Below are positions 1 to 64,000 of a DNA stretch of 64,000 bases, piece by piece. The notes below the pieces were generated by a model. The model saw only the letters and a program-made list of their open reading frames with translations. It was not told the origin of the DNA and searched no databases. Every line of letters begins with the position of its first letter. The stretch's first letter is position 1. The translations under genes were made by a program, and so were the position numbers. Source of the DNA: Sipunculus nudus. Its lineage: Eukaryota; Annelida; Sipuncula; Golfingiida; Sipunculidae. The stretch is taken from positions 2,494,019 to 2,558,018 of the forward strand of contig CM049306.1 in assembly GCA_026874595.1 (NCBI GenBank), given 5' to 3'.

Positions 1-429
1 ATTCATGACAATCCATGCATTAATTATCAAGATATTGGAGGTTTTGTATCAAATGTTTGATTATTCTAGGGGGTACTTTCATGCTCCATAGCTCAAGGGA
101 AACAGGTGAATATTCACTTAGAAGTTCTAGGAACAGCAGTTACGATTTGTGCCCTGCTAAGGACAAAACGCCATTCCTATACCTCAGATGACTTACAGTC
201 AGCTGAGCTAATAATGTACAGCAAATACCAAGTTTAGAAATATTAAACTTAAAGATATTATCAAATTTAACTGATTTTTATGTTGTGCAATATGAAAATG
301 ATCCAAATTTTTTTTGCATATTGTATACTTGGTTTGCGTGTGCTAAACCCTGCATTACTGGGATGCCTGGTGAATAGATTAGGATGATGTACCACCAGGT
401 AAATGGAGTAATGTAAGATGGAGACTGAC
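1..429 (-). other. Unique intron sequence downstream of the TPR exon
   Basis: This is single-copy, AT-rich sequence that lies in the intron following the exon when read on the minus strand; the intron runs out of the window at base 1. I see no second exon, RNA gene or transposon end. It holds a run of eight T at about 308-315 and a 7-bp inverted repeat (230-236 with 244-250, 7-nt loop), neither obviously functional. The open frame of the exon continues through the splice donor to a stop near 267, but that continuation loses the coding character of the exon (isoleucine, histidine and lysine rich, no TPR pattern) and is best read as intron. Confidence 0.7.
424..429 (-). other. 5' splice site (donor) of the TPR exon
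   Basis: Reading the minus strand, exon bases AAG (432-430) are followed by GTCAGT (429-424), a good metazoan donor in which +1, +2, +4, +5 and +6 match the GTRAGT consensus. It splits the arginine codon of the AAR end of the exon (phase 2). Beyond it the frame stays open but loses coding character. The same hexamer GTCAGT is also present in most monomers of the adjacent array. Confidence 0.75.
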
Positions 430-566
430 CTTGCAGCATCATACAGCCCTAAGTCCGTGAAGAAATCAGCCAGCCCCTTTTGGAGCTGTACCAGCTCCTG
501 ATCAGACCCTGAGAAACTTCTGAGCTTGTCCAGGTAGACGGCCTCCACCTGACTGTAATCACCCAG
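430..566 (-). CDS. Internal exon of a TPR-like protein gene (partial)
   Basis: This is an internal exon of 137 nt, 45 codons plus 2 nt, entered in phase 0 and left in phase 2. The translation opens with LGDYSQ and then reads VEAVYLDKLRSF. In a TPR the pattern LGDY..A...Y...L marks the end of helix A and helix B, and here L1, G2, D3, Y4, Y11 and L15 fit. A second unit ends in DLGLYDAAR (residues 38-46), again LG.Y..A, with A33 and F35 in the helix before it. The two LG pairs are 38 residues apart, against 34 in classic TPRs and 42 in kinesin-light-chain types. TPR units form helical hairpins that mediate protein-protein contacts; the partner is unknown. The exon starts at CTG 566, after the TAG acceptor, because LGDYSQ completes the TPR motif. 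The GTG at 548 is not a start codon, since the frame is open upstream through CAG, AGT, TAC, GAT and GGT to that CTG. Codons are GC-rich compared with the flank. Only this exon is visible, so the gene cannot be named and a pseudogene remnant is not excluded. Confidence 0.72.
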
Positions 567-590
567 CTACAACGACAAATTGACTGTAAT
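567..590 (-). other. 3' splice site of the TPR exon, formed by the terminal array monomer
   Basis: On the minus strand a TGATTAC (592-586) is followed by the T-rich stretch ATTTGTCGTTG and then TAG (569-567), directly before exon base CTG 566. The A at 587 is a plausible branch point, 20 nt before the end of the AG. The pyrimidine tract is weak and interrupted by G. The element belongs fully to the tandem repeat, and almost identical copies lie every 29-32 bp upstream. A second AG, CAG at 551-549, is followed by GTGGAG and is also in phase 0; using it would drop the six residues LGDYSQ. I prefer the TAG because LGDY fits the TPR motif. No transcript evidence is available. Confidence 0.6.
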
Positions 591-596
591 CACCAA

Positions 597-777
597 GCTA
601 TAACAACAAATTGACTAATCACCAAGCTACAACAACAAATTGACTAATCACCCAGCTACAACAACAAATTGACCAATCACCCAGCTACAACGACAAACTG
701 ACTAATCACCAAGCTATAACAACAAATTGACTAATCACCCAGCTACAACAACAAATTGACAAATCACCCAGCTACAG
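597..777. repeat. Irregular 29-bp monomers next to the exon
   Basis: Six consecutive monomer junctions, at 613, 642, 671, 700, 729 and 758, are spaced exactly 29 bp apart. They read GACTAATC (twice with a substitution: GACCAATC, GACAAATC) where the rest of the array has GACTGTAATC, so two bases (GT) are missing. They also carry CAAATTGAC rather than CAAACTGAC. This edge zone is the most diverged part of the left array and separates the exon from the homogeneous interior. On the minus strand the missing bases change TGATTACAGTCAG to TGATTAGTCAA, altering the branch-point-like and donor-like motifs but leaving TAG in place. Confidence 0.85.
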
Positions 778-3700
778 CGACAAACTGACTGTAATCACCC
801 AGCTACAACGACAAACTGACTATGATCACTGAATGTCAATGACAAACTGACTGTAATCACCCAGCTACAATGACAAACTAACTGTAATCACCCAGCTACA
901 ACAACAAACTGACTGTAATCACTGAATGTCAATGACAAACCGACTGTAATCACCCAGCTACAACAACAAACTGACTGTAATCACCCAGCTACAATATCAA
1001 ACTAACTGTAATCACCCAGCTACAACAACAAACTGACTGTAATCACTGAATGTCAATGACAAACTGACTGTAATCACCCAGCTACAATGACAAACTAACT
1101 GTAATCACCCAGCTACAACAACAAACTGACTGTAATCACCAAGCTACAATGACAAACTAACTGTAATCACCCAGCTACAACAACAAACTGACTGTAATCA
1201 CCCAGCTACAACAACAAACTAACTGTAATCACCCAGCTACAACAACAAACTAACTGTAATCACTGAATGTCAATGATAAACTGACTGTAATCACCCAGCT
1301 ACTATGATAAACTAACTGTAATCACCCAGCTACAACAACAAACTGACTGTAATCACCCAGCTACAATGACAAACTAACTGTAATCACCCAGCTACAACAA
1401 CAAACTGACTGTAATCACCCAGCTACAACAACAAACTAACTGTAATCACCCAGCTACAACAACAAACTAACTGTAATCACCCAGCTACAACAACAAACTG
1501 ACTATAATCACTGAATGTCAATGACAAACTAACTGTAATCACCCAGCTACAACAACAAACTGACTATAATCACTGAATGTCAATGACAAACTGACCATAC
1601 TTCATTGAATGTCAATGAAAAACTGACTGAAATCAACCAGCTACAACAACAACCTGACTATTATCACCTAGCTACAATGACAAACTAACTGTAATCACCC
1701 AGCTACAACAACAAACTGACTGTTAGCACCCAGCTACAACAACAAACTGACTATAATCACTGAATGTCAATGACAAACTGACCGTATTTCACTGAATGTC
1801 AATGACAAACTAACTGTAATCACCCAGCTACAACAACAAACTGACTTTAATCACTGAATGTCAATGACAAACTGACCGTATTTCACTGAATGTCAATGAC
1901 AAACTAACTGTAATCACCCAGCTTCAACAACAAACTGACTGTTAGCACCCAGCTACAACAACAACCTGACTATAATCACTGAATGTCAATGACAAACTGA
2001 CTGTAATCACCCAGCTACAACAACAAACTGACTATAATCACTGAATGTCAATGACAAACTGACCGTATTTCACTGAATGTCAATGACAAACTAACTGTAA
2101 TCACCCAGCTACAACAACAAACTGACTATAATCACTGAATGTCAATGACAAACTGACCGTATTTCACTGAATGTCAATGACAAACTGACCGTACTTCACT
2201 GAATGTCAATAAAAAACTGACTGAAATCAACCAGCTACAACAACAACCTGACTATTATCACCTAGCTACAATGACAAACTAACTGTAATCACCCAGCTAC
2301 AACAACAAACTGACTGTTAGCACCCAGCTACAATGACAAACTGACTATAATCACTGAATGTCAATGACAAACTGACTGTAATCACCCAGCTACAATGATA
2401 AACTGACTGTAATCACCCAGCTACAATGACAAACTGACTGTAATCACCCAGCTACAATGACAAACTGACTGTAATCACCCAGCTACAATGACAAACTAAC
2501 TGTAATCACCCAGCTACAACAACAAACTGACTGTAATCACTCAGCTACAACAACAAACTGACTATAATCACTGAATGTCAATGACAAACTGACCGTATTT
2601 CACTGAATGTCAATGACAAACTGACTGTAATCACCCAGCTACAACAACAAACTGACTATAATCACTGAATGTCAATGACAAACTGACCATACTTCATTGA
2701 ATGTCAATGAAAAACTGACTGAAATCAACCAGCTACAACAACAACCTGACTATTATCACCTAGCTACAATGACAAACTAACTGTAATCACCCAGCTACAA
2801 CAACAAACTGACTGTTAGCACCCAGCTACAACAACAAACTGACTATAATCACTGAATGTCAATGATAAACTGACCGTATTTCACTGAATGTCAATGACAA
2901 ACTAACTGTAATCACCCAGCTACAACAACAAACTGACTTTAATCACTGAATGTCAATGACAAACTGACCGTATTTCACTGAATGTCAATGACAAACTAAC
3001 TGTAATCACCCAGCTACAACAACAAACTGACTGTTAGCACTCAGCTACAACAACAACCTGACTATAATCACTGAATGTCAATGACAAACTGACTGTAATC
3101 ACCCAGCTACAACAACAAACTGACTATAATCACTGAATGTCAATGACAAACTGACCGTATTTCACTGAATGTCAATGACAAACTAACTGTAATCACCCAG
3201 CTACAACAACAAACTGACTGTTAGCACCCAGCTACAACAACAACCTGACTATAATCACTGAATGTCAATGACAAACTGACTGTAATCACCCAGCTACAAC
3301 AACAAACTGACTATAATCACTGAATGTCAATGACGAACTGACCGTACTTCATTGAATGTCAATGAAAAACTGACTGAAATCAACCAGCTACAACAACAAC
3401 CTGACAATTATCACCTAGCTACAATGACAAACTAACTGTAATCACCCAGCTACAACAACAAACTGACTGTTAGCACCCAGCTACAATGACAAACTGACTA
3501 TAATCACTGAATGTCAATGACAAACTGACTGTAATCACCCAGCTACAACAACAAACTGACTATAATCACTGAATGTCAATGACAAACTGACCGTATTTCA
3601 CTGAATGTCAATGAAAAACTGACCGTACTTCAGTGAATGTCAATAAAAAACTGACTGAAATCAACCAGCTACAACAACAAACTGACTATTATCACCTAGC

Positions 3701-6650
3701 TACAATGACAAACTAACTGTAATCACCCACCTACAACAACAAACTGACTGTTAGCACCCAGCTACAATGATAAACTGACTATAATCACTGAATGTCAATG
3801 ACAAACTGACTGTAATCACCCAGCTACAATGATAAACTGACTGTAATCACTCAGCTACAATGACAAACTGACTGTAATCACCCAGCTACAATGACAAACT
3901 GACTGTAATCACCCAGCTACAATGACAAACTAACTGTAATCACTCAGCTACAACAACAAACTGACTGTAATCACCCAGCAACAACAACAAACTGACTATA
4001 ATCACTGAATGTCAATGACAAACTGACCGTATTTCACTGAATGTCAATGACAAACTGACCGTACTTCACTGAATGTCAATAAAAAACTGACTGAAATCAA
4101 CCAGCTACAACAACAACCTGACTATTATCACCTAGCTACAATGACAAACTAACTGTAATCACCCAGCTACAACAACAAACTGACTGTTAGCACCCAGCTA
4201 CAATGACAAACTGACTATAATCACTGAATGTCAATGACAAACTGACTGTAATCACCCAGCTACAATGATAAACTGACTGTAATCACCCAGCTACAATGAC
4301 AAACTGACTGTAATCACCCAGCTACAATGACAAACTGACTGTAATCACCCAGCTACAATGACAAACTAACTGTAATCACCCAGCTACAACAACAAACTGA
4401 CTGTAATCACTCAGCTACAACAACAAACTGACTATAATCACTGAATGTCAATGACAAACTGACCGTATTTCACTGAATGTCAATGACAAACTGACTGTAA
4501 TCACCCAGCTACAATGACAAACTGACTATAATCACTGAATGTCAATGACAAACTGACCGTATTTCACTGAATGTCAATGACAAACTGACCGTACTTCACT
4601 GAATGTCAATAAAAAACTGACTGAAATCAACCAGCTACAACAACAACCTGACTATTATCACCTAGCTACAATGACAAACTAACTGTAATCACCCAGCTAC
4701 AACAACAAACTGACTGTTAGCACCCAGCTACAATGACAAACTGACTATAATCACTGAATGTCAATGACAAACTGACTGTAATCACCCAGCTACAATGATA
4801 AACTGACTGTAATCACCCAGCTACAATGACAAACTGACTGTAATCACCCAGCTACAATGACAAACTGACTGTAATCTCCCAGCTACAATGACAAACTAAC
4901 TGTAATCACCCAGCTACAACAACAAACTGACTGTAATCACTCAGCTACAACAACAAACTGACTATAATCACTGAATGTCAATGACAAACTGACCGTATTT
5001 CACTGAATGTCAATGACAAACTGACTGTAATCACCCAGCTAAAACAACAAACTGACTATAATCACTGAATGTCAATGACAAACTGACCGTATTTCACTGA
5101 ATGTCAATGACAAACTGACCGTACTTCACTGAATGTCAATGAAAAACTGACTGAAATCAACCAGCTACAACAACAACCTGACTATTATCACCTAGCTACA
5201 ATGACAAACTAACTGTAATCACCCAGCTACAACAACAAACTGACGGTAATCACCCAGCTACAACAACAAACTGACCGTACTTCACTGAATGTCAATAAAA
5301 AACTGACTGAAATCAACCAGCTACAATGATAAACTGACTGTAATCACCCAGCTACAATGACAAACTGACTGTAATCACCCAGCTACAATGACAAACTGAC
5401 TGTAATCACCCAGCTACAATGACAAACTAACTGTAATCACCCAGCTACAACAACAAACTGACTGTAATCACTCAGCTACAACAACAAACTGACTATAATC
5501 ACTGAATGTCAATGACAAACTGACCGTATTTCACTGAATGTCAATGACAAACTGACTGTAATCACCCAGCTACAACAACAAACTGACTATAATCACTGAA
5601 TGTCAATGACAAACTGACCCTATTTCACTGAATGTCAATGACAAACTGACCGTACTTCACTGAATGTCAATAAAAAACTGACTGAAATCAACCAGCTACA
5701 ACAACAACCTGACTTTTATCACCTAGCTACAATGACAAACTAACTGTAATCACCCAGCTACAACAACAAACTGACTGTTAGCACCCAGCTACAATGACAA
5801 ACTGACTATAATCACTGAATGTCAATGACAAACTGACTGTAATCACCCAGCTACAATGATAAACTGACTGTAATCACCCAGCTACAATGACAAACTGACT
5901 GTAATCACCCAGCTACAATGACAAACTGACTGTAATCTCCCAGCTACAATGACAAACTAACTGTAATCACCCAGCTACAACAACAAACTGACTGTAATCA
6001 CTCAGCTACAACAACAAACTGACTATAATCACTGAATGTCAATGACAAACTGACCGTATTTCACTGAATGTCAATGACAAACTGACTGTAATCACCCAGC
6101 TACAACAACAAACTGACTATAATCACTGAATGTCAATGACAAACTGACCGTATTTCACTGAATGTCAATGACAAACTGACCGTACTTCACTGAATGTCAA
6201 TGAAAAACTGACTGAAATCAACCAGCTACAACAACAACCTGACAATTATCACCTAGCTACAATGACAAACTAACTGTAATCACCCAGCTACAACAACTAA
6301 CTGACTGTTAGCACCCAGCTACAACAACAAACTGACTATAATCACTGAATGTCAATGACAAACTGACTGTAATCACCCAGCTACAACAACAAACTGACTG
6401 TAATCACTGAATGTCAATGACAAACTGACCGTATTTCACTGAATGTCAATGACAAACTGACTGAAATCACCCAGCTACAACAACAAACTGACTGTAATCA
6501 CCCAGCTACAATGATAAACTGACTGTTAGCACCCAGCTACAACAACAAACTGACGGTAATCACCCAGCTACAACAACAAACTGATTGTAATCACTGAATG
6601 TCAATGACAAACTGACTGAAATCACCCAGCTACAACAACAACCTGACTAT
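778..6650. repeat. Array zone 1: mixed CAACAAC and TGAATGTC monomers
   Basis: In this zone two monomer families alternate. One has CAGCTACAACAACAAAC. The other has TGAATGTCAATGACAAAC, where an 8-base block replaces CCAGCTAC. TGAATGTC monomers followed by CCGTATTTCAC or CCGTACTTCAC are 32 bp long because of one extra base. Other recurrent variants are CCTGACTATTATCACCTAG and CTGAAATCAACCAG. The combination repeats at about 0.5 kb. The same family mix reappears as islands at about 9.3-10.8, 14.8-15.05, 16.5-16.85, 22.5-23.3, 26.9-27.25, 31.1-31.5, 36.7-37.5, 39.75-40.1, 45.8-46.6, 49.9-50.25, 55.9-56.7 and 60.4-60.8 kb, and these islands serve as landmarks for the larger duplications. Confidence 0.85.
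4121..6241. repeat. 530-bp higher-order repeat, four tandem copies
   Basis: The marker ACTATTATCA (ACTTTTATCA or ACAATTATCA in the later copies) occurs at 4121, 4651, 5181, 5712 and 6242, giving periods of 530, 530, 531 and 530 bp. This equals 17 monomers, of which three are the 32-bp type (17 x 31 + 3). The copies share an ordered series of monomer variants. The third copy (5181-5711) has the same length but a locally rearranged centre, with ACGGTAATC monomers and a second AATAAAAAACTG element. A related 498-bp copy lies at 2251-2748 and is one 32-bp monomer shorter. Confidence 0.85.
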
Positions 6651-9600
6651 TATCACATAGCTACAATGACAAACTAACTGTAATCACTCAGCTACAATGA
6701 TAAACTGACTGTTAGCACCCAGCTACAATGATAAACTGACTGTAATCAATCAGCTACAATGACAAACTAACAGTAATCACTCAGCTACAATGATAAACTG
6801 ACTGTTAGCACCCAGCTACAATGATAAACTGACTGTAATCAATCAGCTACAATGACAAACTAACTGTAATCACTCAGCTACAATGATAAACTGACTGTTA
6901 GCACCCAGCTACAATGACAAACTGACTGTAATCACTCAGCTACAATGATAAACCGACTGTTAGCACCCAGCTACAATGACAAACTAACTGTAATCACTCA
7001 GCTACAATGATAAACTGACTGTTAGCACCAAGCTACAATGATAAACTGACTGTTATCACTCAGCTACAATGACAAACTAACGGTAATCACTCAGTTACAA
7101 TGATAAACTGACTGTTAGCACCCAGCTACAATGAAAAACTGACTGTTATCACTCAGTTACAAAGACAAACTGACTGTAATCACCCAGCTACAACAACAAA
7201 CTGACTGTTATCACCCAGCTACAATGATAAACTAACTGTAATCACTCAGCTTGAATGATAAACTGACTGTTAGCACACAGCTACAATGACAAACTAACTG
7301 TAATCACTCAGCTACAAAGATAAACTGACTGTTAGCACCCAGCTACGATGACAAACTGACTGTAATCACCCAGCTACAACAACAAACTGACTGTAATCAC
7401 TCAGCTACAAAGATAAACTGACTGTTAGCACCCAGCTACAATGACAAACTGACTGTAATCACTCAGTTACAATGATAAACTGACTGTTAGCACCCAGCTA
7501 CAATGACAAACTGACTGTAATCACTCAGTTACAATGACAAACTGACTGTAATCACTCAGCTACAATAATAAACTGACTGTAATCACTCAGTTACAATGAT
7601 AAACTGACTGTTAGCACACAGCTACAACAACAAACTGACTGTAAGCACCCAGCTACAACGACAAACTGACTATAATCACTCAGCAACAATGATAAACTGA
7701 CTGTTAGCACCCAGCTACAATGACAAACTGACTGTAATCACTCAGCTACAATGATAAACTGACTGTTAGCACCCAGCTACAACAACAAACTGACTGTTAG
7801 CACCCAGCTACAACGACAAACTGACTATAATCACTCAGCTACAATGATAAACTGACTGTTAGCACCCAGCTACAATGACAAACTGACTGTAATCACTCAG
7901 CTACAATGACAAACTGACTGTGAGCACTCAGCTACAATGATAAACTGACTGTTAGCACCCAGCTACAACAACAAACTGACTGTTAGCACCCAGCTACAAC
8001 GACAAACTGACTGTAATCACTCAGTTACAATGACAAACTGACTGTAATCACTCAGTTACAATGACAAACTGACTGTTAGCACCCAGCTACAACGACAAAC
8101 TGACTATAATCACCCAGCTACAATGACAAACTGACTGTATTCACTCAGTTACGATGACAAACTGACTGTTAGCACCCAGCTACAATGACAAACTGACTGT
8201 AATCACTCAGTTACAATGATAAACTGACTGTTAGCACCCAGCTACAATGACAAACTAACTGTAATCACTCAGCTACAATGATAAACTGACTGTTAGCACC
8301 TAGCTACAATGATAAACTGACTGTTATCACTCAGCTACAATGATAAACTGACTGTTAGCACTCAGCTACAATGATAAACTGACTGTAATCACTCAGCTAC
8401 AATGATAAACTGACTGTTAGCACCCAGCTACAATGACAAACTGACTGTAATCACTCAGCTACAATGATAAACTGACTGTTAGCACCCAGCTACAATGACA
8501 AACTAACTGTTATCACTCAGCTACAATGATAAACTGACTGTTAGCACCCAGTTACAATGACAAACTGACTGTAATCACTCAGCTACAATGACAAACTGAC
8601 TGTAATCACCCAGCTACAATGATAAACTGACTGTAATCACTCAGCTACAATAATAAACTGACTGTTAGCACCCAGCTACAATAATAAACTGACTGTTAGC
8701 ACCCAGCTACAATGACAAACTAACTGTAATCACTCAGCTACAATTTAAAACTGACTGTAATCACTCAGCTACAATAATAAACTGACTGTTAGCACCCAGC
8801 TACAATGACAAACTGACTGTAATCACTCAGCTACAATTTAAAACTGACTGTAATCACTCAGCTACAATAATAAACTGACTGTTAGCACCCTGCTACAATA
8901 ATAAACTGACTGTTAGCACCCAGCTACAATGACAAACTAACTGTAATCACTCAGCTACAATAATAAACTGACTGTTAGCACCCAGTTACAATGATAAACT
9001 GACTGTTAGCACCCAGCTACAATGACAAACTGACTCTTATCACTCAGCTACAATGATAAACTGACTGTTAGCACCCAGCTACAATGACAAACTGACTGTA
9101 ATCACTCAGCTACAATGATAAACTGACTGTTAGCACCCATCTACAATGACAAACTGACTGTAATCACTCAGCTACAATGATAAACTGACTGTAATCACTC
9201 AGTTACAATGACAAACTGACTGTAATCACTCAGCTACAATAATAAACTGACTGAAATCACCCAGCTACAACAACAACCTGACTATTATCACCTAGCTACA
9301 ATGACAAACTAACTGTAATCACTCAGCTACAATGACAAACTGACTGTTATCACCCAGCTACAACGACAAACTGACCGTAGTCACTGAATGTCAATGACAA
9401 ACTGACTGTAATCACCCAGCTACAACAACAAACTAACTGTAATTACCCAGCTACAACAACAAACTGACTATAATCACTGAATGTCAATGACAAACTGACC
9501 GTATTTCACTGAATGTCAATGACAAACTGACTGTAATCACCCAGCTACAACAACAAACTGACTATAATCACTGAATGTCAATGACAAACTGACCGTACTT

Positions 9601-9700
9601 CATTGAATGTCAATGATTAACTGACTGTTAGCACCCAGCTACAATGATAAACTGACTGTAATCACTCAGCTACAATGATAAACTGACTGTTAGCACCCAG
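6590..9700. repeat. Block A copy 1: dimer-rich zone, duplicated at 12.1-15.1 kb
   Basis: From about 6.65 kb the array shifts to the AATGATAAAC and GTTAGCACC monomers that dominate the rest of the window. The rare markers TAATCAATCAG (6747) and CAATTTAAAAC (8741, 8834) recur at 12271, 14265 and 14358, all offset by 5,524 bp, which shows the block was copied as a unit. Block A copy 1 also includes 9323-9412, three monomers that copy 2 lacks. Confidence 0.8.
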
Positions 9701-12106
9701 CTACAATGACAAACTAACTGTAATCACTCAGCTACAATGATAAACTGACTGTTAGCACCCAGCTACAATGACAAACTAACTGTAATCACTCAGTTACAAT
9801 GACAAACTGACTGTTAGCACCCAGCTACAATGACAAACTGACTGTTATCACTCAGCTACAATGATAAACTGACTGTTAGCACCCAGCTACAATGACAAAC
9901 TGACTGTAATCACCCAGCTACAATGACAAACTGACTGTAATCACCCAGCTACAATGACAAACTAACTGTAATCACCCAGCTACAACAACAAACTGACTGT
10001 AATCACTCAGCTACAACAACAAACTGACTATAATCACTGAATGTCAATGACAAACTGACCGTATTTCACTGAATGTCAATGACAAACTGACTGTAATCAC
10101 CCAGCTACAACAACAAACTGACTATAATCACTGAATGTCAATGACAAACTGACCGTATTTCACTGAATGTCAATGACAAACTGACCGTACTTCACTGAAT
10201 GTCAATGAAAAACTGACTGAAATCAACCAGCTACAACAACAACCTGACAATTATCACCTAGCTACAATGACAAACTAACTGTAATCACCCAGCTACAACA
10301 ACAAACTGACTGTTAGCACCCAGCTACAACAACAAACTGACTATAATCACTGAATGTCAATGACAAACTGACTGTAATCACCCAGCTACAACAACAAACT
10401 GACTGTAATCACTGAATGTCAAGGACAAACTGACCGTATTTCACTGAATGTCAATGACAAACTGACTGAAATCACCCAGCTACAACAACAACCTGACTAT
10501 TATCACCTAGCTACAATGACAAACTAACTGTAATCACTCAGCTACAACAACAAACTGACTGTAATCACCCAGCTACAACAACAAACTGACTGTAATCACC
10601 CAGCTACAATGATAAACTGACTGTTAGCACCCAGCTACAACAACAAACTGACGGTAATCACCCAGCTACAACAACAAACTGATTGTAATCACTGAATGTC
10701 AATGACAAACTGACTGAAATCACCCAGCTACAACAACAACCTGACTATTATCACCTAGCTACAATGACAAACTAACTGTAATCACTCAGATACAATGATA
10801 AACTGACTGTTAGCACCCAGCTACAATGATAAACTGACTGTAATCAATCAGCTACAATGACAAACTAACTGTAATCACTCAGCTACAATGATAAACTGAC
10901 TGTTAGCACCCAGCTACAATGATAAACTGACTGTAATCAATCAGCTACAATGACAAACTAACTGTAATCACTCATCTACAATGATAAACTGACTGTTAGC
11001 ACCCAGCTACAATGACAAACTGACTGTAATCACTCAGCTACAATGATAAACCGACTGTTAGCACCCAGCTACAATGACAAACTAACTGTAATCACTCAGC
11101 TACAATGATAAACTGACTGTTAGCACCAAGCTACAATGATAAACTGACTGTTATCACTCAGCTACAATGACAAACTAACGGTAATCACTCAGTTACAATG
11201 ATAAACTGACTGTTAGCACCCAGCTACAATGAAAAACTGACTGTTATCACTCAGTTACAAAGACAAACTGACTGTAATCACCCAGCTACAACAACAAACT
11301 GACTGTTATCACCCAGCTACAATGATAAACTAACTGTAATCACTCAGCTTCAATGATAAACTGACTGTTAGCACACAGCTACAATGACAAACTAACTGTA
11401 ATCACTCAGCTACAAAGATAAACTGACTGTTAGCACCCAGCTACGATGACAAACTGACTGTAATCACCCAGCTACAACAACAAACTGACTGTAATCACTC
11501 AGCTACAAAGATAAACTGACTGTTAGCACCCAGCTACAATGACAAACTGACTGTAATCACTCAGTTACATTGATAAACTGACTGTTAGCACCCAGCTACA
11601 ATGACAAACTGACTGTAATCACTCAGTTACAATGACAAACTGACTGTAATCACTCAGCTACAATAATAAACTGACTGTAATCACTCAGTTACAATGATAA
11701 ACTGACTGTTAGCACCCAGCTACAACAACAAACTGACTGTAAGCACCCAGCTACAACGACAAACTGACTATAATCACTCAGCAACAATGATAAACTGACT
11801 GTTAGCACCCAGCTACAATGACAAACTGACTGTAATCACTCAGCTACAATGATAAACTGACTGTTAGCACCCAGCTACAACAACAAACTGACTGTTAGCA
11901 CCCAGCTACAACGACAAACTGACTATAATCACTCAGCTACAATGATAAACTGACTGTTAGCACCCAGCTACAATGACAAAGTGACTGTTATCACTCAGCT
12001 ACAATGACAAACTGACTGTGAGCACTCAGCTACAATGATAAACTGACTGTTAGCACCCAGCTACAACAACAAACTGACTGTTAGCACCCAGATACAACGA
12101 CAAACT

Positions 12107-15100
12107 GACTGTAATCACTGAATGTCAATGACAAACTGACTGAAATCACCCAGCTACAACAACAACCTGACTATTATCACCTAGCTACAATGACAAACTA
12201 ACTGTAATCACTCAGCTACAAAGATAAACTGACTGTTAGCACCCAGCTACAATGATAAACTGACTGTAATCAATCAGCTACAATGACAAACTAACTGTAA
12301 TCACTCAGCTACAATGATAAACTGACTGTTAGCACCCAGCTACAATGATAAACTGACTGTAATCAATCAGCTACAATGACAAACTAACTGTAATCACTCA
12401 TCTACAATGATAAACTGACTGTTAGCACCCAGCTACAATGACAAACTGACTGTAATCACTCAGCTACAATGATAAACCGACTGTTAGCACCCAGCTACAA
12501 TGACAAACTAACTGTAATCACTCAGCTACAATGATAAACTGACTGTTAGCACCAAGCTACAATGATAAACTGACTGTTATCACTCAGCTACAATGACAAA
12601 CTAACGGTAATCACTCAGTTACAATGATAAACTGACTGTTAGCACCCAGCTACAATGAAAAACTGACTGTTATCACTCAGTTACAAAGACAAACTGACTG
12701 TAATCACCCAGCTACAACAACAAACTGACTGTTATCACCCAGCTACAATGATAAACTAACTGTAATCACTCAGCTTCAATGATAAACTGACTGTTAGCAC
12801 ACAGCTACAATGACAAACTAACTGTAATCACTCAGCTACAAAGATAAACTGACTGTTAGCACCCAGCTACGATGACAAACTGACTGTAATCACCCAGCTA
12901 CAACAACAAACTGACTGTAATCACTCAGCTACAAAGATAAACTGACTGTTAGCACCCAGCTACAATGACAAACTGACTGTAATCACTCAGTTACAATGAT
13001 AAACTGACTGTTAGCACCCAGCTACAATGACAAACTGACTGTAATCACTCAGTTACAATGACAAACTGACTGTAATCACTCAGCTACAATAATAAACTGA
13101 CTGTAATCACTCAGTTACAATGATAAACTGACTGTTAGCACCCAGCTACAACAACAAACTGACTGTAAGCACCCAGCTACAACGACAAACTGACTATAAT
13201 CACTCAGCAACAATGATAAACTGACTGTTAGCACCCAGCTACAATGACAAACTGACTGTAATCACTCAGCTACAATGATAAACTGACTGTTAGCACCCAG
13301 CTACAACAACAAACTGACTGTTAGCACCCAGCTACAACGACAAACTGACTATAATCACTCAGCTACAATGATAAACTGACTGTTAGCACCCAGCTACAAT
13401 GACAAACTGACTGTAATCACTCAGCTACAATGACAAACTGACTGTGAGCACTCAGCTACAATGATAAACTGACTGTTAGCACCCAGCTACAACAACAAAC
13501 TGACTGTTAGCACCCAGCTACAACGACAAACTGACTGTAATCACTCAGTTACAATGACAAACTGACTGTAATCACTCAGTTACAATGACAAACTGACTGT
13601 TAGCACCCAGCTACAACGACAAACTGACTATAATCACCCAGCTACAATGACAAACTGACTGTAATCACTCAGTTACGATGACAAACTGACTGTTAGCACC
13701 CAGCTACAATGACAAACTGACTGTAATCACTCAGTTACAATGATAAACTGACTGTTAGCACCCAGCTACAATGACAAACTAACTGTAATCACTCAGCTAC
13801 AATGATAAACTGACTGTTAGCACCTAGCTACAATGATAAACTGACTGTTATCACTCAGCTACAATGATAAACTGACTGTTAGCACTCAGCTACAATGATA
13901 AACTGACTGTAATCACTCAGCTACAATGATAAACTGACTGTTAGCACCCAGCTACAATGATAAACTGACTGTAATCAATCAGCTACAATGATAAACTGAC
14001 TGTTAGCACCCAGCTACAATGACAAACTAACTGTTATCACTCAGCTACAATGATAAACTGACTGTTAGCACCCAGTTACAATGACAAACTGACTGTAATC
14101 ACTCAGCTACAATGACAAACTGACTGTAATCACCCAGCTACAATGATAAACTGACTGTAATCACTCAGCTACAATAATACACTGACTGTTAGCACCCAGC
14201 TACAATAATAAACTGACTGTTAGCACCCAGCTACAATGACAAACTAACTGTAATCACTCAGCTACAATTTAAAACTGACTGTAATCACTCAGCTACAATA
14301 ATAAACTGACTGTTAGCACCCAGCTACAATGACAAACTGACTGTAATCACTCAGCTACAATTTAAAACTGACTGTAATCACTCAGCTACAATAATAAACT
14401 GACTGTTAGCACCCAGCTACAATAATAAACTGACTGTTAGCACCCAGCCACAATGACAAACTAACTGTAATCACTCAGCTACAATAATAAACTGACTGTT
14501 AGCACCCAGTTACAATGATAAACTGACTGTTAGCACCCAGCTACAATGACAAACTGACTCTTATCACTCAGCTACAATGATAAACTGACTGTTAGCACCC
14601 AGCTACAATGACAAACTGACTGTAATCACTCAGCTACAATGATAAACTGACTGTTAGCACCCATCTACAATGACAAACTGACTGTAATCACTCAGCTACA
14701 ATGATAAACTGACTGTAATCACTCAGTTACAATGACAAACTGACTGTAATCACTCAGCTACAATAATAAACTGACTGAAATCACCCAGCTACAACAACAA
14801 CCTGACTATTATCACCTAGCTACAATGACAAACTAACTGTAATCACCCAGCTACAACAACAAACTAACTGTAATTACCCAGCTACAACAACAAACTGACT
14901 ATAATCACTGAATGTCAATGACAAACTGACCGTATTTCACTGAATGTCAATGACAAACTGACTGTAATCACCCAGCTACAACAACAAACTGACTATAATC
15001 ACTGAATGTCAATGACAAACTGACCGTACTTCATTGAATGTCAATGATTAACTGACTGTTAGCACCCAGCTACAATGATAAACTGACTGTAATCACTCAG

Positions 15101-15130
15101 CTACAATGACAAACTAACTGTAATCACTCA
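12107..15130. repeat. Block A copy 2 (offset 5,524 bp)
   Basis: This near-identical copy of about 6.59-9.70 kb begins close to 12107, where CAGATACAACGAC breaks the previous pattern. The offset is 5,524 bp up to about 14845 and 5,431 bp after it (marker GATTAACTGAC at 9615 and 15046). The difference is 93 bp, exactly three monomers missing from this copy. A partial copy of the same beginning also stands at 10.7-12.1 kb, 1,426 bp (46 monomers) upstream. Confidence 0.78.
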
Positions 15131-18100
15131 GCTACAATGATAAACTGACTGTTAGCACCCAGCTACAATGACAAACTAACTGTAATCACTCAGCTACAAT
15201 GATAAACTGACTGTTAGCACCCAGCTACAATGACAAACTAACTGTAATCACTCAGTTACAATGACAAACTGACTGTAAGCACCCAGCTACAATGACAAAC
15301 TGACTGTTATCACTCAGCTACAATGATAAACTGACTGTTAGCACCCAGCTACAATGACAAACTGACTGTTAGCACCCAGCTACAATGACAAACTGACTGT
15401 AATCACTCAGTTACAATGACAAACTGACTGTTAGCACCCTGCTACAAAGACAAACTGACTGTAACCACTCAGCTACATTGACAAACTGACTGTAATCACT
15501 CAGCTACAATGATAAACTGACTGTTAGCACCCAGCTACAATGATAAACTGACTGTTAGCACCCACCTACAATGACAAACTGACTGTAATCACCCAGCTAA
15601 TGATAAACTGACTGTTAGCACCCAGCTACAATGACAAACTGACTGTATTCACCCAGCTACAATGACAAACTGACTGTAATCACTCAGTTACAATGACAAA
15701 CTGACTGTAATCACTCAGTTACATTGACAAACTGACTGTAATCACTCAGCTACATTGACAAACTGACTGTAATCACTCAGCTACAATGATAAACTGACTG
15801 TTAGCACCCAGCTACAATGACAAACTGACTGTAATCACGCAGCTACAATGATAAACTGACTGTTAGCACCCAGTTACAATGACAAAGTGACTGTTAGCAC
15901 CCAGCTACAATGACAAACTGACTGTAATCACTCAGCTACAATGATAAACTGACTGTTAGCACCCAGTTACAATGACAAAGTGACTGTTAGCACCCAGCTA
16001 CAATGACAAACTGACTGTAATCACCCAGCTACAATGATAAACTGACTGTAAGCACCCAGCTACAATGACAAACTGACTGTAATCACCCAGCTACAATGAT
16101 AAACTGACTGTTAGCACCCAGCTACAATGATAAACTGCCTGTTAGCACCCAGTTACAATGATAAACTGACTGTAATCACCCAGCTACAATGATAAACTGA
16201 CTGTTAGCACCCAGCTACAATGACAAACTGACTGTAATCATTCAGGTACAATGATAAACTGACTGTTAGCACGCAGCTACAATGACAAACTAACTGTAAT
16301 CACTCAGCTACAATAATAAACTGACTGTTAGCACCCAGTTACAATGATAAACTGACTGTTAGCACCCAGCTACAATGACAAACTGACTGTAATCACTCAG
16401 CTACAATGATAAACTGACTGTTAGCACCCAGTTACAATGATAAACTGACTGTAATCACCCAGCTACAATGATAAACTGACTGAAATCACCCAGCTACAAC
16501 AACAACCTGACTATTATCACCTAGCTACAATGACAAACTAACTGTAATCACTCAGCTACAATGACAAACTGACTGTAATCACCCAGCTACAACGACAAAC
16601 TGACCATAGTCACTGAATGTCAATGACAAACTGACTGTAATCACCCAGCTACAACAACAAACTAACTGTAATTACCCAGCTACAACAACAAACTGACTAT
16701 AATCACTGAATGTCAATGACAAACTGACCGTATTTCACTTAATGTCAATGACAAACTGACTGTAATCACCCAGCTACAACAACAAACTGACTATAATCAC
16801 TGAATGTCAATGACAAACTGACCGTACTTCATTGAATGTCAATGATTAACTGACTGTTAGCACCCAGCTACAATGATAAACTGACTGTAATCACTCAGCT
16901 ACAATGACAAACTAACTGTAATCACTCAGCTACAATGATAAACTGACTGTTAGCACCCAGCTACAATGACAAACTAACTGTAATCACTCAGCTACAATGA
17001 TAAACTGACTGTTAGCACCCAGCTACAATGACAAACTAACTGTAATCACTCAGTTACAATGACAAACTGACTGTTAGCACCCAGCTACAATGACAAACTG
17101 ACTGTTATCACTCAGCTACAATGATAAACTGACTGTTAGCACCCAGCTACAATGACAAACTGACTGTTAGCACCCAGCTACAATGACAAACTGACTGTAA
17201 TCACTCAGTTACAATGACAAACTGACTGTTAGCACCCTGCTACAATGACAAACTGACTGTAACCACTCAGCTACATTGACAAACTGACTGTAATCACTCA
17301 GCTACAATGATAAACTGACTGTTAGCACCCAGCTACAATGATAAACTGACTGTTAGCACCCACCTACAATGACAAACTGACTGTAATCACCCAGCTAATG
17401 ATAAACTGACTGTTAGCACCCAGCTACAATGACAAACTGACTGTAATCACCCAGCTACAATGACAAACAGACTGTAATCACTCAGTTACAATGACAAACT
17501 GACTGTAATCACTCAGCTACATTGACAAACTGACTGTAATCACTCAGCTACATTGACAAACTGACTGTAATCACTCAGCTACAATGATAAACTGACTGTT
17601 AGCACCCAGCTACAATGACAAACTGATTGTAATCACTCAGCTACAATGATAAACTGACTGTTAGCACCCAGTTACAATGACAAAGTGACTGTTAGCACCC
17701 AGCTACAATGACAAACTGACTGTAATCACTCAGCTACAATGATAAACTGACTGTTAGCACCCAGTTACAATGACAAAGTGACTGTTAGCACCCAGCTACA
17801 ATGACAAACTGACTGTAATCACCCAGCTACAATGACAAACTGACTGTAAGCACCCAGCTACAATGATAAACTGACTGTAATCACCCAGCTACAATGATAA
17901 ACTGACTGTTAGCACCCAGCTACAATGATAAACTGACTGTTAGCACCCAGTTACAATGATAAACTGACTGTAATCACCCAGCTACAATGATAAACTGACT
18001 GTTAGCACCCAGCTACAATGACAAACTGACTGTAATCATTCAGGAACAATGATAAACTGACTGTTAGCACGCAGCTACAATGACAAACTAACTGTAATCA

Positions 18101-18400
18101 CTCAGCTACAATAATAAACTGACTGTTAGCACCCAGTTACAATGATAAACTGACTGTTAGCACCCAGCTACAATGACAAACTGACTGTAATCACTCAGCT
18201 ACAATGATAAACTGACTGTTAGCACCCAGTTACAATGATAAACTGACTGTAATCACCCAGCTACAATGATAAACTGACTGTTAGCACCAAGTTACAATGA
18301 CAAACTGACTGTTAGCACCCAGCTACAATGACAAACTGACTGTAATAATTCAGGTACAATGATAAACTGACTGTTAGCACCCAGTTACAATGACAAACTG
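14777..18400. repeat. Tandem duplication of 1,798 bp (58 monomers)
   Basis: The markers GATTAACTGAC (15046 and 16844) and GTAACCACTCAGCTACATTG (AACC at 15463 and 17261) are each separated by 1,798 bp, which is 58 x 31. The start marker TGAAATCACCCAG (GAAATC at 14777 and 16482) is 1,705 bp apart, again different by 93 bp owing to the three-monomer deletion in the left copy. The two halves also share the 29-bp monomer CAGCTAATGATAAAC (two bases deleted), at about 15.6 and 17.4 kb. Confidence 0.78.
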
Positions 18401-21400
18401 ACTGTAATCACTCAGCTACAATGACAAACTAACTGTAATCACTCAGCTACAATAATAAACTGACTGTTAGCAACCAGTTACAATGATAAACTGACTGTTA
18501 GCACCCAGCTACAATGATAAACTGACTGTTAGCACCCAGTTACAATGATAAACTGACTGTTAGCACCCAGTTACAATGATTAACTGACTGTTAGCACCCA
18601 GCTACAATAATAAACTGACTGTTAGCACCCAGTTACAATGATAAACTGACTTTTATCACCCAGCTACAATGATAAACTGACTGTTAGCACCCAGTTACAA
18701 TGACAAACTGACTGTTAGCACCCAGCTACAATGACAAACTGACTGTAATCATTCAGGTACAATGATAAACTGACTGTTAGCACCCAGTTACAATGACAAA
18801 CTAACTGTAATCACTCAGCTACAATGACAAACTAACTGTAATCACTCAGCTACAATAATAAACTGACTGTTAGCACCCAGTTACAATGATAAACTGACTG
18901 TTAGCACCCAGCTACAATGACAAACTGACTGTAATCACTCAGCTACAATGATAAACTGACTGTTAGCACCCAGCTACAATGATAAACTGACTGTTAGCAC
19001 TAAGCTACAATGATAAACTGACTGTTAGCACCCAGTTACAATGATAAACTGACTGTAATCACCCAGCTACAATGATAAACTGACTGTAATCACCCAGCTA
19101 CAATGACAAACTGACTGTAATCACTCAGTTACAATGACAAACTGACTGTAATAACTCAGCTACAATGATAAACTGACAGTTAGCACCCAGCTACAATGAC
19201 AAACTGACTGTAATCACTCAGTTACAATGACAAACTGACTGTAATCACTCAGCTACAATGATAAACTGACTGTTAGCACCCAGCTACAATGACAAACTGA
19301 CTGTAATCACTCAGCTACAATGATAAACTGACTGTTAGCACCCAGTTACAATGATAAACTGACTGTAATCACTCAGCTACAATGATAAACTGACTGTTAG
19401 CACCCATTTACAAGGACAAACTGACTGTAATCACTCAGCTACAATGATAAACTGACTGTTAGCACCCAGGTACAATGACAAACTGACTGTAATCACTGAA
19501 TGTCAATGACAAACTGACTGTAATCACTCAGCTACAATGATAAACTGACTGTTAGCAACCAGTTAAAATGATAAACTGACTGTTAGCACCCAGTTACAAT
19601 GAAAAACTGACTGTTAGCACCCAGTTACAATGACAAACTGACTGTAATCACTCAGCTACAATGATAAACTGACTGTTAGCACCCAGTTACAAAGACAAAC
19701 TGACTGTTAGCACCCAGCTACAACAACAAACTGACTGTAATCACTCAGCTACAATGATAAACTGACTGTAATCACTCAGCTACAATGATAAACTGACTGT
19801 AAGCACTCAGTTACAATGACAAACTGACTGTAATCACTCAGCTACAATGATAAACTGACTGTAAGCACCCAGTTACAATGACAAACTGACTGTATTCACT
19901 CAGCTACAATGATAAACTGATTGTTAGCACCCAGTTACAATGACAAACTGACTGTAATAACTGAATGTCAATGACAAACTGACTGTAATCACTCAGCTAC
20001 AATGATAAACTGACTGTTAGCACCCAGTTACAATGACAAAGTGACTGTTAGCACCCAGCTACAATGACAAACTGACTGTAATCACTCAGCTACAATGATA
20101 AACTGACTGTTAGCACCCAGCTAGAATGACAAACTGACTGTAATCACTCAGCTACAATGATAAACTGACTGTTAGCACCCAGTTACAATGATAAACTGAC
20201 TGAAATCACTCAGCTACAATGATAAACTGACTGTTAGCACCCATTTACAATGACAAACTGACTGTAATCACTCAGCTACAATGATAAACTGACTGTTAGC
20301 ACCCAGGTACAATGACAAACTGACTGTAATCACTGAATGTCAATGACAAACTGACTGTAATCACTCAGCTACAATGATAAACTGACTGTTAGCACCCAGT
20401 TAAAATGATAAACTGACTGTTAGCACCCAGTTACAATGAAAAACTGACTGTTAGCACCCAGTTACAATGACAAACTGACTGTAATCACTCAGCTACAATG
20501 ATAAACTGACTGTTAGCACCCAGTTACAAAGACAAACTGACTGTAAGCACCCAGCTACAACAACAAACTGACTGTAATCACTCAGCTACAATGATGAACT
20601 GACTGTAATCACTCAGCTACAATGATAAACTGACTGTTAGCACTCAGTTACAATGACAAACTGACTGTAATCACTCAGCTACAATGATAAACTGACTGTA
20701 AGCACCCAGTTACAATGACAAACTGACTGTATTCACTCAGCTACAATGATAAACTGATTGTTAGCACCCAGTTACAATGACAAACTGACTGTAATAACTG
20801 AATGTCAATGACAAACTGACTGTAATCACTCAGCTACAATGATAAACTGACTGTTAGCACCCAGTTACAATGACAAACTGACTGTAATCACTCAGCTACA
20901 ATGATAAACTGACTGTTAGCACCCAGCTACAATGACAAACTGACTGTAATCACTCAGCTACAATGATAAACTGACTGTTAGCACCCAGCTACAATGACAA
21001 ACTAACTGTTATCACTCAGCTACAATGATAAACTGACTGTTAGCACCCAGTTACAATGACAAACTGACTGTAATCACTCAGCTACAATGACAAACTGACT
21101 GTAATCACCCAGCTACAATGATAAACTGACTGTAATCACTCAGCTACAATGATAAACTGACTGTTAGCACCCAGCTAGAATGACAAACTGACTGTTAGCA
21201 CCCAGCTACAATAATAAACTGACTGTTAGCACCCAGCTACAATGACAAACTGACTGTAATCACTCAGCTACAATGATAAACTGACTGTTAGCACCCAGTT
21301 ACAAAGACAAACTGACTGTTAGCACCCAGTTACAACAACAAACTGACTGTAATCACTCAGCTACAATGATGAACTGACTGTAATCACTCAGCTACAATGA

Positions 21401-24020
21401 TAAACTGACTGTTAGCACTCAGTTACAATGATAAACTGACTGTAATCACTCAGCTACAATGATAAACTGACTGTTAGCACCCAGTTACAATGACAAACTG
21501 ACTGTATTCACTCAGCTACAATGATAAACTGATTGTTAGCACCCAGTTACAATGACAAACTGACTGTAATAACTGAATGTCAATGACAAACTGACTGTAA
21601 TCACTCAGCTACAATGATAAACTGACTGTTAGCACCCAGTTACAATGACAAAGTGACTGTTAGCACCCAGCTACAATGACAAACTGACTGTAATCACTCA
21701 GCTACAATGATAAACTGACTGTTAGCACCCAGCTACAATGACAAACTGACTGTAATCACTCAGCTACAATGATAAACTGACTGTTAGCACCCAGCTACAA
21801 TGACAAACTAACTGTTATCACTCAGCTACAATGATAAACTGACTGTTAGCACCCAGTTACAATGACAAACTGACTGTTATCACTCAGCTACAATGAAAAA
21901 CTGACTGTAATCACCCAGCTACAATGATAAACTGACTGTAATCACTCAGCTACAATAATAAACTGACTGTTAGCACCCAGCTACAATAATAAACTGACTG
22001 TTAGCACCCAGCTACAATGACAAACTAACTGTAATCACTCAGCTACAATTTAAAACTGACTGTAATCACTCAGCTACAATAATAAACTGACTGTTAGCAC
22101 CCAGCTACAATGACAAACTGACTGTAATCACTCAGCTACAATTTAAAACTGACTGTAATCACTCAGCTACAATAATAAACTGACTGTTAGCACCCAGCTA
22201 CAATAATAAACTGACTGTTAGCACCCAGCTACAATGACAAACTAACTGTAATCACTGAGCTACAATAATAAACTGACTGTTAGCACCCAGTTACAATGAT
22301 AAACTGACTGTTAGCACCGAGCTACAATGACAAACTGACTGTTATCACTCAGCTACAATGATAAACTGACTGTTAGCACCCAGCTACAATGACAAACTGA
22401 CAGTAATCACTCAGCTACAATGATAAACTGACTGTTAGCACCCAGCTACAATGACAAACTGACTGTATTCACTCAGCTACAATGATAAACTGACTGTAAT
22501 CACTCAGCTACAACAACAAACTGACTATAATCACTGAATGTCAATGACAAACTGACCGTATTTCACTGAATGTCAATGACAAACTGACTGTAATCACCCA
22601 GCTACAACAACAAACTGACTATAATCACTGAATGTCAATGACAAACTGACCGTATTTCACTGAATGTCAATGACAAACTGACCGTACTTCACTGAATGTC
22701 AATGAAAAACTGACTGAAATCAACCAGCTACAACAACAACCTGACAATTATCACCTAGCTACAATGACAAACTAACTGTAATCACCCAGCTACAACAACA
22801 AACTGACTGTTAGCACCCAGCTACAACAACAAACTGACTATAATCACTGAATGTCAATGACAAACTGACTGTAATCACCCAGCTACAACAACAAACTGAC
22901 TGTAATCACTGAATGTCAAGGACAAACTGACCGTATTTCACTGAATGTCAATGACAAACTGACTGAAATCACCCAGCTACAACAACAACCTGACTATTAT
23001 CACCTAGCTACAATGACAAACTAACTGTAATCACTCAGCTACAACAACAAACTGACTGTAATCACCCAGCTACAACAACAAACTGACTGTAATCACCCAG
23101 CTACAATGATAAACTGACTGTTAGCACCCAGCTACAACAACAAACTGACGGTAATCACCCAGCTACAACAACAAACTGATTGTAATCAATGAATGTCAAT
23201 GACAAACTGACTGAAATCACCCAGCTACAACAAAAACCTGACTATTATCACCTAGCTACAATGACAAACTAACTGTAATCACTCAGCTACAATGATAAAC
23301 TGACTGTTAGCACCCAGCTACAATGATAAACTGACTGTAATCAATCAGCTACAATGACAAACTAACTGTAATCACTCAGCTACAATGATAAACTGACTGT
23401 TAGCACCCAGCTACAATGATAAACTGACTGTAATCAATCAGCTACAATGACAAACTAACTGTAATCACTCAGCTACAATGATAAACTGACTGTTAGCACC
23501 CAGCTACAATGACAAACTGACTGTAATCACTCAGCTACAATGATAAACCGACTGTTAGCACCCAGCTACAATGACAAACTAACTGTAATCACTCAGCTAC
23601 AAAGATAAACTGACTGTTAGCACCCAGCTACAATGACAAACTGACTGTAATCACTCAGCTACAATGATAAACCGACTGTTAGCACCCAGCTACAATGACA
23701 AACTAACTGTAATCACTCAGCTACAATGATAAACTGACTGTTAGCACCAAGCTAAAATGATAAACTGACTGTTATCACTCAGCTACAATGACAAACTAAC
23801 GGTAATCACTCAGTTACAATGATAAACTGACTGTTAGCACCCAGCTACAATGAAAAACTGACTGTAATCACTCAGTTACAAAGACAAACTGACTGTAATC
23901 ACCCAGCTACAACAACAAACTGACTGTTACCACCCAGCTACAATGATAAACTAACTGTAATCACTCAGCTTCAATGATAAACTGACTGTTAGCACACAGC
24001 TACAATGACAAACTAACTGT
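16844..24020. repeat. Superrepeat copy 1 (partial, oldest or rearranged)
   Basis: This is the first of four blocks that share a triplet of rare AATAACTGAATGTC monomers, here at 19960, 20797 and 21572 (spacings 837 and 775 bp). The other copies have 837 and 744 bp, so this one carries one extra monomer in the second interval. CAATTTAAAAC markers follow at 22046 and 22139. Relative to copy 2 the offset is 14,634 bp at the start, 14,231 bp in the middle and 14,200 bp at the end; the steps are whole numbers of monomers (13 and 1). Confidence 0.75.
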
Positions 24021-24169
24021 AATCACTCAGCTACAATGATAAACTGACTGTAAGCACCCAGTTACAATGACAAACTGACTGTATTCACTCAGCTACAATG
24101 ATAAACTGATTGTTAGCACCCAGTTACAATGACAAACTGACTGTAATCACTCAGCTACAATAATAAACT

Positions 24170-27100
24170 GACTGTAATCACTCAGTTACAATGATAAACT
24201 GACTGTTAGCACCCAGCTACAACAACAAACTGACTGTAAGCACCCAGCTACAACGACAAACTGACTATAATCACTCAGCAACAATGATAAACTGACTGTT
24301 AGCACCCAGCTACAATGACAAACTGACTGTAATCACTCAGCTACAATGATAAACTGACTGTTAGCACCCAGCTACAACAACAAACTGACTGTTAGCACCC
24401 AGCTACAACGACAAACTGACTATAATCACTCAGCTACAATGATAAACTGACTGTTAGCACCCAGCTACTATGACAAACTGACTGTAATCACTCAGCTACA
24501 ATGACAAACTGACTGTTAGCACTCAGCTACAATGATAAACTGACTGTTAGCACCCAGCTACAACAACAAACTGACTGTTAGCACCCAGCTACAACGACAA
24601 ACTGACTGTAATCACTCAGTTACAATGAGAAACTGACTGTAATCACTCAGTTACAATGACAAACTGACTGTTAGCACCCAGCTACAACGACAAACTGACT
24701 ATAATCACCCAGCTACAACAACAAACTGACTGTATTCACTCAGCTACAAAGATAAACTGACTGTTAGCACCCAGCTACAATGACAAACTGACTGTAATCA
24801 CTCAGTTACAATGATAAACTGACTGTTAGCACCCAGCTACAATGACAAACTGACTGTAATCACTCAGTTACAATGACAAACTGACTGTAATCACTCAGCT
24901 ACAATAATAAACTGACTGTAATCACTCAGTTACAATGATAAACTGACTGTTAGCACCCAGCTACAACAACAAACTGACTGTAAGCACCCAGCTACAACGA
25001 CAAACTGACTATAATCACTCAGCAACAATGATAAACTGACTGTTAGCACCCAGCTACAATGACAAACTGACTGTAATCACTCAGCTACAATGATAAACTG
25101 ACTGTTAGCACCCAGCTACAACAACAAACTGACTGTTAGCACCCAGCTACAACGACAAACTGACTATAATCACTCAGCTACAATGATAAACTGACTGTTA
25201 GCACCCAGCTACAATGACAAACTGACTGTAATCACTCAGCTACAATGATAAACTGACTGTTAGCACCCAGCTACAACAACAAACTGACTGTTAGCACCCA
25301 GCTACAACGACAAACTGACTATAATCACTCAGCTACAATGATAAACTGACTGTTAGCACCCAGCTACAATGACAAACTGACTGTAATCACTCAGCTACAA
25401 TGACAAACTGACTGTTAGCACTCAGCTACAATGACAAACTGACTGTTAGCACCCAGCTACAACAACAAACTGACTGTTAGCACCCAGCTACAACGACAAA
25501 CTGACTGTAATCACTCAGTTACAATGACAAACTGACTGTAATCACTCAGTTACAATGACAAACTGACTGTTAGCACCCAGCTACAACGACAAACTGACTA
25601 TAATCACCTAGCTACAATGACAAACTGACTGTAATCACTCAGTTACGATGACAAACTGACTGTTAGCACCCAGCTACAATGACAAACTGACTGTAATCAC
25701 TCAGTTACAATGATAAACTGACTGTTAGCACCCAGCTACAATGACAAACTAACTGTAATCACTCAGCTACAATGATAAACTGACTGTTAGCACTCAGCTA
25801 CAATGATAAACTGACTGTAATCACTCAGCTACAATGATAAACTGACTGTAAGCACCCAGTTACAATGACAAACTGACTGTATTCACTCAGCTACAATGAT
25901 AAACTGACTGTTAGCACCCAGTAACAATGACAAACTGACTGTAATCACTCAGCTACAATGATAAACTGACTGTAATCACTCAGCTACAATGATAAACTGA
26001 CTGTTAGCACCCAGTTACAATGACAAAGTGACTGTTAGCACCCAGCTACAATGACAAACTGACTGTAATCACTCAGCTACAATGATAAACTGACTGTTAG
26101 CACCCAGCTACAATGACAAACTGACTGTAATCACTCAGCTACAATGATAAACTGACTGTTAGCACCCAGTTACAATGACAAACTGACTGTAATCACTCAG
26201 CTACAATGACAAACTGACTTTAATCACCCAGCTACAATGATAAACTGACTGTAATCACTCAGCTACAATAATAAACTGACTGTTAGCACCCAGCTACAAT
26301 AATAAACTGACTGTTAGCCCCCAGCTACAATGACAAACTAACTGTAATCACTCAGCTACAATTTAAAACTGACTGTAATCACTCAGCTACAATAATAAAC
26401 TGACTGTTAGCACCCAGCTACAATGACAAACTGACTGTAATCACTCAGCTACAATTTAAAACTGACTGTAATCACTCAGCTACAATAATAAACTGACTGT
26501 TAGCACCCAGCTACAATAATAAACTGACTGTTAGCACCCAGCTACAATGACAAACTAACTGTAATCACTCAGCTACAATAATAAACTGACTGTTAGCACC
26601 CAGTTACAATGATAAACTGACTGTTAGCACCCAGCTACAATGACAAACTGACTGTTATCACTCAGCTACAATGATAAACTGACTGTTAGCACCCAGCTAC
26701 AATGACAAACTGACTGTAATCACTCAGCTACAATGATAAACTGACTGTTAGCACCCAGCTACAATGACAAACTGACTGTAATCACTCAGCTACAATGATA
26801 AACTGACTGTAATCACTCAGTTACAATGACAAACTGACTGTAATCACTCAGCTACAATAATAAACTGACTGAAATCACCCAGCTACAACAACAACCTGAC
26901 TATTATCACCTAGCTACAATGACAAACTAACTGTAATCACTCAGCTACAATGACAAACTGACTGTAATCACCCAGCTACAACGACAAACTGACCGTAGTC
27001 ACTGAATGTCAATGACAAACTGACTGTAATCACCCAGCTACAACAACAAACTAACTGTAATTACCCAGCTACAACAATAAAATGACTATAATTACTGAAT

Positions 27101-29500
27101 GTCAATGACAAACTGACCGTATTTCACTGAATGTCAATGACAAACTGACTGTAATCGTCCAGCTACAACAACAAACTGACTATAATCACTGAATGTCAAT
27201 GACAAACTGACCGTACTTCATTGAATGTCAGTGATTAACTGACTGTTAGCACCCAGCTACAATGATAAACTGAGTGTAATCACTCAGCTACAATGACAAA
27301 CTAACTGTAATCACTCAGCTACAATGATAAACTGACTGTTAGCACCCAGCTACAATGACAAACTAACTGTAATCACTCAGCTACAATGATAAACTGACTG
27401 TTAGCACCCAGCTACAATGACAAACTAACTGTAATCACTCAGTTACAATGACAAACTGACTGTTAGCACCCAGCTACAATGACAAACTGACTGTTATCAC
27501 TCAGCTACAATGATAAACTGACTGTTAGCACCCAGCTACAATGACAAACTGACTGTTAGCACCCAGCTACAATGACAAACTGACTGTAATCACTCAGTTA
27601 CAATGACAAACTGACTGTTAGCACCCTGCTACAATGACAAACTGACTGTAACCACTCAGCTACATTGACAAACTGACTGTAATCACTCAGCTACAATGAT
27701 AAACTGACTGTTAGCACCCAGCTACAATGATTAACTGACTGTTAGCACCCACCTACAATGACAAACTGACTGTAATCACCCAGCTAATGAGAAACTGACT
27801 ATTAGCACCCAGCTACAATGACAAACTGACTGTAATCACCCAGCTACAATGACAAACTGACTGTAATCACTCAGTTACAATGACAAACTGACTGTAATCA
27901 CTCAGCTACATTGACAAACTGACTGTAATCACTCAGCTACATTGACAAACTGACTGTAATCACTCAGCTACAATGATAAACTGACTGTTAGCACCCAGCT
28001 ACAATGACAAACTGACTGTAATCACTCAGCTACAATGATAAACTGACTGTTAGCACCCAGTTACAATGACAAAGTGACTGTTAGCACCCAGCTACAATGA
28101 CAAACTGACTGTAATCACTCAGCTACAATGATAAACTGACTGTTAGCACCCAGTTACAATGACAAAGTGACTGTTAGCACCCAGCTACAATGACAAACTG
28201 ACTGTAATCACCCAGCTACAATGATAAACTGACTGTAAGCACCCAGCTACAATGACAAACTGACTGTAATCACCCAGCTACAATGATAAACTGACTGTTA
28301 GCACCCAGCTACAATGATAAACTGACTGTTAGCACCCAGTTACAATGATAAACTGACTGTAATCACCCAGCTACAATGATAAACTGACTGTTAGCACCCA
28401 GCTACAATAACAAACTGACTGTAATCATTCAGGTACAATGATAAACTGACTGTTAGCACGCAGCTACAATGACAAACTAACTGTAATCACTCAGCTACAA
28501 TAATAAACTGACTGTTAGCACCCAGTTACAATGATAAACTGACTGTTAGCACCCAGCTACAATGACAAACTGACTGTAATCACTCAGCTACAATGATAAA
28601 CTGACTGTTAGCACCCAGTTACAATGATAAACTGACTGTAATCACCCAGCTACAATGATAAACTGACTGTTAGCACCAAGTTACAATGACAAACTGACTG
28701 TTAGCACCCAGCTACAATGACAAACTGACTGTAATCATTCAGGTACAATGATAAACTGACTGTTAGCACCCAGTTACAATGACAAACTGACTGTAATCAC
28801 TCAGCTACAATGACAAACTAACTGTAATCACTCAGCTACAATAATAAACTGACTGTTAGCACCCAGCTACAATGATAAACTGCCTGTTAGCACCCAGTTA
28901 CAATGATAAACTGACTGTAATCACCCAGCTACAATAATAAACTGACTGTTAGCACCCAGCTACAATAATAAACTGACTGTTAGCACCCAGCTACAATGAT
29001 AAACTGAAGTTTAGCACCCAGCTACAATGCTAAACTGACTGTTAGCACCCAGTTACAATGACAAACTGACTGTTATCACCCAGCTACAATGACAAACTGA
29101 CTGTAATCATTCAGGTACAATGATAAACTGACTGTTAGCACCCAGTTACAATGACAAACTAACTGTAATCACTCAGCAACAATGACAAACTAACTGTAAT
29201 CACTCAGCTACAATAATAAACTGACTGTTAGCACCCAGTTACAATGATAAACTGACTGTTAGCACCCAGCTACAGTGACAAACTGACTGTTATCACTCAG
29301 CTACAATGATAAACTGACTGTTAGCACCCAGCTACAATGATAAACTGACTGTTAGCACCCAGCTACAATGATAAACTGACTGTTAGCACCCAGTTACAAT
29401 GAAAAACTGACTGTAATCACCCAGCTACAATGATAAACTGACTGTAATCACCCAGCTACAATGACAAACTGACTGTAATCACTCAGTTACAATGACAAAC
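24170..29500. repeat. Block T copy 1 (recurs at offset 33,546 bp)
   Basis: The block carries private variants: ACAATAAAATGACTATAATTAC (near 27072, shown here only as a marker for position), GTAATCGTCCAG near 27151 and GTCAGTGATTAAC near 27232. All three recur near 60632, 60711 and 60777. CAATTTAAAAC at 26359 and 26452 recurs at 59905 and 59998. The common offset is 33,546 bp, so the block was copied or moved in one piece over a distance of more than three superrepeats. Confidence 0.78.
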
Positions 29501-29939
29501 TGACTGTAATAACTCAGCTACAATGATAAACTGACAGTTAGCACCCAGCTACAATGACAAACTGACTGTAATCACTCAGTTACAATGACAAACTGACTGT
29601 AATCACTCAGCTACAATGATAAACTGACTGTTAGCACCCAGCTACAATGACAAACTGACTGTAATCACTCAGTTACAATGACAAACTGACTGTTAGCACC
29701 CAGCTACAATGATAAACTGACTGTAATCACTCAGCTACAATGACAAACTAACTGTAATCACTCAGCTACAATGATAAACTGACTGTTAGCACCCAGCTAC
29801 AATGACAAACTAACTGTAATCACTCAGCTACAATGATAAACTGACTGTTAGCACCCAGCTACAATGACAAACTAACTGTAATCACTCAGTTACAATGACA
29901 AACTGACTGTTAGCACCCAGCTACAATGACAAACTGACT

Positions 29940-32900
29940 GTTATCACTCAGCTACAATGATAAACTGACTGTTAGCACCCAGCTACAATGACAAACTGAC
30001 TGTTAGCACCCAGCTACAATGACAAACTGACTGTAATCACTCAGTTACAATGACAAACTGACTGTTAGCACCCTGCTACAAAGACAAACTGACTGTAACC
30101 ACTCAGCTACATTGACAAACTGACTGTAATCACTCAGCTACAATGATAAACTGACTGTTAGCACCCAGCTACAATGATAAACTGACTGTTAGCACCCACC
30201 TACAATGACAAACTGACTGTAATCACCCAGCTAATGATAAACTGACTGTTAGCACCCAGCTACAATGACAAACTGACTGTATTCACCCAGCTACAATGAC
30301 AAACTGACTGTAATCACTCAGTTACAATGACAAACTGACTGTAATCACTCAGCTACATTGACAAACTGACTGTAATCACTCAGCTACATTGACAAACTGA
30401 CTGTAATCACTCAGCTACAATGATAAACTGACTGTTAGCACCCAGCTACAATGACAAACTGACTGTAATCACGCAGCTACAATGATAAACTGACTGTTAG
30501 CACCCAGTTACAATGACAAAGTGACTGTTAGCACCCAGCTACAATGACAAACTGACTGTAATCACTCAGCTACAATGATAAACTGACTGTTAGCACCCAG
30601 TTACAATGACAAAGTGACTGTTAGCACCCAGCTACAATGACAAACTGACTGTAATCACCCAGCTACAATGATAAACTGACTGTAAGCACCCAGCTACAAT
30701 GACAAACTGACTGTAATCACCCAGCTACAAGGATAAACTGACTGTTAGCACCCAGCTACAATGATAAACTGCCTGTTAGCACCCAGTTACAATGATAAAC
30801 TGACTGTAATCACCCAGCTACAATGATAAACTGACTGTTAGCACCCAGCTACAATGACAAACTGACTGTAATCATTCAGGTACAATGATAAACTGACTGT
30901 TAGCACGCAGCTACAATGACAAACTAACTGTAATCACTCAGCTACAATAATAAACTGACTGTTAGCACCCAGTTACAATGATAAACTGACTGTTAGCACC
31001 CAGCTACAATGACAAACTGACTGTAATCACTCAGCTACAATGATAAACTGACTGTTAGCACCCAGTTACAATGATAAACTGACTGTAATCACCCAGCTAC
31101 AATGATAAACTGACTGAAATCACCCAGCTACAACAACAACCTGACTATTATCACCTAGCTACAATGACAAACTAACTGTAATCACTCAGCTACAATGACA
31201 AACTGACTGTAATCACCCAGCTACAACGACAAACTGACCGTAGTCACTGAATGTCAATGACAAACTGACTGTAATCACCCAGCTACAACAACAAACTAAC
31301 TGTAATTACCCAGCTACAACAACAAACTGACTATAATCACTGAATGTCAATGACAAACTGACCGTATTTCACTGAATGTCAATGACAAACTGACTGTAAT
31401 CACCCAGCTACAACAACAAACTGACTATAATCACTGAATGTCAATGACAAACTGACCGTACTTCATTGAATGTCAATGATTAACTGACTGTTAGCACCCA
31501 GCTACAATGATAAACTGACTGTAATCACTCAGCTACAATGACAAACTAACTGTAATCACTCAGCTACAATAATAAACTGACTGTAATCACTCAGTTACAA
31601 TGATAAACTGACTGTAATCACTCAGCTACAATGATAAACTGACTGTTAGCACCCAGCTACAATGACAAACTAACTGTAATCACTCAGCTACAATGATAAA
31701 CTGACTGTTAGCACCCAGCTACAATGACAAACTAACTGTAATCACTCAGTTACAATGACAAACTGACTGTTAGCACCCAGCTACAATGACAAACTGACTG
31801 TTATCACTCAGCTACAATGATAAACTGACTGTTAGCACCCAGCTACAATGACAAGCTGACTGATAGCACCCAGCTACAATGACAAACTGACTGTAATCAC
31901 TCAGTTACAATGACAAACTGACTGTTAGCACCCTGCTACAATGACAAACTGACTGTAACCACTCAGCTACATTGACAAACTGACTGTAATCACTCAGCTA
32001 CAATGATAAACTGACTGTTAGCACCCAGCTACAATGATAAACTGACTGTTAGCACCCACCTACAATGACAAACTGACTGTAATCACCCAGCTAATGATAA
32101 ACTGACTGTTAGCACCCAGCTACAATGACAAACTGACTGTAATCACCCAGCTACAATGACAAACAGACTGTAATCACTCAGTTACAATGACAAACTGACT
32201 GTAATCACTCAGCTACATTGACAAACTGACTGTAATCACTCAGCTACATTGACAAACTGACTGTAATCACTCAGCTACAATGATAAACTGACTGTTAGCA
32301 CCCAGCTACAATGACAAACTGATTGTAATCACTCAGCTACAATGATAAACTGACTGTTAGCACCCAGTTACAATGACAAAGTGACTGTTAGCACCCAGCT
32401 ACAATGACAAACTGACTGTAATCACTCAGCTACAATGATAAACTGACTGTTAGCACCCAGTTACAATGATAAACTGACTGTAATCACCCAGCTACAATGA
32501 TAAACTGACTGTTAGCACCAAGTTACAATGACAAACTGACTGTTAGCACCCAGCTACAATGACAAACTGACTGTAATAATTCAGGTACAATGATAAACTG
32601 ACTGTTAGCACCCAGTTACAATGACAAACTGACTGTAATCACTCAGCTACAATGACAAACTAACTGTAATCACTCAGCTACAATAATAAACTGACTGTTA
32701 GCAACCAGTTACAATGATAAACTGACTGTTAGCACCCAGCTACAATGATAAACTGACTGTTAGCACCCAGTTACAATGATAAACTGACTGTTAGCACCCA
32801 GTTACAATGATAAACTGACTGTTAGCACCCAGCTACAATAATAAACTGACTGTTAGCACCCAGTTACAATGATAAACTGAATTTTATCACCCAGCTACAA

Positions 32901-35900
32901 TGATAAACTGACTGTTAGCACCCAGTTACAATGACAAACTGACTGTTAGCACCCAGCTACAATGACAAACTGACTGTAATCATTCAGGTACAATGATAAA
33001 CTGACTGTTAGCACCCAGTTACAATGACAAACTAACTGTAATCACTCAGCTACAATGACAAACTAACTGTAATCACTCAGCTACAATAATAAACTGACTG
33101 TTAGCACCCAGTTACAATGATAAACTGACTGTTAGCACCCAGCTACAATGACAAACTGACTGTAATCACTCAGCTACAATGATAAACTGACTGTTAGCAC
33201 CCAGCTACAATGATAAACTGACTGTTAGCACTAAGCTACAATGATAAACTGACTGTTAGCACCCAGTTACAATGATAAACTGACTGTAATCACCCAGCTA
33301 CAATGATAAACTGACTGTAATCACCCAGCTACAATGACAAACTGACTGTAATCACTCAGTTACAATGATAAACTGACTGTAATAACTCAGCTACAATGAT
33401 AAACTGACAGTTAGCACCCAGCTACAATGACAAACTGACTGTAATCACTCAGTTACAATGACAAACTGACTGTAATCTCTCAGCTACAATGATAAACTGA
33501 CTGTTAGCACCCAGCTACAATGACAAACTGACTGTAATCACTCAGCTACAATGATAAACTGACTGTTAGCACCCAGTTACAATGATAAACTGACTGTAAT
33601 CACTCAGCTACAATGATAAACTGACTGTTAGCACCCATTTACAATGACAAACTGACTGTAATCACTCAGCTACAATGATAAACTGACTGTTAGCACCCAG
33701 GTACAATGACAAACTGACTGTAATCACTGAATGTCAATGACAAACTGACTGTAATCACTCAGCTACAATGATAAACTGACTGTTAGCAACCAGTTAAAAT
33801 GATAAACTGACTGTTAGCACCCAGTTACAATGAAAAACTGACTGTTAGCACCCAGTTACAATGACAAACTGACTGTAATCACTCAGCTACAATGATAAAC
33901 TGACTGTTAGCACCCAGTTACAAAGACAAACTGACTGTTAGCACCCAGCTACAACAACAAACTGACTGTAATCACTCAGCTACAATGATAAACTGACTGT
34001 AATCACTCAGCTACAATGATAAACTGACTGTAAGCACTCAGTTACAATGACAAACTGACTGTAATCACTCAGCTACAATGATAAACTGACTGTAAGCACC
34101 CAGTTACAATGACAAACTGACTGTATTCACTCAGCTACAATGATAAACTGATTGTTAGCACCCAGTTACAATGACAAACTGACTGTAATAACTGAATGTC
34201 AATGACAAACTGACTGTAATCACTCAGCTACAATGATAAACTGACTGTTAGCACCCAGTTACAATGACAAAGTGACTGTTAGCACCCAGCTACAATGACA
34301 AACTGACTGTAATCACTCAGCTACAATGATAAACTGACTGTTAGCACCCAGCTAGAATGACAAACTGACTGTAATCACTCAGCTACAATGATAAACTGAC
34401 TGTTAGCACCCAGTTACAATGATAAACTGACTGTAATCACTCAGCTACAATGATAAACTGACTGTTAGCACCCATTTACAATGACAAACTGACTGTAATC
34501 ACTCAGCTACAATGATAAACTGACTGTTAGCACCCAGGTACAATGACAAACTGACTGTAATCACTGAATGTCAATGACAAACTGACTGTAATCACTCAGC
34601 TACAATGATAAACTGACTGTTAGCACCCAGTTAAAATGATAAACTGACTGTTAGCACCCAGTTACAATGAAAAACTGACTGTTAGCACCCAGTTACAATG
34701 ACAAACTGACTGTAATCACTCAGCTACAATGATAAACTGACTGTTAGCACCCAGTTACAAAGACAAACTGACTGTAAGCACCCAGCTACAACAACAAACT
34801 GACTGTAATCACTCAGCTACAATGATGAACTGACTGTAATCACTCAGCTACAATGATAAACTGACTGTTAGCACTCAGTTACAATGACAAACTGACTGTA
34901 ATCACTCAGCTACAATGATAAACTGACTGTAAGCACCCAGTTACAATGACAAACTGACTGTATTCACTCAGCTACAATGATAAACTGATTGTTAGCACCC
35001 AGTTACAATGACAAACTGACTGTAATAACTGAATGTCAATGACAAACTGACTGTAATCACTCAGCTACAATGATAAACTGACTGTTAGCACCCAGTTACA
35101 ATGACAAACTGACTGTAATCACTCAGCTACAATGATAAACTGACTGTTAGCACCCAGCTACAATGACAAACTGACTGTAATCACTCAGCTACAATGATAA
35201 ACTGACTGTTAGCACCCAGCTACAATGACAAACTAACTGTTATTACTCAGCTACAATGATAAACTGACTGTTAGCACCCAGTTACAATGACAAACTGACT
35301 GTAATCACTCAGCTACAATGACAAACTGACTGTAATCACCCAGCTACAATGATAAACTGACTGTAATCACTCAGCTACAATAATAAACTGACTGTTAGCA
35401 CCCAGCTACAATAATAAACTGACTGTTAGCACCCAGCTACAATGACAAACTGACTGTAATCACTCAGCTACAATGATAAACTGACTGTTAGCACCCAGTT
35501 ACAAAGACAAACTGACTGTTAGCACCCAGCTACAACAACAAACTGACTGTAATCACTCAGCTACAATGATGAACTGACTGTAATCACTCAGCTACAATGA
35601 TAAACTGACTGTTAGCACTCAGTTACAATGATAAACTGACTATAATCACTCAGCTACAATGATAAACTGACTGTAAGCACCCAGTTACAATGACAAACTG
35701 ACTGTATTCACTCAGCTACAATGATAAACTGATTGTTAGCACCCAGTTACAATGACAAACTGACTGTAATAACTGAATGTCAATGACAAACTGACTGTAA
35801 TCACTCAGCTACAATGATAAACTGACTGTTAGCACCCAGTTACAATGACAAAGTGACTGTTAGCACCCAGCTACAATGACAAACTGACTGTAATCACTCA

Positions 35901-38400
35901 GCTACAATGATAAACTGACTGTTAGCACCCAGCTACAATGACAAACTGACTGTAATCACTCAGCTACAATGATAAACTGACTGTTAGCACCCAGCTACAA
36001 TGACAAACTAACTGTTATCACTCAGCTACAATGATAAACTGACTGTTAGCACCCAGTTACAATGACAAACTGACTGTAATCACTCAGCTACAATGAAAAA
36101 CTGACTGTAATCACCCAGCTACAATGATAAACTGACTGTAATCACTCAGCTACAATAATAAACTGACTGTTAGCACCCAGCTACAATAATAAACTGACTG
36201 TTAGCTCCCAGCTACAATGACAAACTAACTGTAATCACTCAGCTACAATTTAAAACTGACTGTAATCACTCAGCTACAATAATAAACTGACTGTTAGCAC
36301 CCAGCTACAATGACAAACTGACTGTAATCACTCAGCTACAATTTAAAACTGACTGTAATCACTCAGCTACAATAATAAACTGACTGTTAGCACCCAGCTA
36401 CAATAATAAACTGACTGTTAGCACCCAGCTACAATGACAAACTAACTGTAATCACTGAGCTACAATAATAAACTGACTGTTAGCACCCAGTTACAATGAT
36501 AAACTGACTGTTAGCACCGAGCTACAATGACAAACTGACTGTTATCACTCAGCTACAATGATAAACTGACTGTTAGCACCCAGCTACAATGACAAACTGA
36601 CAGTAATCACTCAGCTACAATGATAAACTGACTGTTAGCACCCAGCTACAATGACAAACTGACTGTATTCACTCAGCTACAATGATAAACTGACTGTAAT
36701 CACTCAGCTACAACAACAAACTGACTATAATCACTGAATGTCAATGACAAACTGACCGTATTTCACTGAATGTCAATGACAAACTGACTGTAATCACCCA
36801 GCTACAACAACAAACTGACTATAATCACTGAATGTCAATGACAAACTGACCGTATTTCACTGAATGTCAATGACAAACTGACCGTACTTCACTGAATGTC
36901 AATGAAAAACTGACTGAAATCAACCAGCTACAACAACAACCTGACAATTATCACCTAGCTACAATGACAAACTAAATGTAATCACCCAGCTATAACAACA
37001 AACTGACTGTTAGCACCCAGCTACAACAACAAACTGACTATAATCACTGAATGTCAATGACAAACTGACTGTAATCACCCAGCTACAACAACAAACTGAC
37101 TGTAATCACTGAATGTCAATGACAAACTGACCGTATTTCACTGAATGTCAATGACAAACTGACTGAAATCACCCAGCTACAACAACAACCTGACTATTAT
37201 CACCTAGCTACAATGACAAACTAACTGTAATCACTCAGCTACAACAACAAACTGACTGTAATCACCCAGCTACAACAACAAACTGACTGTAATCACCCAG
37301 CTACAATGATAAACTGACTGTTAGCACCCAGCTACAACAACAAACTGACGGTAATCACCCAGCTACAACAACAAACTGATTGTAATCACTGAATGTCAAT
37401 GACAAACTGACTGAAATCACCCAGCTACAACAACAACCTGACTATTATCACCTAGCTACAATGACAAACTAACTGTAGTCACTCAGCTACAATGATAAAC
37501 TGACTGTTAGCACCCAGCTACAATGATAAACTGACTGTAATCAATCAGCTACAATGACAAACTAACTGTAATCACTCAGCTACAATGATAAACTGACTGT
37601 TAGCACCCAGCTACAATGATAAACTGACTGTAATCAATCAGCTACAATGACAAACTAACTGTAATCACTCAGCTACAATGATAAACTGACTGTTAGCACC
37701 CAGCTACAATGACAAACTGACTGTAATCACTCAGCTACAATGATAAACCGACTGTTAGCACCCAGCTACAATGACAAACTAACTGTAATCACTCAGCTAC
37801 AAAGATAAACTGACTGTTAGCACCCAGCTACAATGACAAACTGACTGTAATCACTCAGCTACAATGATAAACCGACTGTTAGCACCCAGCTACAATGACA
37901 AACTAACTGTAATCACTCAGCTACAATGATAAACTGACTGTTAGCACCAAGCTAAAATGATAAACTGACTGTTATCACTCAGCTACAATGACAAACTAAC
38001 GGTAATCACTCAGTTACAATGATAAACTGACTGTTAGCACCCAGCTACAATGAAAAACTGACTGTAATCACTCAGTTACAAAGACAAACTGACTGTAATC
38101 ACCCAGCTACAACAACAAACTGACTGTTACCACCCAGCTACAATGATAAACTAACTGTAATCACTCAGCTTCAATGATAAACTGACTGTTAGCACACAGC
38201 TACAATGACAAACTAACTGTAATCACTCAGCTACAAAGATAAACTGACTGTAAGCACCCAGCTACGATGACAAACTGACTGTAATCACCCAGCTACAACA
38301 ACAAACTGACTGTAATCACTCAGCTACAAAGATAAACTGACTGTTAGCACCCAGCTACAATGACAAACTGACTGTAATCACTCAGTTACAATGATAAACT
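29940..38400. repeat. Superrepeat copy 2 (8.6 kb to the next copy)
   Basis: The marker CTACAAGGATAAAC at 30731 recurs at 39351 (8,620 bp). The AATAACTGAATGTC triplet is at 34191, 35028 and 35772, and CAATTTAAAAC at 36246 and 36339. From about 32461 the offset to copy 3 changes from 8,618 to 9,083 bp. That is 465 bp, exactly 15 monomers fewer in this copy. Confidence 0.8.
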
Positions 38401-38549
38401 GACTGTTAGCACCCAGCTACAATGACAAACTAACTGTAATCACTCAGCTACAATGATAAACTGACTGTTAGCACCCAGCTACAATGACAAACTAACTGTA
38501 ATCACTCAGTTACAATGACAAACTGACTGTTAGCACCCAGCTACAATGA

Positions 38550-41500
38550 CAAACTGACTGTTATCACTCAGCTACAATGATAAACTGACTGTTAGCACCC
38601 AGCTACAATGACAAACTGACTGTTAGCACCCAGCTACAATGACAAACTGACTGTAATCACTCAGTTACAATGACAAACTGACTGTTAGCACCCTGCTACA
38701 AAGACAAACTGACTGTAACCACTATGCTACATTGACAAACTGACTGTAATCACTCAGCTACAATGATAAACTGACTGTTAGCACCCAGCTACAATGATAA
38801 ACTGACTGTTAGCACCCACCTACAATGACAAACTGACTGTAATCACCCAGCTAATGATAAACTGACTGTTAGCACCCAGCTACAATGACAAACTGACTGT
38901 ATTCACCCAGCTACAATGACAAACTGACTGTAATCACTCAGTTACAATGACAAACTGACTGTAATCACTCAGCTACATTGACAAACTGACTGTAATCACT
39001 CAGCTACATTGACAAACTGACTGTAATCACTCAGCTACAATGATAAACTGACTGTTAGCACCCAGCTACAATGACAAACTGACTGTAATCACGCAGCTAC
39101 AATGATAAACTGACTGTTAGCACCCAGTTACAATGACAAAGTGACTGTTAGCACCCAGCTACAATGACAAACTGACTGTAATCACTCAGCTACAATGATA
39201 AACTGACTGTTAGCACCCAGTTACAATGACAAAGTGACTGTTAGCACCCAGCTACAATGACAAACTGACTGTAATCACCCAGCTACAATGATAAACTGAC
39301 TGTAAGCACCCAGCTACAATGACAAACTGACTGTAATCACCCAGCTACAAGGATAAACTGACTGTTAGCACCCAGCTACAATGATAAACTGCCTGTTAGC
39401 ACCCAGTTACAATGATAAACTGACTGTAATCACCCAGCTACAATGATAAACTGACTGTTAGCACCCAGCTACAATGACAAACTGACTGTAATCATTCAGG
39501 TACAATGATAAACTGACTGTTAGCACGCAGCTACAATGACAAACTAACTGTAATCACTCAGCTACAATAATAAACTGACTGTTAGCACCCAGTTACAATG
39601 ATAAACTGACTGTTAGCACCCAGCTACAATGACAAACTGACTGTAATCACTCAGCTACAATGATAAACTGACTGTTAGCACCCAGTTACAATGATAAACT
39701 GACTGTAATCACCCAGCTACAATGATAAACTGACTGAAATCACCCAGCTACAACAACAACCTGACTATTATCACCTAGCTACAATGACAAACTAACTGTA
39801 ATCACTCAGCTACAATGACAAACTGACTGTAATCACCCAGCTACAACGACAAACTGACCGTAGTCACTGAATGTCAATGACAAACTGACTGTAATCACCC
39901 AGCTACAACAACAAACTAACTGTAATTACCCAGCTACAACAACAAACTGACTATAATCACTGAATGTCAATGACAAACTGACCGTATTTCACTGAATGTC
40001 AATGACAAACTGACTGTAATCACCCAGCTACAACAACAAACTGACTATAATCACTGAATGTCAATGACAAACTGACCGTACTTCATTGAATGACAGATTA
40101 ACTGACTGTTAGCACCCAGCTACAATGATAAACTGACTGTAATCACTCAGCTACAATGACAAACTAACTGTAATCACTCAGCTACAATAATAAACTGACT
40201 GTAATCACTCAGTTACAATGATAAACTGACTGTAATCACTCAGCTACAATGATAAACTGACTGTTAGCACCCAGCTACAATGACAAACTAACTGTAATCA
40301 CTCAGCTACAATGATAAACTGACTGTTAGCACCCAGCTACAATGACAAACTAACTGTAATCACTCAGTTACAATGACAAACTGACTGTTAGCACCCAGCT
40401 ACAATGACAAACTGACTGTTATCACTCAGCTACAATGATAAACTGACTGTTAGCACCCAGCTACAATGACAAGCTGACTGATAGCACCCAGCTACAATGA
40501 CAAACTGACTGTAATCACTCAGTTACAATGACAAACTGACTGTTAGCACCCTGCTACAATGACAAACTGACTGTAACCACTCAGCTACATTGACAAACTG
40601 ACTGTAATCACTCAGCTACAATGATAAACTGACTGTTAGCACCCAGCTACAATGATAAACTGACTGTTAGCACCCACCTACAATGACAAACTGACTGTAA
40701 TCACCCAGCTAATGATAAACTGACTGTTAGCACCCAGCTACAATGACAAACTGACTGTAATCACCCAGCTACAATGACAAACAGACTGTAATCACTCAGT
40801 TACAATGACAAACTGACTGTAATCACTCAGCTACATTGACAAACTGACTGTAATCACTCAGCTACATTGACAAACTGACTGTAATCACTCAGCTACAATG
40901 ATAAACTGACTGTTAGCACCCAGCTACAATGACAAACTGATTGTAATCACTCAGCTACAATGATAAACTGACTGTTAGCACCCAGTTACAATGACAAAGT
41001 GACTGTTAGCACCCAGCTACAATGACAAACTGACTGTAATCACTCAGCTACAATGATAAACTGACTGTTAGCACCCAGTTACAATGACAAAGTGACTGTT
41101 AGCACCCAGCTACAATGACAAACTGACTGTAATCACCCAGCTACAATGATAAACTGACTGTAAGCACCCAGCTACAATGATAAACTGACTGTAATCACCC
41201 AGCTACAATGATAAACTGACTGTTAGCACCCAGCTACAATGATAAACTGACTGTTAGCACCCAGTTACAATGATAAACTGACTGTAATCACCCAGCTACA
41301 ATGATAAACTGACTGTTAGCACCCAGCTACAATGACAAACTGACTGTAATCATTCAGGTACAATGATAAACTGACTGTTAGCACGCAGCTACAATGACAA
41401 ACTAACTGTAATCACTCAGCTACAATAATAAACTGACTGTTAGCACCCAGTTACAATGATAAACTGACTGTTAGCACCCAGCTACAATGACAAACTGACT

Positions 41501-44500
41501 GTAATCACTCAGCTACAATGATAAACTGACTGTTAGCACCCAGTTACAATGATAAACTGACTGTAATCACCCAGCTACAATGATAAACTGACTGTTAGCA
41601 CCAAGTTACAATGACAAACTGACTGTTAGCACCCAGCTACAATGACAAACTGACTGTAATAATTCAGGTACAATGATAAACTGACTGTTAGCACCCAGTT
41701 ACAATGACAAACTGACTGTAATCACTCAGCTACAATGACAAACTAACTGTAATCACTCAGCTACAATAATAAACTGACTGTTAGCAACCAGTTACAATGA
41801 TAAACTGACTGTTAGCACCCAGCTACAATGATAAACTGACTGTTAGCACCCAGTTACAATGATAAACTGACTGTTAGCACCCAGTTACAATGATAAACTG
41901 ACTGTTAGCACCCAGCTACAATAATAAACTGACTGTTAGCACCCAGTTACAATGATAAACTGACTTTTATCACCCAGCTACAATGATAAACTGACTGTTA
42001 GCACCCAGTTACAATGACAAACTGACTGTTAGCACCCAGCTACAATGACAAACTGACTGTAATCATTCAGGTACAATGATAAACTGACTGTTAGCACCCA
42101 GTTACAATGACAAACTAACTGTAATCACTCAGCTACAATGACAAACTAACTGTAATCACTCAGCTACAATAATAAACTGACTGTTAGCACCCAGTTACAA
42201 TGATAAACTGACTGTTAGCACCCAGCTACAATGACAAACTGACTGTAATCACTCAGCTACAATGATAAACTGACTGTTAGCACCCAGCTACAATGATAAA
42301 CTGACTGTTAGCACTAAGCTACAATGATAAACTGACTGTTAGCACCCAGTTACAATGATAAACTGACTGTAATCACCCAGCTACAATGATAAACTGACTG
42401 TAATCACCCAGCTACAATGACAAACTGACTGTAATCACTCAGTTACAATGATAAACTGACTGTAATAACTCAGCTACAATGATAAACTGACAGTTAGCAC
42501 CCAGCTACAATGACAAACTGACTGTAATCACTCAGTTACAATGACAAACTGACTGTAATCTCTCAGCTACAATGATAAACTGACTGTTAGCACCCAGCTA
42601 CAATGACAAACTGACTGTAATCACTCAGCTACAATGATAAACTGACTGTTAGCACCCAGTTACAATGATAAACTGACTGTAATCACTCAGCTACAATGAT
42701 AAACTGACTGTTAGCACCCATTTACAATGACAAACTGACTGTAATCACTCAGCTACAATGATAAACTGACTGTTAGCACCCAGGTACAATGACAAACTGA
42801 CTGTAATCACTGAATGTCAATGACAAACTGACTGTAATCACTCAGCTACAATGATAAACTGACTGTTAGCAACCAGTTAAAATGATAAACTGACTGTTAG
42901 CACCCAGTTACAATGAAAAACTGACTGTTAGCACCCAGTTACAATGACAAACTGACTGTAATCACTCAGCTACAATGATAAACTGACTGTTAGCACCCAG
43001 TTACAAAGACAAACTGACTGTTAGCACCCAGCTACAACAACAAACTGACTGTAATCACTCAGCTACAATGATAAACTGACTGTAATCACTCAGCTACAAT
43101 GATAAACTGACTGTAAGCACTCAGTTACAATGACAAACTGACTGTAATCACTCAGCTACAATGATAAACTGACTGTAAGCACCCAGTTACAATGACAAAC
43201 TGACTGTATTCACTCAGCTACAATGATAAACTGATTGTTAGCACCCAGTTACAATGACAAACTGACTGTAATAACTGAATGTCAATGACAAACTGACTGT
43301 AATCACTCAGCTACAATGATAAACTGACTGTTAGCACCCAGTTACAATGACAAAGTGACTGTTAGCACCCAGCTACAATGACAAACTGACTGTAATCACT
43401 CAGCTACAATGATAAACTGACTGTTAGCACCCAGCTAGAATGACAAACTGACTGTAATCACTCAGCTACAATGATAAACTGACTGTTAGCACCCAGTTAC
43501 AATGATAAACTGACTGTAATCACTCAGCTACAATGATAAACTGACTGTTAGCACCCATTTACAATGACAAACTGACTGTAATCACTCAGCTACAATGATA
43601 AACTGACTGTTAGCACCCAGGTACAATGACAAACTGACTGTAATCACTGAATGTCAATGACAAACTGACTGTAATCACTCAGCTACAATGATAAACTGAC
43701 TGTTAGCACCCAGTTAAAATGATAAACTGACTGTTAGCACCCAGTTACAATGAAAAACTGACTGTTAGCACCCAGTTACAATGACAAACTGACTGTAATC
43801 ACTCAGCTACAATGATAAACTGACTGTTAGCACCCAGTTACAAAGACAAACTGACTGTAAGCACCCAGCTACAACAACAAACTGACTGTAATCACTCAGC
43901 TACAATGATGAACTGACTGTAATCACTCAGCTACAATGATAAACTGACTGTTAGCACTCAGTTACAATGACAAACTGACTGTAATCACTCAGCTACAATG
44001 ATAAACTGACTGTAAGCACCCAGTTACAATGACAAACTGACTGTATTCACTCAGCTACAATGATAAACTGATTGTTAGCACCCAGTTACAATGACAAACT
44101 GACTGTAATAACTGAATGTCAATGACAAACTGACTGTAATCACTCAGCTACAATGATAAACTGACTGTTAGCACCCAGTTACAATGACAAACTGACTGTA
44201 ATCACTCAGCTACAATGATAAACTGACTGTTAGCACCCAGCTACAATGACAAACTGACTGTAATCACTCAGCTACAATGATAAACTGACTGTTAGCACCC
44301 AGCTACAATGACAAACTAACTGTTATCACTCAGCTACAATGATAAACTGACTGTTAGCACCCAGTTACAATGACAAACTGACTGTAATCACTCAGCTACA
44401 ATGACAAACTGACTGTAATCACCCAGCTACAATGATAAACTGACTGTAATCACTCAGCTACAATAATAAACTGACTGTTAGCACCCAGCTACAATAATAA

Positions 44501-47500
44501 ACTGACTGTTAGCACCCAGCTACAATGACAAACTGACTGTAATCACTCAGCTACAATGATAAACTGACTGTTAGCACCCAGTTACAAAGACAAACTGACT
44601 GTTAGCACCCAGCTACAACAACAAACTGACTGTAATCACTCAGCTACAATGATGAACTGACTGTAATCACTCAGCTACAATGATAAACTGACTGTTAGCA
44701 CTCAGTTACAATGATAAACTGACTATAATCACTCAGCTACAATGATAAACTGACTGTAAGCACCCAGTTACAATGACAAACTGACTGTATTCACTCAGCT
44801 ACAATGATAAACTGATTGTTAGCACCCAGTTACAATGACAAACTGACTGTAATAACTGAATGTCAATGACAAACTGACTGTAATCATTCAGCTACAATGA
44901 TAAACTGACTGTTAGCACCCAGTTACAATGACAAAGTGACTGTTAGCACCCAGCTACAATGACAAACTGACTGTAATCACTCAGCTACAATGATAAACTG
45001 ACTGTTAGCACCCAGCTACAATGACAAACTGACTGTAATCACTCAGCTACAATGATAAACTGACTGTTAGCACCCAGCTACAATGACAAACTAACTGTTA
45101 TCACTCAGCTACAATGATAAACTGACTGTTAGCACCCAGTTACAATGACAAACTGACTGTAATCACTCAGCTACAATGAAAAACTGACTGTAATCACCCA
45201 GCTACAATGATAAACTGACTGTAATCACTCAGCTACAATAATAAACTGACTGTTAGCACCCAGCTACAATAATAAACTGACTGTTAGCTCCCAGCTACAA
45301 TGACAAACTAACTGTAATCACTCAGCTACAATTTAAAACTGACTGTAATCACTCAGCTACAATAATAAACTGACTGTTAGCACCCAGCTACAATGACAAA
45401 CTGACTGTAATCACTCAGCTACAATTTAAAACTGACTGTAATCACTGAGCTACAATAATAAACTGACTGTTAGCACCCAGCTACAATAATAAACTGACTG
45501 TTAGCACCCAGCTACAATGACAAACTAACTGTAATCACTGAGCTACAATAATAAACTGACTGTTAGCACCCAGTTACAATGATAAACTGACTGTTAGCAC
45601 CGAGCTACAATGACAAACTGACTGTTATCACTCAGCTACAATGATAAACTGACTGTTAGCACCCAGCTACAATGACAAACTGACAGTAATCACTCAGCTA
45701 CAATGATAAACTGACTGTTAGCACCCAGCTACAATGACAAACTGACTGTATTCACTCAGCTACAATGATAAACTGACTGTAATCACTCAGCTACAACAAC
45801 AAACTGACTATAATCACTGAATGTCAATGACAAACTGACCGTATTTCACTGAATGTCAATGACAAACTGACTGTAATCACCCAGCTACAACAACAAACTG
45901 ACTATAATCACTGAATGTCAATGACAAACTGACCGTATTTCACTGAATGTCAATGACAAACTGACCGTACTTCACTGAATGTCAATGAAAAACTGACTGA
46001 AATCAACCAGCTACAACAACAACCTGACAATTATCACCTAGCTACAATGACAAACTAAATGTAATCACCCAGCTATAACAACAAACTGACTGTTAGCACC
46101 CAGCTACAACAACAAACTGACTATAATCACTGAATGTCAATGACAAACTGACTGTAATCACCCAGCTACAACAACAAACTGACTGTAATCACTGAATGTC
46201 AATGACAAACTGACCGTATTTCACTGAATGTCAATGACAAACTGACTGAAATCACCCAGCTACAACAACAACCTGACTATTATCACCTAGCTACAATGAC
46301 AAACTAACTGTAATCACTCAGCTACAACAACAAACTGACTGTAATCACCCAGCTACAACAACAAACTGACTGTAATCACCCAGCTACAATGATAAACTGA
46401 CTGTTAGCACCCAGCTACAACAACAAACTGACGGTAATCACCCAGCTACAACAACAAACTGATTGTAATCACTGAATGTCAATGACAAACTGACTGAAAT
46501 CACCCAGCTACAACAACAACCTGACTATTATCACCTAGCTACAATGACAAACTAACTGTAGTCACTCAGCTACAATGATAAACTGACTGTTAGCACCCAG
46601 CTACAATGATAAACTGACTGTAATCAATCAGCTACAATGACAAACTAACTGTAATCACTCAGCTACAATGATAAACTGACTGTTAGCACCCAGCTACAAT
46701 GATAAACTGACTGTAATCAATCAGCTACAATGACAAACTAACTGTAATCACTCAGCTACAATGATAAACTGACTGTTAGCACCCAGCTACAATGACAAAC
46801 TGACTGTAATCACTCAGCTACAATGATAAACCGACTGTTAGCACCCAGCTACAATGACAAACTAACTGTAATCACTCAGCTACAAAGATAAACTGACTGT
46901 TAGCACCCAGCTACAATGACAAACTGACTGTAATCACTCAGCTACAATGATAAACCGACTGTTAGCACCCAGCTACAATGACAAACTAACTGTAATCACT
47001 CAGCTACAATGATAAACTGACTGTTAGCACCAAGCTAAAATGATAAACTGACTGTTATCACTCAGCTACAATGACAAACTAACGGTAATCACTCAGTTAC
47101 AATGATAAACTGACTGTTAGCACCCAGCTACAATGAAAAACTGACTGTAATCACTCAGTTACAAAGACAAACTGACTGTAATCACCCAGCTACAACAACA
47201 AACTGACTGTTACCACCCAGCTACAATGATAAACTAACTGTAATCACTCAGCTTCAATGATAAACTGACTGTTAGCACACAGCTACAATGACAAACTAAC
47301 TGTAATCACTCAGCTACAAAGATAAACTGACTGTTAGCACCCAGCTACGATGACAAACTGACTGTAATCACCCAGCTACAACAACAAACTGACTGTAATC
47401 ACTCAGCTACAAAGATAAACTGACTGTTAGCACCCAGCTACAATGACAAACTGACTGTAATCACTCAGTTACAATGATAAACTGACTGTTAGCACCCAGC

Positions 47501-48660
47501 TACAATGACAAACTGACTGTAATCACTCAGTTACAATGACAAACTGACTGTAATCACTCAGCTACAATAATAAACTGACTGTAATCACTCAGTTACAATG
47601 ATAAACTGACTGTTAGCACCCAGCTACAACAACAAACTGACTGTAAGCACCCAGCTACAACGACAAACTGACTATAATCACTCAGCAACAATGATAAACT
47701 GACTGTTAGCACCCAGCTACAATGACAAACTGACTGTAATCACTCAGCTACAATGATAAACTGACTGTTAGCACCCAGCTACAACAACAAACTGACTGTT
47801 AGCACCCAGCTACAACGACAAACTGACTATAATCACTCAGCTACAATGATAAACTGACTGTTAGCACCCAGCTACAATGACAAACTGACTGTAATCACTC
47901 AGCTACAATGACAAACTGACTGTTAGCACTCAGCTACAATGATAAACTGACTGTTAGCACCCAGCTACAACAACAAACTGACTGTTAGCACCCAGCTACA
48001 ACGACAAACTGACTGTAATCACTCAGTTACAATGAGAAACTGACTGTAATCACTCAGTTACAATGACAAACTAACTGTTAGCACCCAGCTACAACGACAA
48101 ACTGACTATAATCACCCAGCTACAACAACAAACTGACTGTAATCACTCAGCTACAAAGATAAACTGACTGTTAGCACCCAGCTACAATGACAAACTGACT
48201 GTAATCACTCAGTTACAATGATAAACTGACTGTTAGCACCCAGCTACAATGATAAACTGACTGTTAGCACCCAGCTACAATGACAAACTGACTGTAATCA
48301 CTCAGCTACAATAATAAACTGACTGTAATCACTCAGTTACAATGATAAACTGACTGTTAGCACCCAGCTACAACAACAAACTGACTGTAAGCACCCAGCT
48401 ACAACGACAAACTGACTATAATCACTCAGCAACAATGATAAACTGACTGTTAGCACCCAGCTACAATGACAAACTGACTGTAATCACTCAGCTACAATGA
48501 TAAACTGACTGTTAGCACCCAGCTACAACAACAAACTGACTGTTAGCACCCAGCTACAACGACAAACTGACTATAATCACTCAGCTACAATGATAAACTG
48601 ACTGTTAGCACCCAGCTACAATGACAAACTGACTGTAATCACTCAGCTACAATGATAAAC
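38550..48660. repeat. Superrepeat copy 3 (10.14 kb to the next copy)
   Basis: The markers are CTACAAGGATAAAC at 39351, the AATAACTGAATGTC triplet at 43274, 44111 and 44855, CAATTTAAAAC at 45329 and 45422, and TAATCAATCAG at 46625. The offset to copy 4 is 10,137 bp (327 monomers) to the left of 40.09 kb and 10,139 bp to its right. The two-base step is a private deletion in this copy, where TGTCAATGATT has become TGACAGATT. Identity to copy 4 looks very high by eye. Confidence 0.82.
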
Positions 48661-48689
48661 TGACTGTTAGCACCCAGCTACAATGACAA

Positions 48690-51600
48690 ACTGACTGTTA
48701 TCACTCAGCTACAATGATAAACTGACTGTTAGCACCCAGCTACAATGACAAACTGACTGTTAGCACCCAGCTACAATGACAAACTGACTGTAATCACTCA
48801 GTTACAATGACAAACTGACTGTTAGCACCCTGCTACAAAGACAAACTGACTGTAACCACTCAGCTACATTGACAAACTGACTGTAATCACTCAGCTACAA
48901 TGATAAACTGACTGTTAGCACCCAGCTACAATGATAAACTGACTGTTAGCACCCACCTACAATGACAAACTGACTGTAATCACCCAGCTAATGATAAACT
49001 GACTGTTAGCACCCAGCTACAATGACAAACTGACTGTATTCACCCAGCTACAATGACAAACTGACTGTAATCACTCAGTTACAATGACAAACTGACTGTA
49101 ATCACTCAGCTACATTGACAAACTGACTGTAATCACTCAGCTACATTGACAAACTGACTGTAATCACTCAGCTACAATGATAAACTGACTGTTAGCACCC
49201 AGCTACAATGACAAACTGACTGTAATCACGCAGCTACAATGATAAACTGACTGTTAGCACCCAGTTACAATGACAAAGTGACTGTTAGCACCCAGCTACA
49301 ATGACAAACTGACTGTAATCACTCAGCTACAATGATAAACTGACTGTTAGCACCCAGTTACAATGACAAAGTGACTGTTAGCACCCAGCTACAATGACAA
49401 ACTGACTGTAATCACCCAGCTACAATGATAAACTGACTGTAAGCACCCAGCTACAATGACAAACTGACTGTAATCACCCAGCTACAAGGATAAACTGACT
49501 GTTAGCACCCAGCTACAATGATAAACTGCCTGTTAGCACCCAGTTACAATGATAAACTGACTGTAATCACCCAGCTACAATGATAAACTGACTGTTAGCA
49601 CCCAGCTACAATGACAAACTGACTGTAATCATTCAGGTACAATGATAAACTGACTGTTAGCACGCAGCTACAATGACAAACTAACTGTAATCACTCAGCT
49701 ACAATAATAAACTGACTGTTAGCACCCAGTTACAATGATAAACTGACTGTTAGCACCCAGCTACAATGACAAACTGACTGTAATCACTCAGCTACAATGA
49801 TAAACTGACTGTTAGCACCCAGTTACAATGATAAACTGACTGTAATCACCCAGCTACAATGATAAACTGACTGAAATCACCCAGCTACAACAACAACCTG
49901 ACTATTATCACCTAGCTACAATGACAAACTAACTGTAATCACTCAGCTACAATGACAAACTGACTGTAATCACCCAGCTACAACGACAAACTGACCGTAG
50001 TCACTGAATGTCAATGACAAACTGACTGTAATCACCCAGCTACAACAACAAACTAACTGTAATTACCCAGCTACAACAACAAACTGACTATAATCACTGA
50101 ATGTCAATGACAAACTGACCGTATTTCACTGAATGTCAATGACAAACTGACTGTAATCACCCAGCTACAACAACAAACTGACTATAATCACTGAATGTCA
50201 ATGACAAACTGACCGTACTTCATTGAATGTCAATGATTAACTGACTGTTAGCACCCAGCTACAATGATAAACTGACTGTAATCACTCAGCTACAATGACA
50301 AACTAACTGTAATCACTCAGCTACAATAATAAACTGACTGTAATCACTCAGTTACAATGATAAACTGACTGTAATCACTCAGCTACAATGATAAACTGAC
50401 TGTTAGCACCCAGCTACAATGACAAACTAACTGTAATCACTCAGCTACAATGATAAACTGACTGTTAGCACCCAGCTACAATGACAAACTAACTGTAATC
50501 ACTCAGTTACAATGACAAACTGACTGTTAGCACCCAGCTACAATGACAAACTGACTGTTATCACTCAGCTACAATGATAAACTGACTGTTAGCACCCAGC
50601 TACAATGACAAGCTGACTGATAGCACCCAGCTACAATGACAAACTGACTGTAATCACTCAGTTACAATGACAAACTGACTGTTAGCACCCTGCTACAATG
50701 ACAAACTGACTGTAACCACTCAGCTACATTGACAAACTGACTGTAATCACTCAGCTACAATGATAAACTGACTGTTAGCACCCAGCTACAATGATAAACT
50801 GACTGTTAGCACCCACCTACAATGACAAACTGACTGTAATCACCCAGCTAATGATAAACTGACTGTTAGCACCCAGCTACAATGACAAACTGACTGTAAT
50901 CACCCAGCTACAATGACAAACAGACTGTAATCACTCAGTTACAATGACGAACTGACTGTAATCACTCAGCTACATTGACAAACTGACTGTAATCACTCAG
51001 CTACATTGACAAACTGACTGTAATCACTCAGCTACAATGATAAACTGACTGTTAGCACCCAGCTACAATGACAAACTGATTGTAATCACTCAGCTACAAT
51101 GATAAACTGACTGTTAGCACCCAGTTACAATGACAAAGTGACTGTTAGCACCCAGCTACAATGACAAACTGACTGTAATCACTCAGCTACAATGATAAAC
51201 TGACTGTTAGCACCCAGTTACAATGACAAAGTGACTGTTAGCACCCAGCTACAATGACAAACTGACTGTAATCACCCAGCTACAATGATAAACTGACTGT
51301 AAGCACCCAGCTACAATGATAAACTGACTGTAATCACCCAGCTACAATGATAAACTGACTGTTAGCACCCAGCTACAATGATAAACTGACTGTTAGCACC
51401 CAGTTACAATGATAAACTGACTGTAATCACCCAGCTACAATGATAAACTGACTGTTAGCACCCAGCTACAATGACAAACTGACTGTAATCATTCAGGTAC
51501 AATGATAAACTGACTGTTAGCACGCAGCTACAATGACAAACTAACTGTAATCACTCAGCTACAATAATAAACTGACTGTTAGCACCCAGTTACAATGATA

Positions 51601-54600
51601 AACTGACTGTTAGCACCCAGCTACAATGACAAACTGACTGTAATCACTCAGCTACAATGATAAACTGACTGTTAGCACCCAGTTACAATGATAAACTGAC
51701 TGTAATCACCCAGCTTCAATGATAAACTGACTGTTAGCACCAAGTTACAATGACAAACTGACTGTTAGCACCCAGCTACAATGACAAACTGACTGTAATA
51801 ATTCAGGTACAATGATAAACTGACTGTTAGCACCCAGTTACAATGACAAACTGACTGTAATCACTCAGCTACAATGACAAACTAACTGTAATCACTCAGC
51901 TACAATAATAAACTGACTGTTAGCAACCAGTTACAATGATAAACTGACTGTTAGCACCCAGCTACAATGATAAACTGACTGTTAGCACCCAGTTACAATG
52001 ATAAACTGACTGTTAGCACCCAGTTACAATGATAAACTGACTGTTAGCACCCAGCTACAATAATAAACTGACTGTTAGCACCCAGTTACAATGATAAACT
52101 GACTTTTATCACCCAGCTACAATGATAAACTGACTGTTAGCACCCAGTTACAATGACAAACTGACTGTTAGCACCCAGCTACAATGACAAACTGACTGTA
52201 ATCATTCAGGTACAATGATAAACTGACTGTTAGCACCCAGTTACAATGACAAACTAACTGTAATCACTCAGCTACAATGACAAACTAACTGTAATCACTC
52301 AGCTACAATAATAAACTGACTGTTAGCACCCAGTTACAATGATAAACTGACTGTTAGCACCCAGCTACAATGACAAACTGACTGTAATCACTCAGCTACA
52401 ATGATAAACTGACTGTTAGCACCCAGCTACAATGATAAACTGACTGTTAGCACTAAGCTACAATGATAAACTGACTGTTAGCACCCAGTTACAATGATAA
52501 ACTGACTGTAATCACCCAGCTACAATGATAAACTGACTGTAATCACCCAGCTACAATGACAAACTGACTGTAATCACTCAGTTACAATGATAAACTGACT
52601 GTAATAACTCAGCTACAATGATAAACTGACAGTTAGCACCCAGCTACAATGACAAACTGACTGTAATCACTCAGTTACAATGACAAACTGACTGTAATCT
52701 CTCAGCTACAATGATAAACTGACTGTTAGCACCCAGCTACAATGACAAACTGACTGTAATCACTCAGCTACAATGATAAACTGACTGTTAGCACCCAGTT
52801 ACAATGATAAACTGACTGTAATCACTCAGCTACAATGATAAACTGACTGTTAGCACCCATTTACAATGACAAACTGACTGTAATCACTCAGCTACAATGA
52901 TAAACTGACTGTTAGCACCCAGGTACAATGACAAACTGACTGTAATCACTGAATGTCAATGACAAACTGACTGTAATCACTCAGCTACAATGATAAACTG
53001 ACTGTTAGCAACCAGTTAAAATGATAAACTGACTGTTAGCACCCAGTTACAATGAAAAACTGACTGTTAGCACCCAGTTACAATGACAAACTGACTGTAA
53101 TCACTCAGCTACAATGATAAACTGACTGTTAGCACCCAGTTACAAAGACAAACTGACTGTTAGCACCCAGCTACAACAACAAACTGACTGTAATCACTCA
53201 GCTACAATGATAAACTGACTGTAATCACTCAGCTACAATGATAAACTGACTGTAAGCACTCAGTTACAATGACAAACTGACTGTAATCACTCAGCTACAA
53301 TGATAAACTGACTGTAAGCACCCAGTTACAATGACAAACTGACTGTATTCACTCAGCTACAATGATAAACTGATTGTTAGCACCCAGTTACAATGACAAA
53401 CTGACTGTAATAACTGAATGTCAATGACAAACTGACTGTAATCACTCAGCTACAATGATAAACTGACTGTTAGCACCCAGTTACAATGACAAAGTGACTG
53501 TTAGCACCCAGCTACAATGACAAACTGACTGTAATCACTCAGCTACAATGATAAACTGACTGTTAGCACCCAGCTAGAATGACAAACTGACTGTAATCAC
53601 TCAGCTACAATGATAAACTGACTGTTAGCACCCAGTTACAATGATAAACTGACTGTAATCACTCAGCTACAATGATAAACTGACTGTTAGCACCCATTTA
53701 CAATGACAAACTGACTGTAATCACTCAGCTACAATGATAAACTGACTGTTAGCACCCAGGTACAATGACAAACTGACTGTAATCACTGAATGTCAATGAC
53801 AAACTGACTGTAATCACTCAGCTACAATGATAAACTGACTGTTAGCACCCAGTTAAAATGATAAACTGACTGTTAGCACCCAGTTACAATGAAAAACTGA
53901 CTGTTAGCACCCAGTTACAATGACAAACTGACTGTAATCACTCAGCTACAATGATAAACTGACTGTTAGCACCCAGTTACAAAGACAAACTGACTGTAAG
54001 CACCCAGCTACAACAACAAACTGACTGTAATCACTCAGCTACAATGATGAACTGACTGTAATCACTCAGCTACAATGATAAACTGACTGTTAGCACTCAG
54101 TTACAATGACAAACTGACTGTAATCACTCAGCTACAATGATAAACTGACTGTAAGCACCCAGTTACAATGACAAACTGACTGTATTCACTCAGCTACAAT
54201 GATAAACTGATTGTTAGCACCCAGTTACAATGACAAACTGACTGTAATAACTGAATGTCAATGACAAACTGACTGTAATCACTCAGCTACAATGATAAAC
54301 TGACTGTTAGCACCCAGTTACAATGACAAACTGACTGTAATCACTCAGCTACAATGATAAACTGACTGTTAGCACCCAGCTACAATGACAAACTGACTGT
54401 AATCACTCAGCTACAATGATAAACTGACTGTTAGCACCCAGCTACAATGACAAACTAACTGTTATCACTCAGCTACAATGATAAACTGACTGTTAGCACC
54501 CAGTTACAATGACAAACTGACTGTAATCACTCAGCTACAATGACAAACTGACTGTAATCACCCAGCTACAATGATAAACTGACTGTAATCACTCAGCTAC

Positions 54601-57600
54601 AATAATAAACTGACTGTTAGCACCCAGCTACAATAATAAACTGACTGTTAGCACCCAGCTACAATGACAAACTGACTGTAATCACTCAGCTACAATGATA
54701 AACTGACTGTTAGCACCCAGTTACAAAGACAAACTGACTGTTAGCACCCAGCTACAACAACAAACTGACTGTAATCACTCAGCTACAATGATGAACTGAC
54801 TGTAATCACTCAGCTACAATGATAAACTGACTGTTAGCACTCAGTTACAATGATAAACTGACTATAATCACTCAGCTACAATGATAAACTGACTGTAAGC
54901 ACCCAGTTACAATGACAAACTGACTGTATTCACTCAGCTACAATGATAAACTGATTGTTAGCACCCAGTTACAATGACAAACTGACTGTAATAACTGAAT
55001 GTCAATGACAAACTGACTGTAATCACTCAGCTACAATGATAAACTGACTGTTAGCACCCAGTTACAATGACAAAGTGACTGTTAGCACCCAGCTACAATG
55101 ACAAACTGACTGTAATCACTCAGCTACAATGATAAACTGACTGTTAGCACCCAGCTACAATGACAAACTGACTGTAATCACTCAGCTACAATGATAAACT
55201 GACTGTTAGCACCCAGCTACAATGACAAACTAACTGTTATCACTCAGCTACAATGATAAACTGACTGTTAGCACCCAGTTACAATGACAAACTGACTGTA
55301 ATCACTCAGCTACAATGAAAAACTGACTGTAATCACCCAGCTACAATGATAAACTGACTGTAATCACTCAGCTACAATAATAAACTGACTGTTAGCACCC
55401 AGCTACAATAATAAACTGACTGTTAGCTCCCAGCTACAATGACAAACTAACTGTAATCACTCAGCTACAATTTAAAACTGACTGTAATCACTCAGCTACA
55501 ATAATAAACTGACTGTTAGCACCCAGCTACAATGACAAACTGACTGTAATCACTCAGCTACAATTTAAAACTGACTGTAATCACTCAGCTACAATAATAA
55601 ACTGACTGTTAGCACCCAGCTACAATAATAAACTGACTGTTAGCACCCAGCTACAATGACAAACTAACTGTAATCACTGAGCTACAATAATAAACTGACT
55701 GTTAGCACCCAGTTACAATGATAAACTGACTGTTAGCACCGAGCTACAATGACAAACTGACTGTTATCACTCAGCTACAATGATAAACTGACTGTTAGCA
55801 CCCAGCTACAATGACAAACTGACAGTAATCACTCAGCTACAATGATAAACTGACTGTTAGCACCCAGCTACAATGACAAACTGACTGTATTCACTCAGCT
55901 ACAATGATAAACTGACTGTAATCACTCAGCTACAACAACAAACTGACTATAATCACTGAATGTCAATGACAAACTGACCGTATTTCACTGAATGTCAATG
56001 ACAAACTGACTGTAATCACCCAGCTACAACAACAAACTGACTATAATCACTGAATGTCAATGACAAACTGACCGTATTTCACTGAATGTCAATGACAAAC
56101 TGACCGTACTTCACTGAATGTCAATGAAAAACTGACTGAAATCAACCAGCTACAACAACAACCTGACAATTATCACCTAGCTACAATGACAAACTAAATG
56201 TAATCACCCAGCTATAACAACAAACTGACTGTTAGCACCCAGCTACAACAACAAACTGACTATAATCACTGAATGTCAATGACAAACTGACTGTAATCAC
56301 CCAGCTACAACAACAAACTGACTGTAATCACTGAATGTCAATGACAAACTGACCGTATTTCACTGAATGTCAATGACAAACTGACTGAAATCACCCAGCT
56401 ACAACAACAACCTGACTATTATCACCTAGCTACAATGACAAACTAACTGTAATCACTCAGCTACAACAACAAACTGACTGTAATCACCCAGCTACAACAA
56501 CAAACTGACTGTAATCACCCAGCTACAATGATAAACTGACTGTTAGCACCCAGCTACAACAACAAACTGACGGTAATCACCCAGCTACAACAACAAACTG
56601 ATTGTAATCACTGAATGTCAATGACAAACTGACTGAAATCACCCAGCTACAACAACAACCTGACTATTATCACCTAGCTACAATGACAAACTAACTGTAG
56701 TCACTCAGCTACAATGATAAACTGACTGTTAGCACCCAGCTACAATGATAAACTGACTGTAATCAATCAGCTACAATGACAAACTAACTGTAATCACTCA
56801 GCTACAATGATAAACTGACTGTTAGCACCCAGCTACAATGATAAACTGACTGTAATCAATCAGCTACAATGACAAACTAACTGTAATCACTCAGCTACAA
56901 TGATAAACTGACTGTTAGCACCCAGCTACAATGACAAACTGACTGTAATCACTCAGCTACAATGATAAACCGACTGTTAGCACCCAGCTACAATGACAAA
57001 CTAACTGTAATCACTCAGCTACAAAGATAAACTGACTGTTAGCACCCAGCTACAATGACAAACTGACTGTAATCACTCAGCTACAATGATAAACCGACTG
57101 TTAGCACCCAGCTACAATGACAAACTAACTGTAATCACTCAGCTACAATGATAAACTGACTGTTAGCACCAAGCTAAAATGATAAACTGACTGTTATCAC
57201 TCAGCTACAATGACAAACTAACGGTAATCACTCAGTTACAATGATAAACTGACTGTTAGCACCCAGCTACAATGAAAAACTGACTGTAATCACTCAGTTA
57301 CAAAGACAAACTGACTGTAATCACCCAGCTACAACAACAAACTGACTGTTACCACCCAGCTACAATGATAAACTAACTGTAATCACTCAGCTTCAATGAT
57401 AAACTGACTGTTAGCACACAGCTACAATGACAAACTAACTGTAATCACTCAGCTACAAAGATAAACTGACTGTTAGCACCCAGCTACGATGACAAACTGA
57501 CTGTAATCACCCAGCTACAACAACAAACTGACTGTAATCACTCAGCTACAAAGATAAACTGACTGTTAGCACCCAGCTACAATGACAAACTGACTGTAAT

Positions 57601-58800
57601 CACTCAGTTACAATGATAAACTGACTGTTAGCACCCAGCTACAATGACAAACTGACTGTAATCACTCAGTTACAATGACAAACTGACTGTAATCACTCAG
57701 CTACAATAATAAACTGACTGTAATCACTCAGTTACAATGATAAACTGACTGTTAGCACCCAGCTACAACAACAAACTGACTGTAAGCACCCAGCTACAAC
57801 GACAAACTGACTATAATCACTCAGCAACAATGATAAACTGACTGTTAGCACCCAGCTACAATGACAAACTGACTGTAATCACTCAGCTACAATGATAAAC
57901 TGACTGTTAGCACCCAGCTACAACAACAAACTGACTGTTAGCACCCAGCTACAACGACAAACTGACTATAATCACTCAGCTACAATGATAAACTGACTGT
58001 TAGCACCCAGCTACAATGACAAACTGACTGTAATCACTCAGCTACAATGACAAACTGACTGTTAGCACTCAGCTACAATGATAAACTGACTGTTAGCACC
58101 CAGCTACAACAACAAACTGACTGTTAGCACCCAGCTACAACGACAAACTGACTGTAATCACTCAGTTACAATGAGAAACTGACTGTAATCACTCAGTTAC
58201 AATGACAAACTGACTGTTAGCACCCAGCTACAACGACAAACTGACTATAATCACCCAGCTACAACAACAAACTGACTGTAATCACTCAGCTACAAAGATA
58301 AACTGACTGTTAGCACCCAGCTACAATGACAAACTGACTGTAATCACTCAGTTACAATGATAAACTGACTGTTAGCACCCAGCTACAATGACAAACTGAC
58401 TGTAATCACTCAGTTACAATGACAAACTGACTGTAATCACTCAGCTACAATAATAAACTGACTGTAATCACTCAGTTACAATGATAAACTGACTGTTAGC
58501 ACCCAGCTACAACAACAAACTGACTGTAAGCACCCAGCTACAACGACAAACTGACTATAATCACTCAGCAACAATGATAAACTGACTGTTAGCACCCAGC
58601 TACAATGACAAACTGACTGTAATCACTCAGCTACAATGATAAACTGACTGTTAGCACCCAGCTACAACAACAAACTGACTGTTAGCACCCAGCTACAACG
58701 ACAAACTGACTATAATCACTCAGCTACAATGATAAACTGACTGTTAGCACCCAGCTACAATGACAAACTGACTGTAATCACTCAGCTACAATGATAAACT
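48690..58800. repeat. Superrepeat copy 4
   Basis: The markers are CTACAAGGATAAAC at 49488, the AATAACTGAATGTC triplet at 53413, 54250 and 54994, CAATTTAAAAC at 55468 and 55561, and TAATCAATCAG at 56764, all 10,137 or 10,139 bp from copy 3. The match to copy 3 ends near 58.81 kb, where the sequence has already joined the block T type, so the 33,546-bp and 10,139-bp alignments overlap at 57.7-58.8 kb. Confidence 0.82.
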
Positions 58801-61800
58801 GACTGTTAGCACCCAGCTACAACAACAAACTGACTGTTAGCACCCAGCTACAACGACAAACTGACTATAATCACTCAGCTACAATGATAAACTGACTGTT
58901 AGCACCCAGCTACAATGACAAACTGACTGTAATCACTCAGCTACAATGACAAACTGACTGTTAGCACTCAGCTACAATGATAAACTGACTGTTAGCACCC
59001 AGCTACAACAACAAACTGACTGTTAGCACCCAGCTACAACGACAAACTGACTGTAATCACTCAGTTACAATGACAAACTGACTGTAATCACTCAGTTACA
59101 ATGACAAACTGACTGTTAGCACCCAGCTACAACGACAAACTGACTATAATCACCTAGCTACAATGACAAACTGACTGTAATCACTCAGTTACGATGACAA
59201 ACTGACTGTTAGCACCCAGCTACAATGACAAACTGACTGTAATCACTCAGTTACAATGATAAACTGACTGTTAGCACCCAGCTACAATGACAAACTAACT
59301 GTAATCACTCAGCTACAATGATAAACTGACTGTTAGCACTCAGCTACAATGATAAACTGACTGTAATCACTCAGCTACAATGATAAACTGACTGTAAGCA
59401 CCCAGTTACAATGACAAACTGACTGTATTCACTCAGCTACAATGATAAACTGACTGTTAGCACCCAGTTACAATGACAAACTGACTGTAATCACTCAGCT
59501 ACAATGATAAACTGACTGTAATCACTCAGCTACAATGATAAACTGACTGTTAGCACCCAGTTACAATGACAAAGTGACTGTTAGCACCCAGCTACAATGA
59601 CAAACTGACTGTAATCACTCAGCTACAATGATAAACTGACTGTTAGCACCCAGCTACAATGACAAACTGACTGTAATCACTCAGCTACAATGATAAACTG
59701 ACTGTTAGCACCCAGTTACAATGACAAACTGACTGTAATCACTCAGCTACAATGACAAACTGACTTTAATCACCCAGCTACAATGATAAACTGACTGTAA
59801 TCACTCAGCTACAATAATAAACTGACTGTTAGCACCCAGCTACAATAATAAACTGACTGTTAGCACCCAGCTACAATGACAAACTAACTGTAATCACTCA
59901 GCTACAATTTAAAACTGACTGTAATCACTCAGCTACAATAATAAACTGACTGTTAGCACCCAGCTACAATGACAAACTGACTGTAATCACTCAGCTACAA
60001 TTTAAAACTGACTGTAATCACTCAGCTACAATAATAAACTGACTGTTAGCACCCAGCTACAATAATAAACTGACTGTTAGCACCCAGCTACAATGACAAA
60101 CTAACTGTAATCACTCAGCTACAATAATAAACTGACTGTTAGCACCCAGTTACAATGATAAACTGACTGTTAGCACCCAGCTACAATGACAAACTGACTG
60201 TTATCACTCAGCTACAATGATAAACTGACTGTTAGCACCCAGCTACAATGACAAACTGACTGTAATCACTCAGCTACAATGATAAACTGACTGTTAGCAC
60301 CCAGCTACAATGACAAACTGACTGTAATCACTCAGCTACAATGATAAACTGACTGTAATCACTCAGTTACAATGACAAACTGACTGTAATCACTCAGCTA
60401 CAATAATAAACTGACTGACATCACCCAGCTACAACAACAACCTGACTATTATCACCTAGCTACAATGACAAACTAACTGTAATCACTCAGCTACAATGAC
60501 AAACTGACTGTAATCACCCAGCTACAACGACAAACTGACCGTAGTCACTGAATGTCAATGACAAACTGACTGTAATCACCCAGCTACAACAACAAACTAA
60601 CTGTAATTACCCAGCTACAACAATAAAATGACTATAATTACTGAATGTCAATGACAAACTGACCGTATTTCACTGAATGTCAATGACAAACTGACTGTAA
60701 TCGTCCAGCTACAACAACAAACTGACTATAATCACTGAATGTCAATGACAAACTGACCGTACTTCATTGAATGTCAGTGATTAACTGACTGTTAGCACCC
60801 AGCTACAATGATAAACTGAGTGTAATCACTCAGCTACAATGACAAACTAACTGTAATCACTCAGCTACAATGATAAACTGACTGTTAGCACCCAGCTACA
60901 ATGACAAACTAACTGTAATCACTCAGCTACAATGATAAACTGACTGTTAGCACCCAGCTACAATGACAAACTAACTGTAATCACTCAGTTACAATGACAA
61001 ACTGACTGTTAGCACCCAGCTACAATGACAAACTGACTGTTATCACTCAGCTACAATGATAAACTGACTGTTAGCACCCAGCTACAATGACAAACTGACT
61101 GTTAGCACCCAGCTACAATGACAAACTGACTGTAATCACTCAGTTACAATGACAAACTGACTGTTAGCACCCTGCTACAATGACAAACTGACTGTAACCA
61201 CTCAGCTACATTGACAAACTGACTGTAATCACTCAGCTACAATGATAAACTGACTGTTAGCACCCAGCTACAATGATTAACTGACTGTTAGCACCCACCT
61301 ACAATGACAAACTGACTGTAATCACCCAGCTAATGAGAAACTGACTATTAGCACCCAGCTACAATGACAAACTGACTGTAATCACCCAGCTACAATGACA
61401 AACTGACTGTAATCACTCAGTTACAATGACAAACTGACTGTAATCACTCAGCTACATTGACAAACTGACTGTAATCACTCAGCTACATTGACAAACTGAC
61501 TGTAATCACTCAGCTACAATGATAAACTGACTGTTAGCACCCAGCTACAATGACAAACTGACTGTAATCACTCAGCTACAATGATAAACTGACTGTTAGC
61601 ACCCAGTTACAATGACAAAGTGACTGTTAGCACCCAGCTACAATGACAAACTGACTGTAATCACTCAGCTACAATAATAAACTGACTGTTAGCACCCAGT
61701 TACAATGACAAAGTGACTGTTAGCACCCAGCTACAATGACAAACTGACTGTAATCACCCAGCTACAATGATAAACTGACTGTAAGCACCCAGCTACAATG

Positions 61801-63050
61801 ACAAACTGACTGTAATCACCCAGCTACAATGATAAACTGACTGTTAGCACCCAGCTACAATGATAAACTGACTGTTAGCACCCAGTTACAATGATAAACT
61901 GACTGTAATCACCCAGCTACAATGATAAACTGACTGTTAGCACCCAGCTACAATATCAAACTGACTGTAATCATTCAGGTACAATGATAAACTGACTGTT
62001 AGCACGCAGCTACAATGACAAACTAACTGTAATCACTCAGCTACAATAATAAACTGACTGTTAGCACCCAGTTACAATGATAAACTGACTGTTAGCACCC
62101 AGCTACAATGACAAACTGACTGTAATCACTCAGCTACAATGATAAACTGACTGTTAGCACCCAGTTACAATGATAAACTGACTGTAATCACCCAGCTACA
62201 ATGATAAACTGACTGTTAGCACCAAGTTACAATGACAAACTGACTGTTAGCACCCAGCTACAATGACAAACTGACTGTAATCATTCAGGTACAATGATAA
62301 ACTGACTGTTAGCACCCAGTTACAATGACAAACTGACTGTAATCACTCAGCTACAATGACAAACTAACTGTAATCACTCAGCTACAATAATAAACTGACT
62401 GTTAGCACCCAGCTACAATGATAAACTGACTGTTAGCACCCAGTTACAATGATAAACTGACTGTTAGCACCCAGTTACAATAATAAACTGACTGTTAGCA
62501 CCCAGCTACAATAATAAACTGACTGTTAGCACCCAGCTACAATGATAAACTGAAGTTTAGCACCCAGCTACAATGCTAAACTGACTGTTAGCACCCAGTT
62601 ACAATGACAAACTGACTGTTATCACCCAGCTACAATGACAAACTGACTGTAATCATTCAGGTACAATGATAAACTGACTGTTAGCACCCAGTTACAATGA
62701 CAAACTAACTGTAATCACTCAGCAACAATGACAAACTAACTGTAATCACTCAGCTACAATAATAAACTGACTGTTAGCACCCAGTTACAATGATAAACTG
62801 ACTGTTAGCACCCAGCTACAGTGACAAACTGACTGTTATCACTCAGCTACAATGATAAACTGACTGTTAGCACCCAGCTACAATGATAAACTGACTGTTA
62901 GCACCCAGCTACAATGATAAACTGACTGTTAGCACCCAGTTACAATGATAAACTGACTGTAATCACCCAGCTACAATGATAAACTGACTGTAATCACCCA
63001 GCTACAATGACAAACTGACTGTAATCACTCAGCTACAATGACAAACTGAC
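57710..63050. repeat. Block T copy 2
   Basis: This repeats about 24.17-29.50 kb at an offset of 33,546 bp, including the private variants near 60632, 60711 and 60777. A few differences are visible: ACTGACATCACC near 60416 where copy 1 has ACTGAAATCACC, and AATATCAAAC near 61953 where copy 1 has AATAACAAAC. The match fades near 63.05 kb, after GATAGACTGAC. Confidence 0.78.
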
Positions 63051-64000
63051 TGTAATCACTCAGCTACAATGATAGACTGACTGTTAGCACCCAGTTACAA
63101 TGACAAACTGACTGTAATCACTCAGCTACAATGACAAACTGACTGTAATCACTCAGCTTCAATGATAAACTGACTGTAATCACTCAGCTACAATGATAAA
63201 CTGACTGTTAGCACCCAGTTACAATGACAAACTGACTGTAATCACTCAGCTACAATGATAAACTGACTGTTAGCACCCAGTTACAATGACAAACTGACTG
63301 TAATCACTCAGCTACAATGACAAACTGACTGTAATCACCCAGCTACAATGATAAACTGACTGTAATCACTCAGCTACAATGACAAACTGACTGTAATCAC
63401 TCAGCTACAATGATAAACTGACTGTTAGCACCCAGTTACAATGACAAACTGACTGTAATCACTCAGCTACAATGATAAACTGACTGTTAGCCCCCAGTTA
63501 CAATGACAAACTGACTGTAATCACTCAGCTACAATGATAAACTGACTGTTAGCACCCAGTTACAATGACAAACTGACTGTAATCACTCAGCTACAATGAC
63601 AAACTGACTGTAATCACCAAGCTACAATGATAAACTGACTGTAATCACTCAGCTACAATGACAAACTGACTGTAATCACTCAGCTACAATGATAAACTGA
63701 CTGTTAGCACCCAGCTACAATGATAAACTGACTGTAATCACTCAGCTACAATGATAAACTGACTTTAATCACTCAGCTACAATGATAAACTGACTGTAAT
63801 CACTCAGCTACAATGATAAACTGACTGTTAGCACCCAGCTACAATGATAAACTGACTGTAATCACTCAGCTACAATGACAAACTGACTATAATCACTCAG
63901 CTACAATGATAAACTGACTGTAATCACTCAGCTACAATGATAAACTGACTGTTAGCACCCCGTTACAATGACAAACTGACTGTAATCACTCAGCTACAAT
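63050..64000. repeat. Right-edge dimeric array, continuing beyond the window
   Basis: These are regular monomers in which CAGTTACAATGACAAAC and CAGCTACAATGATAAAC alternate with few rare variants. They do not obviously match the superrepeat blocks. There is no sign of an array end or of unique flank, so the true array and intron are longer than seen here. Confidence 0.85.

Follow-up and report, generated by a model that had tools for sequence, protein, structure and literature searches.

We found that a 64-kb intron of an animal nephrocystin-3-like (NPHP3-like) gene is filled with about 2,070 assembled tandem copies of what is most likely its own exon start and 3' splice site, and that many other exon edges in the same gene, and some elsewhere in the genome, have been multiplied in the same way. 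The window, that is the whole stretch of 64,000 nucleotides that was analysed, corresponds to positions 2494019-2558018 of contig C1 in a 1.43-Gb assembly of 153 contigs (G000). In this window TRF reports a single array with a period of 31 bp, from 549 to 64000 (2045.8 copies), which continues for 732 bases (23.5 copies) past the window. We cut the array into 2046 monomers by wrap-around alignment and compared them to the adjacent exon, yielding the following features (a slash marks a splice boundary; exon ends were read by eye).

430 to 566, minus strand: exon of an NPHP3-like gene (LGDYSQVEAVYLDKLRSFSGSDQELVQLQKGLADFFTDLGLYDAA plus two bases of the next codon), in an open frame, with donor AAG/GTCAGT at 430/429; the only match found in the genome.
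549 to 566, minus strand: first 18 coding bases (LGDYSQ), shared by exon and satellite.
567 to 579, minus strand: intron 3' end TTTGTCGTTGTAG with the presumed functional acceptor TAG/CTG, inferred from a profile test and not from RNA.
549 to 64000, minus strand: 31-bp junction-derived satellite, 2046 monomers in the window, continuing to C1:2558750.
567 to 64000, minus strand: window part of the intron, whose donor CTG/GTATGT lies beyond the window at about C1:2558930, after the exon VDELPYLL...IKSWKL.

Read on the minus strand, the terminal monomer at 579-549 is TTTGTCGTTGTAG/CTGGGTGATTACAGTCAG, a 13-nt intron end followed by 18 coding bases, and is followed directly by GTGGAGG, the rest of the exon. 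A local alignment of the exon edge to the repeat consensus stops after exactly 18 exonic bases (61 of 68 identical), confirming the initial annotation, which had noted that repeat homology runs 18 bases into the exon. Eight of the 2046 monomers are letter-identical to the terminal copy (the copy itself included), and the 18-base exon start is exact in 172 of 2046 and has at most 2 mismatches in 1619 of 2046. The further statement that every normal monomer repeats TAG and exon start is too strong, as TAG is kept in 1471 of 2046 monomers and an AG at that site in 1481, while 347 have TAA and 172 have ACA, so that the “thousands of look-alikes” of that annotation are about 1,480 sites with AG in the window. 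The monomers with ACA form a second class that lacks the acceptor and is interspersed with the main class. The array also shows a long-range order, with the best self-similarity at a lag of 327 monomers (about 10.1 kb), roughly in step with slow waves in GC skew.

Most monomers carry two further AGs (1909 and 1992 of 2046), one of which would give an exon starting at 548 (TCAG/GTG) in the same phase as TAG/CTG (566), so the sequence alone did not decide the exon start. To address this, we joined the exon to the preceding one, located beyond the window at positions 1050-913 of the locus L018 (L numbers denote extracted loci of the assembly) and ending in IKSWKL/GTATGT, which makes the intron about 64.3 kb long. 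The joined exon pair matches the Pfam NPHP3 TPR profile with 42.3 bits when LGDYSQ is present (88 residues on 87 columns), against 33.9 bits without it, 34.5 bits with only SQ, and 36.0-41.3 bits with ten control hexamers. Relatives thus have about six residues at this position; LGDYSQ is the best of the eleven hexamers tried, but only narrowly (the best control scores 41.3), so the profile supports the length more than the letters. We therefore consider that the exon most likely starts at 566 and that the array grew from coding sequence, although an exon starting at GTG 548 is disfavoured rather than excluded without RNA. Searches of NCBIfam gave nothing, Pfam gave nothing for the exon alone and only an unrelated weak match for a 55-residue piece, no relevant solved structure was found for the TPR region or for the exon alone, no paralogue of the exon pair without array was found at E-values up to 10, and a phage-collection search with the exon found nothing, as expected.

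To characterize the gene, we read by eye 16 exons on the minus strand between about C1:2478881 and 2637240, of which the one at L002 1531-1398 is uncertain. A concatenation of the other 15, incomplete and with some phases unresolved, matches DUF4062 (PF13271, 52.7 bits) and NACHT (28.3 bits), both above cut-off, as well as TPR_NPHP3 (PF24885, 46 bits; cut-off 100) and NPHP3_hel (PF24884, 26.1 bits; cut-off 27.9), both below cut-off. The DUF4062, NACHT, helical and TPR domains were found in order, but because two of the four stay below cut-off we refer to the gene only as NPHP3-like. A GC-rich block of about 5 kb at L002 2500-7700, downstream in the gene, is bounded by inverted copies of the same sequence (seen by eye) and looks like an inserted mobile element.

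We then searched the gene for tandem arrays of at least 5 copies with a unit of at least 17 bp, yielding a total of 19 arrays, nine of which contain an exon edge with its splice site (six acceptors and three donors, with 4 to 54 exonic bases in the repeat). Listed with unit length and number of exonic bases, these are the window array (31 bp, 18, acceptor); L018 1026-4565 (68 bp, 25, acceptor); L018 4935-6971 (53 bp, 32, acceptor; the alignment was anchored one copy upstream and gave 85, from which 53 was subtracted); L019 2916-5112 (68 bp, 39, donor); L019 6795-8771 (64 bp, 28, acceptor); L020 5786 to L021 7722 (61 bp, 54, donor; the true exon lies about 0.8 kb away, across an interruption that still holds part of a unit); L021 8875 to about L023 40 (40-41 bp, 4 in the common unit and 26 in the 105-mers near the exon, donor; its middle, 2598019-2620400, about 22 kb, was read at three 401-base probes only and its continuity there is assumed); L023 6839 to L024 1643 (36 bp, 18, acceptor; exon start read by eye from an open frame); and L003 4957-5827 (50 bp, 27, acceptor). 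In addition, L019 8878-9060 holds two copies, 98 bp apart and 97% identical over 68 bases, of a donor edge that is nearly all exon, belonging to the P-loop exon (GSGKSALIANWV...), which looks like an early stage of array birth. The ten remaining arrays show no exon edge, among them L019 97-2477 (33 bp, 72 copies), L023 3439-6083 (40 bp, 66 copies), L003 5866-7292 (33 bp, 43 copies; the same unit occurs again at L002 381-1031) and L020 3585-5700 (18 bp, 118 copies); the 95-bp array at L002 1545-2502 is ambiguous and was counted as not junction. Junction-derived arrays thus account for about 125 of 136 kb of array in the gene.

To assess whether this could arise by chance, we considered arrays of 50-bp unit seeded at random in the 26.9 kb of non-array sequence with 32 exon edges; 5% of such arrays would span an edge by at least 4 bases on each side, so that about 1 is expected; observing at least 9 of 20 (counting one array just outside the span) has a binomial P of about 2e-7, and 5e-6 for 70-bp units. 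This test is post hoc, and rests on exons called by eye and on arrays treated as independent. A mobile or dispersed satellite inserted beside exons was rejected because each junction array carries its own gene's exon edge, although genome-wide dispersal of the window monomer was not measured.

To look for the same architecture in other genes, we sampled the best-scoring exon matches, not chosen for repeats, from kinesin (24 of 126 matches), myosin (10 of 75) and CCT/Cpn60 (18 of 63), discarding 11 bacterial loci among the latter, which left 7, two of them apparently without introns in the coding part. Bacterial loci (L062-L071 and L076) lie on the small contigs C61, C62, C66, C72, C73, C74, C75, C89 and C99, with nine equally scoring full-length groEL matches and one broken one, and indicate a bacterium, associate or contaminant, whose closest relative among the 80 named records kept is 69% identical (Omnitrophota). 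The 41 eukaryotic loci (including two overlapping pairs) were searched for repeats of 24 bases or more, with up to about 120 bases at the end of some loci left off, and 15 were searched again at 18 bases over their full length. Four of the 41 hold junction repeats: kinesin L032 (acceptor, 57/61-bp unit, at least 12 copies), kinesin L043 (donor, two copies 109 bp apart, the second degenerate, 80% over 65 bases), myosin L059 (acceptor, about 80 bp, 7 copies, 25 exonic bases) and CCT L078 (acceptor, about 30 bp, about 5 copies counted by eye). Repeats of L028, L030, L034, L038, L044, L046, L054, L057 and L075 were read against the sequence and showed no clear exon edge, while families in L039, L047, L049, L058, L072, L073, L074 and L079, and most short two-copy families of the 18-base search, were not read against exons, so four is a floor. 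A muscle-myosin gene at C2:44848559-44854198 (minus strand) also shows several repeated small exon matches (model positions about 90-204), some inside an open frame of 2288 codons, possibly representing alternative exons or another repeat-expanded region.

For L032, L059 and L078 the profile match begins within a few bases of the exon's first base, and for the NPHP3-like exon VDELPYLL the repeated exonic bases likewise lie inside a profile match, so in these four cases they are old coding sequence; for L043 no listed match covers the exon edge. These observations bear on the alternative that the satellite came first and that the exon later captured its terminal 18 bases when the acceptor moved from TCAG/GTG (548) to TAG/CTG (566). 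Both acceptors are in phase, both AGs are present in most monomers (1481 and 1992 of 2046), and some control hexamers score almost as well as LGDYSQ, but the NPHP3 profile has columns for about six residues here and capture would have had to happen repeatedly with the right residues, making this scenario unlikely. An assembly artefact or a chance array edge at the exon appears very unlikely, even without read data: long satellites are hard to assemble, but junction repeats of 2, about 5, 7 and at least 12 copies occur in other genes with gene-specific units, and chance does not readily give 9 of 19.

We next asked whether decoy splice sites decay. The splice dinucleotide is kept in 52 of 53, 38 of 39 and 225 of 225 monomers of three other arrays (the last being the part of its array read in L022), compared to 1481 of 2046 in the window array, and selection against decoy sites is not supported as a general rule. 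This retention, together with the share of array sequence that is junction-derived, could suggest that the arrays are kept for a function, for example as a reservoir of back-up splice sites or as length and timing elements of the transcript. However, in the window array the G of the AG is among the less conserved positions, and in the three others 22 to 26 positions per unit (of 40 to 68) were less conserved than the splice bases, so the rest were as well kept. We consider a retained function improbable.

We propose, with high confidence, that a short tandem duplication once spanned the 3' splice junction of the NPHP3-like exon (13 intronic and 18 coding bases), in line with the tandem amplification of an intron-exon junction that the initial annotation had inferred, and that unequal exchange or replication slippage then enlarged the array, although the amplification steps themselves are inferred. 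Such a duplication is tolerated because the copy that abuts the full exon still gives the correct mRNA and the extra copies become intron. The spliceosome most likely still uses the terminal TAG at 567, a splicing behaviour that we infer without RNA. Decoy acceptors are not followed by a complete exon with its own donor, and decoy donors are not preceded by an acceptor and exon, so exon definition would silence them; joining internal copies to the exon in silico inserts 31-base units that bring in stop codons. One idea for why junction seeds dominate, also inferred, is that the exon copy is held by purifying selection and stays a permanent template for re-amplification, whereas purely intronic duplications drift apart and lose the homology that growth needs. 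More tentatively, it is possible that amplification of splice junctions is a main engine of intron growth in this lineage, with exon edges acting as permanent seeds from which locus-specific satellites of up to tens of kilobases are repeatedly grown into introns, on both acceptor and donor sides, across the genome. These arrays give a source for satellite DNA (exon edges) and a route of intron growth that is neutral to the protein, and they offer natural introns with over a thousand decoy acceptors or hundreds of decoy donors next to one real site, making the question of how the spliceosome picks the true site directly testable.

Long satellites also fill the gigantic introns of the Drosophila genes kl-3 and kl-5 (PMC6508621), for which we saw no mention of satellites built from the gene's own splice junctions. 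An earthworm metallothionein study (PMC12783039) describes intronic minisatellites and exon duplications but, in the parts consulted, no junction-spanning units. Intron gain by tandem duplication of AG/GT proto-splice sites (an idea of Rogers, as cited in PMC3087553) likewise involves internal tandem duplication that includes splice signals, whereas here we see enlargement of an intron from its edge and no new intron position was shown. The initial annotation was right that the array is unlike ordinary intronic minisatellites, but such repeats have been described as “mirages” in amphioxus (PMC3087553), with further examples in lancelet PGBD5 and TnC (PMC3902484), the only reported host group in the openly licensed literature that we searched. 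As in our arrays, tandem units of mirages span an exon-intron boundary at the 5' or the 3' side of an exon, many but not all units carry AG/GT, and the true exon carries the terminal copy; regular splicing and a possible role in intron gain are reported for them. The amphioxus examples have units of 10-160 bp, with 6 and 3 copies in two BflGb6 haplotypes and a duplicate for BflGb9. Here, one array has about 2,070 copies (64 kb), nine arrays occupy one gene, and the 1.43-Gb genome is, by inference only, unlikely to be that of amphioxus, whose genomes appear to be much smaller, which probably extends the phenomenon to another animal group at much larger scale.
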